Positions 1 through 64,000 of a stretch of DNA of 64,000 nt are shown here, piece after piece. Source of the stretch: Flavobacteriales bacterium (GTDB lineage: Bacteria; Bacteroidota; Bacteroidia; Flavobacteriales; Flavobacteriaceae); assembly GCA_016777325.1 (NCBI GenBank), contig JADHRQ010000001.1, forward strand, positions 62,001 through 126,000. Reading direction: 5' to 3'. Position 1 is the stretch's first letter; each line of letters begins with the position of its first letter. The notes beneath the pieces are model-generated. The model did not search any database and was not told the DNA's origin. It saw nothing but the letters and a program-made list of their open reading frames with translations. The position numbers and the translations under genes were made by a program.

Positions 1-1936
1 TTTTTACGTTATCATTATCACTAATGTAAAGAGTTTCTAAAATTTGTTGTTTAAGGTTCTCTTGATAGATTGGACAGGCAACCTCTACACGTTTTTCAAT
101 GTTTCTTGTCATAAGATCAGCAGAAGATATATATACTTTTGTTTTGCCTCCATTTTCAAAAACATATACTCTAGAATGTTCAAGATATTTATCTACAACA
201 CTTTTAACCTCAATATTTTCACTCATACCAATTTTATTCGGTATTAAACAACATATCCCTCTAACTAATAATTTTATTTTAACACCTGAATTGCTTGCCT
301 CATATAGCTTGTCAACTAGTTTATAGCTGGTAAAACTGTTTAATTTAAGTATGACAAGACCTTTTAAACCTTTCTTAACATTTGAGATTTCATTATCTAT
401 AAGTTCAAAAAGTTTTTTAGAAGTCTGATGAGGAGAAACAATTAAATGCTTGTAATCATGTATTTTATAATTAGCTTTTAGAAAATCAAAAACTTTATGA
501 ACTTCTTTTAATATTTTTTGATTTGAAGTAAATAAAGTAAAATCTGAATATATTTTAGCTGTAGACTCATTAAAATTTCCTGTACTAACAAACCCATAAT
601 ATCTTTTTTTATTACCCTTAAACCTCTCAATTAAACATATTTTTGAATGAACTTTTAAACCTTTGACTCCAAAAATTAAATCAACTCCAGCTGCTTTTAA
701 TTGTTGGGATACCTTAATATTATTTTCTTCATCAAATCTAGCTTGAAGTTCAATTTGAACTAAAACTTTTTTACCATTTTTAGCAGCATTAATTAGGGAA
801 CTTATAACATTTGATTTTTTTGATAGTCTGTATAAAGTGATTTTAATAGACTTAACACTAGGATCAATTGCAGACTGTCTTAAGATAGTCACCAAATAAG
901 AAAACGAATGATATGGAGTGTACATTAAAAAATCCTCTTTTGATATTTGATCTAAAAGGTTAGATTCAATTTTTAAACCATTTATATCTAATGCTTTTTC
1001 TTTTGGATATAATAAATCAGATCTTCCTAAATCTGGAAAATTCATGTAATCACTTCTATGATGGTATTTACCTCCAGGTATTAAACTATCATAAGAAGAA
1101 ATTTTAATTTTTTTGATAAGATAATTTAAAGTTGAATTAGAGATATTTTCATCATACACTAGCCTTACAGGGTTACTAATTTTTCTCTTATTAACGTATT
1201 CTTGAATTTTCTTAATATAGCTCTTAGATAGATCAATATCATCTATATCAAACTCTGCATTTCTGGTAATTTTTAGCATATTAGCTTCAATATCAGAGTA
1301 GTTAAAAAAACTAAAAATTATATCTAAATGATATCTAATTATGTCATCAATAAGCATAATGTACTGATTTTTATCTTTTTTAGGAAGAACAACAAACCTG
1401 CTTATTTCTTGAGGTATTTCAACTAATGCATAGATATTACTATCATCTATAAGCTTAATGTTAGTTATTAGAAATGCCTTATTGTCCTTAAAATCATGAA
1501 GTTTGTTATTTGATAAAATAACAGTAACTAAATAAGGACTAATTTTTCTAATGAAATAATCTTTTAAAAACTCTTTATGAGAATCCAAAACCTCTTTTTC
1601 ATTAATAAAAACTATGTTTTCATTTTTTAATGATTTTTCAATTGAATCTAGAATTATTGAACTTTCTGATTGAAGACTTATAACTTTAGAAGTAATTTGA
1701 TCTAGAAGGTTCTTTGCTGCTATATGATCTTTATTATTTTTAGAATTTGGTTTTGTATCAGCTATTCTTTTTACAGTTGCATATCTAACTTGAAAAAATT
1801 CATCTAAATTATTTGAAAAAATTCCTATAAACCTTAATCTTTCAAGGACTGGAACCTCTTTATTTGAAGCTTCTTGCAGAACTCTTGCATTAAAGTCTAG
1901 CCAACTTAGCTCTCTGTTTATGTATTTAGATTCCAC
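1..1936 (-). CDS. ppk1: Polyphosphate kinase (partial, C-terminus beyond window start)
   Basis: Reverse-strand translation from GTG at 1936 reads VESKYINRELSWLDFNARVLQEASNKEVPVLERLRFIGIFSNNLDEFFQVRYATVKR, a characteristic PPK1 N-terminus. Not in the ORF track because it is truncated and uses a non-ATG start. Confidence 0.93.
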   Translation of the reverse strand, partial: MESKYINRELSWLDFNARVLQEASNKEVPVLERLRFIGIFSNNLDEFFQVRYATVKRIADTKPNSKNNKDHIAAKNLLDQITSKVISLQSESSIILDSIEKSLKNENIVFINEKEVLDSHKEFLKDYFIRKISPYLVTVILSNNKLHDFKDNKAFLITNIKLIDDSNIYALVEIPQEISRFVVLPKKDKNQYIMLIDDIIRYHLDIIFSFFNYSDIEANMLKITRNAEFDIDDIDLSKSYIKKIQEYVNKRKISNPVRLVYDENISNSTLNYLIKKIKISSYDSLIPGGKYHHRSDYMNFPDLGRSDLLYPKEKALDINGLKIESNLLDQISKEDFLMYTPYHSFSYLVTILRQSAIDPSVKSIKITLYRLSKKSNVISSLINAAKNGKKVLVQIELQARFDEENNIKVSQQLKAAGVDLIFGVKGLKVHSKICLIERFKGNKKRYYGFVSTGNFNESTAKIYSDFTLFTSNQKILKEVHKVFDFLKANYKIHDYKHLIVSPHQTSKKLFELIDNEISNVKKGLKGLVILKLNSFTSYKLVDKLYEASNSGVKIKLLVRGICCLIPNKIGMSENIEVKSVVDKYLEHSRVYVFENGGKTKVYISSADLMTRNIEKRVEVACPIYQENLKQQILETLYISDNDNVK

Positions 1937-2414
1937 TTTTTAAATTATTAATATAAGAAGTTGGTTTTAACTTTAAAATATCTGACCATGAATTAGAGTC
2001 AAATTTCATAGAGAACCATCTTGCAGTTGGTAAATTTAAAATTTTATTTTCGGAAAAATAATTTGAAATTTCAGTATAAGCTGGATTGTGTCCAACTAAA
2101 ACAACTTCTGAATATTTATTTTCAATTTTATTTATAAAATTAACTACTTCATTAAATTCAAAAGTATATAAGTCTTCACATATACTAATCCTATTTGAGT
2201 TGATAGATAAACTTCTAGTTAAAATTAAAGAAGTATGAATAGCTCTAGTTGCAGAACTTGAAAATATTATATCAGACTTAACAAATTGAGCTTTTGATGA
2301 TTCAGCAACTTTTTTAATTTTTGCTACCCCTGAATTATTCAATGGTCTATCTATATCGTCTAAATTATAATCCCATGAGGATTTTGAATGTCTCAAAAAG
2401 GTAATTTTTTTCAT
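1926..2414 (-). CDS. sixA: SixA-like phosphohistidine phosphatase (histidine phosphatase family)
   Basis: N-terminal LRHSKSSW RHG-like motif and VLVGHNPAYTE motif; overlaps ppk1 start. Confidence 0.85.
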   Translation of the reverse strand: MKKITFLRHSKSSWDYNLDDIDRPLNNSGVAKIKKVAESSKAQFVKSDIIFSSSATRAIHTSLILTRSLSINSNRISICEDLYTFEFNEVVNFINKIENKYSEVVLVGHNPAYTEISNYFSENKILNLPTARWFSMKFDSNSWSDILKLKPTSYINNLKSGI

Positions 2415-3053
2415 CTAAGGAGACAAAAGATTATGTTCCCATTTGTCATTAATTAAATTTGATATAACCCTATTGTGAAGCCTGTTTTCTCTTCCTTGCC
2501 AAAATTCAATTTCATGAACAAATATTTCAATCCCCCCCCAATGAGCTGGTCTTTTAAGATTAGAGTTTTTATTTTTTTCTAAGAATTTATCATGTCTATC
2601 TAACAACTCATCATAATTTGATATAATTTTACTTTGGTCTGAAACTATTGCACCTACTTGACTAGTGAAGGGCCTAGATTTAAAATATATATCTGAATAT
2701 TTTTCTGATGTTTTCTTAGCAATACCTTTAAAAATGACTTGTCTTTCTAAAGGAGCCCAATAAAAGGATGCACAGATTTTTGGATTATCATTTATTGCTA
2801 ATCCCTTTTTACTTTGATAGTTTGTGAAAAATATTAAACTTATATCTCTAATCTCCTTAAGTAAAACAACCCTTGAGGAAGGAAAATTGTTATTATCACT
2901 TGTAGAAACGGTCATAGCATTTGATTCGATTATTTCGTCAGATTCTTCTGCATCCTTAAACCATTTTTTAAAAAAATCCATAGGATTATCACCAATATCG
3001 TTTATACTTAAAGAATCCTTATCGTACAATTTCCTGTGATTAAATAATTTCAT
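2415..3053 (-). CDS. pdxH: Pyridoxamine 5'-phosphate oxidase
   Basis: PdxH-like sequence, including PSSRVVLLKE, FFTNYQSKKG, FYWAPLERQVIFKG and EFWQGRENRLHNR. Confidence 0.93.
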   Translation of the reverse strand: MKLFNHRKLYDKDSLSINDIGDNPMDFFKKWFKDAEESDEIIESNAMTVSTSDNNNFPSSRVVLLKEIRDISLIFFTNYQSKKGLAINDNPKICASFYWAPLERQVIFKGIAKKTSEKYSDIYFKSRPFTSQVGAIVSDQSKIISNYDELLDRHDKFLEKNKNSNLKRPAHWGGIEIFVHEIEFWQGRENRLHNRVISNLINDKWEHNLLSP

Positions 3054-3993
3054 TATTCGTTAATTGAAAATTCATTTTTGAAGCAAGTAAATATATTATA
3101 GCCATTCTTATTGCAACACCGTTCTCTACTTGATCTAAAATAAGAGAATTATTTGATTCCACAATGTCGGAAGTAATCTCAACGCCCCTATTAATTGGTC
3201 CAGGATGAAGAATCAGTATATCTTTTTTGATCTTATTTAATTTATTAACATCTAAACCAAAAAGCATTGAATACTCTCTATTATCAGGAAAATATGATTT
3301 AAGCATTCTCTCACGTTGAACCCTAAGAACATTTACAGCATCACACCATTTTAATGCTTTAACAACATCCGTTTCAATTGTTACATTAAGCTTTTCTATA
3401 TCTTTAGGGAGAAGACTCAAAGGACAAGATAATTTTACATTTGCACCTAATAGATTAAGTGCATATATATTTGACAAAGCAACTCTAGAATGGATAATGT
3501 CACCAACAATTAAAATATTCTTACCATTCAGATCTTTTAAGTTTTCATATAATGAAAATGAATCTAATAAAGCTTGTGTTGGATGTTCATGAGCTCCATC
3601 TCCTGCATTTATAATACATGAATTAGTTTGTTGAGATAATAGTAATGAAGATCCTGGATTAGGATGTCTTAAAACTATCATATCAACTTTCATAGCTAGT
3701 ATATTATTAACTGTATCAATTAATGATTCACCTTTATTAACTGATGAAGAGGAACTTGAAAAGTTAATTATATCTGCTCCTAATCTTTTTTCTGCTAATT
3801 CAAAAGATATTTTGGTTCTTGTACTATTTTCAAAAAATAAGTTAGCAATTGTAATATCACGCAATGTTGGAACCTTTTTTATTGGTCTATTTATAACTTC
3901 TTTAAAATGAGATGCAGTTTTAAATATTAAACTTATGTCATTTTCATTTAAAGACTTAATACCTAAAAGATGGTCAACACTTAGTTTATTCAT
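3040..3993 (-). CDS. pyrB: Aspartate carbamoyltransferase catalytic subunit
   Basis: FENSTRTKISFE and HPTQALLDSFSL motifs; adjacent to pyrR. Confidence 0.95.
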   Translation of the reverse strand: MNKLSVDHLLGIKSLNENDISLIFKTASHFKEVINRPIKKVPTLRDITIANLFFENSTRTKISFELAEKRLGADIINFSSSSSSVNKGESLIDTVNNILAMKVDMIVLRHPNPGSSLLLSQQTNSCIINAGDGAHEHPTQALLDSFSLYENLKDLNGKNILIVGDIIHSRVALSNIYALNLLGANVKLSCPLSLLPKDIEKLNVTIETDVVKALKWCDAVNVLRVQRERMLKSYFPDNREYSMLFGLDVNKLNKIKKDILILHPGPINRGVEITSDIVESNNSLILDQVENGVAIRMAIIYLLASKMNFQLTNNEII

Positions 3994-4530
3994 TTAACTC
4001 TCAATATATATAACGTTATCTTTTAATTTTTCACCCCATAAAACCTTTACTCTATCGCCTTTAAAAGTATCAATTTTTGCACCACAATAATTAGCTGCAA
4101 TAGGAATTTCTCTTTTAAATCTTCTGTCTATTAAAACAAGAAGTTCAATTGACTTTGGCCTTCCGTAAGTATCGATAGATGACATAGCTGCCTTTATACT
4201 TCTTCCAGTGAATAAGACATCATCAATTAAAACAACATTTTTATTTTCAATTGAAAAATCAATTTTTGTTAAACTTGCAGAGAGTGTTTTCTCGGACCTT
4301 CTAAAATCATCTCTGAAAAAAGTATAATCTAGAATACCACTTTTAATTTTAATATTAGGATGATCTCTTTTAAATACTTCTAGAATTTTATCAATAAAAA
4401 AAATACCTCTTGGCTGTAATCCTAATAATACTGTCTCATCAAAATCTTTATGATTTTCAATTAATTCATAAACAAGCCTTCTTAGGATTATTTCAATTTT
4501 TTTTGAATCTAAGAGGATTTTATTTGGCAT
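3994..4530 (-). CDS. pyrR: Bifunctional pyr operon regulator / uracil phosphoribosyltransferase
   Basis: PRPP motif VVLIDDVLFTGRSIKAAMS; located directly upstream of pyrB. Confidence 0.93.
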   Translation of the reverse strand: MPNKILLDSKKIEIILRRLVYELIENHKDFDETVLLGLQPRGIFFIDKILEVFKRDHPNIKIKSGILDYTFFRDDFRRSEKTLSASLTKIDFSIENKNVVLIDDVLFTGRSIKAAMSSIDTYGRPKSIELLVLIDRRFKREIPIAANYCGAKIDTFKGDRVKVLWGEKLKDNVIYIES

Positions 4531-4545
4531 GATTTTAAGTTTTTA

Positions 4546-4553
4546 CAAAAATA
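4546..4553 (-). promoter_or_regulatory. Putative flavobacterial -7 promoter element (TATTTTTG) for pyrR-pyrB
   Basis: Matches TAnnTTTG on the minus strand, 15 nt before the pyrR ATG and just downstream of the rpsA terminator; no clear -33 TTG at ideal spacing. Confidence 0.45.
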
Positions 4554-4578
4554 TAAATTTAAAACTTTAAGTATAGTT

Positions 4579-4607
4579 AAAAAAAAATCCTCAAAAATTG
4601 AGGATTT
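4579..4607 (-). terminator. Rho-independent terminator of rpsA
   Basis: Perfect 10-bp stem AAATCCTCAA/TTGAGGATTT with a 3-nt loop (4585-4607), followed on the minus strand by a T-tract, just after the rpsA stop. Confidence 0.85.
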
Positions 4608-4613
4608 AAAAAA

Positions 4614-6392
4614 TTAGTTTTCATCTTTTTTCTCGGATTTCTTTTCCTTGACTTTTTCTTCAACAATTTCATCTGAAGATGAATCATTATAGGTTTGCAC
4701 GTGAGACACAACAACTCTTTTAAATTCTTTACTAAACTCTATTACTTTAAATTCAGCTGTTTCTCCTTCAGTTAATTTAGAGCCATCTTTTTTATCTAGA
4801 TGTCTAGTAGGGCAAAAAGCCGAGATATCCTCATTAAAGTTTATAATAGCTCCTTTTTCTAGAACTTCAGATATTTCAGATTTATGAATAGTATCCAAAG
4901 CAAAATCTTTTTCATAATTATCCCATGGATTTGATTTAGTTTGTTTATGACCTAAACTAAGTTTTCTTCCATCTAGATCTAAGTCAAGTATCACTACTTC
5001 AATTTTATCTTCAAGAGATAAGAACTCTGAAGGATGCTTTATTTTTTTTGTCCAAGAAAGATCAGAAATATAAATCAAACCATCAATACCTTCTTCAAGC
5101 TCAATAAACACACCAAAATTCGTGAAATTTCTAACAGAACCTTCATGATTTGAACCTATTGGGAATTTCTTTGTAATATCTGTCCATGGATCCTCAGATA
5201 ATTGTTTCATACCTAAAGACATCTTTCTAGATTCTCTATCAAGATTAAGAACAATCGCTTCAATATTATCTCCAACATTAACAAAGTCTTGAGCACTTCT
5301 AAGATGAGTTGACCATGACATTTCAGAGACATGAACTAACCCTTCGATACCTTCATCGATTTCAATAAAAGCACCATAATCAGCTATTACAACAACTTTA
5401 CCTGTAACTTTTGATCCTTCTTTAACGTCATCGCCTAGCTTATCCCATGGATGTTGAGTTAATTGTTTAAGACCAAGTTGAATCTTTGATTTATCATCGT
5501 CAAAGTCTAAAATAACTACTTTGATAGTTTGATCTAGTTCAAGAATTTCACTTGGGTGATTAATTCTACTCCATGATAGGTCAGTAATATGAATAAGACC
5601 ATCTACACCACCTAAATCAATAAACACACCATAAGATGTCATATTTTTTACTGTACCTTCTAAAACCTGACCTTTTTCAAGTTGACTAATTATACCCTTT
5701 TTCTGTTCTTCAATATCTGCTTCAATAAGAGCTTTGTGAGAAACAACAACATTCTTAAATTCATGATTGATTTTAACTACTTTAAAATCCATGTTTTTAT
5801 TAGTATACTGATCATAATCCCTAATAGGTTTTACATCAATCTGAGATCCTGGTAAGAATGCTTCAATCCCAAAAACATCTACAATCATACCACCTTTAGT
5901 TCTACATTTAACAAAACCTTGTACAATATCACCTTTATCATGAGCTTCATTAACTCTATCCCATGCTTTAATTACTCTAGCTTTTCTATGAGATAAAACT
6001 AATTGACCTGACTTATCTTCTCTGGTATCAACTATTACTTCAACTTTATCGCCAATCTTTAGATTAGGATTATATCTAAACTCATTTTTTGAAATTACAC
6101 CCTCTGACTTAGCATTAATATCGATTATAATGTCTTTCTCTGTTAAATGAATAACTTCTCCCTCAATAATATTATCATCAGATGTGTCAACAAAGTTTTT
6201 TTCGACAAGTTTTTCAAATTCTTTAATTTGCTTATCATCAAGTTCATCTATTCCCTCTTGGTATTGATGCCAATTGAAGTTTGTTAAAAAATCATCTTGA
6301 GGTACAGCCTTATTTTTAGCTTTAGCGGAAGTAGTTTTAACTGACTTTTCCGTCTCCTCTATATTAGTATTTGCAGTATTTTCATCACTCAT
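4614..6392 (-). CDS. rpsA: 30S ribosomal protein S1
   Basis: Repeated S1 domains (e.g. GVFIDLGGVDGLIHITDLSW, GAFIEIDEGIEGLVHVSEMSW); downstream of cmk. The ORF track start at 6401 is a TTG inside a likely -7 element, so ATG at 6392 (MSDENTANT) is preferred. Confidence 0.95.
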   Translation of the reverse strand: MSDENTANTNIEETEKSVKTTSAKAKNKAVPQDDFLTNFNWHQYQEGIDELDDKQIKEFEKLVEKNFVDTSDDNIIEGEVIHLTEKDIIIDINAKSEGVISKNEFRYNPNLKIGDKVEVIVDTREDKSGQLVLSHRKARVIKAWDRVNEAHDKGDIVQGFVKCRTKGGMIVDVFGIEAFLPGSQIDVKPIRDYDQYTNKNMDFKVVKINHEFKNVVVSHKALIEADIEEQKKGIISQLEKGQVLEGTVKNMTSYGVFIDLGGVDGLIHITDLSWSRINHPSEILELDQTIKVVILDFDDDKSKIQLGLKQLTQHPWDKLGDDVKEGSKVTGKVVVIADYGAFIEIDEGIEGLVHVSEMSWSTHLRSAQDFVNVGDNIEAIVLNLDRESRKMSLGMKQLSEDPWTDITKKFPIGSNHEGSVRNFTNFGVFIELEEGIDGLIYISDLSWTKKIKHPSEFLSLEDKIEVVILDLDLDGRKLSLGHKQTKSNPWDNYEKDFALDTIHKSEISEVLEKGAIINFNEDISAFCPTRHLDKKDGSKLTEGETAEFKVIEFSKEFKRVVVSHVQTYNDSSSDEIVEEKVKEKKSEKKDEN

Positions 6393-6398
6393 AGTGCG

Positions 6399-6428
6399 CA
6401 AAAATATAATTAATTAAGTTATTGGCAA
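6399..6428 (-). promoter_or_regulatory. Flavobacterial-type promoter for rpsA (TTG-N19-TATTTTTG)
   Basis: Minus strand: TTG at 6428-6426, 19-nt spacer, TATTTTTG at 6406-6399; fits the known TTG-N17-23-TAnnTTTG consensus. Confidence 0.65.
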
Positions 6429-6448
6429 AGTTAAGTTCAATTTTTTAT

Positions 6449-7105
6449 CTAGTAAGATTTTATTTTAGAAAGTATTTTCTCAAAAACCTGCTCAATAGTA
6501 AGAAGTGTAACGTCTATTTCAAAGGCATCGTCAGCTTTTTTAAGAGGTGCTATTTTTCTTGTTGAATCAGTATTATCTCTGCTTATAATTTCTTCCTCAA
6601 TAGATTCTAATTTTACTGATTTATCGTTAATCTGCTTGTGACGTCTCTTTGCTCTTATTTTTGGATCTGCTAGAAGAAAAAATTTAAATGTAGCATTTGG
6701 AAAAACTACTGTTCCTATATCTCTTCCATCTATAACAAGCGAATTAGATCTTGCAGAACTCCTTAATTGTTTATATACAAAATTTCTTATTTCAGGTTTC
6801 TTTGCAAAATTACTGACATTTACAGAAACCTTAAAACCTCTAATTTTCTGAGTTACGTCATTACCATTAAGGGAAATACTTAGTTTTTTATCTTTATACG
6901 TTTGCTCAATAGAAATTTGATTTAAAACACTTTGACTAATATTATTATTTGAATTAATATTATTTTGAAGAAGGTAAAGTGTTATAGCCCTGTAATAAGC
7001 ACCTGAATCTCTATAATTATAATCAAACTTTTCAGCAATTTTTTTAGCTTGAGTGCTCTTTCCTGTTGAGGCTTCTCCGTCAATAGCTATAATTACTGGA
7101 TCCAA
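6449..7105 (-). CDS. cmk: Cytidylate kinase
   Basis: AIDGEASTGKSTQAKKIAEKF P-loop, YRDSGAYYRA, VIDGRDIGTVVFPNA. Confidence 0.95.
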   Translation of the reverse strand: MDPVIIAIDGEASTGKSTQAKKIAEKFDYNYRDSGAYYRAITLYLLQNNINSNNNISQSVLNQISIEQTYKDKKLSISLNGNDVTQKIRGFKVSVNVSNFAKKPEIRNFVYKQLRSSARSNSLVIDGRDIGTVVFPNATFKFFLLADPKIRAKRRHKQINDKSVKLESIEEEIISRDNTDSTRKIAPLKKADDAFEIDVTLLTIEQVFEKILSKIKSY

Positions 7106-7106
7106 A

Positions 7107-9557
7107 TCAAATTACTTTAGGGTTTAATACTTTTCTGTTTGACATGGCATTATCAATAACTTGAGTCATAGAATCAACATATGTAAATTGTAATCCTTTA
7201 AGATATTTTTTATTAATTTCTTCAATATCTTTTTTATTATATGAACTTAGAATAATTTCTTTAATATTAGCTCTTTTAGCAGCTAAAATCTTCTCTTTAA
7301 TTCCTCCTACAGGTAATACTTTTCCCCTTAGAGTAATCTCACCAGTCATAGCAATGCTCTTTTTTACTCTTTTTTGTGTAAATAATGAAACTAAAGATGT
7401 TAAAATAGTTATACCTGCACTTGGACCATCTTTTGGAGTTGCTCCTTCAGGGACATGAATGTGTATGTTATATTTTGAATAGTCTAAGTCTTTATTAACT
7501 CCAATGATATTGTAGTTTGATTTTATATATTCAAGGGCAATTATAGCAGACTCTTTCATAATTTTACCTAAGTTTCCTGTAATTGAAAGATCACCCTTTC
7601 CATCTGAAATTGATGATTCGATAAATAATATTTCACCTCCAACAGAATTCCAAGCTAAACCTGTTACAACTCCTGCCACAGAATTATTCTCATATTTATC
7701 TTTAAAAAATTTTTTAGGACCAAGAACTTTTTTTAAATAGTTAACATCCGAAGTGTCATCAAGTTTAGATTTAGAAACTATATTTTTTGCTCTATTTCTT
7801 ATTAATTTAGCAATATGTTTTTCTAAATTTCTGACACCTGATTCTCTTGTATATCCAGTTATAATATCCTTTAATGTTTGATTGTTAATCTTAAAGTCAT
7901 TAATCTTCATTCCATGGTCTAATAATTGTTTCTTAATTAAGAATTTTGACGCAATTGAAGATTTTTCTTCTGTTGTATAACCAGATACATTTATCAACTC
8001 CATCCTATCTAGTAATGCTGGATGCATTGATGATAAGCTATTAGCAGTAGCAATAAACATCACTTTTGAAAGATCATATCCGATTTCCAAAAAATTATCA
8101 TGAAAAGAATTATTCTGCTCTGGATCTAACAACTCCAATAATGCTGAGCTAGGGTCACCTTGAGATCCACTAGAAACCTTATCTATCTCATCTAATACAA
8201 ATACGGGATTTGAAGTTCCTGATTTTCTAATACTTTGAATAATCCTACCCGGCATTGCACCTATATATGTTTTTCTGTGACCTCTAATTTCTGCCTCATC
8301 TCTTAATCCACCTAAAGATACTCTTACATATTCTCTATTAATTGACTTTGCAATAGACTTGCCAAGTGAAGTTTTTCCAACTCCAGGAGGTCCATACAAA
8401 CAAAGTATAGGAGATTTCATGTCACTTCTTAATTTAAGAACAGCTAAATATTCTATAATTCTTTTTTTGACATCTTCAAGTCCAAAATGATCTTTGTCTA
8501 AAATCTTTTGAGCTTTAGTCAAATCAAAATTATCTTCAGAAAATTTTTCCCAAGGTAAGTCAACTAATAAATCAAGGTAATTTCTTTGAACAGAATACTC
8601 AGCTACCTGAGAATTCATTCTTTTTAATTTTGATAGTTCTTTCTCAAAATGGACTTTTGTTTCGTTATTCCATTCCTTATTTTTTGATTTATTAATTAGC
8701 TCTTGTACATCTTCCTGATATGAATTATCTCCAAGTTCTTCTTGAATAGTCTTCATCTGTTGCTGAAGATAATATTCACGTTGTTGTTGGTCTAAGTCAT
8801 TCTTTACCTTAGATTGAATATCATTTTTTAGTGCAAGTTTCTCATATTCAACATTTAGAAACTTTAAACATTTAAGAGCTCTTTTTTCAACACTTATGCT
8901 TGATAGCATATCCTGCTTGTCTTTTATTGTAATGTTCATATTAGAACAAACAAAATTTATTAAAAATGTAGAACTATGAATATTTTTTATTGCAAATGAA
9001 GCCTCAGAAGGAATATTAGGATTCTCCTTAATAATCTTTAGAGCTATATCTTTAATAGCATCTATTGTTGCTGAAAATTTACCATCTGATTTTTTTTGAC
9101 TCCTGTCTGAAACTGGATCTATAGTTGCCTGAATATATGGATCAGTTTTTACTATAGATTTTATTTTAAATCTTTTTTTACCCTGAATTATAACTGTTGT
9201 GTTTCCATCTGGCATTTTTAAAACCCTTAATATTTTAGCCACAGTTCCAATACCATAGATATTATCAACAGTTGGGTTTTCTATTGTAGAATTTTTTTGA
9301 GCTACAACACCAATTAATTTATTTGATTTGTTTGCATCATTAATCAATTTAATTGACTTGTCTCTACCAGCATTAATAGGTATAACAACGCCTGGAAACA
9401 AAACATTATTTGTTAATGGTAATATGGGTAAAACCTCTGGAAGACTTTCTTTCTCGAGTGCTTCTTCGTCCTCAGATGTCATTAATGGAATGAATTCTGA
9501 CCCTTCATCAAGATCATCAAATGACATTTTGTCTATATTATTAAAAATGATACTCAT
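7107..9557 (-). CDS. lon: ATP-dependent protease La (Lon)
   Basis: LPLTNNVLFPGVVIPI N-domain, GPPGVGKTSLGKSIA, DEIDKV, and C-terminal GPSAGI catalytic motif. Confidence 0.97.
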   Translation of the reverse strand: MSIIFNNIDKMSFDDLDEGSEFIPLMTSEDEEALEKESLPEVLPILPLTNNVLFPGVVIPINAGRDKSIKLINDANKSNKLIGVVAQKNSTIENPTVDNIYGIGTVAKILRVLKMPDGNTTVIIQGKKRFKIKSIVKTDPYIQATIDPVSDRSQKKSDGKFSATIDAIKDIALKIIKENPNIPSEASFAIKNIHSSTFLINFVCSNMNITIKDKQDMLSSISVEKRALKCLKFLNVEYEKLALKNDIQSKVKNDLDQQQREYYLQQQMKTIQEELGDNSYQEDVQELINKSKNKEWNNETKVHFEKELSKLKRMNSQVAEYSVQRNYLDLLVDLPWEKFSEDNFDLTKAQKILDKDHFGLEDVKKRIIEYLAVLKLRSDMKSPILCLYGPPGVGKTSLGKSIAKSINREYVRVSLGGLRDEAEIRGHRKTYIGAMPGRIIQSIRKSGTSNPVFVLDEIDKVSSGSQGDPSSALLELLDPEQNNSFHDNFLEIGYDLSKVMFIATANSLSSMHPALLDRMELINVSGYTTEEKSSIASKFLIKKQLLDHGMKINDFKINNQTLKDIITGYTRESGVRNLEKHIAKLIRNRAKNIVSKSKLDDTSDVNYLKKVLGPKKFFKDKYENNSVAGVVTGLAWNSVGGEILFIESSISDGKGDLSITGNLGKIMKESAIIALEYIKSNYNIIGVNKDLDYSKYNIHIHVPEGATPKDGPSAGITILTSLVSLFTQKRVKKSIAMTGEITLRGKVLPVGGIKEKILAAKRANIKEIILSSYNKKDIEEINKKYLKGLQFTYVDSMTQVIDNAMSNRKVLNPKVI

Positions 9558-9571
9558 AAGATGTTATTACA

Positions 9572-9585
9572 GTCATTTTGTCATA
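9572..9585 (-). promoter_or_regulatory. Candidate heat-shock-type motif upstream of lon (TATGACAAAATGAC)
   Basis: Closely resembles the TATGACAGAATGTCA palindrome upstream of dnaK in this window. Confidence 0.4.
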
Positions 9586-9648
9586 AACTAAAAACAATTA
9601 AATATTAATTGACTAGTTACAACTATTAAATATATATAAGGACAAAAG

Positions 9649-10968
9649 CTATGCCAACTTGTTTTTATCTATTCGAGGAACTCTTGTTAGTAAAATAGCC
9701 CCTAAGAAGAAGAAAAACATAAATATTATGACAGAAAATCTAACTGAACCTGTGACCTGCGCAGCAATGGCATAGAAAAGCATACCAAATACTATTCCTA
9801 TTTTTTCTGTAACATCATAAAAACTAAAAAATGAGGTTGTATCCTTGGTATCAGGAATAAATAAAGAAAAAGTAGCTCTAGCGATAGGTTGAGTTCCACC
9901 CATTAATAGACCTACTAGCCCAGCAATCAAATAAAATTCATTAGGAGTATTAATGTAATACGCATAGAGACATACAGCGCCCCATAAAAAAATAGCAAAT
10001 GTTAAAATTAAAATATTGCCAAACTTTTTAGCTAGTCCTGTAAACAAATAAGCACCTCCAATAGCAACAATTTGAATAAGCAAAATGCTAATAATAAGAC
10101 CTGATGTTTGATCAGAACCTGTCCAATCAATTTCATTTACACCAAAATAAGAAGCTATGTATAGAACTGTTTGTAAAGAGAATGAAAAAACAAAAAATGC
10201 TAATAAAAACCTTGTAAACCTTTTACTTGATCGAATAATTTTATATACATTTTTCAATTCTTTAAATCCATTCCATATAATATTTTTTGGAACCTTAACA
10301 CCTTTATTACCTCTTGGCAGATGATAAAAAGAATACTGACTAAAACCAAGCCACCAAACACCAACAATTGCAAAAGAAAACTTCATGGCGTATATCTCAG
10401 ATTCAAATCCAAATGTTTCATGAAAATTAATCATTATAAGGTTTATTAAAAGTAAAATTACACTTCCAATATAACCCATAGCAAAACCTCTAGCACTAAC
10501 GCTATTAGTTTGTTTTGAAAATGTTATATCTGTTAAATATGAGTTATAATAAACTAAACTCCCCCAATAGCCTATTAATGCTAAAACATAAAAAAATAAA
10601 CTAATTTCAATCGTTTCTAATTCAAACCAATATAAACTTATACATGAAAGAGATCCCATATACACAAAGAACTTCATGAATATTTTTTTATTACCAATAT
10701 AATCTGCAATACCACTTAATAAAGGTGAAAGAAAAGCAATAATTAAAAATGAAATACCAGATACTGAACTAATTAAGGTGTCTTTATTAATATTCAAATT
10801 AAATAATAATACACTGTTAGTGTCAGAAAAAATGTATTGAGAATAATAAATCGGAAAAATAGCAGAAGATATGACTAAAGAATAAACAGAGTTAGCCCAA
10901 TCATAAAGACTCCAAGCACCTATTAGTTTTTTACTACCTCTAGGATGGTCAGTTTTTTTTTTAAACAT
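9649..10968 (-). CDS. MFS transporter, UMF1/Atg22-like family
   Basis: Many hydrophobic helices; GAWSLYDWANSVYSLVISSAIFPIYY N-terminus typical of the UMF1 family. Confidence 0.85.
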   Translation of the reverse strand: MFKKKTDHPRGSKKLIGAWSLYDWANSVYSLVISSAIFPIYYSQYIFSDTNSVLLFNLNINKDTLISSVSGISFLIIAFLSPLLSGIADYIGNKKIFMKFFVYMGSLSCISLYWFELETIEISLFFYVLALIGYWGSLVYYNSYLTDITFSKQTNSVSARGFAMGYIGSVILLLINLIMINFHETFGFESEIYAMKFSFAIVGVWWLGFSQYSFYHLPRGNKGVKVPKNIIWNGFKELKNVYKIIRSSKRFTRFLLAFFVFSFSLQTVLYIASYFGVNEIDWTGSDQTSGLIISILLIQIVAIGGAYLFTGLAKKFGNILILTFAIFLWGAVCLYAYYINTPNEFYLIAGLVGLLMGGTQPIARATFSLFIPDTKDTTSFFSFYDVTEKIGIVFGMLFYAIAAQVTGSVRFSVIIFMFFFFLGAILLTRVPRIDKNKLA

Positions 10969-11033
10969 AAATTTAAATGATTGTCAAATTAAGCAAATAA
11001 ATTAAAAGATATATATATTTGTCAAAAAAATAG

Positions 11034-11525
11034 ATGTACAACAAGATACACTTATTTGGAGTTTTACTTTTTAGCCTATTCCTACTAAATTGTCAAACTT
11101 CTAAAGAAAACAAAGAAACTAAAATAACTTTTAAAGTGAATAAAACAGATAATGAGTGGAAAGAAGACCTTTCCCCAGAAGAATTTGAAATTCTTAGAAA
11201 TAAAGGAACTGAAAGACCCAATACAGGAATCTACAATATGCACTTTGAAGAAGGTGTATATGATTGTAAAGGGTGTGGTCAAGTCCTTTTTAAAAGTGAT
11301 AATAAGTTTATGTCTGATTGTGGATGGCCTAGCTATGAAAGTGCTATTCCAGGTGCAATTACATATGTAAAAGATACAAGTTTAGGCATGATAAGAACCG
11401 AGATATTGTGTTCTAATTGTGGTGGACACCAAGGCCATGTTTTTGATGATGGACCAACTTCTACAGGTAAAAGATATTGTGTGAATTCTGCAAGTATTAA
11501 TTTTATAAATAATAAAAATGAGTAA
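11034..11525 (+). CDS. msrB: Peptide-methionine (R)-S-oxide reductase, predicted lipoprotein
   Basis: Signal peptide with lipobox LLNC; CKGCGQ and CSNCGGHQGHVFDDGP metal-binding cysteines; RYCVNSASINF active site. Confidence 0.93.
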   Translation: MYNKIHLFGVLLFSLFLLNCQTSKENKETKITFKVNKTDNEWKEDLSPEEFEILRNKGTERPNTGIYNMHFEEGVYDCKGCGQVLFKSDNKFMSDCGWPSYESAIPGAITYVKDTSLGMIRTEILCSNCGGHQGHVFDDGPTSTGKRYCVNSASINFINNKNE

Positions 11526-12909
11526 AAAATATGATTTAGTTGTTTTAGGTAGCGGTCCAGGGGGTTATGTAACTGCCATAAGAGCTTCTCAATTAGGCTT
11601 AAAAACTGCTGTAATTGAAAAAGAAAGTCTTGGTGGTGTTTGTCTAAATTGGGGATGCATACCAACTAAAGCTCTATTAAAATCAGCACAAGTTTTTGAG
11701 TATTTAAAAAAGGCTGATACTTATGGGTTGAAAATTAAAGATTTTGATAAAGATTTTAACTCTGTTGTAAAAAGAAGTAGAAGTGTAGCTGATGGAATGA
11801 GTAAGGGTGTTAACTTTTTGATGAAAAAAAATAAAATTGAAGTAATTAATGGATATGGTAAGGTTCTTCCAAATAAAATTATATCTGTTGAAAATGATGG
11901 AAAGATTGAAAAATATGAAGCAGATAATATTATAATAGCAACTGGGGGAAGATCAAGAGTTATTGAATCAATTCCTCAAGATGGAAAAAAAATAATTGGT
12001 TACAGAGAAGCTATGACTCTTCAAAAACAACCAAAAAAAATGATAATAGTTGGATCTGGAGCTATAGGTATTGAGTTTGCATACTTCTATAATTCTATGG
12101 GAACTGAGGTTAAAGTAGTTGAATACATGGACAGAGTTTTACCTGTTGAAGATAAAGATATTTCAAATCAATTAAATAAAACCTTTAAAAAGTCAGGTAT
12201 TGAAATCCTAACCAATTCAGAAGTAATTTCATCAGACACAAAAGGGAAAGGTGTTAAAGTCCAGATTAAGTCTAAAGGACAGATTTCTGAACATGAAGCA
12301 GATATTGTTCTTTCTGCAGTTGGTGTAAAAAGTAATATTGAAAATATTGGATTGGAAGAAGTTGGCATTGCGGTTGATAAAGATAAAATAATTGTTGATG
12401 AATATTATAAAACTAATATTCCTGGTTACTATGCCATTGGCGACATAACTTCAGGTCAAGCACTTGCACATGTTGCTTCAGCTGAGGGTATTCTGTGTGT
12501 AGAGAAAATTGCTAATCACGATGTTGAGCCTATTGATTATGAAAACATACCTGGTTGTACATATTGTGCTCCTGAAGTTGCTTCTGTAGGGTTAACAGAA
12601 GAAAAGGCTATTGAAAAAGGGTATAGTATTAAAGTTGGTAAATTTCCATTTTCAGCTTCTGGAAAAGCTCAAGCTTCAGGACATTCAGATGGTTTCGTTA
12701 AAGTAATTTTTGATGAAAAGTATGGAGAGTGGCTTGGATGTCATATGATCGGAGCTGGAGTAACTGATATGATTGCTGAGGCTGTTCTAGGAAGGAAACT
12801 CGAAACAACAGGAAAAGAGATATTAAAATCAGTTCACCCTCATCCTACTATGAGTGAAGCTTTAATGGAAGCTGTTGCGGATGCATATGATGAAGTAATA
12901 CATCTTTAG
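11518..12909 (+). CDS. lpd: Dihydrolipoyl dehydrogenase
   Basis: GSGPGGYVTAIRASQLG, GGVCLNWGCIPTKALL redox motif, HPHPTMSEALMEA C-terminus. Confidence 0.95.
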   Translation: MSKKYDLVVLGSGPGGYVTAIRASQLGLKTAVIEKESLGGVCLNWGCIPTKALLKSAQVFEYLKKADTYGLKIKDFDKDFNSVVKRSRSVADGMSKGVNFLMKKNKIEVINGYGKVLPNKIISVENDGKIEKYEADNIIIATGGRSRVIESIPQDGKKIIGYREAMTLQKQPKKMIIVGSGAIGIEFAYFYNSMGTEVKVVEYMDRVLPVEDKDISNQLNKTFKKSGIEILTNSEVISSDTKGKGVKVQIKSKGQISEHEADIVLSAVGVKSNIENIGLEEVGIAVDKDKIIVDEYYKTNIPGYYAIGDITSGQALAHVASAEGILCVEKIANHDVEPIDYENIPGCTYCAPEVASVGLTEEKAIEKGYSIKVGKFPFSASGKAQASGHSDGFVKVIFDEKYGEWLGCHMIGAGVTDMIAEAVLGRKLETTGKEILKSVHPHPTMSEALMEAVADAYDEVIHL

Positions 12910-13319
12910 TTGATTAAACTCTCTAGTGCAAGTCTGTAACTATCTAAGCCAAAACCTATAATTATTCCATTTACAACAGGAGATAAGAAGGAGTTGTGCC
13001 TAAATTCTTCTCTAGAATACGTATTTGAAATATGAACCTCAACAACTCTACAATCTATTGATTTAACAGCGTCAGCAATTCCAACAGAAGTGTGAGTGTA
13101 AGCGGCAGCATTTAGAATGATTCCATCACAATCTTTAGATTCATGAATATAATTAATAATTTCACCTTCAATGTTTGACTGAAAATAATCAATTGTAATT
13201 TCTGAAAAAGAAGATTTGAGGGAATCTAAATATGAATCAAAATTCTGACTACCATATATATCAGTTTCTCTAGTTCCTAGAAGATTCAAATTAGGTCCAT
13301 TAATTATCGTTATTTTCAT
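12906..13319 (-). CDS. aroQ: Type II 3-dehydroquinate dehydratase
   Basis: IINGPNLNLLGTRETDIYG, NAAAYTHTSVGIADA, VEVHISN. Confidence 0.95.
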   Translation of the reverse strand: MKITIINGPNLNLLGTRETDIYGSQNFDSYLDSLKSSFSEITIDYFQSNIEGEIINYIHESKDCDGIILNAAAYTHTSVGIADAVKSIDCRVVEVHISNTYSREEFRHNSFLSPVVNGIIIGFGLDSYRLALESLIN

Positions 13320-13361
13320 ATATTATAAAGGTAACTCATATAGACTAATTAAAAAATTAAA

Positions 13362-14258
13362 ATGAATTGGGATTCTAGCTTTAAGAATTTTAAAAATTAT
13401 CTAAAATTAGAAAGAGGGTTAAGTGACAACTCAATTAAAAGCTATGATTTTGATCTTATTTTATTTAAAAAATTCTTAGACTTAAATAAAATCAAAGACA
13501 CTCCTCTTAACTGTAAAAGCGAGACTATAAAAAATTATTTATATAAAAATTTATCAGATAAGAAATCAAGAAGTCAGGCTAGAAGTATATCCGCTTTAAA
13601 AAGTTTTTTTAATTATTTAGTTTTTGAAGGACTAATTAAAGATTCTCCTATCTCAAATATTGAGGCTCCCAAACTAGAGAGAAAACTTCCTGAAGTATTA
13701 ACAGAAGATGAAATTAATCAACTAATAAAATCAGTGGATTTAAACCATGTATTTGGTCAAAGAAATAAAACTATAATAGAAGTTTTATATGGAACAGGGA
13801 TTCGTGTAAGTGAGTTAGTGAATTTACAATTATCTAATATATTTTTCAAAGAAAGTATTCTTAAAGTAAATGGAAAAGGAGATAAAGAGAGATTTGTACC
13901 CTTAGGTAAAATTGCCTCTACTGAAATTAAGACTTATATAAACATAAGAGATAAAATGAAAATTGATTCAAAAAACACAGATATCTTATTTATTAATAGA
14001 TATGGGAGAAAGCTTACTAGATCTATGATTTTTAAAATTATAACAGATGCATCTCGAAGTATTGGCTTAGAAAAAAAAATAAGTCCACACACCTTGAGGC
14101 ATTCATTTGCAACTCATTTACTAAAGAATGGCGCAGATTTAAGAACAATTCAATTAATTCTTGGTCATGAGAGTATAACAACTACTGAAATCTATACACA
14201 CCTTGACACTTTTCATTTAGAAGAAGTATTAAAAAAATATCATCCAAGAGGAAAATAA
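13362..14258 (+). CDS. xerD: Tyrosine recombinase XerC/XerD family
   Basis: SAM-like N-terminal domain; YGTGIRVSELVNL, HTLRHSFATHLLKNGADLRTIQLILGHESITTTEIYTH catalytic residues. Symbol D versus C not certain. Confidence 0.9.
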   Translation: MNWDSSFKNFKNYLKLERGLSDNSIKSYDFDLILFKKFLDLNKIKDTPLNCKSETIKNYLYKNLSDKKSRSQARSISALKSFFNYLVFEGLIKDSPISNIEAPKLERKLPEVLTEDEINQLIKSVDLNHVFGQRNKTIIEVLYGTGIRVSELVNLQLSNIFFKESILKVNGKGDKERFVPLGKIASTEIKTYINIRDKMKIDSKNTDILFINRYGRKLTRSMIFKIITDASRSIGLEKKISPHTLRHSFATHLLKNGADLRTIQLILGHESITTTEIYTHLDTFHLEEVLKKYHPRGK

Positions 14259-14269
14259 ATATTTATTAT

Positions 14270-14968
14270 CTACTCTTTCATTAATCTAAATCCTTCTCCG
14301 TGAACATTTATAATTTTTAGAGAAATATCTTTATCAAGATATTTTCTTAGTTTAGCTATATAAACATCCATACTTCTTGAAGTAAAATAATTAGCGTCTC
14401 TCCATATTTTATTTAAAGCTATATCTCTAGGTAGAAGATCGTCAAAATTAAGGACTAGCATTTTAAGTAACTGATTTTCTTTTGGGGATAACTTAAAAGA
14501 GTCACCATCTTTATGAGTTAAAAAACGAAGTTTTGAATTAAAATTAAAATCACCAAATTCAAACTCGAATGCATCAGTTTCATTAGTATTTACTGTGGGT
14601 TTTCTATTTAGAATGAATTTAATTTTAGCTAATAGTATTTCAGAATCAAAGGGTTTTGTTAAGTAATCATCTGCACCAATTTTATATCCCTTTAGAACAT
14701 CATCTTTCAAATTTTTTGCAGTTAGAAAAATTAATGGAATAAGTTCATTTACCTCTCTTATTTCTTTAGCTAAAGTCAAGCCATCCTTAAACGGCATCAT
14801 TATATCAAGAATACATAGATCAAAATCAGATCTATTAAATTTTTCAAATCCTTCTATACCATTAACAGCAAGAGAAACCTCATAGTTGTTTATAGTTAAA
14901 TAATCTTTTAAGATTCTTCCAAAATTTGGATCATCTTCTACTAATAAGATTCTTTTGTTTGATTTCAT
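14270..14968 (-). CDS. OmpR-family response regulator (RprY-like)
   Basis: LLVEDDPNFGRILKDYL receiver, LCILDIMMP, KIGADDYLTKPF, C-terminal winged helix. Confidence 0.9.
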   Translation of the reverse strand: MKSNKRILLVEDDPNFGRILKDYLTINNYEVSLAVNGIEGFEKFNRSDFDLCILDIMMPFKDGLTLAKEIREVNELIPLIFLTAKNLKDDVLKGYKIGADDYLTKPFDSEILLAKIKFILNRKPTVNTNETDAFEFEFGDFNFNSKLRFLTHKDGDSFKLSPKENQLLKMLVLNFDDLLPRDIALNKIWRDANYFTSRSMDVYIAKLRKYLDKDISLKIINVHGEGFRLMKE

Positions 14969-14969
14969 A

Positions 14970-16547
14970 TTAAATATTATTAAGAGTTATATAAAACTTT
15001 GTTCCTGTACCTTTTTTGCTTTCTAATGAAATTTTTCCATTATGAAAATCAATAATTTTCTTAACGTATGATAATCCAAGGCCATGACCTTTAATATTGT
15101 GGATATCACCATTTTGTTCTCTATAGAATTTTTCAAATATCAATTTTTGAGTATTCTTATCCATACCTATTCCATTATCCTCAAAACATAATATAATCTC
15201 TTTATTTGAATTTGTTGATGAAATTACAATCTGTGGGTTTTCTTTGGAATACTTCACTGCATTATCTAAAATATTTATAATAATGTTTTCTAGGTGATTA
15301 CTATTTCCATTAATGTTAGAGTTTTTAGCCTTAAGAGATAATTTTATTGATCCTTTTTTACTTTCAACTATTAATTTTAAATGCTCTATCGCATCTTCGA
15401 TTACTTCATGAATATTTGTCTCTTCCATATCAAAAGGATTAGAACTTTTCTCTAGCTGAGATATTCTAAGAATATTTTCAACTTGTGATAACATTCTAGA
15501 ATTTTCTTCTCTAATCATTCCTAAATAGGAAATGAACTTATCATTCAGGTTGTTATTAGAACTTGAAATTGCATCAAGTGCTAAATTTATTGTAGCTATA
15601 GGTGTCTTAAACTCATGAGATATATTATTAATAAAATCATTTTTAATCTCAGATAATTTTTTTTGCTTAATGATTTGATAAAGTGCACTGGTTGAAATAA
15701 CTACAATGACTAGAGTAAGCATAAAAGAGAGAGTAGCCACACCTATTATACCCGAAAGAACATATTCTTGCTTTTCAGGAAATGATACAACTAAATTGTA
15801 TGGTACAGGACCAGATCTATCATATAAAAACGGAATAGAATATTTTGGACCAGTTTGAACTTCTATATAATTGTTAGATTTAACCTTAGTAGAAAGACCA
15901 TTACTGTATATGCCAAATTCATATGGAGTAATAATATTTCTATCATTAAACCCTTGATTTAATAAAATTTGGATTTCACGTGAAGTAGTTCTTTTATGTA
16001 TGGGAAGCAAAGATGCATATTCCTGAAAGGCTGCCTTATATTTCTCAAATTTGAATAAGTCTATATCTTCGACACTTTTCAACTTAGATATAGATGCATT
16101 TAATCTGTTTTCTCTTCTATCAAAAATATTTTTATTTACTATAGTTGTTTTTACAGCCTTATAATCTTTAAGATTGTCATCTCCATATCTATTTGAGAGA
16201 TTATTAGGTAAATTGATATTATAGTCTTCTTCAAGAATTCCGTAAGCAAAAAAAGTTGAAAGATTGGATGATTGGTCTTCATCTAAAAATAAAAATACAT
16301 CAGTAAAATTTGATTCATCAGGAGTTCCTAAAGAATCGATTAATAATTGATAGGTATACACATAATCATTAAGTTCTCTACTTTGAATTTCATCAACGAC
16401 TTCTCTAAGAGTTCTATTAACGGCAAGTGAGAACTCTTCTTCTTTAGTTTGCCACGCAGAATATATCCAGTAGCCTTGCATTAAAATAATACCAATTAAA
16501 GAAAATGACATTAATAAAACTAGAGATGTATAAAGCTTCCTATTCAT
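14970..16547 (-). CDS. Sensor histidine kinase, membrane bound (RprX-like)
   Basis: NNISHEFKTPIATI H-box, LDNAVKYSKENP N-box, GHGLGLSYVKKI G-box; N-terminal TM segments; adjacent to response regulator. Confidence 0.92.
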   Translation of the reverse strand: MNRKLYTSLVLLMSFSLIGIILMQGYWIYSAWQTKEEEFSLAVNRTLREVVDEIQSRELNDYVYTYQLLIDSLGTPDESNFTDVFLFLDEDQSSNLSTFFAYGILEEDYNINLPNNLSNRYGDDNLKDYKAVKTTIVNKNIFDRRENRLNASISKLKSVEDIDLFKFEKYKAAFQEYASLLPIHKRTTSREIQILLNQGFNDRNIITPYEFGIYSNGLSTKVKSNNYIEVQTGPKYSIPFLYDRSGPVPYNLVVSFPEKQEYVLSGIIGVATLSFMLTLVIVVISTSALYQIIKQKKLSEIKNDFINNISHEFKTPIATINLALDAISSSNNNLNDKFISYLGMIREENSRMLSQVENILRISQLEKSSNPFDMEETNIHEVIEDAIEHLKLIVESKKGSIKLSLKAKNSNINGNSNHLENIIINILDNAVKYSKENPQIVISSTNSNKEIILCFEDNGIGMDKNTQKLIFEKFYREQNGDIHNIKGHGLGLSYVKKIIDFHNGKISLESKKGTGTKFYITLNNI

Positions 16548-16607
16548 TTATATAAAATTCACATTTTTAAAATTAAAATTTCTTAATGAAATGTTAATAT
16601 CTGTTGT

Positions 16608-17186
16608 TTAGGCTTTTAGATCAAGGTGAATACTTAAAACTTTATCCTCTAAATCTTCCTTGTTTTCATTACTAATTACATAATCACACTTATCAATAAT
16701 TAAATTTTCATCTAGTTGATTATTAATTCTTTTCATTACTTCTTCTCTTGATATATTATCTCTCATTATAACTCTTTCGATTCTAATTTCTAGAGGTGAT
16801 TGAATAAATATAATTTTATCATAATTATTTTCAGATTTAGTTTCAAAAATAATTGCTGCCTCTTTGACTATATAATCTTCATTAATTGAATTTAGAAAAA
16901 GTTTAAAGTCTCTTGCAACTGCTGGATGAATAATTGAATTTAGCAATTTAAGTTTTTCTGTATCTTCAAAAACAATTTTAGATAGCTTTCTAGTGTTCAA
17001 TGAACCTTTGTCATAAATATTATTTCCAAAAGAGGACTTTATTAAATTGATTAAATTAGGATCAGTATTAACCAATTTTTTTGCAGACTCGTCTGCACTG
17101 TAAGTTTTTACTCCTAAAATTTTGAAAAGTTCTAAAACAGTAGATTTTCCAGACCCAATACCTCCGGTTAATCCAATGATTTTCAT
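16608..17186 (-). CDS. coaE: Dephospho-CoA kinase
   Basis: IGLTGGIGSGKSTVLELFKILGVKTYSADESAK. Confidence 0.95.
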   Translation of the reverse strand: MKIIGLTGGIGSGKSTVLELFKILGVKTYSADESAKKLVNTDPNLINLIKSSFGNNIYDKGSLNTRKLSKIVFEDTEKLKLLNSIIHPAVARDFKLFLNSINEDYIVKEAAIIFETKSENNYDKIIFIQSPLEIRIERVIMRDNISREEVMKRINNQLDENLIIDKCDYVISNENKEDLEDKVLSIHLDLKA

Positions 17187-17995
17187 TTTGAATTTAATTT
17201 ATCAATAATTTCTTGACTAACTCCAACGTTAGAAAATCCACCATCATTAAATATATTTTGCAGTGTAACTCTTTTAGTATAATCAGAAAATAAAGATACT
17301 GTTAGATTTGCGCAATCTTCAGCAGTTGCATTTCCTAAAGGTGAAGTTAATTGAGCATAATTTAAAAAATCATCAAGTCCTTTTACTCCTTTTCCAGCAG
17401 TTGTAAGAGTTGGAGACTGAGAAATTGTATTAACTCTGACATTTTTTTCTTTACCAAAAATATATCCAAAGCTTCTAGCTATAGACTCTAAATAAGCTTT
17501 ATTATCAGCCATATCATTATAGTTTGGGAAAGCTCGCTGAGCTGCAATGTATGTAAGAGCTACTATACTACCCCATTGATTCATAGCATCCAATTTAAAA
17601 AGAGATTGCATTAATTTATGAAAAGAAACAGCAGAAACATCCCAACCTTTAGTTAACCAGTCATAATTTAAATCTGTATATGTTCTACCCTTCCTCACAT
17701 TAACTGACATACCTATGGAATGAAGAATAAAATCAAGCTTTCCAAATTTATCAGTAGCTATATTAATTAATTTTTCAAGATCCTCAAGACTTGTTGCGTC
17801 TGCAGCGACCAGCTCTGATTTTGTCTTTTCAGCTAATTCATTAATTGATCCCATTCGAATTGAAACAGGAGCGTTTGTTAAAATAAATTCTCCACCTTCA
17901 TTAAAAACACTCTCAGCAGTCTTCCAAGCAATAGAACTACTGTCTAAAGCGCCGAATATTATTCCCTTTTTTCCTTTTAAAATATTATTTTTCAT
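17183..17995 (-). CDS. fabI: Enoyl-[acyl-carrier-protein] reductase (NADH), FabI-type SDR
   Basis: FabI-like SDR; GIIFGALDSSSIAW, LHSIGMS, YNDMADNKAYLESIARSF, VNTISQSPTLTTAG. Confidence 0.9.
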   Translation of the reverse strand: MKNNILKGKKGIIFGALDSSSIAWKTAESVFNEGGEFILTNAPVSIRMGSINELAEKTKSELVAADATSLEDLEKLINIATDKFGKLDFILHSIGMSVNVRKGRTYTDLNYDWLTKGWDVSAVSFHKLMQSLFKLDAMNQWGSIVALTYIAAQRAFPNYNDMADNKAYLESIARSFGYIFGKEKNVRVNTISQSPTLTTAGKGVKGLDDFLNYAQLTSPLGNATAEDCANLTVSLFSDYTKRVTLQNIFNDGGFSNVGVSQEIIDKLNSK

Positions 17996-18012
17996 CTTAT
18001 TGTAAATATAGT

Positions 18013-19665
18013 TTAATTCAATAATTCACTAGCAAGTTCATGAGCAGATTTATTTGATTTATCTCCTGACAACATTTCCGCAATCTCGTTAACTCTTTCT
18101 TTATCAGAAAGTAACTTAACATCAGTAATAATTTTATGATTATCTTCTCTCTTAAACACTTTATAGTGAAAATCGCCTTTAGATGCTACTTGGGGAGTAT
18201 GTGTGATAACTATCACTTGCATTTTTCTAGACATGTATTTCATTAGCTCAGCAACCTTAGAAGATACAGAGCCTGAAATACCAGTATCAATTTCATCAAA
18301 AATTATTGAAGATAATTTTGTAAAGCTTGATAAAATAGATTTAATAGAAAGCATTACTCTTGATATCTCTCCACCTGAGGCTATATCTTTTAATTCACTA
18401 TATGAGGCACCAGCATTCGATTTAAACAAAAACCTACCTTCACTTATTCCATTTCTATGAATAGTTTCACTTTTAATTAAGTCAATCTTAATATCTGACT
18501 TTTCCATTCCTAATTCTGATAAATTCTTATTCATCAAAATTTGAAATTCAGAAATTACAGAAAATCTTTTATCGTGAATTTTATTTGCCTTTAATATTAA
18601 GTTAGTTTTAATATATTCTAGATCTTTTTCAAGCTTATCAATTTCAACATCTATATTATCATGACGTGATATTTTAGAGACTAAATCTTCCTTAAGCATT
18701 AATAAATCATCCAATGAATCAACCTTATGTTTGTTTTGAAGAGAAATCACCTTATCCAAGGTATCTCTAAGACTATCAATGTTCTCATCAGAATTTGAAA
18801 TATCATTAAGGATTAGCTCAGAATCATTTACAATCTGATTTAGATTTTCATTAACTAAATTTAGATTCTGACTTAACTCATTAAGGCGATTTGATGAATT
18901 TGAAACCTTACTTAAACTTTTAACTATTTGAGACAACTTATCTGATATTCCTAATTCATCAGTATTAAACTCTCTGTCAATTTTAGATAAAATATCTTTT
19001 ATTTGATCAACATTGTCAGCTTCTTTTACTTTATTATGAAGATCTTCAAGATTTAAATTATCTAGATCAAGCTCCTGAAATTCGGTATATAAAAATTTAT
19101 TATAGTCTAAGTCAGAATTTAATTTTTCTCTAATCAGTTTCTTTTCTTCAATCTTTTTTTCAATTAATTGTAACGATTTAAATTCATTTGAGTATAATTT
19201 AAAATCATCTAAATTATTGGAGAGAGAATCAAGAATTATCAAAATGAAATTTGAATCTAGTATACTAAGATTATTAAACTGAGAATGAACATCAATTAAT
19301 TTATTAGTTAGGCTTGATAGAAGATCCAGTTTGACTGGGGTATCATTAATAAAGGCTCTTGATTTACCATTTTGATTAACCTCCCTTCTTATTATTGTAA
19401 CTTCATCATAATCTAAATCATTATTTTCAAAAAAATCAATTGAATTAAGATCCTTTAGGTTAAATACAGCTTCAACAAAACATTTTTTATCCTTATTAAT
19501 AATTTTTGAGTTATCAATTCTAGAACCTAAAACCATTGAAAGACCTCCTAAAATTATTGATTTACCAGCACCTGTTTCACCAGTAATAGATGTCATACCC
19601 TCATCAAAAGAAATTTCAAGAGAGTCTATTAAAGCGTAATTATTAATTTTAAGTGCCTTTAACAT
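18013..19665 (-). CDS. recN: DNA repair protein RecN
   Basis: LKINNYALIDSLEISFDEGMTSITGETGAGKSIILGGLSMVLGSR; FDEIDTGISGSVSSKVAE. Confidence 0.95.
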   Translation of the reverse strand: MLKALKINNYALIDSLEISFDEGMTSITGETGAGKSIILGGLSMVLGSRIDNSKIINKDKKCFVEAVFNLKDLNSIDFFENNDLDYDEVTIIRREVNQNGKSRAFINDTPVKLDLLSSLTNKLIDVHSQFNNLSILDSNFILIILDSLSNNLDDFKLYSNEFKSLQLIEKKIEEKKLIREKLNSDLDYNKFLYTEFQELDLDNLNLEDLHNKVKEADNVDQIKDILSKIDREFNTDELGISDKLSQIVKSLSKVSNSSNRLNELSQNLNLVNENLNQIVNDSELILNDISNSDENIDSLRDTLDKVISLQNKHKVDSLDDLLMLKEDLVSKISRHDNIDVEIDKLEKDLEYIKTNLILKANKIHDKRFSVISEFQILMNKNLSELGMEKSDIKIDLIKSETIHRNGISEGRFLFKSNAGASYSELKDIASGGEISRVMLSIKSILSSFTKLSSIIFDEIDTGISGSVSSKVAELMKYMSRKMQVIVITHTPQVASKGDFHYKVFKREDNHKIITDVKLLSDKERVNEIAEMLSGDKSNKSAHELASELLN

Positions 19666-20860
19666 TCTTTATAATCTGGTTTAGAATATCAACTGAAACA
19701 TTTGATTTTAACTTTTTGTCAAATGAAGTTATTTTTAGAGTTGAATTTATAAAATCAATTTGATTATAGTCACTTGAAATTGGATTAAAATCATCAATTT
19801 TATTAACGACTATAGCATCTAGATTTTTTGATTTTAATTTCTTTTTTGCATTTTCAATAATATTATCAGTCTCAAGAGCAAATCCAACTAGATATTGTGA
19901 AGTTTTAATACTACCTAGTTTCTTTAATATATCAATGGTAGGTTCAAGTTTAATTGAATCTAGGCCATTTTCCTTTTTAATTTTATTTTGTTTAGTTTTC
20001 GCAGGTTTGAAATCAGATATGGCAGCAGAACAAATTACTACATCTGAACTATCAAACAATTTAATTATCTCATTAAACATTTCTTGAGAGTCTTCAACCC
20101 TTATTGATTTAATGTCTTTAAGATCCATTAGAAGATTTGTAGGGCCAATAATTAATGTAACATTAGCTCCAAGTTCTAGAGCTTTTTTAGCAAGATTATA
20201 TCCCATTTTACCTGATGAACTGTTTCCAATATATCTAACTGGATCTATTTTTTCATGAGTTGGTCCAGCAGTAATTAAAAAATTTAAATTGTTTAATGGA
20301 AGAGTATTTTTAATTCTATTTTCTACATAATCAATTATTTCATTAGGCTCAAGCATTCTTCCCTCTCCCTCTAGACCACTTGCCAGAGATCCTGTCCCAA
20401 CTGGTAAAACATCTGTAGAATTATCTTTCAACTTCTTTATATTGTCTTGATTTAGATTGTTTTTATACATTTCAAGATCCATAGCAGGAGCAACAAAGAC
20501 AGGACAATTAGATGATAGGAAGCAAGCCAAAAGGAGATTATCACATCTTGCATTAGCCATTGCAGAAATTGTATTTGAAGTTGCTGGAGCTATTATAAAA
20601 ATATCAGCCCACTCAGCAAGTTCAACATGATTATTCCATGAAGGGTTATTATTTTTTTGAGTAGTAAATTCTGAAAATACATCATTTTTAGATAATGTTG
20701 ATAGTGTTAAAGGTGTAACAAACTCTTTTGATGAAGGGGTCATTACAACTTTTATCTTAGCATTTAGCTTAGTAAGCTGTCTTATCAACAAAGGAATCTT
20801 ATATGCAGCTATCCCACCTGAAATACCAATTAAAATATTTTTCTGAGCTAAAACACTCAT
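19649..20860 (-). CDS. coaBC: Bifunctional phosphopantothenoylcysteine decarboxylase / phosphopantothenate-cysteine ligase
   Basis: ILIGISGGIAAYKIPLLIRQL, APAMDLEMY, FLITAGPTHEKIDPVRYIGNSSSGKMGY. Confidence 0.95.
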   Translation of the reverse strand: MSVLAQKNILIGISGGIAAYKIPLLIRQLTKLNAKIKVVMTPSSKEFVTPLTLSTLSKNDVFSEFTTQKNNNPSWNNHVELAEWADIFIIAPATSNTISAMANARCDNLLLACFLSSNCPVFVAPAMDLEMYKNNLNQDNIKKLKDNSTDVLPVGTGSLASGLEGEGRMLEPNEIIDYVENRIKNTLPLNNLNFLITAGPTHEKIDPVRYIGNSSSGKMGYNLAKKALELGANVTLIIGPTNLLMDLKDIKSIRVEDSQEMFNEIIKLFDSSDVVICSAAISDFKPAKTKQNKIKKENGLDSIKLEPTIDILKKLGSIKTSQYLVGFALETDNIIENAKKKLKSKNLDAIVVNKIDDFNPISSDYNQIDFINSTLKITSFDKKLKSNVSVDILNQIIKNVKGT

Positions 20861-20871
20861 ATTATAGAACT

Positions 20872-21204
20872 TTATTGCTCACTTTCAGAATCAGTATCTC
20901 TGAAGTAAATTTTATCATCTAACCATTCTTGAACAGCTATTGCATATGGCTTAGGAAGCTTTTCATAAAACCTGGAAACTTCAATTTGTTCCTTATTTTC
21001 AAATATTTCTTCTAGGCTGTCATTGTGTGTAGCAAATTCATCAAGTTTATCGTGAAGTTCCTTTTTAATTTCAGAATTTATTTGACTTGATCTTTTAGCA
21101 ATAATTGAAATAGCCTCATAAATATTATTAGTAGGATCTTCAATCTCGTGCTTATTGTAAGTTTTTGTTGTGTTTGCAGCGTTAGTATTTCTGTATTTAT
21201 TCAT
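20872..21204 (-). CDS. rpoZ: Bacteroidota-type RNA polymerase omega-like protein
   Basis: Short protein with TNNIYEAISIIAKRSSQI motif, between bamD and coaBC as in Flavobacteriia. Confidence 0.75.
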   Translation of the reverse strand: MNKYRNTNAANTTKTYNKHEIEDPTNNIYEAISIIAKRSSQINSEIKKELHDKLDEFATHNDSLEEIFENKEQIEVSRFYEKLPKPYAIAVQEWLDDKIYFRDTDSESEQ

Positions 21205-21212
21205 AAGTTTAT

Positions 21213-22019
21213 TTATAAAAGTTGTTTTGCAATATTAATTTTATCTGACAAATCTTCAATAAAAATTGTATCAGGGTAGTATCTTAAAAAGTTGTTGAAC
21301 GATCTTTCTAGCTCAGTAACTCTCTCATTTATTCTAGACTCTACACTATTAACAGCAATCTCATATTGAGATAGCCATCTATAATATAGTGCTTCTTCTC
21401 TGAAAATTGTTCCAGGATTATCTGCTATAAAATTATCTAATGATTTGATAGCAGAATTAAAGTCCCTAATAGTATAATATTGTTTAGAAACCTCAAACTC
21501 TTTTTTCTCTAATTTATTTTGCAATTCTTCCATTAACTCTAGAGCTTCAGCTACATATTCACTGTTGGGGAATCTATTAATAAATACTTGTAGTTTATCT
21601 ATTCCTGTATATGTATCATCCTGATCAAGAGTGTAAAGCGGTGAAAGCATAAAATATGATTTAGCTTCCATAAAATATGCTTCTTGAATTCTTTGACTAT
21701 TAGGATATGATTTAATGAAATTCTCAAATTGAATAGCAGCAGAGTAGTAAATTTTTGTTTCAAAAAAAGAATTTGCAAAAAAATAAACTAATCTTTCACC
21801 TTGAGGTTTTCCTCTATATGAAGGAATTATTTGTTCAATAAGAGTATTTGCTCTTCTAAATTCTCCATTATCATAGTATTCTTCTGCAGCTGTATATTTA
21901 TCAACCTCATTTTCAGGACTATTTAATAATTTCTGGTAGTCATTACAAGAAGACATGAAAAGAATAATCATTAAAGAAAAAGAAAATCTATACATATTTA
22001 ATGTTGAGTATTTTGGCAA
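21213..22019 (-). CDS. bamD: Outer membrane assembly lipoprotein BamD
   Basis: Lipobox FMSSC, TPR-like repeats, YYDNGEFRRANTLIEQIIPSYRGKPQGERLVYFFANSFF. Confidence 0.9.
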   Translation of the reverse strand: MPKYSTLNMYRFSFSLMIILFMSSCNDYQKLLNSPENEVDKYTAAEEYYDNGEFRRANTLIEQIIPSYRGKPQGERLVYFFANSFFETKIYYSAAIQFENFIKSYPNSQRIQEAYFMEAKSYFMLSPLYTLDQDDTYTGIDKLQVFINRFPNSEYVAEALELMEELQNKLEKKEFEVSKQYYTIRDFNSAIKSLDNFIADNPGTIFREEALYYRWLSQYEIAVNSVESRINERVTELERSFNNFLRYYPDTIFIEDLSDKINIAKQLL

Positions 22020-22032
22020 ATTTAATATAAGT

Positions 22033-24030
22033 TTATGAAATTAAGTCAATTAATGATACTTCATTAATAACTGGCACTCCAAGTTCATTTGCTTTGTTGA
22101 ATTTTGAGGGACCTATATTTTTACCTGCAACAAGATAATTAGTCTTTGAACTAATAGAAGAGCTAATTTTACCTCCATTTTTTTCAATTAATTTTTTCAA
22201 CTCTTCTCTACTGTAAATTTCAAAAACACCAGAAATAACAAATATAAGGTTAGATAAGTTTGAAGAATTTAGACTTAATGTATCGTTAGTAAAATTTAAA
22301 CCTGATAATTTAAGTCTATTTATTAGGTTCAAATTATCATAATCTTCAAAAAATTCTAAAATACTTGAAGCTGTTTTATCACCAATTTCATCAATTGATG
22401 ATAGAGATTCTATATCTAAGGATATTAGTTCATCTATAGATTTAATTTGTTTCAAAATTGTTTTTGAAGCAGACTCTCCAACATATCTAATCCCCATACC
22501 ATATAAAACTTTCTGAAATGATTTTGACTTAGACTCTTCAATTCCATTTCTGAGATTTTCAATTGATTTCTTAGCGTGACCTTCAATATTTGAGATTGCT
22601 TCATAGTCTAGGTTATAAATATCTGATATGTCAACTAAATGACCTTTATCATACAAAAGTTTTATCGTTTCATCACCCAAGCCATCAATATTCATAGCCT
22701 TTCTTGAAGCAAAATGCTGAATTCTTCCAATTGCTTGAGGTCTACAATTATTTTTATTTGGACAAAAATAGTTAGCTTCAGTTTCTAACTTTATCAATTC
22801 CGTTTCACACTCTGGACAGTTTAAAGGGAATGATATTTCATCTTGTTCAAGTCCTCGATTATTAATATCAATTCCTGTTATTTTAGGAATTATTTCTCCT
22901 CCTTTTTCAACAAATACTGTATCATTAAATCTTAATCTAAACTTAATCATCTGATCATAACTATGAAGAGAAGCTCTTTTAATAGTTGATCCTGAAATCA
23001 AAACAGGCTTAAGGTTTGCAACTGGTGTAATAGCTCCTGTTCTACCAACATTAAATGAGATTGACTCTAATTTAGTAGCTAAGTTCTCTGCCTTGAATTT
23101 ATAAGAAATTGCCCATCTTGGAAATTTAGAGGTAAAACCCAACATTTTTTGGTATTTAATACTATTTACCTTTATCACTATTCCGTCAATTTCAAAAGGC
23201 AAATTATGCCTATTTTCATCCCAATACTGAATATATTCTTTAACACCATCTAAATCATTAACAACCTTTTCGTAAGAAGGAATATTAAATCCAAAATCTC
23301 TAGCTGTATTTAATAACTCAGAGTGATTGTTTATAAGTTCATCTTCAGAAACAACAGAATAAAGAAAACATTCTAATGGTCGCCTGGCTACTTCTTTAGA
23401 ATCTAATAGCTTAATACTACCTGAAGCAGTATTTCTAGGATTCATAAATAATGGCAGCCCCATTTGTTCTCGTTTTTTATTTAGTGAATTAAAAGAGGTT
23501 ATAGGTATTATTATCTCCCCTCTAATTTCGAATTTATTTGGGAAGGATTTGTTTTTTAATTTGAGAGGAATAGAATTGATAGTTTTAATATTATTGGTAA
23601 TATTATCACCCCGTGAGCCATCTCCTCGTGTAAGCCCACGTATAAGATTTCCATTTTCATATAGAAGGTTTACTGAAGCGCCATCATATTTCAATTCACA
23701 ACAAAACTCAAAATCTTTTACATCAATAGTCTTAATAATCCTTTTATACCAAGCTTCAAGCTCTATATCTGAGTAAGTATTATCAAGAGAAAACATTGGA
23801 AAAATGTGTGATTCTGAATCAAACTTATCAGAAAGCCCTCCACCTACTCTTTTTGAAGGTGAATTTTCATCATAGAATTCAGGATATTGATTTTCAAGTT
23901 TAATCAATTCATTAACTAGTTTATCATACTCAAAATCAGAAATTAAATTTTTATCAAGATTATAATAATTATGATTATGCTCTTTGATAAGATTTCTTAA
24001 TTCTAAAATTCTAGATCTAATTTCACTCAT
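22033..24030 (-). CDS. ligA: NAD-dependent DNA ligase
   Basis: LIKEHNHNYYNLDKNLISDFEYDKL, ELKYDGASVNLLYENG adenylation motif, zinc finger, HhH and BRCT domains. Confidence 0.97.
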   Translation of the reverse strand: MSEIRSRILELRNLIKEHNHNYYNLDKNLISDFEYDKLVNELIKLENQYPEFYDENSPSKRVGGGLSDKFDSESHIFPMFSLDNTYSDIELEAWYKRIIKTIDVKDFEFCCELKYDGASVNLLYENGNLIRGLTRGDGSRGDNITNNIKTINSIPLKLKNKSFPNKFEIRGEIIIPITSFNSLNKKREQMGLPLFMNPRNTASGSIKLLDSKEVARRPLECFLYSVVSEDELINNHSELLNTARDFGFNIPSYEKVVNDLDGVKEYIQYWDENRHNLPFEIDGIVIKVNSIKYQKMLGFTSKFPRWAISYKFKAENLATKLESISFNVGRTGAITPVANLKPVLISGSTIKRASLHSYDQMIKFRLRFNDTVFVEKGGEIIPKITGIDINNRGLEQDEISFPLNCPECETELIKLETEANYFCPNKNNCRPQAIGRIQHFASRKAMNIDGLGDETIKLLYDKGHLVDISDIYNLDYEAISNIEGHAKKSIENLRNGIEESKSKSFQKVLYGMGIRYVGESASKTILKQIKSIDELISLDIESLSSIDEIGDKTASSILEFFEDYDNLNLINRLKLSGLNFTNDTLSLNSSNLSNLIFVISGVFEIYSREELKKLIEKNGGKISSSISSKTNYLVAGKNIGPSKFNKANELGVPVINEVSLIDLIS

Positions 24031-24031
24031 A

Positions 24032-24871
24032 TTAAAATGATACTTTAACTAATCTTTTTTTACCCCTAAAATCATCTCTAAAGTTAACATCATTTAGATT
24101 AAAATCTGATAATAATTGACAAAAATCTTTAATAAAAACTGGGTTTAATTCTAGATAAATTTGACCTTTTTTATTTAAATTAATTAATGCAAACTCTATA
24201 ATTCTCTTATAAAAATGGAGAGGGTTGTTAATTGGAGTAAATAATGCAATTTCTGGTTCAAATTTAACATTTTCTCCAATTTTATTTGCTTCATTTGGAC
24301 TAAGATAAGGTGGGTTTGATACTATTACATCATACTTATATTTAGATTTAAAATTTGAATTAAGATCAAGTTTTATTGTTTTTACTTCAGAGTTAAGTTG
24401 AACTTTATTTTTATTACAAACTTCTAGAGCTTTTTCTGAGACATCTGATAATGTAACATCCATATTTTTATTCTCTTTAGAGATTGTAATTCCAACACAA
24501 CCTGATCCAGAACATAAATCAATGAGTTTTATTGATTTATTAATATTTGCGTTATCCTCAAGAACCCATTGAACTAACTCCTCTGTTTCTGGCCTAGGAA
24601 TTAAGACATCTTCATTTACATAAAAATCATATCCGTAAAAATTTTTTTTATTAATTATATAATCAATAGGATAATTTTTGGAGATTTTATCTAAACTTTC
24701 TACTAAAATATTTTTATAATCTTGACTAATAAAATAAGAAGGATCTAAAGCAATTTTAATTGGATCTATTCTGCATAATTCTTTTAAAATTATTTTATAA
24801 ATAAAATCACATTCATTAATAGAAAGACCAAGTCTCTGTCTATAAATATTTCGTAATTCAATAATTGTCAT
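24032..24871 (-). CDS. prmC: Peptide chain release factor N5-glutamine methyltransferase
   Basis: VLIPRPETEELVQW, LIDLCSGSGCVGI, VSNPPYL. Start trimmed from ORF-track TTG (24901) to ATG at 24871 (MTIIELRN), which overlaps the upstream gene by 4 nt. Confidence 0.92.
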   Translation of the reverse strand: MTIIELRNIYRQRLGLSINECDFIYKIILKELCRIDPIKIALDPSYFISQDYKNILVESLDKISKNYPIDYIINKKNFYGYDFYVNEDVLIPRPETEELVQWVLEDNANINKSIKLIDLCSGSGCVGITISKENKNMDVTLSDVSEKALEVCNKNKVQLNSEVKTIKLDLNSNFKSKYKYDVIVSNPPYLSPNEANKIGENVKFEPEIALFTPINNPLHFYKRIIEFALINLNKKGQIYLELNPVFIKDFCQLLSDFNLNDVNFRDDFRGKKRLVKVSF

Positions 24872-25347
24872 ATAATGTTTTTTATCAACCATACAGGACA
24901 AGCATTATGACCTGTATTTCCAAGAGGATTATCTAAATATTTAAATCCCTTTTTTAAATATAGTTTTTGAGCTTTCAGCATATTAGGCATTGTTTCTATA
25001 TAACATTTTCTAAAACCATATTCAATAGCAAAATCTATACAAATCTGTATCATTTTATCACCTATTCCTCTTCCTCTTAGAGATTTATGAAAATACATTT
25101 TTTGAAGTTCACAAATATCTTCATCTCCACCTTTTAGTGGGCTTATTCCTGCACCACCCAATATTACACCTCTCTCCTCTACTATAAAGTATTCTGACCT
25201 GGGTAATTGATAAGTCGAAAACATATTATCTAGTTCAGGATCTTCATATGCAGAACCTTTTTTTGGAATTTGCATTTCAATTAATACTTCTCTAAGTATT
25301 ACTGATAAGGATTTGTTATCGGATTCATTGATTGGTCTTATCAACAT
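24868..25347 (-). CDS. GNAT family N-acetyltransferase
   Basis: Acetyl-CoA binding motif HKSLRGRGIGDKMIQICIDFA. Confidence 0.85.
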   Translation of the reverse strand: MLIRPINESDNKSLSVILREVLIEMQIPKKGSAYEDPELDNMFSTYQLPRSEYFIVEERGVILGGAGISPLKGGDEDICELQKMYFHKSLRGRGIGDKMIQICIDFAIEYGFRKCYIETMPNMLKAQKLYLKKGFKYLDNPLGNTGHNACPVWLIKNII

Positions 25348-25395
25348 AGTTAAGCTTTTTGGCTTAAATTTACAATTCTAATTTTATTAGTAATC

Positions 25396-26418
25396 ATGGA
25401 GTATAATATAAAATATATGAAAAGGTGTATTGAAATTGCATCAAATGACATAGGTAATACCTATCCTAATCCATTAGTTGGTTGTGTTATCGTTCATGAA
25501 AATAAAGTTATAGGGGAAGGTTCTCATAAAAGGTATGGAGATAAACATGCTGAAGCAAATGCGATTAACAGTGTTGAAAATAAAGATCTTCTAAAAGAGT
25601 CTACACTTTATGTTAATCTGGAGCCATGTAATCACTATGGAAAAACTCCACCATGTACTGATTTAATTATTAAATATAAAATACAAAATATAATTATTGG
25701 CTCAATAGACCCTAATAGGATGGTTAAAGGTGGAGGTATTGAAAAACTTAAGTCTAATGGTTGCAATGTGGAGTTCGGAGTTTTACAAGATGAATGTGAT
25801 TATTTTAATAAAAGATTTTTTACATACCATAAACTAAAAAGACCATTTATAATTTTAAAATGGGCAGAATCAAAGGATGGCTTTATAGGTCCAATAAAAA
25901 GTCAAAGAGAAGTCTTTAGGATTTCCGGAGATCAATCACAAAAATTATCTCATACTTGGAGAAAAGAAGAAGATTCAATTTTGGTTGGTGTTCAAACCAT
26001 AATAGATGACAACCCTCAGCTTACTACTAGGCTAGTAAAAGGAAAAAACCCTATTAGAATTGTTTTAGATCCAAATTGTAGAGTTCCTATTAACTCTGAT
26101 ATATTTTCAAAAGATTCCAAGACTATAGTATTATCAAAAAATAAGAATAGTTTGATTAGTGAAAATGTAAGAATAATCAATTTTGATAAAATGGAATTTA
26201 TTTTAAATGTTTTATATGAGATGAAGATTCAATCAGTAATAGTTGAAGGTGGGACTAAAACAATTAAAAAATTTCTTGATAATGATTTATGGGACTCAAT
26301 AAGAGTGTTTAAAGGAACTAAAAATATGGAAAATGGTTTAGAAGGGCCTAAAATTGATTTTAATAACTTCAAACAAATTAATATTGGTGATGATTATCTA
26401 TATATTTTAGATAAATAG
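25396..26418 (+). CDS. ribD: Bifunctional riboflavin deaminase/reductase
   Basis: HAEANAI...LYVNLEPCNHYGKTPPCTDLII deaminase motif; C-terminal reductase domain. Confidence 0.95.
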   Translation: MEYNIKYMKRCIEIASNDIGNTYPNPLVGCVIVHENKVIGEGSHKRYGDKHAEANAINSVENKDLLKESTLYVNLEPCNHYGKTPPCTDLIIKYKIQNIIIGSIDPNRMVKGGGIEKLKSNGCNVEFGVLQDECDYFNKRFFTYHKLKRPFIILKWAESKDGFIGPIKSQREVFRISGDQSQKLSHTWRKEEDSILVGVQTIIDDNPQLTTRLVKGKNPIRIVLDPNCRVPINSDIFSKDSKTIVLSKNKNSLISENVRIINFDKMEFILNVLYEMKIQSVIVEGGTKTIKKFLDNDLWDSIRVFKGTKNMENGLEGPKIDFNNFKQINIGDDYLYILDK

Positions 26419-26814
26419 TTAATCAAAAAGTTTATCTATTATACTTGGGCATCTTAGTGGTTTTCTTGTTATTGAATCAACAAATGCAAGAGATGTTTTA
26501 CCTTCTGTAGTTATTTCATTTTTGTTATTATAAATTTCATAAGTAAACTCAATTGTAGAAGTTGGTTTTTTTGAACAGAAAACTTTAATAAAAAAAATAT
26601 CACCAAAAAATAATGGTTTTATAAATATTAATTCACATTTAACTACTGGTAAAATAATATTATTACTTTCAATTTCTTCATAAGGCATATTTAATTTTTC
26701 AAGCCATTCAATTCTTGCCAATTCAAAAAATTTTAAATAATTACTATGATGAACAATCCCCATTTGATCTGTTTCATTATATCTAACCTTAATTTTATCT
26801 GATGTATAGTTCAT
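26419..26814 (-). CDS. Acyl-CoA thioesterase, YbgC/4-hydroxybenzoyl-CoA thioesterase-like
   Basis: KVRYNETDQMGIVHHSNYLKFFELARIEWL hotdog-fold motif. Confidence 0.88.
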   Translation of the reverse strand: MNYTSDKIKVRYNETDQMGIVHHSNYLKFFELARIEWLEKLNMPYEEIESNNIILPVVKCELIFIKPLFFGDIFFIKVFCSKKPTSTIEFTYEIYNNKNEITTEGKTSLAFVDSITRKPLRCPSIIDKLFD

Positions 26815-26999
26815 ATAAGTTGTTTTTATGAAGGAAAATCTTTATTTTCCTACAAAATTACCTAACATGATTTTAATTAAAAAAAAATTAATAATCAATA
26901 GTAATTAATGTTTTTTTTTGATATTTTTTAACTAATATTTGCAATCAACCAAAAACAACATTTCATAAATATATTCAATTAATATCTAGTTAAGAAAAA

Positions 27000-28427
27000 A
27001 TGAGTCAAACACCCTCAGCAGTATGGAACAATTGTTTATCCTTTATTAAGGATAATATCCAACCACAGGCATATAAAACATGGTTTGAACCCATAATCCC
27101 AGTTAAGCTTACTAATGATGTTTTGAGTATTCAAGTACCTAGTAAATTCTTTTATGAGTGGCTTGAAGAACACTACGTTAAGATATTACGTATGGCTCTT
27201 ACAAAAGAACTAGGGTCTGATGCTAAACTTGTGTATATAATTAATATGGAAAATACTTTCGGTAATAAATTGCCATTTACAGAGAAAATTCCAAGTTCTT
27301 CAAGTTCTATTATAAAGTCACAATCTATTGAATCTCCATTCAGCAATTTTGCATCTGAATTAAAAAACCCATTCGTAATACCAGGTATTAGAAATCTACA
27401 GATTGAATCTCAATTAAATCCAAATTATACTTTTGAAAATTTCTTGGAGGGTGATTCAAATAGACTTGCCAGATCTGCAGGAATTGCTGTTTCAACTAAA
27501 CCAGGAGGTACATCATTCAATCCTCTTCTTGTATATGGAGGAGTTGGATTAGGTAAAACTCACTTAGCTCATGCTATTGGAGTTGATATCAAACAAAAGT
27601 ATCCAGATAAAACAGTATTATATATATCTTCAGAAAAATTTACTCAACAGTATGTTGATTCAGTCAAAAAAAATACTAGAAATGATTTTATTCATTTTTA
27701 TCAAGTAATAGATGTTTTAATTGTTGATGATGTTCAATTTCTTTCAGGTAAATCTGGAACTCAAGATGTATTCTTTCATATTTTTAATCATTTGCATCAA
27801 AATGGTAAGCAAGTTATTTTAACTTCAGATAAAGCTCCAATTGACATGCAAGACATAGAACAAAGACTCTTATCTAGATTTAAGTGGGGATTATCTGCAG
27901 AGCTTCAAAATCCTAATTTTGAAACTAGAGTTTCAATTCTAAAAAACAAACTATACAGAGATGGTGTTGAAATACAAGATGATGTAATTGAATTTGTTGC
28001 TAAGAATATTAATTCTAATGTAAGAGAACTAGAGGGTGCAATCATTTCATTAATTGCTCAATCATCCTTTAATAAAGCTGAAATAACTGTAGAATTAGCT
28101 AAAGAAGTTATTAATAAATTTGTTAAGAATAACAGAAGAGAGGTTTCCATAGATTATATCCAAAAAGTTGTGTCTGATTACTTCCAAATGGATATTCAAA
28201 CTCTACAATCTAAAACTAGAAAAAGACATATAGTTCAAGCTAGACAAATTGCTATGTACTTTGCTAAAAAACTCACTAAAGCTTCATTAGCTAGTATAGG
28301 TACACAAATCGGAAGAAGAGATCATGCGACTGTCTTACATGCATGTAAAACTGTTGATAATCTCAGCTTTACTGATAAGCAATTTAGAAAGTATGTTGAA
28401 GACCTAACTCAAAAACTTTCAAGCTAA
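27000..28427 (+). CDS. dnaA: Chromosomal replication initiator protein DnaA
   Basis: NPLLVYGGVGLGKTHLAHAIG Walker A, VLIVDDVQFLSGK Walker B, GRRDHATVLHACKTV DNA-binding signature. Confidence 0.98.
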   Translation: MSQTPSAVWNNCLSFIKDNIQPQAYKTWFEPIIPVKLTNDVLSIQVPSKFFYEWLEEHYVKILRMALTKELGSDAKLVYIINMENTFGNKLPFTEKIPSSSSSIIKSQSIESPFSNFASELKNPFVIPGIRNLQIESQLNPNYTFENFLEGDSNRLARSAGIAVSTKPGGTSFNPLLVYGGVGLGKTHLAHAIGVDIKQKYPDKTVLYISSEKFTQQYVDSVKKNTRNDFIHFYQVIDVLIVDDVQFLSGKSGTQDVFFHIFNHLHQNGKQVILTSDKAPIDMQDIEQRLLSRFKWGLSAELQNPNFETRVSILKNKLYRDGVEIQDDVIEFVAKNINSNVRELEGAIISLIAQSSFNKAEITVELAKEVINKFVKNNRREVSIDYIQKVVSDYFQMDIQTLQSKTRKRHIVQARQIAMYFAKKLTKASLASIGTQIGRRDHATVLHACKTVDNLSFTDKQFRKYVEDLTQKLSS

Positions 28428-28428
28428 A

Positions 28429-29457
28429 CTATCTATATATCCCTTTACTATTTATCCAGCGGATATATGCCTTTTTGTTTCTATTATGTCCTTCTAGATC
28501 ACTTGCAAAAAGGTGATATCCTCTGTTAGACGGATTAGCAACCATAAACAAATAATTATGTTTTTCGTAATTAAGAACAGCATCTATAGCTGATATATCT
28601 GGCATCGTAATAGGGCCTGGTGGAAGACCTCTGATTTTATAAGTATTAAACTCTGAATCTAGCTTTAGATCTCTATAAAGCACTCTTCTAATTATAGTAT
28701 CATAATTCTTATAATATTCCTTTATAGTATAAATGACTGTGGGATCAGCTTGAAGTCTCATATTTTCCTTTAGTCGATTTATATATAAACCTGCAACTAT
28801 TGGACGTTCATCAATTTTTCTACTTTCAATCTGAATGATCGATGCAAGAGAAATTACTTCTAATTTAGTTAAGCCAAGCTTTTTAGCTTTTTCTGATCTA
28901 TCTTGATTCCAGAACTTATTATATTCATTTAACATTTTATCTCTAAAATCCTCTGGGCTAGTATTCCAATATACATTGTAAGAGTTAGGTATAAACATTG
29001 AAAGTATATTTTTTTCATTGAAACCATTTTTCTTTAAAAAATCTTCGTTTTTAAATGCATTAATTAAAGACAAACTATCTTCATATATTTGCTTTGAAAC
29101 TCTTCCTGCTAAATTTTCAACTCTTTCTTGATTATTAAAAATGACATTTACTGGTGAGTTATTATACTTTAATGATCTTACTATTTCATTATTTCCAATA
29201 CCTTTTTGAATTTTGAATCTACCAGTTTTTTTGTTATCTAAATAGTCTAGCTTTTCAGCTACATCATAAAAAGTTTTTGTGGATTTTAAATATTTTGATA
29301 TAGAATCGACAAAAGCTATACTATCATCTTTTATTACATATAAATAAATGCTTTCATTTTCAAAGGCAGTATTATCCTTATAAAATTTATTAAAATAATC
29401 TAAAGCCAAAATTGACAAGAGAAATGCAACTGGTATGATTATTTTTAAAACTTTCAT
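28429..29457 (-). CDS. mltG: Endolytic transglycosylase MltG
   Basis: SLASIIQIESRKIDERPIVAGLYINRLKENMRLQADPTVIYT. Confidence 0.93.
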   Translation of the reverse strand: MKVLKIIIPVAFLLSILALDYFNKFYKDNTAFENESIYLYVIKDDSIAFVDSISKYLKSTKTFYDVAEKLDYLDNKKTGRFKIQKGIGNNEIVRSLKYNNSPVNVIFNNQERVENLAGRVSKQIYEDSLSLINAFKNEDFLKKNGFNEKNILSMFIPNSYNVYWNTSPEDFRDKMLNEYNKFWNQDRSEKAKKLGLTKLEVISLASIIQIESRKIDERPIVAGLYINRLKENMRLQADPTVIYTIKEYYKNYDTIIRRVLYRDLKLDSEFNTYKIRGLPPGPITMPDISAIDAVLNYEKHNYLFMVANPSNRGYHLFASDLEGHNRNKKAYIRWINSKGIYR

Positions 29458-29957
29458 TTTTTTAAAATTTTTTGAAATAATAACTCATCATTAAATTTAT
29501 TATTATAAAATATCCAATCTTTTTTCAAACCTACGTTAACAAAATTACTTTTTTCAAAAAGTGAGATACTTTCTTTATTTGTAGATGAAATATTTGCATA
29601 TACTTGATGAATAGGCACATGCTCTAGTAAATAATTTTCAGTAAGCTTTAAAGAACTTAATCCTATTCCTTTAGATCTAAATTTTTCAAATATAATTATT
29701 CCTAACCCTACTCTTCTGTTTATAAAGTCATAATCATATAAATCTATAAATCCATATGATTTTTTATCATCAGCTATTACCAATCTTAATTGTTTATGTT
29801 CAATAATATCTAGGTGTGAATTTTCTATAAATTTCTTAAGTGTATGTCTTGAAAAAGGAGAAGCAGTATTTGAATAGACCCATAATGATTTATCATTTTC
29901 TACCTCATAAATCAACTCTAAATCATTGGGCTCAAGAGCTCTAAGCTTTAAATTCAT
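29454..29957 (-). CDS. GNAT family N-acetyltransferase (RimJ/RimL-like)
   Basis: LRALEPNDLELIYEVENDKSLW N-terminus; IIFEKFRSKGIGLSSLKL CoA motif. Confidence 0.85.
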   Translation of the reverse strand: MNLKLRALEPNDLELIYEVENDKSLWVYSNTASPFSRHTLKKFIENSHLDIIEHKQLRLVIADDKKSYGFIDLYDYDFINRRVGLGIIIFEKFRSKGIGLSSLKLTENYLLEHVPIHQVYANISSTNKESISLFEKSNFVNVGLKKDWIFYNNKFNDELLFQKILKK

Positions 29958-30027
29958 AATACTCTAGTTAAACAATAGTTAAAATATAATTATTAAAAAT
30001 TTAATATGTTATTTTTACTTTAAAAAA

Positions 30028-31164
30028 ATGAAATCAAACCTTAAAATTCTTGTTATTTCTGTTATATGTTCAATTATAACTTTTTTCATTTTTAGTAGTT
30101 TCTTTATAACTAATAAAGATAATTATGAAGTATCCTATGTAAATGAAATTGCACCTCACTATTCACTTAATAATATTTCCAATCAAAGGAGTATTACTTC
30201 CTCATCATCTCTTCCAGATTTAACTTTTGCAGCAAGTAAATCAATTGATGCAGTTGTTCACGTTAAAAACACAAGTATAGTTAAAGATAGTGATAGTTGG
30301 GCTTTACAATTTTTTTATGGTGATGATTCTAGAAAAAAAGTTGGTACTGGTTCTGGAGTAATTATATCACCTGATGGATATATAGTAACTAATTATCATG
30401 TTATTGAAAATTCTAGTGAGGTAATTGTAACAACAAACGACAATAAAGAGTATAATGCTGTAATTATTGGCTTTGATGAAGTTTATGATATTGCTGTTTT
30501 AAAAATTGATTCAGATAAAAGTTTAGATTATATATTTTTTGGTGATTCAGACTCAACACTTATTGGGGAATGGGTTCTTGCTGTAGGAAATCCCTACAAT
30601 TTAAATTCAACAGTTACTGCAGGAATTATAAGTTCAAAATCAAGAGATTTAAATGAATATGATCAGAAAAATCAATCATTTATTCAAACTGATGCAGCTG
30701 TAAACTTTGGAAATAGTGGTGGAGCTCTAGTAAATATTAAAGGAGAATTAATAGGAATTAATACACTTATTCAATCTATGACTGGAGGATATGTTGGTTA
30801 TTCTTTTGCAGTTCCAAGTAATACGGTTAGAAAAATATTTGAAGATTTAATAGAATATGGAGATGTCCAAAAAGGTCTACTTGGAGTAAGAGGAGTAGCT
30901 TTAAATTCACCTTATTCTAGACAATTAAATATTAGTGAAACAGAGGGTTTTTACATAGATGAAATAGAGTTAGGCTTTGGTGCAGATTCAGCTGGACTTA
31001 AGCGAGGTGATATCATTAAGTCAATTGATGGTTTTAAAATAAATCGATTTTCAGATTTATCAGGATATTTATCTTCAAAAAGACCAGGTGACAAAGTTGA
31101 AGTAAAATACGTTAGAGACAATAAATCAAAAACTGCAATTGTTAATATTAAAAAAGAGCAATAA
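30028..31164 (+). CDS. HtrA/DegP-like trypsin-fold serine protease with PDZ domain
   Basis: GTGSGVIISPDGYIVTNYHVIE, DIAVLKI, NFGNSGGALVN triad motifs plus one PDZ. Confidence 0.93.
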   Translation: MKSNLKILVISVICSIITFFIFSSFFITNKDNYEVSYVNEIAPHYSLNNISNQRSITSSSSLPDLTFAASKSIDAVVHVKNTSIVKDSDSWALQFFYGDDSRKKVGTGSGVIISPDGYIVTNYHVIENSSEVIVTTNDNKEYNAVIIGFDEVYDIAVLKIDSDKSLDYIFFGDSDSTLIGEWVLAVGNPYNLNSTVTAGIISSKSRDLNEYDQKNQSFIQTDAAVNFGNSGGALVNIKGELIGINTLIQSMTGGYVGYSFAVPSNTVRKIFEDLIEYGDVQKGLLGVRGVALNSPYSRQLNISETEGFYIDEIELGFGADSAGLKRGDIIKSIDGFKINRFSDLSGYLSSKRPGDKVEVKYVRDNKSKTAIVNIKKEQ

Positions 31165-31167
31165 TTA

Positions 31168-31845
31168 ATGAAAATAGATGTACTAACATTATTTCCTGAA
31201 GTATTTGAAAATCTTAATTCTTTTTCAATAATAAAAAAGGCTATTGACTCTGACAAAGTTGAAGTAAGGACACACAATCTTAGGGATTATGCAGATAATT
31301 CTAGAAAAGTCGATGATTACCCATACGGAGGATTTCCTGGTATGTTAATAAAAATAGAACCTATAGACAAGTGTATTGAATATTTAAAAAAAAATACTGT
31401 TTATGACGAAATAATTTATCTTACTCCTGATGGTGAGTTATTAAATCAAAAAAAATCAAATTACTTTTCAACTTTAAATAATATTATAATTATTTGTGGG
31501 CATTACAAAGGTATTGACCATAGAGTCAGAGAGCATCTAGTAACAAAGGAAATTTCTGTTGGTGATTATGTAGTTTCAGGAGGTGAGTTGCCTGCTGCTG
31601 TTTTATGTGATTCGATAATTAGACTTCTACCTGGTATTATTGGTGATGAATCTTCAGCTCTTTCTGATACTTTCCAAGACGATCTTTTATCCCCTCCAAT
31701 TTACACTAGACCTGAAATATATAAAGGTCTAAGCGTTCCAAAGGTTCTTTTATCAGGCAATGATAAAGAAATTCAAAAGTGGAATGATGAAAAATCTTTA
31801 GAAAGAACTAGATTACTTAGGCCAAATCTTTTTGATAATGAATAA
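31168..31845 (+). CDS. trmD: tRNA (guanine37-N1)-methyltransferase
   Basis: DVLTLFPEVFENL, DDYPYGGFPGMLIKIEP, SVGDYVVSGGELPAAVL. Confidence 0.97.
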   Translation: MKIDVLTLFPEVFENLNSFSIIKKAIDSDKVEVRTHNLRDYADNSRKVDDYPYGGFPGMLIKIEPIDKCIEYLKKNTVYDEIIYLTPDGELLNQKKSNYFSTLNNIIIICGHYKGIDHRVREHLVTKEISVGDYVVSGGELPAAVLCDSIIRLLPGIIGDESSALSDTFQDDLLSPPIYTRPEIYKGLSVPKVLLSGNDKEIQKWNDEKSLERTRLLRPNLFDNE

Positions 31846-31861
31846 AAAAGGTTTATTTTTG
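31832..31861 (+). promoter_or_regulatory. Flavobacterial-type promoter for rplS (TTG-N19-TATTTTTG)
   Basis: TTG at 31832-31834, 19-nt spacer, TATTTTTG at 31854-31861. Confidence 0.65.
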
Positions 31862-31866
31862 CCCGT

Positions 31867-31884
31867 GTTTGAAATTAATCAAAC
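31867..31884 (+). promoter_or_regulatory. Short hairpin in the rplS 5' leader
   Basis: GTTTGA-AATTAA-TCAAAC perfect 6-bp stem between predicted promoter and rplS ATG. Confidence 0.4.
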
Positions 31885-31902
31885 AAAATAAAAAAAATTT
31901 CA

Positions 31903-32247
31903 ATGGATTCTTTAGTAAATTTAGTTCAAGAGAAACTTATCAATAAAAATGATTTTCCTTCATTTTCAGCTGGTGACACATTAACTGTTACTATAGAAAT
32001 TAGAGAAGGTGATAAAGTTAGACCTCAGTCTTTCAAAGGTGTTGTCATTCAAGTTAAAGGAAGAGGACAATCTAAGACATTTACTATAAGAAAAATGTCT
32101 GGAACTGTTGGAGTTGAAAGAATTTTCCCAATTAACATGCCTGGTTTAAAGAAAATTGAAGTTAATAAGAAAGGAAAAGTGAGACAATCCAGAATTTATT
32201 ACTTCAGAGAACTTAGAGGAAAGAAAGCTAGGATTAAAGAAGTATAA
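31903..32247 (+). CDS. rplS: 50S ribosomal protein L19
   Basis: [35 protein letters not shown]. Confidence 0.96.
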
Positions 32248-32252
32248 ACCTT

Positions 32253-33488
32253 ATGTCAAAAATTAAAGTAGCCAATCCCATAGTAGAAATTGATGGTGAT
32301 GAAATGGCTAGAATCATCTGGAAATTTATTAAAGAAAAATTAATTTTAGATTATATCGACTTAGATGTTATCTATTATGATTTAGGAATTGAGTCTAGAG
32401 ATAAGACTGATGACCAAATCACAGTTGATGCTGCAAATGCTATTAAAAAATATAATGTTGGTATCAAATGTGCTACAATAACCCCTGATGAACAAAGAGT
32501 TGACGAATTCTCACTAAATAGAATGTATAAGTCCCCTAACGGAACTATAAGAAATATTGTAGGTGGAACTGTATTTAGAGAGCCTATTATTTGTAGATCG
32601 ATTCCAAGATATGTTCAGGGATGGTCAAGACCAATTTGTATTGGAAGACATGCTTTTGGAGATCAATACAGAGCAACTGATGTTACAACTCACGGTCCTG
32701 GAAAACTTGAAATGAAATTCACACCCCAAGATGGTAGTGAGGCTAAAACATGGGAAGTATATAATTTTGAAGAAGATGGTATAGCAATGTCAATGTATAA
32801 TATTGATTCATCTATCTATGGATTTGCAAGATCATGTATGAATATGGCTATTACAAAAAGATGGCCATTATATCTTTCAACAAAAAATACTATCCTAAAA
32901 GCATATGATGGTCGCTTTAAAGATATTTTTCAAGAAGTTTTTGAAAATGAATTCAAAGATAAATTTGAAAAGGAAAACATTACCTATGAACATAGACTAA
33001 TTGATGATATGGTTGCATCTGCTATTAAATGGAAAGGTGGTTTTGTATGGGCTTGTAAGAACTATGATGGAGATGTTCAATCTGATATTGTTGCCCAGGG
33101 ATTTGGTTCTCTTGGATTAATGACTTCTACATTGGTAACTCCAGATGGAAAAACTCTTGAAGCAGAAGCTGCTCACGGAACTGTTACCAGACATTTTAGA
33201 AGACATCAAAAAGGTGAACAAACCTCTACTAACCCAATAGCATCAATTTTTGCATGGACTAGAGGACTTATGCATAGAGGTAAGCTTGATGATAATCAAG
33301 ATCTTATTAACTTCTGTAAAACTCTTGAAGAAGTGTGTATTGAAACTGTCGAAGATGGTAAAATGACTAAAGATCTTGCACTACTAGTTTTTAGAGATGA
33401 TCTTGTAGATTCAAATTTCCTTACTACTCAGCAATTCTTGGATGAATTAAAAATAAATCTTAATAAAAAACTCAGTATATTAGTATAA
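32253..33488 (+). CDS. icd: NADP-dependent isocitrate dehydrogenase, eukaryotic-like (type II)
   Basis: [56 protein letters not shown]. Confidence 0.93.
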
Positions 33489-34303
33489 TGAAGTTTATTA
33501 AGGTTACAGAACAAGACTCTCATCATTCAGATTTAGAAAAAAAGTCTATAACTGAGCTTGTTGCTGCAATGCACGAAGAAGATAACAATGCACTCAAAGC
33601 TGTAAATAAAGTTCTTCCAAAAGTTAGTCTATTAATCAAGCAGATTGAACCAAAAATTAAAAATGGGGGTAGATTATTTTACATTGGTGCAGGAACAAGT
33701 GGAAGACTTGGTGTTTTAGATGCTTCAGAATGTCCTCCAACATTTGGCACACCTCCAGAGAAAGTTGTTGGTCTAGTTGCTGGGGGAATTCCAGCTCTTT
33801 ACAGCTCTATTGAAATAGCTGAAGATGATTTAGATCAAGCATGGAAAGATTTATCTGAGCATAATATTAACTCGAATGATTTTGTAATCGGTATAGCTGC
33901 TTCTGGTACAACTCCATACGTAATTGGTGGATTAAAAGAATGTCAAAAAAATAATATCTCAACAGGATGTATAGTTTGTAATGAAAATTCCCCTTTATCT
34001 AAATATGCAGATCATAAAATTGAGGTAATTGTTGGCCCTGAATTTTTAACTGGTAGTTCTAGGCTTAAAGCTGGAACAGCTCAGAAACTTATCTTGAATA
34101 TGATTTCAACAATATCAATGATTCTTGATGGTCATGTTAGAGGAAATAAAATGATTGATATGCAAATGACTAATGCTAAATTAAACAAAAGAGCTAGGAG
34201 AATTATTATGGAAGAATTAGATGTTGACAAAGAAGAAGCAGATAGACTAATAACTAAACATAAGAGCATTAGATCGGCAATTGATAATTATTCAAGTGAA
34301 TAA
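33488..34303 (+). CDS. murQ: N-acetylmuramic acid 6-phosphate etherase
   Basis: RLFYIGAGTSGRLGVLDASECPPTFG. Confidence 0.95.
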   Translation: MKFIKVTEQDSHHSDLEKKSITELVAAMHEEDNNALKAVNKVLPKVSLLIKQIEPKIKNGGRLFYIGAGTSGRLGVLDASECPPTFGTPPEKVVGLVAGGIPALYSSIEIAEDDLDQAWKDLSEHNINSNDFVIGIAASGTTPYVIGGLKECQKNNISTGCIVCNENSPLSKYADHKIEVIVGPEFLTGSSRLKAGTAQKLILNMISTISMILDGHVRGNKMIDMQMTNAKLNKRARRIIMEELDVDKEEADRLITKHKSIRSAIDNYSSE

Positions 34304-34523
34304 ATTTTTAAGAAAAGGATTTATTCAAGTTTTCATTGGAATTTCTCTTTGCTTTATAGCGCCTGTTATTGTATCTCAAGCCTTTAACAATCAAGATCAT
34401 CCATTCTTTGTAATTGTTCTAATTATAGGAGCTATATTGCTTTTATTAGCAATATTTTATGGATACAGGGGAATAGTCAACATTTTAAATGGAACATTAG
34501 GACCTAAGAATAAATTAAATTGA
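34281..34523 (+). CDS. Small membrane protein (two predicted TM helices), DUF6095-like
   Basis: Overlaps murQ; two hydrophobic segments; ORF-track start is TTG, alternative GTG at 34296 (VNKFLRKG). Confidence 0.65.
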   Translation: MIIIQVNKFLRKGFIQVFIGISLCFIAPVIVSQAFNNQDHPFFVIVLIIGAILLLLAIFYGYRGIVNILNGTLGPKNKLN

Positions 34524-34549
34524 TTTATTTTTGAATTTCAAAGTATATA

Positions 34550-36499
34550 ATGATAAGTATAATTTTTCCAGATAGTTCAGTAAAAAAGTTTGAAAAAGGA
34601 ACTAAAGTTATTGATGTAGCCAAGAGTATTAGTGAAGGGTTGGCTAGAAAAGTAATATCAGCATCATTTAACAAAGAAACTTGTGAACTCGAAACAAAGT
34701 TAGATGTTGATGGAAATATAAAGTTTTATACTTGGGAAGATAACGAAGGTAAGCAAGCATTTTGGCATTCTTCAGCTCATATATTAGCACAAACAATAAA
34801 ATTTTTCTATCCAAAATCTAAATTAACAATTGGACCTTCAATCGAAAATGGTTTTTACTATGATGTAGATTTTAATGGAGATAATATTTCGGAAAAAGAT
34901 TTTCAAAAAATTGAAGCAAAATTTTTAGAATTTGCAAGAACTGATAGTCAGTTTATTATGAAATCAATGTCTAAAGATGAAGCTCTTGATTTCTACAAAA
35001 GAGAAGATAATCAATATAAAGTTGAATTAATTAAAGGACTAGATGATGGAACTATAACCTTTTGTGATCACTCTAATTTTAGTGATTTATGTAGAGGTGG
35101 ACATATTCCATCTACAGGTATTGTTAAAGCTGTAAAATTACTTAATATAGCTGGAGCATATTGGAGAGGAGATGAAAAGAATAACCAACTTACTAGAATT
35201 TATGGTATCTCTTTTCCAAAACAAAAACTTTTAACCGAATATCTTGAATTAGTTGAAAAAGCAAAAGAAAGAGATCATAGAAAATTAGGTAAAGAATTGG
35301 AACTATTTACTTTCTCGAAGAAAGTTGGACAAGGACTCCCACTCTGGTTACCTAAAGGAACTGAACTTAGAGATCGTTTACAAAGATTTCTTGAAGATGC
35401 CCAAAAAAAGGCAGGATATAAAAAAGTGATGTCACCTCATATAGGCTCAAAAGAACTTTATGTAACATCTGGCCATTATGACAAGTACGGTGAAGACAGC
35501 TTTCAACCAATTTTAACACCAAACGATAGCGAAATTTTTATGCTTAGGCCAATGAATTGTCCTCATCATTGTGAAATTTTTAATTCTAAACCATTAAGTT
35601 ATAGAGATCTACCTCTTAGGCTAGCTGAGTTTGGAACCGTGTACAGATATGAGCAAAGTGGAGAACTTCATGGATTAAGTAGAGTCAGAGGATTTACAGT
35701 AGATGATGCGCATATTTTTTGTGCTCCAGAACAAGTTGACTCAGAATTTAAAAATACTATTGATTTAGTACTTTATGTGTTTAAATCCCTTGGGTTTAGT
35801 GAGTTTTATGCTCAAGTATCATTGAGAGATCCAAATAATCCAGATAAGTATATAGGATCAAAAGAAAATTGGAATATAGCTGAGAAAGCAATACTAGATG
35901 CTGCTAAAGAAAAAGAATTAGATTATAAAGTTGAATATGGAGAAGCAGCTTTTTACGGTCCAAAGCTTGATTTTATGGTCAAAGATGCACTAGGTAGAAG
36001 CTGGCAACTAGGTACTATTCAGGTTGATTATAACCTTCCAGAAAGATTTGAACTTACTTATAAAGGCAGAGATAATAAAGATTTAAGACCCGTTATGCTT
36101 CATAGAGCTCCCTTTGGAAGTATGGAAAGATTTGTAGCGATTCTTCTTGAACATACTGCTGGAGTTTTCCCTTTATGGCTAGCAACAATTCAAGTTGAAA
36201 TACTAATTGTTAGTGAGAACTTTAAAAATTATGGTGAAAAAGTTTTAAATATCTTAGAAAATGACGAAATTCGCGCGCACTTAGATGATAGAAATGAAAC
36301 TGTTGGAAAAAAAATTAGAGAATCTGAGATAAATAAGATTCCTTTTATGATTGTTGTTGGTGAAAATGAAGTAAAAAACAACACAATTTCCATTAGAAGA
36401 CATCATGGAGATGACCTAGGTGAAATGAATATTGAAAAATTTATTGATATAATCAAAAAAGAAATTTCTGATTGTATCCCAAAATTTAATATTAATTAA
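34550..36499 (+). CDS. thrS: Threonyl-tRNA synthetase
   Basis: TGS domain, [24 protein letters not shown], class II motifs. Confidence 0.98.
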
Positions 36500-36504
36500 A
36501 AATA

Positions 36505-37068
36505 ATTGTTATAGCAATAAGAAGAAGAAGATCGAATAGGAGATTCAGTAGAGTAATAAAAGAAGATCCTCATAAAATCAATACAAAAATAACTGCTCAT
36601 GAAGTTAGACTTGTAGGTGATAACGTTGATGTAGGAGTATATTCAACAAATGAGGCCTTAAGAATAGCAAGAAATCTTGAATTAGATTTAGTTGAAATTT
36701 CTCCCAAAGCTTCTCCTCCTGTATGTAAAATTCTAGAATATAAGAAGTTCTTATACGAACAGAAAAAAAGGGACAAAGCGTTAAAATCAAAAGCAACAAA
36801 AATTGTTGTAAAAGAAATTAGATTTGGACCTCAGACGGATGAACATGATTATCAGTTTAAAAAGAAACATGCAGAGAAATTTTTAAATGAGGGTGCTAAA
36901 TTGAAAGCATTTGTATTTTTTAAAGGAAGATCGATTATTTTTAAAGAACAAGGTCAAATTTTGCTACTTAGATTAGCTCAAGATCTTGAAGAAATTGGAA
37001 CTGTTGAGCAAATGCCACAACTAGAAGGAAAAAGAATGATAATGTTTATACAGCCAAAAAAGAATTAA
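36505..37068 (+). CDS. infC: Translation initiation factor IF-3, non-canonical start (ATT 36505 or ATA 36511)
   Basis: Translation [87 protein letters not shown]...[24 protein letters not shown]. Lies between thrS and rpmI; absent from the ORF track because no ATG/GTG/TTG precedes the conserved region. Confidence 0.95.
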
Positions 37069-37079
37069 AAACAGGAACT

Positions 37080-37277
37080 ATGCCTAAAATGAAAACAAAA
37101 TCCAGTGCAAAGAAAAGGTTCAAAGTAACTGGATCAGGTAAAATAAAAAGAAAGCACGCTTTTAAGAATCATATTTTGACAAAAAAATCAAAAAAAAGAA
37201 AGCTAAGGCTAACTCACTTTGGACTTGTCCATGAAAGTGATGAGAACAACATTAAAAGACAATTAAGATTAAAATAA
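37080..37277 (+). CDS. rpmI: 50S ribosomal protein L35
   Basis: [46 protein letters not shown]. Confidence 0.97.
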
Positions 37278-37284
37278 ATTAGCT

Positions 37285-37629
37285 ATGCCAAGATCAGTAA
37301 ATTCAGTTGCCTCAAGAGCAAGAAGAAAAAAAATAATTAAACAGGCTAAAGGATACTTTGGAAGAAGAAAAAATGTATGGACAGTAGCTAAAAATGCTGT
37401 TGAGAAGGCACTCCAATACGCATATAGAGATAGAAGAACTAAAAAAAGAAACTTTAGATCTTTATGGATTATGAGAATTAATGCTGCTGCCCATCAACAT
37501 GGTTTATCTTATAATGAGTTTATGTTTAAACTCAAGTCGAATAATATCTCTCTTAACAGAAAGGTTTTAGCAGACTTGGCTATGAACAATCCTATTGCAT
37601 TTGAAGCGATTATCAAATCACTTAAATAA
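37285..37629 (+). CDS. rplT: 50S ribosomal protein L20
   Basis: [55 protein letters not shown]. Confidence 0.98.
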
Positions 37630-37690
37630 GCTTCCCTCCTCTTCTACCTCAACTTTATCTAATTTTTTAGGTCTAAATAAAAAATATAGA

Positions 37691-38236
37691 TTGAAAGAAG
37701 AAGCTTTACTTAAACTATTAAAAAATTCTGACACTAAGAATGAAGGCTTTAGACTTCTCGTTGATTTATATCATGAAAAAACTTATTGGATGATAAGAAA
37801 AATGATACTATCACATGATTCTACAAATGATGTACTTCAAGAAACGTATGTTAGGATATTTAAAGGAATAGAAAACTTTAAAGAGAAGAGTAAACTTTCT
37901 ACTTGGATTTATAGAATTGCGTACAATGAATCTATCAGATTTTTAGCAAGTGAATCTAAAGTTTTAAAAGTCGAACTAGATTCAAATGATGATAACTATT
38001 CAAGAAAATTATATGCAGATGTATATTTTGATGCAGAAAATTTAACTCTTAAGTTTCATCAAATATTATCTGAATTAACTTTAAGACAAAGAAATATCTT
38101 TAACATGAAGTATTTTGATGAACTTAAGTTCACTGAAATATCTAAAATTACTGGAATAAATATTAACACAATTAAATCAACATACTACTTAGTTGAAAAA
38201 AAAATTAAAAAAGAAATAAATGAATCAGCATTATAA
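37691..38236 (+). CDS. RNA polymerase sigma factor, ECF/sigma-70 family (probable TTG start)
   Basis: Sigma-70 region 2 (DVLQETYVRIFKGIENFKEKSKLSTWIYRIAYNES) and region 4; ORF track starts at 37595 inside rplT, but homology-like sequence begins at TTG 37691 (LKEEALLKLLKNSDTKNEGFR). Confidence 0.85.
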   Translation: MKEEALLKLLKNSDTKNEGFRLLVDLYHEKTYWMIRKMILSHDSTNDVLQETYVRIFKGIENFKEKSKLSTWIYRIAYNESIRFLASESKVLKVELDSNDDNYSRKLYADVYFDAENLTLKFHQILSELTLRQRNIFNMKYFDELKFTEISKITGININTIKSTYYLVEKKIKKEINESAL

Positions 38237-38549
38237 AAAATTAGGCTTTACAACACCTAAAAATTATTTTCAAAAGTCCAAAGATCAGATTTTATCTACT
38301 ACTATTAACCATGGAACTAACAAATTTGAACATCAATCTAGATCTACCTTGCAATTGTTAATTGCTGCAGTCTTTATAACATCTATACTGTATTTAAATT
38401 TTTCAAGTTTAAATACTGAAGAAATTAAAATTAGTTCTGAGACACCAATTATTTCAACTATTATATTAAATGAGGAAATAACTGAAGAATACATAATTGA
38501 GTATCTAACAGATAAAATAGCTGTAAATGAAATGTACATTCCTAAATAA
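38220..38549 (+). CDS. Hypothetical single-TM protein encoded next to the ECF sigma factor
   Basis: Overlaps sigma gene by 17 nt; one hydrophobic segment LQLLIAAVFITSILYLNF. Confidence 0.6.
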   Translation: MNQHYKKLGFTTPKNYFQKSKDQILSTTINHGTNKFEHQSRSTLQLLIAAVFITSILYLNFSSLNTEEIKISSETPIISTIILNEEITEEYIIEYLTDKIAVNEMYIPK

Positions 38550-38577
38550 ACTTTTATCATTCTTAAGGGTCAAACAA

Positions 38578-39003
38578 ATGATGATTATAAAAAACAAAAT
38601 ATCTCTACTACTAATTCTTATATTTTTTACATTAAATATTACTATTGGTCAGGAAAATCAAAAAATGGGATATAAGAGAGGTTATTCAAAAGAGTTAGCT
38701 GAATCTTTTACATCTTTTCAAAAAGATTTACTGAAGAAAGAAACAATATTATGGAAAAAACATCATGATGTAATAAAAACATCGCTTTCTGAATCTCAAA
38801 AAAAGATTATTAAAGACAGTTCACTAAATGCAAAAGATGCTCGTAAAAAGATTATTCTTTCATTGGATAATAATCAAAAAAATATTCTCAAAAAATTCGA
38901 ACAGAGAATTGATACGATTCGAAGAAAATTTTATGAATCCTTAACAGAAAATCAAAAACAATTGATTAAAAAAAACAGAAGTAAATCTAGAAAATACGAA
39001 TAG
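38578..39003 (+). CDS. Secreted/periplasmic protein, possible sensor of the ECF sigma system
   Basis: Signal peptide NKISLLLILIFFTLNITIGQ followed by charged helical region; gene order sigma-TM protein-secreted protein. Start trimmed to ATG 38578. Confidence 0.6.
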   Translation: MMIIKNKISLLLILIFFTLNITIGQENQKMGYKRGYSKELAESFTSFQKDLLKKETILWKKHHDVIKTSLSESQKKIIKDSSLNAKDARKKIILSLDNNQKNILKKFEQRIDTIRRKFYESLTENQKQLIKKNRSKSRKYE

Positions 39004-39020
39004 ACTTTTTTAACAAATCC

Positions 39021-39055
39021 TTGTGTTTTCTTTCAATCAATTAAAAATATATTTG
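39021..39055 (+). promoter_or_regulatory. Candidate flavobacterial promoter (TTG-N24-TATATTTG) for the outer-membrane receptor gene
   Basis: TTG 39021-39023 and TATATTTG 39048-39055; spacer slightly longer than the usual 17-23. Confidence 0.45.
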
Positions 39056-39074
39056 CCCAACCAAACATCTAACT

Positions 39075-41576
39075 ATGAATAAATTCTACTTATTTATCTT
39101 ATTAACTTTTACTTCCTATACATTTTCACAAGAATACACTGCTGAGCAACGTGCAAATTTTGCTAATCTATTATTTACTGTATCTGGTTCAGTTACTGAC
39201 TCAGAAACTAACGTTCCTCTTGAATATGCTACTATATCATTAAAGCATAAAAGATTACCAGATAAAATTTTTGGTGGAATAACGGATGAAAACGGAAAGT
39301 TCTCAGTGGAAGTAAACCCAGGAATGTACAATATAAAAATTGACTACATATCGTTTGAATCATATGTGGATGATAACTTAAGAGTTATTGAAAACACAGA
39401 TATTGGAAATATAGCTTTAAATCTTGATGTATCAATGCTTGATGAAGTTGAAGTTAGAGCTGAAAGAACTCAAGTTGAAATTAGATTAGATAAAAAAATA
39501 TATAATGTAGGTCAAGATATAACAGTAAGAGGAGGTAATGTATCAGATGTATTAGCTAATATTCCCTCAATTGATGTAGATTTTGATGGCAATATATCAT
39601 TAAGAGGAAATAACAATGTTACAATATTAATTAACGGAAAACCTTCTGGATTAGTTGGTTTATCTGGTCCTCAAGGGTTGAGATCAATCCCTTCTGAATC
39701 GATTGAAAAAGTTGAAGTCGTTACCTCACCTTCTGCTAGATATTCTGCTGAAGGAACTGCTGGAATTCTTAATATTATACTTAAAAAGCAAGATTTATTG
39801 GGTTTTAATGGTAATGTTGATTTAAATATTGGTGAACCAAAGAATACTGGAGCATCAGGAACATTCAACTTAAGAAATAACAAAATAAATTTTTTTAGTA
39901 CCACATCCATTAAAGATTCTGATAATAGTGGAAGTTTTATTGGAAATACTGAATACTTCAATAGTAATCTAAAAATTGACAACAATACAAACAGTAACAG
40001 AAATAGAAAAAACACATTCCTTAATCTAGGAGTTGAATATTACTTTGATGATGATACATCACTCTCTTTAAGTGGATTCTACAGAAAAGGTGATGAATTA
40101 AGTTACTCAAAAAACATAGTAAACGATATAACTAATATTGATATTGTATCCTCAAATGAGAGAGTAGCTAACGATGAAGAATTAGAGGAATCATTTGAAT
40201 ATTCATTGGATTTTTATAAAGATTTTGATGAAGATGGTCACACACTAAGTGCTAAAGTATCATATGAGGAGAATGATGAGAACTCAATTGATAAAATTGA
40301 AGATTACTCTACAATTCCATTTGTTTCGGAATCTTCTTTTGAAAGAACTACTAATATTGATTTTCAGAACAGGTTTTTAGCTCAAGTGGACTATGTTTAT
40401 CCTATTGATGAAAATACTGAATTTGAATTTGGGTATAGAGGTAGATTTCTAGATAGAGAAACTGATTTTGATGTTTCATTCCTTAGGGGTGGTACTTATC
40501 AATCAGACCCTGGATTATCTAACATCTTTAAGTACAATGAAAGTATTAATTCCTTTTATACTCAATTTGGTAAGAAAATTAACTCTGTATCTGTCTTACT
40601 TGGCCTAAGGTATGAGGCCTCTAAACAAGAAATTGATCAAAGAACAACTAATCAGTTTGAAGTAAAGAAATATTCAGACTTATTTCCAACTGTTAATCTT
40701 GCATATGAAATTTCAGATGTAGAATCTCTAACTTTAGGATACAGTAAAAGGGTAAGAAGACCAAGAGGTTGGGACATTAACCCATTTCCAAGAAGAAATT
40801 CAATAACATCTTACAGAAGAGGTAATCCATTTTTAGATCCAACATTTACATCTGCATATGAAGTTGATTACTTGAAAAGATTTAAAAAAATTACAATTAA
40901 TACTGCAATATTTTACAGACAATCTGATGGGAATGTTGAAAGAATTCAACAAGAAACAGGAGAATTAGTTGACTTAATAGTAGATAACGGAACAAATAAT
41001 CCTGTACTTCAGGTCCCAGTTCTTGAATACTATCCAATAAATTTATCTACAAATAAAAGATTTGGTTCTGAATTAAGCATAACGTATACACCTTCTAGAT
41101 CAGTTAGAATTAATGGTAGTTTTACTTTAAATTCTTCAAAAATAAGAGGTGATTATCTAGGTCAAAGTTTTGATTCTGACGATACTAATTGGAGTGCAAG
41201 ATTTAATGGATTTATTAGACTTCCCAAAAATTATAGTCTTCAATTTTTTGGTTTCTTAAGAGGTCCAAGTGAAAATGCATTTTCAAAAAGTAAAGCATTT
41301 GGATTCACAACGGCTGCAATTCAGAAAAGCATATTTAACAAAAAAGGGAATATCTCACTTAGATATTCTGATTTATTTAATACAGGAAAGTGGAGGTCAA
41401 TTACTACAAGAGAATCGTTTAGATCTGAATCTGAAGGTCAATGGAGAGAACCATCCTTAATATTAACTTTATCATATAGAATAAGTGAGGATAAATCTAA
41501 AAGAAAGCAAAGAGCTAGAAATAATCAACAAGAATTTAATGAAGGTGGTGGTGATGAAGGACCAATCTTTAACTAA
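39075..41576 (+). CDS. TonB-dependent receptor-like outer membrane beta-barrel protein with carboxypeptidase-regulatory-like N-terminal domain
   Basis: Signal peptide; VSGSVTDSETNVPLEYATISL domain; plug-like region VSDVLANIPSIDVDFDGNISLRGNNNVTILINGKPS; aromatic-rich beta-barrel. Confidence 0.9.
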   Translation: MNKFYLFILLTFTSYTFSQEYTAEQRANFANLLFTVSGSVTDSETNVPLEYATISLKHKRLPDKIFGGITDENGKFSVEVNPGMYNIKIDYISFESYVDDNLRVIENTDIGNIALNLDVSMLDEVEVRAERTQVEIRLDKKIYNVGQDITVRGGNVSDVLANIPSIDVDFDGNISLRGNNNVTILINGKPSGLVGLSGPQGLRSIPSESIEKVEVVTSPSARYSAEGTAGILNIILKKQDLLGFNGNVDLNIGEPKNTGASGTFNLRNNKINFFSTTSIKDSDNSGSFIGNTEYFNSNLKIDNNTNSNRNRKNTFLNLGVEYYFDDDTSLSLSGFYRKGDELSYSKNIVNDITNIDIVSSNERVANDEELEESFEYSLDFYKDFDEDGHTLSAKVSYEENDENSIDKIEDYSTIPFVSESSFERTTNIDFQNRFLAQVDYVYPIDENTEFEFGYRGRFLDRETDFDVSFLRGGTYQSDPGLSNIFKYNESINSFYTQFGKKINSVSVLLGLRYEASKQEIDQRTTNQFEVKKYSDLFPTVNLAYEISDVESLTLGYSKRVRRPRGWDINPFPRRNSITSYRRGNPFLDPTFTSAYEVDYLKRFKKITINTAIFYRQSDGNVERIQQETGELVDLIVDNGTNNPVLQVPVLEYYPINLSTNKRFGSELSITYTPSRSVRINGSFTLNSSKIRGDYLGQSFDSDDTNWSARFNGFIRLPKNYSLQFFGFLRGPSENAFSKSKAFGFTTAAIQKSIFNKKGNISLRYSDLFNTGKWRSITTRESFRSESEGQWREPSLILTLSYRISEDKSKRKQRARNNQQEFNEGGGDEGPIFN

Positions 41577-41731
41577 GACTTTAATTTGTTGGTTATAAAT
41601 TTTTTAACTTTTTGAAAGATATAAGACGAAGCCCAATATGGCGCAACAATTGCTAAGAAAATCATAAGCCAAAAGCCCATAGTGAATATTGCTAAAAAAG
41701 CTAAAAATCCGAGGTATTGTTGAAACTCCAT
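41573..41731 (-). CDS. Small membrane protein (52 aa)
   Basis: Reverse strand ATG at 41731: MEFQQYLGFLAFLAIFTMGFWLMIFLAIVAPYWASSYIFQKVKKFITNKLKS; convergent stop-overlap with upstream receptor gene; below ORF-track length cutoff. Confidence 0.55.
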   Translation of the reverse strand: MEFQQYLGFLAFLAIFTMGFWLMIFLAIVAPYWASSYIFQKVKKFITNKLKS

Positions 41732-41784
41732 ATATTTGTAATTGCTTAACAAAAGTAATTTTTTTTAAGTAAATTACAAAGGCC

Positions 41785-43182
41785 ATGAACTATAGAATTG
41801 AAAAAGATACATTAGGAGAAGTTAAAGTCCCTAAAGACTCGTTATGGGGAGCACAAACAGAAAGATCAAGGAAGAATTTTAAAATAGGTAATTCATCTTC
41901 AATGCCTATTGAAATTATTCACGCATATGCAATACTCAAAAAATCTGCTGCGCAAACAAATGAAGATCTTGGAGTATTATCAAAAGATAAATCTCTTCTA
42001 ATACAAAAAGTTTGTGAAGAAATCCTTGAAAATAAACATAATAATCAGTTTCCACTAGTTATTTGGCAAACAGGTTCAGGCACTCAAACAAATATGAATA
42101 TAAATGAGGTAATTTCTAACAGAGCTCATTTATTAGAAGGTAAGAAACTGGGTGAGTCAAATAAAACATTATCACCAAATGATGATGTTAATCTATCTCA
42201 GTCATCAAATGATACATTCCCTACAGCAATTAATATTGCTGCAATGAAAATAATTACAGAGAATACTCTTGTAAATCTCAGAAAATTAAAAGATAGTTTA
42301 AATAAAAAATCTCTAGAGTTTAATGAAATTGTTAAAATCGGAAGGACTCATTTAATGGATGCTACTCCGATAACTCTTGGTCAAGAGTTCTCTGGTTACG
42401 TTTCACAAATTGATCATGGAATTAATACAATAAAGAATGCAATAGATCATTTAAGTGAACTTCCAATTGGAGGAACTGCAGTTGGAACTGGACTTAATAC
42501 TCCTAAAGGGTATTCGTCAAAAATTGTTGAGTATATCTCTAAAAACTCAGAAATGTCTTTTAAAGAGTCTCTAAACAAGTTTGAAGGTATTGCAACTCAT
42601 GATTGTATAGTAGAGATGCATGGAGCTTTAAAAACTGTTGCAGCTTCAGTTTATAAAATATCAAATGACATAAGATTATTGGGATCTGGTCCTAGATCTG
42701 GACTAGGCGAATTAATACTTCCAGCCAATGAACCTGGAAGCTCTATTATGCCAGGAAAGGTAAATCCAACACAATGTGAAGCAATTTCAATGGTTTGTGC
42801 TCAAATTATTGGAAATGATGTTGCTGTTAGTTTTGCAGGAGCTAATGGACATTTTGAGTTGAATGTTTTTAAACCTCTATTCGCTTTTAACATTATTGAA
42901 TCATCAAAATTACTGGGTGATGCCTCACTTAGTTTTACTGAAAATTGTATAGATGGTATTAAACCTAACAATAAGAAAATTGAAGAATTCTTAAATGATT
43001 CTTTAATGCTGGTAACTGCACTAAATTCTAAAATTGGATATTATAAGGCAGCTGATATAGCAAATAAGGCATATAAAGAAGATATTACTCTTAAAGAAGC
43101 TGCACTTAAATTAGCTTACTTAACAGAAGATGAATTTGATCAATATGTGAATCCCGCTAGAATGACCAGTAATGAAGGTTAG
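41785..43182 (+). CDS. fumC: Class II fumarate hydratase
   Basis: [49 protein letters not shown]. Confidence 0.97.
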
Positions 43183-43648
43183 TATAGTACCATTTCAAGA
43201 TAAATATTCAAAACACTTTTATAATCTAAATTATGATTGGCTAAAAGAATATTTTTATGTAGAAGAATATGATGAGAAAGTTCTTAGGAACTGTAAAGAA
43301 GAAATAATTAATAAAGGTGGTTATATATTTTTTGCAATTTATAAGTCTGATGTGGTTGGGACTATGGCACTTTTGCCAAGAGAAAAAAAAATTTATGAAT
43401 TAAATAAAATGGCAGTTAAAAAAGATTTAAGAGGGAAAGGTATTGGTCATAAACTAATCCAATTCATAATAGACTTTGCAAAAAATAAAAAATTTAAATC
43501 AGTAATATTATATTCTAATACAGTTCTTAAAAATTCTATCCATTTATATAATAAATTTGGATTCAAAGAAATAGATTCAGAAGGAAGTACACCATACAGA
43601 AGGAGTGATATTAAGATGGAATTAATACTATCTAGTTCTAGAAAATAA
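43172..43648 (+). CDS. GNAT family N-acetyltransferase
   Basis: [25 protein letters not shown] CoA-binding motif. Confidence 0.87.
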
Positions 43649-44530
43649 TTTTTCTCTCCAATTAATCCAAGAGTATTTTCTTGCAAAGATTGCAAGAAGT
43701 ATAGGGTATACAACGAAAGGAGCTATAAAATCTGTTATTCCAAGGCTAGGTTCAGATATATCAATTAAAATAGATTCAGTCTGAAATACTGTCCAATCAG
43801 CAGTTACTAATAGAGCAGCTATTAGATTGTTTGCAGCGTGAAAACCAAGAGCAAGTTCTAGACCATCATCCATTAATGTCATTATACCCAGCAAAAATCC
43901 CACAGTGATGTAGAGAAAAATAAATTCATAACCTAATGCTGTTATTTCTGGATTAGCTAGGTGAAGAGAACCAAATACAACTGATGAAAGAAAAAGAGCC
44001 ATAAATCTACTGTTTAACCAATGACCAAAACCTTGCATTAGATAACCCCTAAAAACAATTTCTTCAACACTAGTTTGAATTGGAATAAATAAAATTGCAA
44101 TAACAGCTAAAATCAAAAATTCTTTAAGCTTAAAATTTATTTCATAGCTTTCAGGACTTAGAGAATATTCTATGAAAACAAAAGCTGAAACAATAGATCC
44201 CCAAAGCATAAATGAGTACATAACTCTCTCAAGATCAATTTTTTTTCTACTTGATAAAATAGACATAATAGGAAGATCATGAAGCTTATTAACAACTAAC
44301 CAAATCCCAGGTACTACAGCTACAAAACTTAGTAATAAAAGAAATAATCTTAGATTAGAAGGGATAGATTTAAAAATATCCATTGGGTTTGCATCAGGAC
44401 TAGGAAATTCTGTTGGCAAAAAAGGTATCATTGGGAGTTGCCCAATGAAACTAAAAAAAATTAAGATAAATGAACCAAGAATATAATACCCAAAGTTCTT
44501 TAACCTATATGATTTATCAAATAAAAACAT
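43628..44530 (-). CDS. CPBP family intramembrane metalloprotease (CAAX protease/Rce1-like)
   Basis: EEIVFRGYLMQG motif, FGSLH, and LGFHAANN motifs in a polytopic membrane protein. Confidence 0.9.
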   Translation of the reverse strand: MFLFDKSYRLKNFGYYILGSFILIFFSFIGQLPMIPFLPTEFPSPDANPMDIFKSIPSNLRLFLLLLSFVAVVPGIWLVVNKLHDLPIMSILSSRKKIDLERVMYSFMLWGSIVSAFVFIEYSLSPESYEINFKLKEFLILAVIAILFIPIQTSVEEIVFRGYLMQGFGHWLNSRFMALFLSSVVFGSLHLANPEITALGYEFIFLYITVGFLLGIMTLMDDGLELALGFHAANNLIAALLVTADWTVFQTESILIDISEPSLGITDFIAPFVVYPILLAIFARKYSWINWREKLFSRTR

Positions 44531-45882
44531 TATTGAAAATTAGCTAAAATTATCATATAAAGAAATGAGAATAACATATGGAAATAAATAGTATGGATAT
44601 TATATGTAATAAGTTTCCTGCTATTATAATATTTAAATAGTCCAGAGATTAAATAATAAGAATAAAACATCGTAACTGGAATTAGAAAATACAAAAACAA
44701 TGTACCTTGAGTCTCATTTACAATATTTTTTGAGATTATATACAATGAACCAATTGCTAAAGTTGAATTAAGAGCATATATCCATCTAGAAGCTTTTTTC
44801 CCTAGTAGAACCACTAAATGATTTTTACCCACTTTCTTATCAGATGTATAATCTGGATACTGATTTATAAAAAGTATGTTAGTTGTTAATAGACCTATTG
44901 GTACTCCTAATAATAATATGTTATAAAATTCAATTGTGTAAGGTATTATTGTCTCGCTAGCAATTGCAAAACCTGTGCCAAGAGTAAGTAATGGTCCAAA
45001 GGATAAAAATATTGAAAGCTCACCTAGCCCATATCTAGATGAAAGTCTAATAGGTTTAGCTGTATAAAAATATCCAACAAGAACGCCAATTAAAGCTATT
45101 ACTGCAGCATAATATGCGTTACTTATTGATCCCGTATTATAGTAACTTATATACAATATTCCAGCAGCAGTTAATAAACCTAAAACAAACATTATGTTTG
45201 CTAAGTTTTTAGTGCCTCTAAGTGTAATTAATCCCAATTCAACAGCTCTACTTCCCCCAGAAAGCTGAGCACCTTTTAGAATAGGTGAATTCATACCAGC
45301 ATTAAAATATTCTGTATTCGCTTCATCTGTTCCATGTGTGACATCAAAATAGTCATTATACAAATTTGAGAATAAGTGAAAAAACAGTATACCAAAAGTT
45401 GTAAGAGTTAGAGAGAGGGTGCTAAACAAACTATCTCCAATACCAGCATAATAACAACCTATAAGGAAGACAGGAAATAAAGACGCAGATGCAAATCCAA
45501 CTCTGGTAATTGCAACCCCTTTAATTATTTTAGTTCCCAAGTTTATTTTAATATTTACATCTTCATCTATTACTTCAGTTATACCACAATATCCTGTTTG
45601 AGGATTGTCTTTTCCATTTGCAAAATTTGGAGTAATTTTAATTCTAGCATTAAAGGTACTTCCATCTTTCCTTACAAAATTTGTCTTGGTAACATGCTCA
45701 CCAGTTTCGTTGGCATCTTTTAACCAACCTAATACATTTTGTAGAACAATTTCACCTGGAGAAAATATTGAAACTCTTTTAATACCTACAAGATTTTTTG
45801 GATCATACCCAAACATTTTAGCGGCTCCATCATTTAGGTTTGTAATTAAACCTTCCATATCACAAATTATTACACTTTTCAT
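44530..45882 (-). CDS. Fusion protein: N-terminal PAS domain plus C-terminal UbiA/MenA-type prenyltransferase
   Basis: PAS: MKSVIICDMEGLITNLNDGAAKMFGYDPKNLVGIKRVSIFSP...FVRKDGSTFNARIKITP...GYCGITEVIDE. UbiA: HLFSNLYNDYFDVTHGTDEAN (NDxxDxxxD-like) and second Asp-rich motif NQYPDYTSDKKVGKNHLVVLLG. ORF-track start at 45903 is TTG within a -7 element; ATG at 45882 preferred. Confidence 0.9.
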   Translation of the reverse strand: MKSVIICDMEGLITNLNDGAAKMFGYDPKNLVGIKRVSIFSPGEIVLQNVLGWLKDANETGEHVTKTNFVRKDGSTFNARIKITPNFANGKDNPQTGYCGITEVIDEDVNIKINLGTKIIKGVAITRVGFASASLFPVFLIGCYYAGIGDSLFSTLSLTLTTFGILFFHLFSNLYNDYFDVTHGTDEANTEYFNAGMNSPILKGAQLSGGSRAVELGLITLRGTKNLANIMFVLGLLTAAGILYISYYNTGSISNAYYAAVIALIGVLVGYFYTAKPIRLSSRYGLGELSIFLSFGPLLTLGTGFAIASETIIPYTIEFYNILLLGVPIGLLTTNILFINQYPDYTSDKKVGKNHLVVLLGKKASRWIYALNSTLAIGSLYIISKNIVNETQGTLFLYFLIPVTMFYSYYLISGLFKYYNSRKLITYNIHTIYFHMLFSFLYMIILANFQ

Positions 45883-45900
45883 ATAGATTATTTTTGATGG

Positions 45901-45908
45901 CAAATTTA
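45901..45908 (-). promoter_or_regulatory. Putative -7 element TAAATTTG for the PAS-prenyltransferase operon
   Basis: TAnnTTTG match on the minus strand 18 nt before the ATG at 45882; no clear -33 TTG. Confidence 0.35.
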
Positions 45909-45921
45909 CAGTGTGATAATC

Positions 45922-45952
45922 TTAAATAAAAACATTTTTGAATTTTATTTAA
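45922..45952. repeat. AT-rich inverted repeat TTAAATAAAA-N11-TTTTATTTAA
   Basis: Perfect 10-bp arms in the intergenic region upstream of the PAS-prenyltransferase gene. Confidence 0.5.
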
Positions 45953-45982
45953 AATATGTGTTATAAAAAAAGTAACTGAGAA

Positions 45983-46417
45983 TTATGTCTTTTGTTTGTT
46001 AATTGTTAGGGTAGTCAATTTAGCAAATGAAATATCTTTATGATTTTCATCAGTAATAGAGATTTTCCATAGCTGCATTGTCCTTCCCATGTGAACAGGA
46101 GTAGCTTTTGCATAAACATAGCCTTCACTTATACCTCTAACATGATTAATAGACAGTTCAACTCCCCTAAGCATTTGATTTTTTTTCATTGAAAAAATTG
46201 CTGCAGCTGAACTTCCAACAGTTTCAGCTAGAGCAGCTGTAGCACCTCCATGAAGAACACCTGCTGGTTGATGAAGATTTGGAGTTACTTTCATTTTTGC
46301 CTCTAAAAAGTATTCACCAACATCAGTAAAAATAATACCAAGTGTTGAAACTAAAGTTCCTTTACAACGATCATTAGCTTCTTTAAGGATAGATTCCTTG
46401 AACTTTTCATCAAACAT
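45983..46417 (-). CDS. PaaI/YdiI-type hotdog-fold thioesterase
   Basis: HQPAGVLHGGATAALAETVGSSAA hotdog motif. Confidence 0.9.
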   Translation of the reverse strand: MFDEKFKESILKEANDRCKGTLVSTLGIIFTDVGEYFLEAKMKVTPNLHQPAGVLHGGATAALAETVGSSAAAIFSMKKNQMLRGVELSINHVRGISEGYVYAKATPVHMGRTMQLWKISITDENHKDISFAKLTTLTINKQKT

Positions 46418-48325
46418 TTAATCTTCTTTAACCTCTTCAAAATCAACATCCTGAACATCGTCACCCTTTGAATCATTATCAGAAGCAGTATCACCAGCGC
46501 CTTCTGGTTTAGCTTCACCTTCAGCTTGAGCTTTATACATTTCTTCTGACGCGTTTTTCCATGCTTCATTGATTGTGTTTAAACTTTCATCAATCTTATC
46601 AAGGTCTTTAGATTCATGTGCTTTTTTCAAGTCTTCCAATGCTGCTTCAATTGGATTCTTTTTATCATCAGACAATTTATCTCCAAAATCTTTAAGTTGT
46701 TTTTCAGTTTGGAATATCATTTGATCTGCACTATTAAGCTTGTCAACCTCTTCTTTTGCTTTTTGATCAGCATCAGCATTAGCTTCTGCCTCTTTTTTCA
46801 TTTTTTCAATTTCTTCTTCAGTTAAACCAGAAGAAGCTTCAATCCTAATATCTTGAGATTTATTAGTTGCTTTATCTAATGCACTTACATTAATAATTCC
46901 ATTAGCATCAATATCAAAAGTGACCTCAATTTGAGGAGTACCTCTTTGAGCTGGAGGAATTCCATCTAAATGGAACCTTCCAATTGTCTTATTATCTTTT
47001 GCCATTGGTCTTTCTCCTTGTAAAACATGAATTTCTACAGAAGGCTGATTGTCTGCCGCTGTAGAAAAAATCTGAGATTTTTTAGTTGGGATAGTTGTAT
47101 TAGACTCTATAAGCTTAGTCATAACATTACCCATTGTTTCAATACCTAATGATAAAGGTGTTACATCAAGAAGAAGAACATCTTCTACATCTCCAGAAAG
47201 AACCCCTCCTTGAATAGCAGCTCCAACAGCAACAACTTCATCAGGATTTACTCCTTTAGATGGTTTTTTTCCAAATAAAGCTTCAACTTCGTTTTGGATA
47301 ATAGGAATTCTAGTTGATCCTCCAACTAAAATTACCTCATCAATATCTTTTTTTGTTAGACCAGCATCTTTAAGTGCTTTTTTAACAGGCTCCATAGATC
47401 TTTTGACCAATGTATCAGATAATTGCTCAAACTTAGCTCTGGTTAAAGTAGTTACAAGGTGTTTTGGACCAGAAGAAGTAGCAGTTACATATGGCAAGTT
47501 AATTTCAGTCTGTGCTGACGAAGAAAGCTCAATTTTAGCTTTTTCAGCTGCTTCTTTTAATCTTTGAAGAGCCATAGAATCATCTCTTAGATCAATTTGT
47601 TCGTTATTTTTAAACTCTTCTGCTAAGAAGTCTATTATTACTTGATCAAAATCATCACCACCTAAGTGGGTGTCTCCATTAGTTGATAATACTTCGAATA
47701 CTCCATCACCCAGCTCTAAAATTGATATATCAAATGTACCACCTCCAAGATCATAAACAGCTATCTTTTTATCTGTTCCTCCTTTGTCCATTCCATATGC
47801 CAATGCTGCAGCAGTTGGCTCATTTATTATCCTTTGAACTTTCAATCCTGAAATTTCACAAGCCTCCTTAGTTGCTTGTCTCTGAGAATCATTGAAATAT
47901 GCAGGGACAGTAACAACAGCTTCTGTTACAGTTTGACCAAGATAATCTTCCGCAGTTTTCTTCATTTTTTGAAGTACCATGGCAGATAATTCTTGTGGTG
48001 AATACAATCTTCCATCAATATCTACTCTAGGTGTATCATTATCACCTTTGACAACTTTGTAGGCAACAGTTTTAACATCATTAGATGACTCCGAGTACTT
48101 ATTACCCATAAATCTTTTTACAGATGCAATTGTTTTTTCAGGATTAGTAACGGCCTGTCTTTTAGCAGGATCACCTACCTTGATTTCCCCATCTTCTACA
48201 AATGCAATTACGGATGGTGTAGTTCTTTTTCCTTCAGCGTTAGGAATAACAACTGGTTCACTACCCTCCATAACAGAAACACATGAATTTGTTGTTCCTA
48301 AATCAATTCCAATAATTTTACTCAT
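46418..48325 (-). CDS. dnaK: Chaperone protein DnaK (Hsp70)
   Basis: [21 protein letters not shown] start (ATG 48325), [29 protein letters not shown]-track start 48352 is an upstream TTG. Confidence 0.98.
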
Positions 48326-48375
48326 AATATATTTTTTAAATAATAAAGACAACCATTATGCCATTTTAATTTAAG

Positions 48376-48390
48376 TGACATTCTGTCATA
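48376..48390 (-). promoter_or_regulatory. Candidate heat-shock regulatory palindrome TATGACAGAATGTCA upstream of dnaK
   Basis: Perfect inverted repeat TGACA-NNN-TGTCA, 51-65 nt upstream of the dnaK ATG; similar sequence upstream of lon. Confidence 0.5.
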
Positions 48391-48411
48391 TTATTATAAC
48401 TTTATTTACAC

Positions 48412-48419
48412 TATTTTTG
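48412..48419 (+). promoter_or_regulatory. Putative -7 element TATTTTTG for panB
   Basis: TAnnTTTG match 14 nt before panB ATG; no clear -33 TTG. Confidence 0.35.
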
Positions 48420-48433
48420 TGTAAAAAGTAAAA

Positions 48434-49249
48434 ATGAATAACTATTCTAACACTAGCAGAGTTACCATTAAGGTACTTGAACAAATGAAGAATGAAGGCG
48501 ATAAAATTTCAATGCTTACTGCTTATGATTTTAGTTTTGCTAAAATAATAGACGAAGCTGGTATAGACATAATTCTAGTTGGAGATTCTGCCTCTAATGT
48601 AATGGCAGGACACGAAACAACATTACCAATTACTTTAGATCAGATGATCTATCATGCTAGTGCCGTAGTAAGAGCTGTAAAAAGAGCCTTGGTAGTTGTA
48701 GATCTTCCGTTTGGAACATATCAAGCAGACTCTAAAGAAGCATTAAAATCTGCTATTAGAATTATGAAAGAGTCTGGGGCTCATGCAGTAAAACTTGAAG
48801 GAGGGCATTTAGCTAAAGAATCTATTGAAAGAATAATTCAGGCTGGTATACCTGTTATGGGGCATTTAGGGTTAACCCCTCAATCTATTTATAAATTTGG
48901 AACATATACTGTAAGAGCTAAAGATGATGATGAGGCGAATACGCTAATAGATGATTCTAAAATGCTGGAAAATATTGGTTGTTTCTCCATTGTTTTAGAA
49001 AAAATACCAAATATATTGGCAAAAAAAGTAGCATCAATGTTAAAACTACCAATTATAGGGATTGGTGCAGGCTCTGAAGTTGATGGACAGGTACTTGTGT
49101 CTCATGACATGCTTGGTATGAACAAAGATTTTAGCCCTAGGTTTTTAAGAAGATACCTAGATCTAGATTCTCTAGTTAGCAAAGCCGTCAAAAAATATTC
49201 TTCTGATATTAAAACTGGAAGTTTCCCAAATAAAGAAGAGCAGTACTAA
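48434..49249 (+). CDS. panB: 3-methyl-2-oxobutanoate hydroxymethyltransferase
   Basis: [45 protein letters not shown]. Confidence 0.97.
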
Positions 49250-49250
49250 T

Positions 49251-49925
49251 TTGGCATTTCAAGATTTAGATATATTATTTGAAGATAATCATTTGATTAT
49301 TGTTAATAAACCCTGTGGACTTCTTGTTCAGGGTGACAAAACTGGCGATGTTCCGTTACTAGAAATTGTAAAAAAATATATAAAGAATAAATATAATAAG
49401 AAGGGTAATGTATTTCTCGGTCTTGTAAATAGAATTGATAGACCAACATCAGGAATTGTAATATTTGCTAAAACAAGTAAGGCTTTATCTAGAATGAATG
49501 AAAAATTAAAGAAGAGGGAAATTAAAAAAATTTATTGGCTAATTATTTCCAATAAGTTTGAATCTAAAGAAGGAATACTTGAAGGTTGGTTTAAAAAAAA
49601 TAACAATAAAAACAAGTCATTTTTTTCAACTGAAGAAAATGACAATTCAAAATTTGGATCTTTAACTTATAAAAAAATTCAAACTCTTGAAAAATATTGC
49701 AAAATTGAAGTTGAACTTATTACGGGCAGACATCATCAAATTAGATGTAGTTTCTCTGAGATAGGATATCCTATTCTAGGTGACTTGAAATACGGATCTA
49801 AAAGATCAAATAAAGATGGGGGAATATACTTACATTCAAGAGAGTTAGACTTCATTCATCCTGTTTTAAAAGAAAAAATTAATATTAAAGCAAAACCTCC
49901 AGCTACAGGCTTATGGATTATCTAA
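49251..49925 (+). CDS. RluA-family pseudouridine synthase
   Basis: NHLIIVNKPCGLLVQGD, VNRIDRPTSGIVIFAKTSKA, TGRHHQIRCSFSEIGYPILGD. Confidence 0.93.
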   Translation: MAFQDLDILFEDNHLIIVNKPCGLLVQGDKTGDVPLLEIVKKYIKNKYNKKGNVFLGLVNRIDRPTSGIVIFAKTSKALSRMNEKLKKREIKKIYWLIISNKFESKEGILEGWFKKNNNKNKSFFSTEENDNSKFGSLTYKKIQTLEKYCKIEVELITGRHHQIRCSFSEIGYPILGDLKYGSKRSNKDGGIYLHSRELDFIHPVLKEKINIKAKPPATGLWII

Positions 49926-51471
49926 CCCTTTTATTGATAATAAGTGCTTTCTCCTTTATAATTTCTTGAACTGGCCTACTACTTATTTTACTTTCAAGCC
50001 ACGATAGAATATCTAAATATAGAAAAGCTCTTTTTTCATATGGATCATCTTCATATAATTTAAGCTCATTATAAAGATTTCTTAAGAACCCCTTTATTTC
50101 TCCAGGATAGATGTTTTCTAAACCCTTTAAATATTTTAAAATTGTTTTTTGAACCTCATGTAAATCATTCATTTTATAAAGATAATTATATGTATCCTTG
50201 ATAATTTTATCAAGGTTAAAATCAATTCCAGCTTCCCAATGAGCAATAAGATTTAGCACTCTTGTAAAACACTGAAGATCTTCCCTCATTTTAATGTTTT
50301 TGTTTTTCATAATCATACTAAGATATTTTATACAATTATCAAAATCATCAACTGTAAAATACATACAAGCAATTTTATAGTAAAGAAGCATTATATGATG
50401 ATGATCAATAAAATTTTTATTATCCTCTATACCATTTAATACTTCAGGGACAATTTTAATTGAATCTCTAAAATTACCTTCTAATACATGAAGATTAAAT
50501 AGGTTATTATACTTATACATAAAAATCAAAGCATTTAAATTTTGATTTACTGGAAATGAGCTACTTTCCACTGAATTAATTAAATCACTTAAACGATTTT
50601 TGAATTCTGAAGGATGTTTAATTAATGCTAAAGCCTCTAATAAAAAATTATAACCTTTAAGGTAAAAAACAGGATGAACTTTAATCATCTCTGGATTTTT
50701 ATTGAATGTATCTATCCACTTTGAGGCATACTTGTAGCTGGAGAGAAAATCTTGAACCAATAAGCTGTACCAAACCCATATTTGATAATAAATAAGTTTC
50801 TCGCGGAATCCAAGTGATTCTAATTTAAAATTTTGAATTTTTTGACTGAAAAAATTTTGAATTTCTTTAGATTCATAATCACTTTTTGCATAACCGGCTT
50901 TAATAAGTTTTTCATAAAGCTGAAGGGAGATATTCGATAAATTACTGTTTATATCATTTTGTTCTTTTAGATAATTAGTCTGAGAAACAAGTTCATTTGT
51001 TCTATTGCTTAAACTCCTTGTCACATATAGAGATTCAATTAATTTTTCAAATTCAACAATTTCATAAGCAGATGTGTTTTCATCATATTTTAATGCAAAT
51101 GATTTCGCTTTATCTAATATTTTTAAACTTTGTTTATATAAACCTTTTTGATATAAAATTGTAGCAAAATCAATTTGACTCCTAATGTGTAGTTTAACAT
51201 TTTTATGTTGTGGGTTTAGTCTTAGACTAATTAGAATCTGTTTATATAAATGAGCTTTTAAATTTGACAGCTGGACTTTAGAGACAATTTTTTTTTCAAT
51301 TAAAATATCTTCTTTGTAGATATTCATTTTATCAAGCTGATTAAATAATTTTAGAAACTTTGAATCTTCATTTGATTCCATTCTTCCTACATAAAGTTTA
51401 AATTGCCTTTTCTCTGATTTGGTGAGAGATTTTATTAAAACAAATAGATTATCTTTTAGATCATTAGTCAT
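49918..51471 (-). CDS. Conserved Bacteroidota protein of unknown function, TPR-like helical repeats
   Basis: Long uninterrupted ORF; N-terminus LIKSLTKSEKRQFKLYVGR; helical repeat character with YKQSLKILDKAKSFALKYDE. Confidence 0.7.
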   Translation of the reverse strand: MTNDLKDNLFVLIKSLTKSEKRQFKLYVGRMESNEDSKFLKLFNQLDKMNIYKEDILIEKKIVSKVQLSNLKAHLYKQILISLRLNPQHKNVKLHIRSQIDFATILYQKGLYKQSLKILDKAKSFALKYDENTSAYEIVEFEKLIESLYVTRSLSNRTNELVSQTNYLKEQNDINSNLSNISLQLYEKLIKAGYAKSDYESKEIQNFFSQKIQNFKLESLGFREKLIYYQIWVWYSLLVQDFLSSYKYASKWIDTFNKNPEMIKVHPVFYLKGYNFLLEALALIKHPSEFKNRLSDLINSVESSSFPVNQNLNALIFMYKYNNLFNLHVLEGNFRDSIKIVPEVLNGIEDNKNFIDHHHIMLLYYKIACMYFTVDDFDNCIKYLSMIMKNKNIKMREDLQCFTRVLNLIAHWEAGIDFNLDKIIKDTYNYLYKMNDLHEVQKTILKYLKGLENIYPGEIKGFLRNLYNELKLYEDDPYEKRAFLYLDILSWLESKISSRPVQEIIKEKALIINKRVR

Positions 51472-51596
51472 TGTATATATATAATAATTAATATGTTGAT
51501 TTACAGTTACTTACATCAATAATAAACATATCGGATATTGTAAAATTAATATACTTTTTTTTAAGTATCACCATTTAAATAATAATTTAGATAATA

Positions 51597-52757
51597 ATGA
51601 AAAATCAAGTCCAAATATTTGACACTACTTTGAGAGATGGAGAACAAGTGCCAGGTTGTAAACTTGATACTAAAAGTAAATTAATATTAGCCGAAAGAAT
51701 TGATATTCTTGGTGCAGATATTATAGAAGCCGGATTTCCAATATCAAGTCCAGGAGACTTTAAATCAGTTGTAGAAATTTCAAAAATTGTCAAAAATGCA
51801 TCAGTTTGTGCACTTAGCAGAGCAAATGAAAGAGATATTGATATTGCGGCTGAATCATTAAAAGATGCAAAAAAACCAAGGATCCATACTGGAATAGGAA
51901 CATCTGAAATTCATATTAGACATAAATTTAATTCTAACAAAGAATCTATTATTGAATTAGCTAAAAAATCAGTTTCTCATGCTAAAAAATATGTTTATGA
52001 TGTTGAGTTTTATGCTGAAGATGCGGGCAGAACTGAAAATGAATTTCTTGCTAAAGTATGTGAAGAAGTAATAAAGTCTGGTGCTACAGTTTTAAATATT
52101 CCTGATACTACTGGATATTGTCTGCCTGAAGAGTATGGTGATAAAATTAAATTCCTAATTAATAATGTTAATGGAATTGAAAATGTCACTATTTCATGTC
52201 ATTGCCACAATGACTTAGGACTTGCTACAGCAAATTCTATTTATGGTGTAATTAATGGTGCTAGACAAATTGAATGTACTATTAACGGTATAGGTGAAAG
52301 AGCAGGAAACACATCACTGGAAGAAGTTGTTATGATATTAAAACAACATTCAGATCTAGGTCTTTACACCAACATTGACTCAAAGCTTCTTAATGATATA
52401 AGTCAAAAAGTTTCTGACTTAATGGGAATGCCAGTTCAACCAAATAAAGCTATTGTTGGTTCCAATGCTTTTGCACATAGCTCGGGAATTCATCAGGATG
52501 GAGTAATTAAAAAAAGAGAAACTTATGAAATAATTAATCCTTCTGATGTAGGGGTTGATAAATCTTCTATAGTTTTGACTGCAAGAAGCGGAAGAGCTGC
52601 ACTAGCTTTTAGGATGAAGGAATTTGGAGTAAATTTGAGCAAGAAAGAGCTTGATGATGTTTATAATGAATTCTTAATTGTAGCTGATAAAAAGAAAGAA
52701 GTAACCGAATCTGATTTTCCGATTATGCTTAAAAATCAAAATATTAAATATGGCTAA
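51597..52757 (+). CDS. leuA: 2-isopropylmalate synthase, short form without regulatory domain
   Basis: [57 protein letters not shown]; only 386 aa. Confidence 0.9.
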
Positions 52758-54141
52758 TACACTTTTTGACAAAGTATGGGATTCTCATGTGATTGAGAAA
52801 ATTGAAGATGGACCTGACGTTTTATTTATTGATAAACATTTTATTCATGAAGTCACTAGCCCTGTTGCATTTGTAGGGCTTAAAAACAGAAAACTTAAAG
52901 TAATGTTCCCTGAGAGAACATTTGCAACTGCTGATCACAATACTCCTACATTAAATCAACATTTACCAATAAAAGACGAATTATCTGCCTTACAGGTTAA
53001 GACATTAGAAAAGAATTGTAATGAACATGGCATAGATTTTTGGGGATTAGGACATAAAAAAAATGGTATTGTTCATGTCATTGGGCCTGAAAACGGAATT
53101 ACTCAACCTGGACTTACAATTGTTTGTGGTGATTCTCATACTTCTACACATGGGGCTTTTGGTGCAATTGCATTTGGAATTGGCACATCTGAGGTCGAAA
53201 TGGTTTTAGCTTGTCAATCTATAATGCAGCAAAAACCAAAAAAAATGAGAATTAATGTGGATGGAGAACTAAATCGATATGTAACACCCAAAGATGTGGC
53301 TTTATATATAATATCAAAGCTATCTTCTTCAGGAGCTACTGGTTATTTTGTTGAGTACTCTGGTAGAGTTTTCAAAGAAATGAGCATGGAAGGAAGAATG
53401 ACTGTTTGTAATTTAAGTATAGAAATGGGAGCTAGAGGCGGAATGATTGCTCCAGATAACAAGACATATGAATATATAAAAGGCAAAGAATATGCTCCTA
53501 AGGATCAAGAATGGGATAAAGCTGTAACGTACTGGTCCTCATTGAAAACTGATAAAGGAGCTATTTTTGACAAAGAATATAATTTTATAGGAAAAGATAT
53601 TGAACCTATGATTACATATGGAACTAATCCTGGGATGGCAATACCTATTTCTAAATCTATCCCTTCTTCAGACACTTCAGACTCAAAAACTTCATACATA
53701 AAAGCACTAAACTATATGGAATTTAAAGAGGGCGATCAGATGATCGGTAAAAAAATTGATTATGTATTTCTAGGAAGTTGTACAAATGGAAGAATTGAAG
53801 ATTTTAGAGTTTTTGCTAATTTAATTAAGGGTAAAAAAAAATCAGATAATGTCGATGCTTGGCTTGTACCAGGCTCACATAAAGTACTTAAAAGCATAAA
53901 AGATGAAGGTATATTAGATGTTTTAACTGATTCAGGTTTTAAATTAAGAGAACCCGGTTGTTCTGCTTGTTTAGCAATGAATGATGATAAAATACCTAAG
54001 GGAAAATATGCAGTAAGTACAACCAATAGGAATTTTGAGGGTAGACAAGGTCCCGGTGCTAGAACTCTTCTAGCTAGCCCTTTAGTTGCAGCAGCTACTG
54101 CCATTACAGGAAAAATAACAGATCCAAGAGAAATTATTTAA
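52750..54141 (+). CDS. leuC: 3-isopropylmalate dehydratase large subunit
   Basis: [52 protein letters not shown]. Confidence 0.97.
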
Positions 54142-54142
54142 T

Positions 54143-54739
54143 ATGGCTTACGATAAATTTGAAATACTAAAGAGTACTGGAGTTCCTTTGAACATAGATA
54201 ATGTTGACACAGATCAAATAATCCCAGCAAGATTTTTAAAAGCAACTGAAAGAAAAGGTTTTGGCGATAATTTATTTAGAGATTGGAGATATAATTCTGA
54301 TGGCTCCTCTATTGATTCATTCCCTCTAAATAATCAAAAGTATAATGGTAAAATATTAGTTGCTGGTAAGAATTTTGGATGTGGATCATCTAGAGAACAT
54401 GCTGTTTGGGCAATATATGATTATGGTTTTAGAGCAGTGGTGTCGAGTTTTTTTGCTGATATATTTAAAAATAATTGTCTAAATATTGGAGTCCTTCCAA
54501 TTCAAGTTTCTGACTCTTTCTTATCAGAAATTTTTTCTCAAATAGATAATGACTCAGAAAGTCTATTTGAAGTCAATCTTGAAAATCAAGAGTTTATAAT
54601 TAAAAAATTAGACAAGAAAGAAGTGTTTAATATAAGTCTTTATAAAAAAGGTAATATGTCTAATGGGTATGATGATATTGATTATTTATTAAATAAAAAG
54701 GAAGAAATTTCTAGATTTGCCAATAAATTTATTTTTTAA
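54143..54739 (+). CDS. leuD: 3-isopropylmalate dehydratase small subunit
   Basis: GVPLNIDNVDTDQIIPARFLK, GKNFGCGSSREHAVWA. Confidence 0.97.
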   Translation: MAYDKFEILKSTGVPLNIDNVDTDQIIPARFLKATERKGFGDNLFRDWRYNSDGSSIDSFPLNNQKYNGKILVAGKNFGCGSSREHAVWAIYDYGFRAVVSSFFADIFKNNCLNIGVLPIQVSDSFLSEIFSQIDNDSESLFEVNLENQEFIIKKLDKKEVFNISLYKKGNMSNGYDDIDYLLNKKEEISRFANKFIF

Positions 54740-56250
54740 TGACTCGCTCAATAGAAATAATGGACACAACTCTAAGAGATGGTGAGCAAACATCTGGAGT
54801 TTCTTATTCCCCTAAAGAAAAGCTAACAATTGCTAAACTATTAATAGAAGAATTGAAAATTGATAGGATTGAAGTTGCGTCTGCAAGAGTTTCTGATGGT
54901 GAGCTCAATTCTGTTAAAGGAATAACTGCCTGGGCAAAAGAAAATAATCATCTTCAAAGAATTGAAGTTTTAACTTTTATTGATAATAACAAATCCATAG
55001 AATGGTTGATTAAATCTGGTTGTAAAGTTCAAAATTTACTTACAAAAGGGTCTCTAAATCACCTGGAACATCAATTAAAAAAAACACCAACAGAACACTT
55101 TGAAGATATTTCAAAAATAATTCAAAATGCTGAAAAAAATTCAATCGAAACTAATATTTATCTTGAGGATTGGAGTAATGGTATGAAAAATAGTAAAGAA
55201 TATGTTATTGAATTTTTAAGCTTCTTATATGAACAGAAAATAAAGAGAATACTTTTACCTGACACGCTTGGTATATTGACACACACAGAAACTTATGAAT
55301 TTATTAAAGAAGTAAAATCAAAATTTCCTAATTTTCATATCGACTTTCATGGTCATAATGACTATGATCTTAGTGTAGCTAATTCAATGGAAGCAATTAA
55401 AGCAGGTTGTAATGGATTACATTTAACTATAAACGGGATGGGTGAAAGAGCAGGAAACACACCCCTTTCAAGTGCAGTAGCAGCTATTAAAGATTTTTTA
55501 CCAAATATTAAAATTAATGTAGATGAAAAAAGTTTATTTAAAGCAAGTAAACTAATTTCAACTTTTTCAGGTCAAACAGTTTCTTCTAATAAACCAATTG
55601 TCGGAGAAAATGTTTTTACACAAACTGCTGGAGTGCATGCTGATGGAGATAATAAAAAAAATCTTTACTATAATAACTTAAATCCTATCAGATTTGGAAG
55701 AAAAAGAAAATATGCTCTTGGTAAAACATCTGGAAAAGCAAATATCAAAAAAAATTTAGATGAACTTGGCATTAAACTAAATGAAGAAGAATTAGGAATT
55801 ATTACATCTAAAGTTATTGAACTTGGTGATAAAAAAGAGAAGGTTACAATTGAAGATTTGCCATATATAATAAGTGATATTCTAGATTATCCTACAAAGA
55901 AAAAAAATATATTAATTGAGTCTTATGTTTTAACTCATGCTAAAACGCTTAGACCTTCTGCATCATTATCATTAATAATAAATGGTAAATTATTCCAAGA
56001 AAGTTGCTCAGGTGATGGTCAATTTGATGCTTTTATGAATGCATTAAAAAAAATATATTCTAATCAAAAAAAAGAACTTCCAAAATTAATAGACTATGCT
56101 GTTAGAATTCCTCCAGGAAGTGATTCTGATGCATTTTGTGAAACTACAATTACATGGGACACTGGATTAAAAAAATTTAAGACAAGAGGACTAGATACAG
56201 ATCAAACAGTTTCTGCAATTAAGGCAACTGAAAGAATGTTAAACACTTAA
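54739..56250 (+). CDS. Second IPMS/citramalate-synthase-like enzyme with C-terminal LeuA regulatory domain
   Basis: [53 protein letters not shown]; extra C-terminal domain ending SGDGQFDAFMNALKKI... Confidence 0.88.
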   Translation: MTRSIEIMDTTLRDGEQTSGVSYSPKEKLTIAKLLIEELKIDRIEVASARVSDGELNSVKGITAWAKENNHLQRIEVLTFIDNNKSIEWLIKSGCKVQNLLTKGSLNHLEHQLKKTPTEHFEDISKIIQNAEKNSIETNIYLEDWSNGMKNSKEYVIEFLSFLYEQKIKRILLPDTLGILTHTETYEFIKEVKSKFPNFHIDFHGHNDYDLSVANSMEAIKAGCNGLHLTINGMGERAGNTPLSSAVAAIKDFLPNIKINVDEKSLFKASKLISTFSGQTVSSNKPIVGENVFTQTAGVHADGDNKKNLYYNNLNPIRFGRKRKYALGKTSGKANIKKNLDELGIKLNEEELGIITSKVIELGDKKEKVTIEDLPYIISDILDYPTKKKNILIESYVLTHAKTLRPSASLSLIINGKLFQESCSGDGQFDAFMNALKKIYSNQKKELPKLIDYAVRIPPGSDSDAFCETTITWDTGLKKFKTRGLDTDQTVSAIKATERMLNT

Positions 56251-56253
56251 AAT

Positions 56254-57321
56254 ATGAAATTAAAAATAGCTATACTCCCTGGTGATGGAATTGGACCAGA
56301 GGTTACAAATGAATCAATAAAAGTTCTTAATTGTATTGCCAAAAAATTTAATCATGATGTTGAAATGAGTACTGGATTAGTTGGAGCTATTGCAATAGAT
56401 CAATACAATGACCCTTATCCTGACGAAACACATAAATTATGTTCTGAATCAGATGCAATTTTATTTGGCGCTATTGGTGATCCAAAGTATGATAATGATC
56501 CGAAAGCAAAAATAAGACCTGAACAAGGTCTACTTAAATTAAGAAAAAAATTAGGCCTTTACGCAAATTTAAGACCTACCAAAGTTTTTGATTCACTTCT
56601 AGAAATGTCACCAATCAAGGAAGATAGAATAGCTGGAACCGATATACTTTTTGTTAGGGAGCTAACTGGTGGAATTTATTTTGGTGAAAGAGGTAGAAAA
56701 AATGATGATAACTTTGCATTTGACACATGCCAATATTCAAGAGATGAAATTGTTAGAATTGCTAAAATGGGATTTGAATATGCAGAAAAAAGATCTAAGA
56801 AACTCTGTAGTGTGGATAAAGCGAATATTCTTGAAACCTCTAGACTTTGGAGAGAAACAGTTCAAAGCATGGAAAAAGATTACCCTAATGTAAAAGTTTC
56901 ATATGAATTTGTTGATGCTGTTGCAATGAGATTAATTCAATGGCCTAGCTCATACGACGTTTTAATAACATCAAATCTATTTGGAGATATTTTGACTGAT
57001 GAAGCATCTGTAATTTCTGGTTCAATGGGCTTGATGCCTTCTGCTTCTGTTGGAATAGATAACGCCTTATATGAACCTATTCATGGTTCTTATCCTGAAG
57101 CTACAGGTAAAAAGATAGCAAATCCACTAGCTTCAATTCTATCACTTTCTATGATGCTAGATTATACTTTTAATTTAAAAAATGAGGTAAACATTATAAA
57201 TAAAGCAGTTGAAAGTTCACTTATTAATGGTTATACTACTCCAGATCTTAGCAATAATCAAGAGTCTTATTCTACTAATCAAGTAGGAGACTATATAGTG
57301 AATTTTATCGAAAAAAATTAA
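56254..57321 (+). CDS. leuB: 3-isopropylmalate dehydrogenase
   Basis: [55 protein letters not shown]. Confidence 0.97.
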
Positions 57322-58889
57322 AGAATATAATCTGTTGAAATAAAGTTAGAATCATTAGAATCTAATAATTTTTTTAGTATTCTATTATTATGAACATTAT
57401 CCTTAGAAGCTACAAATGTTCTTATAGAGAAAGCTCTTAAAGCATCATGAACACTTAAAGTACTAACAGCAGAATTTTTTCTACCAGTAAAAGGATAAAT
57501 GTCTGGACCTCTTTGACAAGAGCTGTTGAGATTTACTCTACAAACTAAGTTAGCAAGTGTATCTATCAATGGACCTATTTTTTTTGTGTCACTTCCAAAA
57601 AGACTTACCTGTTGGCCATATTCAGAATTTGCCATATCATCTAAGGGCTTATCTATATTTTTAAAAGGAATAATTGGAACCACAGGACCAAATTGTTCTT
57701 CTTCAAATACTTTCATAGAATTATCAACTGGGTATAAAACAGCAGGATAGCAATAGTTATTTGTTAATTCACCTCCTTTTTTATTTATAACTGATGCACC
57801 TTTAGAGACAGCATCTGCAATCAAATCCTTAATATATTGAGGTTTAGAAGGTTCTGGAAGAGGAGTAAGAAAAGCATCTTTATCCCATGGCATTCCAAAT
57901 TTAAGATTGTCAACAGCCTCAGAAAATCTTTTATTAAACTCTTCAGCAATTGATTCATGAACATAAAGCACTTTCAAAGCTGTACACCTTTGACCATTAT
58001 AAGAAAGAGATCCAGAAATACATTCTTGAATGGTTAAATTCATATCAGCATCTGGCAATATAATTGCAGGATTTTTAGCTTCTAGCCCTAAAACTAATCT
58101 TAACCTATTCTTGTTGGGGTGTTGATCTTGTAATGCAACAGCAGATGAACTATGACCTATTAACGCTAAAACATCTACATAACCTGTTTGCATGATTGGA
58201 GGGCAAATTTTTCTACCTCTACCAAATAAAATATTTACAACTCCAGGAGGAAAACACTCCTTAAATGCCTTCAAAAGTGGAGCAATTAAAAGAACACCAT
58301 GTTTAGCAGGTTTAAATATTGTAGTATTTCCCATTAAAATTGCAGGAATCAAGAGACAGAAAGTTTCATTTAGAGGATAATTATATGGTCCTAGACACAA
58401 AACTACACCTAATGGGCCTCTTCTAATATGAGCATTAATTCCTGAATCTTTTTCAAACCTTGAAGACGATCTGTCTATATTTTTATACTCATCAATTGTG
58501 TCGTAAATATACTTTACTGTACGATCAAATTCCTTTTCTGAGTCATTTTTATTCTTACCTATCTCCCACATTAAAAGGTTAACAATTAAATCTCTATGGT
58601 CAATCATTTTATCAGCAAATCTTTTCATGCACTTTAGCCTATCTCTAACCTTCATAGTTGGCCATTTACCTTGTCCTCGACCAAAAGCATTTTTTGCTGA
58701 TTCTAAGGCTTCTAACGCAGACTCTGAATCCATATCAGGAATTGAACCAAGTAGAGTTGGGGAATATGGAGTATCAGGATTAGAGTCAATAGTTGAGAAA
58801 ACATCAGATGTTTCACCATTCCATTTCTTCATCTCACCATTTACTAAGTATTCTCTGCAATGTAATTGATCTATTTTAAAGCTTGTCAT
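57318..58889 (-). CDS. gapN: NADP-dependent (non-phosphorylating) glyceraldehyde-3-phosphate dehydrogenase-like ALDH
   Basis: ALDH fold: [43 protein letters not shown] catalytic Cys; GapN-like overall. Confidence 0.85.
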
Positions 58890-58900
58890 AAACTTATTAT

Positions 58901-60148
58901 TTATATTAAAAGTCGTAATGTTTCTGGTTTGTCGTTTAAATATTCTCCAAAGAAACCATTTTCTTTCATTTTCTTTGTCAAGTCATTTAAATCTTTAGAA
59001 AACTTTAACTCTATTCCAACTATAGCTGAAGTATATTCTCTATTATTCTTTTTTACATATTCAAAGAATGTAATATCATCATTTTCCCCAAGAACATTAT
59101 TTACAAATTCTTTTAAGGCTCCCGATCTTTGAGGAAATTTAACAATAAAATAATGCTTTAATTTTGAGAAAAGTAAAGCTCTTTCTTTTATTTCACTCAT
59201 TCTGATTATATCATTATTACCTCCACAAATTATTATACCTACATTTTTATTAATAAATTTTTTGTGATACATTTCAAACGCAGATATACCTATTGCTCCT
59301 GCAGGCTCGACAACAATTCCATCTTTATTATATAAGTCTAAAATAGTTTGGCAAATTTTACCTTCAGGTACAACAAGTAAATCATCTAAGTGTTCTTTAC
59401 AAATTTCAAAAGGTATCTTTCCAATTTTTTTTATGGATACACCATCTACAAAGTTATCTATTTTATCAAGTTCAATTATTTTTTTTTGTTCAAGTGATTT
59501 CATCATAGCAGGAGCTCCTTCTGCTTCTACTCCAATAATTTTGGTTTTAGGTGATAACTTATTAAAAACAGTTATAATCCCAGAAATCAAACCACCACCA
59601 CCAATTGGAATAATTAGGTAATCAAAATGTTTATCAATTTGGTCTAAAATCTCTAAAGCAATAGTACCTTGACCTTCTATAACAGTATTGTCATCAAAAG
59701 GATGAATAAAAATTGTATTTTCATTAATCTGTTTTTGAGCCTCTTTTTGAGCATCATCAAAACTATCACCTATTAGAACAATTTTAATATAATCTCCACC
59801 AAACATTCTAACTCTATCTACTTTCTGTTTTGAAGTAGTTTCTGGCATATAAACTGTTCCAAATATTTTAAGTTTTTTACAAGAATATGCAAAACCTTGG
59901 GCATGATTACCTGCACTTGCACAAATAATTTGCTTGTTTTGAGTATTATTGAGATTGAGTGATTTTATTTTATTAAATGCACCTCTAATTTTAAAAGATC
60001 TAACTTTTTGAATATCTTCTCTTTTAAAAAACACTCTTGAGTTAAACTCATTGGATAACCTCTCACTTAATTCTAACGGAGTAACTATGGATACATCTTT
60101 TAGATTATCCGATGCATTTCTTACACCATTTAAATTAGGTAGTTGCAT
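58901..60148 (-). CDS. ilvA: Threonine dehydratase (biosynthetic)
   Basis: [50 protein letters not shown]; single C-terminal ACT-like domain. Confidence 0.95.
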
Positions 60149-60151
60149 TTA

Positions 60152-61627
60152 TCATAATGCTTTTTTCATTGAAGTCATATGTTGCCTTAGTTCATCACCT
60201 ATAATTTCAATAGAATGGAATCTTATAGAATCATTAATTTCAATTAATTTTTTATTATCAACTGAGTTGGAATTTTTAGAAAAGGTATTGGATCCTATCA
60301 CATCAATATCAATATTTTCAAAGAAGCTTGACAATAGATTAATTGCTTCATTATTAAATAAATAACATCCATATTCTGCAGTATCAGAAATAATACTATT
60401 CATTTCATAAAGTTTTTTACGAGATATTAAATTAGCAATTAAAGGAAGTTCATGAAGAGATTCATAGTAAGCAGATTCTTCTTTTATTCCAGCTTCAACC
60501 ATTGTTTCAAATGCTAATTCAACTCCTGCTTTTACAAAAGCAATCATTAAGATTCCATTGTCAAAATAATCTTGTTCTGAAATTTCTTGATCAGTTGGAG
60601 TTGTTTTTTCAAAAGCAGTTTGACTAGTTTTCTCTCTCCAATCTAGAAGTTCTTTATCATCATTATCCCAATCTTTCATCATAGTTTCAGAAAAGTTACC
60701 AGATAAAATATCATCCATATGCTTTATAAATAATGGGGACAGAATAAATTTTAGTTCTTCAGACAATTCATAAGCTTTTATTTTTGCTGGATTTGACAAT
60801 CTATCCATCATATTTGTGATTCCTCCATGTTTAAGTGACTCAGTAATTGTCTCCCAACCATGTTGAATAAGTTTAGATGCAAATGCTGGATCTACTCCCA
60901 ACTCAATCATTCTATTAAAAGAAAGTATTGAACCTGTCTGAAGCATACCACAAAGAATTGTTTGCTCTCCCATTAAGTCAGATTTCACTTCTGCAACAAA
61001 AGAAGATTCAAGTACACCTGCAGTATGAGATCCAAGAGAAACTGCATAAGCTTTTGCAGAATCAAAACCTATATTATTTATATCATTTTCTGGATGAACT
61101 GCAATTAAAGTTGGAACACCAAAACCTCTTAAGTACTCTTCTCTTACTTCAGATCCAGGAGATTTAGGTGCAACCATTATTACTGTTATATCTGGCCTGA
61201 CTTTAACACCCTCTTCAACAATATTAAAGCCATGAGAATAAGATAAAATTGAATTTTTTTTCATTAATGGCATTAACTGTTTAACAACAGGAGTATGATT
61301 TTTATCAGGAGTTAAATTAATGACTAAGTCTGATTTTGGGATTATTTCATCAAAGTTACCAACTGAAAAACCATTTGATGATGCATTTAAAAATGATTGT
61401 CTTTTTGAATCTATCGATGATTGTCTTAACACGAATGAAATATCAAGGCCAGAATCTCTCATATTTAATCCTTGATGCAAGCCTTGTGCTCCACAGCCAA
61501 CAATTGCAATTTTTTTATCTTTTAAAAATTCTACTCCGTCTGCAAATTCTTCAGAATCCATAAATCTACATCTACCTAGCTGCATTAATTTTTCTCTAAA
61601 TGATAAGCTATTAAAATAATTTTTCAT
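60152..61627 (-). CDS. ilvC: Ketol-acid reductoisomerase, class II (long form)
   Basis: [50 protein letters not shown]; 491 aa, resembling E. coli IlvC. Confidence 0.97.
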
Positions 61628-61632
61628 TGTTT

Positions 61633-62166
61633 TTATTTTTGATTTTTAAAAGTATTCAAAATTTCTGATATACCCATTTTTTCTTTTGAAACCGCAATTC
61701 TTCCAGATCTTGTAAATTGAAGAAGACCATATTCTGATAAATCTTTGTAAAGTTTTTCTGTATCATCTCTAAAACCAGTTTTTTCTATAACAAAAAAGTC
61801 AGGATTAACAGTTACAATTCTTGCATTAGATTCTTTAATTACATTCTGAATATGTCTTTCTTCAAAAAGAGATGATGATTTCATTTTATAAAGAGCTGAC
61901 TCTTGAAAAATTGTTTCATTATCAGTATGATAAAAAACTCTAATAACTTCAACCTGTTTTTCAATCTGCTTAGCTACTTTCTCAACACCCTCTTTAGTCA
62001 TCTTTACAACTATTATAAACCTATAAACATCTTTTATCTCGCATTCAGAAGTAGTAAAACTTTCAATATTTATGTGACGTTTTAAAAAAATTGCAGAAAG
62101 TCTGTGTAATAGACCAACGTTGTTTTCAGTATAAACTGAGATTGTATAATTTATTTTATTTTCCAT
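61633..62166 (-). CDS. ilvN: Acetolactate synthase small subunit
   Basis: [40 protein letters not shown] domain; adjacent to ilvB. Confidence 0.95.
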
Positions 62167-62167
62167 T

Positions 62168-63862
62168 TTAACTTAATCTTACATCAGAAACCGATGCACC
62201 TGATGGTATCATCGGAAAAACATTATTTTCTTTTTCTACACATATCTCCAAAACATAAGGCTTCTTCGATTTAATCATTCTTTCAACTGCAGGCTTTAAA
62301 TCTTTCCTATCCTTTACTCTCTCAGAATCTAAATAATAACCTTTGGCAATAGCTACAAAATCTGGATTCACCATTTCAGTTGAAGCATATCTTTTATCAA
62401 AAAATAATTGTTGCCATTGACGAACCATTCCTAAAAAATCATTATTTAACACAACTATTTTAACTGGAATTTGTAATTGAAAAATTGTGCCTAATTCTTG
62501 AATAGTCATTTGATAACCACCATCACCAATTACAGCAACTACTTCTCTTTTAAATGCTCCCATTTTTGCTCCCATTGCAGCAGGAAGAGCAAATCCCATT
62601 GTACCTAGACCACCTGATGTAATATTACTTTTAGATTGAATAAAGTTAGCATACCTACATGCAACCATTTGATGTTGACCTACATCAGTAACAATAATAG
62701 CATCTCCTTTAGTGTATTCATTAATAGCAATTATTGATTCACCCATAGTTAGCCCATCTTTGACTGGGTTTAAATCAGAATTAATAACTTTTTCAAATTC
62801 AATTTTCATTAAATCATCAAACCTACTAATCCATTCGTCATGTATTTTCTTTTGTATTTTTTTGGTAATAAGCTTTAGAGATTCTTTACAGTCTCCAATT
62901 ACTGGAACATCTACATTAATATTCTTATTTATCTCTGCTGGATCGATATCAAGATGGATTATTTTTGCTTGTGATGCATAAGTTTTAGGATCACCAGTTA
63001 CTCTATCATCGAACCTCATTCCAACAGCAATAAGCAAATCACACTCATTAGTTAAAATATTAGGGCCATAATTCCCATGCATTCCAACCATTCCAACATT
63101 TAATTCATGGGAAGTTGGAAGTGCAGATAAGCCAAGAATTGTCCATGCTGCAGGGATTCCACTTTTTTCAACAAAGTCTTTAAATTCAGTTTCTGCATTT
63201 CCTAGAATTACACCTTGTCCCCATACAATAAAAGGTTTTTTCGCTTTGTTAATTAACTCAACTGCATTTTCTATAGATGTATTATTAATAGTAGGAAATG
63301 GATTATAGCTTCTTATACCCTTACATTTAGAATATTTATAGTCAAATAATTCAAATTGAGCATCTTTAGTTATGTCTATCAAAACAGGACCCGGTCTTCC
63401 TGATCTAGCAATATAAAAAGCTTTTGCAAAAATTTCAGGAATTTCAGCTGCTTTTGTTATTTGATAATTCCATTTAGTAACAGGCATTGAAATTCCAATA
63501 ATATCTGTTTCTTGAAATGCGTCAGAGCCTAAAAGATGTGAAGCTACTTGACCTGTTATACAAACAATTGGAGTTGAGTCAATTTGTGCATCTGCAATAC
63601 CAGTAACTAAATTAGTTGCACCTGGTCCAGATGTTGCGATTGCAACACCAACTTTTCCTGAAGATCTTGCATATCCCTGCGCTGCATGAACTGCTCCCTG
63701 CTCGTGTCTTGCCAAAACATGTTTTAACTTATCTTGAAACTTATAGAATTCATCATAAACAGGCATTATAGCTCCTCCTGGGTAACCCCAGACCAAATTA
63801 ACGCCCTCATTTAATAAAGAATGAACTACGGCTTCAGCTCCACTTATATTTTTATTTTTCAT
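62168..63862 (-). CDS. ilvB: Acetolactate synthase large subunit
   Basis: GAEAVVHSLLNEGVNLVWGYPGGAIMPVYDEF; TPP-binding GDGGYQMTIQELGTIFQ. Confidence 0.97.
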   Translation of the reverse strand: MKNKNISGAEAVVHSLLNEGVNLVWGYPGGAIMPVYDEFYKFQDKLKHVLARHEQGAVHAAQGYARSSGKVGVAIATSGPGATNLVTGIADAQIDSTPIVCITGQVASHLLGSDAFQETDIIGISMPVTKWNYQITKAAEIPEIFAKAFYIARSGRPGPVLIDITKDAQFELFDYKYSKCKGIRSYNPFPTINNTSIENAVELINKAKKPFIVWGQGVILGNAETEFKDFVEKSGIPAAWTILGLSALPTSHELNVGMVGMHGNYGPNILTNECDLLIAVGMRFDDRVTGDPKTYASQAKIIHLDIDPAEINKNINVDVPVIGDCKESLKLITKKIQKKIHDEWISRFDDLMKIEFEKVINSDLNPVKDGLTMGESIIAINEYTKGDAIIVTDVGQHQMVACRYANFIQSKSNITSGGLGTMGFALPAAMGAKMGAFKREVVAVIGDGGYQMTIQELGTIFQLQIPVKIVVLNNDFLGMVRQWQQLFFDKRYASTEMVNPDFVAIAKGYYLDSERVKDRKDLKPAVERMIKSKKPYVLEICVEKENNVFPMIPSGASVSDVRLS

Positions 63863-63867
63863 ATCAC

Positions 63868-64000
63868 TTATTCATCTGTAACACATCCATTTGATGCATT
63901 CGAAACTGATTTAACATATTTATATAAAATTCCTTTATCAATTTTTGGTTCTGGTTGAGTCCAGTTTTTAATTCTATTTTTTATTTCATTATCTGAAACA
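63868..64000 (-). CDS. ilvD: Dihydroxy-acid dehydratase (partial, C-terminal end)
   Basis: Reverse-strand translation VSDNEIKNRIKNWTQPEPKIDKGILYKYVKSVSNASNGCVTDE* matches the IlvD C-terminus; upstream of ilvB. Confidence 0.9.
   Translation of the reverse strand, partial: VSDNEIKNRIKNWTQPEPKIDKGILYKYVKSVSNASNGCVTDE

Follow-up and report, generated by a model that had tools for sequence, protein, structure and literature searches.

Sigma-54 control of proteostasis genes is already known. In Flavobacterium psychrophilum, mapped transcription starts carry a sigma-54 (SM4) −24/−12 motif at groESL, lon, dnaK, grpE-dnaJ, and htpG, which belong to one co-expression cluster (B254), and the alternative sigma factors of this species are one sigma-54 and seven of the ECF type, with no rpoH listed in the parts of the article available to us (PMC9723704). 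Those parts mention three PF00158 proteins, leave the activator open, and make no mention of a palindrome. Chaperones and ATP-dependent proteases are also enriched among sigma-54 predictions for Flavobacteriia and Bacteroidia; these regulons were predicted from a promoter matrix, and the available portion of that work gives no activator site for chaperone or protease genes (PMC12316311). HrcA/CIRCE and sigma-32 likewise coordinate the expression of dnaK, groESL, grpE, and lon-type genes, but the promoters described here are of the sigma-54 type and no CIRCE was found in the clade. As far as the accessible text of PMC9723704 allows a comparison, the regulon that we describe covers the same proteostasis genes as the sigma-54 promoters of F. 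psychrophilum, to which we add a proposed operator, a spacing rule, an intragenic copy of the operator in lon, and a candidate activator, the sigma-54 enhancer-binding protein (EBP) that we call EBP1. Our search of the open-access literature returned no description of the operator or of its phasing on the helix, nor of the lon copy within the gene or the assignment of EBP1; given that most subscription papers were outside this search, the novelty is provisional.

The window, that is, the whole 64-kb stretch of DNA analysed, belongs to an incomplete 809-kb MAG (G000), and genome-wide statements rest on pattern searches. The original prediction held that a 14-mer by lon was a near-copy of a palindrome by dnaK, matching it at 12 of 14 positions in the same orientation about 39 kb away, and proposed a shared stress regulon. 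Sequence comparison bore out the coordinates and the 12/14 identity; the 14-mers are 38.8 kb apart, each on the coding strand of its downstream gene, and both genes were correctly named, judging by the scores in Table 1. The second arm of the lon copy, which had been given as TGACA with one difference from TGTCA, reads TGACT and therefore has two. Given that the arm consensus is TGWCA, TGACA in place of TGTCA is in itself no defect, and this variation is tolerated across the regulon.

Table 1. Predicted regulatory features and genes at lon and dnaK (window coordinates).
Feature	Position	Strand	Remarks
14-mer TATGACAAAATGAC	9572..9585	-	by lon
14-mer TATGACAGAATGTC	48377..48390	-	by dnaK
lon gene	7107..9557	-	PF05362, PF02190; TIGR00763 916 bits, over cut-off
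lon sigma-54 -24/-12 element TGGCATAGCTTTTG	9643..9656	-	predicted start near 9630
lon leader site TGACAAAATGACT	9571..9583	-	core of the lon 14-mer; ~+53
second lon site AGACAAAATGTCA	9522..9534	-	inside lon codons 8-12; ~+102
dnaK gene	46418..48325	-	PF00012; TIGR02350 976 bits, over cut-off
dnaK site TGACAGAATGTCA	48376..48388	-	centre ~-45 from predicted sigma-54 start
dnaK sigma-54 -24/-12 element TGGCATAATGGTTG	48350..48363	-	12 bp downstream of site

The bare 14-mer match is weak evidence, as near-copies are equally frequent in shuffles. While exact TATGACARAATGWC occurs in the MAG only at the lon and dnaK 14-mers, allowing up to two mismatches in the 14-mer gave 3 matches against 3.9 expected, with no excess over chance, and TGWCANNNTGWCA with at most one mismatch (≥9/10) gave 4 matches in the 64-kb window against 7.7 expected, with no excess over shuffles. 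The third hit of the 14-mer in G000 (one mismatch; C2, L003) adjoins no chaperone gene and was taken as chance, as was the window site at 52184, which lies within a coding region. The other three window sites fall at lon (9522, 9571) and dnaK (48376), with ~0.05 expected in 400 bp, a post hoc count; independent genomes were therefore used as evidence. The palindrome match at lon and dnaK is confirmed as real at the level of sequence because both palindromes are conserved in other genomes. Coincidence in AT-rich DNA would fit the window counts, which do not exceed those of shuffles, but we give this reading practically no credence in view of that conservation and of reversed controls close to zero, together with the location at chaperone genes, the synonymous constraint, and the helical phasing detailed below.

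At dnaK, TGACA-N3-TGTCA (TGACANNNTGTCA) lies upstream of the gene in 23/23 of the genus genomes read, with a single-base deviation in one of them, and is shared by many further genera of the Flavobacteriaceae. The order is the same throughout, with the site followed after 12–13 bp by a sigma-54 −24/−12 element, TGGCAtaatnnTTG; this spacer range refers to the genus and to the Flavobacteriaceae genera matched by the strict composite search described below. The ATG start is at 48325, the TTG listed for the open reading frame at 48352 being upstream of it, and transcription is predicted to start near 48337. Both the lon and dnaK promoters fit the −24/−12 form TGGCAY-N5-TTG.

The original prediction had missed the sigma-54 promoters that accompany the sites, a concrete candidate regulator, and two features of the arrangement at lon. 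Given the predicted start of transcription, the lon site lies in the leader, downstream of the lon promoter, and it is accompanied by a second copy in the coding sequence. The sigma-54 element upstream of lon was found in 21/21 genus genomes read and is present in form in nine other genera read. The leader site is found again, mostly as TGACANNNTGACY, in genus-mates and in other genera, and the coding copy, which also recurs across genera and is a perfect TGACANNNTGTCA in several others, lies 49–51 bp from it in most genomes. Codon choice in the coding copy is strongly skewed: in 21/21 genus genomes its Asp codon is GAC, a choice made at 30/269 of the other Asp codons in those reads (Fisher P = 2e-18, uncorrected for relatedness). 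The corresponding figures for other genera are 8/9 and 19/112, and the Ser codon is TCA in 21/21 genus genomes. On this codon evidence, the copy in lon codons 8–12 is kept by synonymous constraint, the pattern expected of a DNA site maintained within a gene. Flagellar genes controlled by sigma-54 (FlrC, FleQ, FlbD) likewise have activator sites that lie beyond the transcription start; here, by comparison, the gene encodes a protease and one copy is within the coding sequence. Separately, the −24 element of lon (window 9649–9657) coincides in part with the final codons and the stop of the Atg22/MFS gene upstream, and may constrain the C-terminus of its product.

The regulon was delimited by composite searches for site plus sigma-54 element, in 25 genus genomes (as TGWCANNNTGWCA-N8-38-TGGCAY-N6-TG), in 298 genomes of the order, and in 393 of the phylum, with the reversed pattern as control. 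All 42 genus matches precede dnaK or groES (reversed control, 0). The strict composite gave 38 matches in the order, comprising 31 at dnaK, 5 at htpG, and 2 without a chaperone gene (reversed control, 1), and 16/21 phylum matches outside the order precede dnaK, htpG, hsp20, or groES (reversed control, 1), with htpG and hsp20 assigned by reading the translated sequence. Site plus sigma-54 element thus falls almost only on dnaK, groES, htpG, and hsp20. Among the remaining five phylum matches, one (L350) precedes a gene for a SecA-like protein and four are unexplained; the matches rejected for lack of a downstream chaperone gene are L279, L283, L330, L342, L344, and L348. The strict composite was absent from family f5 genomes and from nearly all g33 genomes, even though EBP1 is kept in them.

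In the source genome, groES is preceded by TGTCATCATGTCA, 33 bp, and TGGCATAGTTTATG, and most genus-mates also carry a site and a sigma-54 element there; the groES −24/−12 element has the variant form TGGCAYNNTTNATG. At grpE-dnaJ, read in two genus-mates, TGACATTCTGGCA is followed after 11 bp by TGGCAAAAAAATTGC. The original prediction would have failed had the motif not been enriched upstream of other chaperone or protease genes; that check was run, enrichment was seen, and a shared proteostasis regulon, with site and sigma-54 element at groES, dnaK, htpG, hsp20, and grpE-dnaJ, is strongly supported. Terminator-like hairpins that several genera carry between secG and groES (AATGCCAGC...TGACAAGCTGGCATTTTT) were rejected; they contain TGACA and produce false site calls. 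Upstream of groES in two ~600-kb genomes (L266, L267) we observed TGTCATAATGACA and TGCCATAATGACA, whose arms are inverted with respect to the consensus and which are followed by TGGCATGTTTTTGG. At two distant groES loci, L346 and L347, CIRCE (0 and 1 mismatch) occurs together with the TGWCA/sigma-54 composite, suggesting dual control there.

The candidate activator EBP1 (C16:14545-15804 of G000, 420 aa) has a PF00158 AAA+ domain, a lid domain, and a C-terminal Fis-type helix-turn-helix (HTH_8), and its sequence carries the GAFTGA loop; the domain search found neither a receiver nor another sensor domain ahead of the N-terminal AAA+ domain. It is single-copy in 292/298 genomes of the order (E <1e-90), and its recognition helix is >90% conserved across 35 orthologues, which matches the conserved operator. 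RpoN (PF04552) is present in G000 and in 24/24 genus-mates. The gene order in the source genome is miaB-EBP1-lptE-TPR-secG-groES-groEL, and EBP1 with groES downstream was found in many Flavobacteriaceae and in Dyadobacter, a linkage absent from the Bacteroidales loci fetched. PspF-type EBPs resemble EBP1 in having an N-terminal AAA+ domain, a C-terminal Fis-type HTH, no receiver, and stress genes as targets. However, EBP1 scores well below the PspF equivalog cut-off (TIGR02974, 262 bits against 443.6), and differs from PspF in a linker, conserved in part, that precedes the HTH and in its predicted targets, which are cytosolic chaperones. EBP1 is the likely binder of TGWCA-N3-TGWCA, an inference made without binding or expression data. 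A TGACANNNTGKCA-like site was also observed upstream of miaB-EBP1 in the source genome (L152, topA-miaB gap, within 2985–3215) and in G033 (L154, ~3319), with no obvious sigma-54 element near it; autoregulation is possible. The closest named relatives of EBP1 are Flavobacteriaceae, and the order includes ~300-kb and ~600-kb genomes, from which we read the source as a streamlined flavobacterium, probably a marine one. Among the small genomes, Sulcia-like and Blattabacterium-like types are inferred from their size and gene content.

The spacing between site and −24/−12 element was analysed in the composite matches at chaperone genes, taking one per genus and gene. Although 8–38 bp were allowed, spacers fell at 11–13 (30 cases), 20–23 (9), and 31–33 bp (3), with a best period of 10.25–10.5 bp and a vector length of 0.93. 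A uniform null was rejected when only distinct gene-spacer pairs were counted (0/200,000 draws as extreme), and distinct spacers alone gave P = 0.004. Spacers in whole helical turns imply that the bound protein must face the polymerase. This bears on a different reading, in which a repressor, HrcA-like or other, binds the palindrome and blocks the sigma-54 promoter until stress, with EBP1 acting elsewhere. The upstream copies are indeed near enough to the −24 element for a repressor to interfere there, and two distant groES loci also carry a CIRCE element, the only ones among 433 loci. Nevertheless, whole-turn distances out to 33–42 bp would be odd for occlusion, the lon copies lie at ~+53 and ~+102, and the groES site is missing where RpoN and EBP1 are missing (see below). 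An HrcA operator was rejected for this clade, given that CIRCE was absent from the 64-kb window (≤3 mismatches) and from flavobacterial loci. We therefore consider a repressor unlikely, if still conceivable.

The alternative that EBP2, a receiver-AAA+ protein, is the activator, alone or in a mixed oligomer with EBP1, draws on its position after grpE-dnaJ in two genus-mates (L158, 4065–5228; L167, 3004–4170). Against it, the domain search detected no HTH in EBP2, and the ~300-kb symbiont G051, in which EBP1 is the only strong PF00158 match, lacks a second strong EBP and yet keeps the groES site; we regard EBP2 as an improbable candidate.

The seven ~300-kb symbionts also relate the site to EBP1 and RpoN. 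Both proteins are kept in G051, G272, and G299 and absent from G228, G240, G276, and G291, the same four that lack both site and promoter at groES. The groES site is perfect, with TGGCATA, in G051 and G272 and degenerate in G299. Given that the four losses come from two genera, they represent at most a few independent events. The lon gene of G051 retains TGGCATAACTATTG. As a separate observation, a site matching at 9/10 positions, TGACTTTTTGTCA, lies a long way upstream of dnaK in G051 (L431), together with no more than a weak GGGCATGATGATTG; sigma-54 control of this gene may be in decay.

We consider it probable, with binding, activation, and trigger all inferred, that TGWCA-N3-TGWCA is the operator of EBP1, which would switch on proteostasis genes from RpoN promoters under proteotoxic stress. 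Its predicted targets would be dnaK, groESL, grpE-dnaJ, and lon, joined in relatives by htpG and hsp20. EBP1 dimers would occupy the operator, which at dnaK, groES, htpG, hsp20, and grpE immediately precedes the −24 element and keeps to one face of the helix; at lon, the two copies 49–51 bp apart, in the leader and first codons, may act from downstream by looping. Under proteotoxic stress, EBP1 would become active, oligomerise into an AAA+ ring, and remodel and open the sigma-54 closed complex. The trigger could be unfolded protein or a titrated chaperone; given that EBP1 lacks an N-terminal sensor domain, control may be exerted by a partner, perhaps a titrated chaperone, although this is a guess. 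Several points weigh against this model: a site centre at ~−45 is closer than in textbook enhancers, downstream sites are uncommon, EBP2 could take part, the groES site of G299 is no more than degenerate although RpoN and EBP1 are kept there, f5 and nearly all g33 genomes lack the strict composite, and 5/21 phylum matches lack a chaperone gene. With moderate confidence, we extend the model to EBP1 as a sensorless sigma-54 activator that acts as master regulator of the heat-shock response throughout the phylum Bacteroidota, with a phased, promoter-proximal operator and intragenic lon enhancers, retained from free-living relatives to symbiont-like genomes of ~340 kb and disappearing where RpoN does.

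Among gut and marine bacteria, the Bacteroidota are a major group, and the activator of their sigma-54 heat-shock promoters is unassigned in the searchable literature; an operator, a spacing rule, and a single candidate gene make the question of its identity directly testable. In addition, lon provides a case of a putative activator site maintained within coding sequence, and sigma-54 still seems to drive groESL and lon in some of the smallest genomes.
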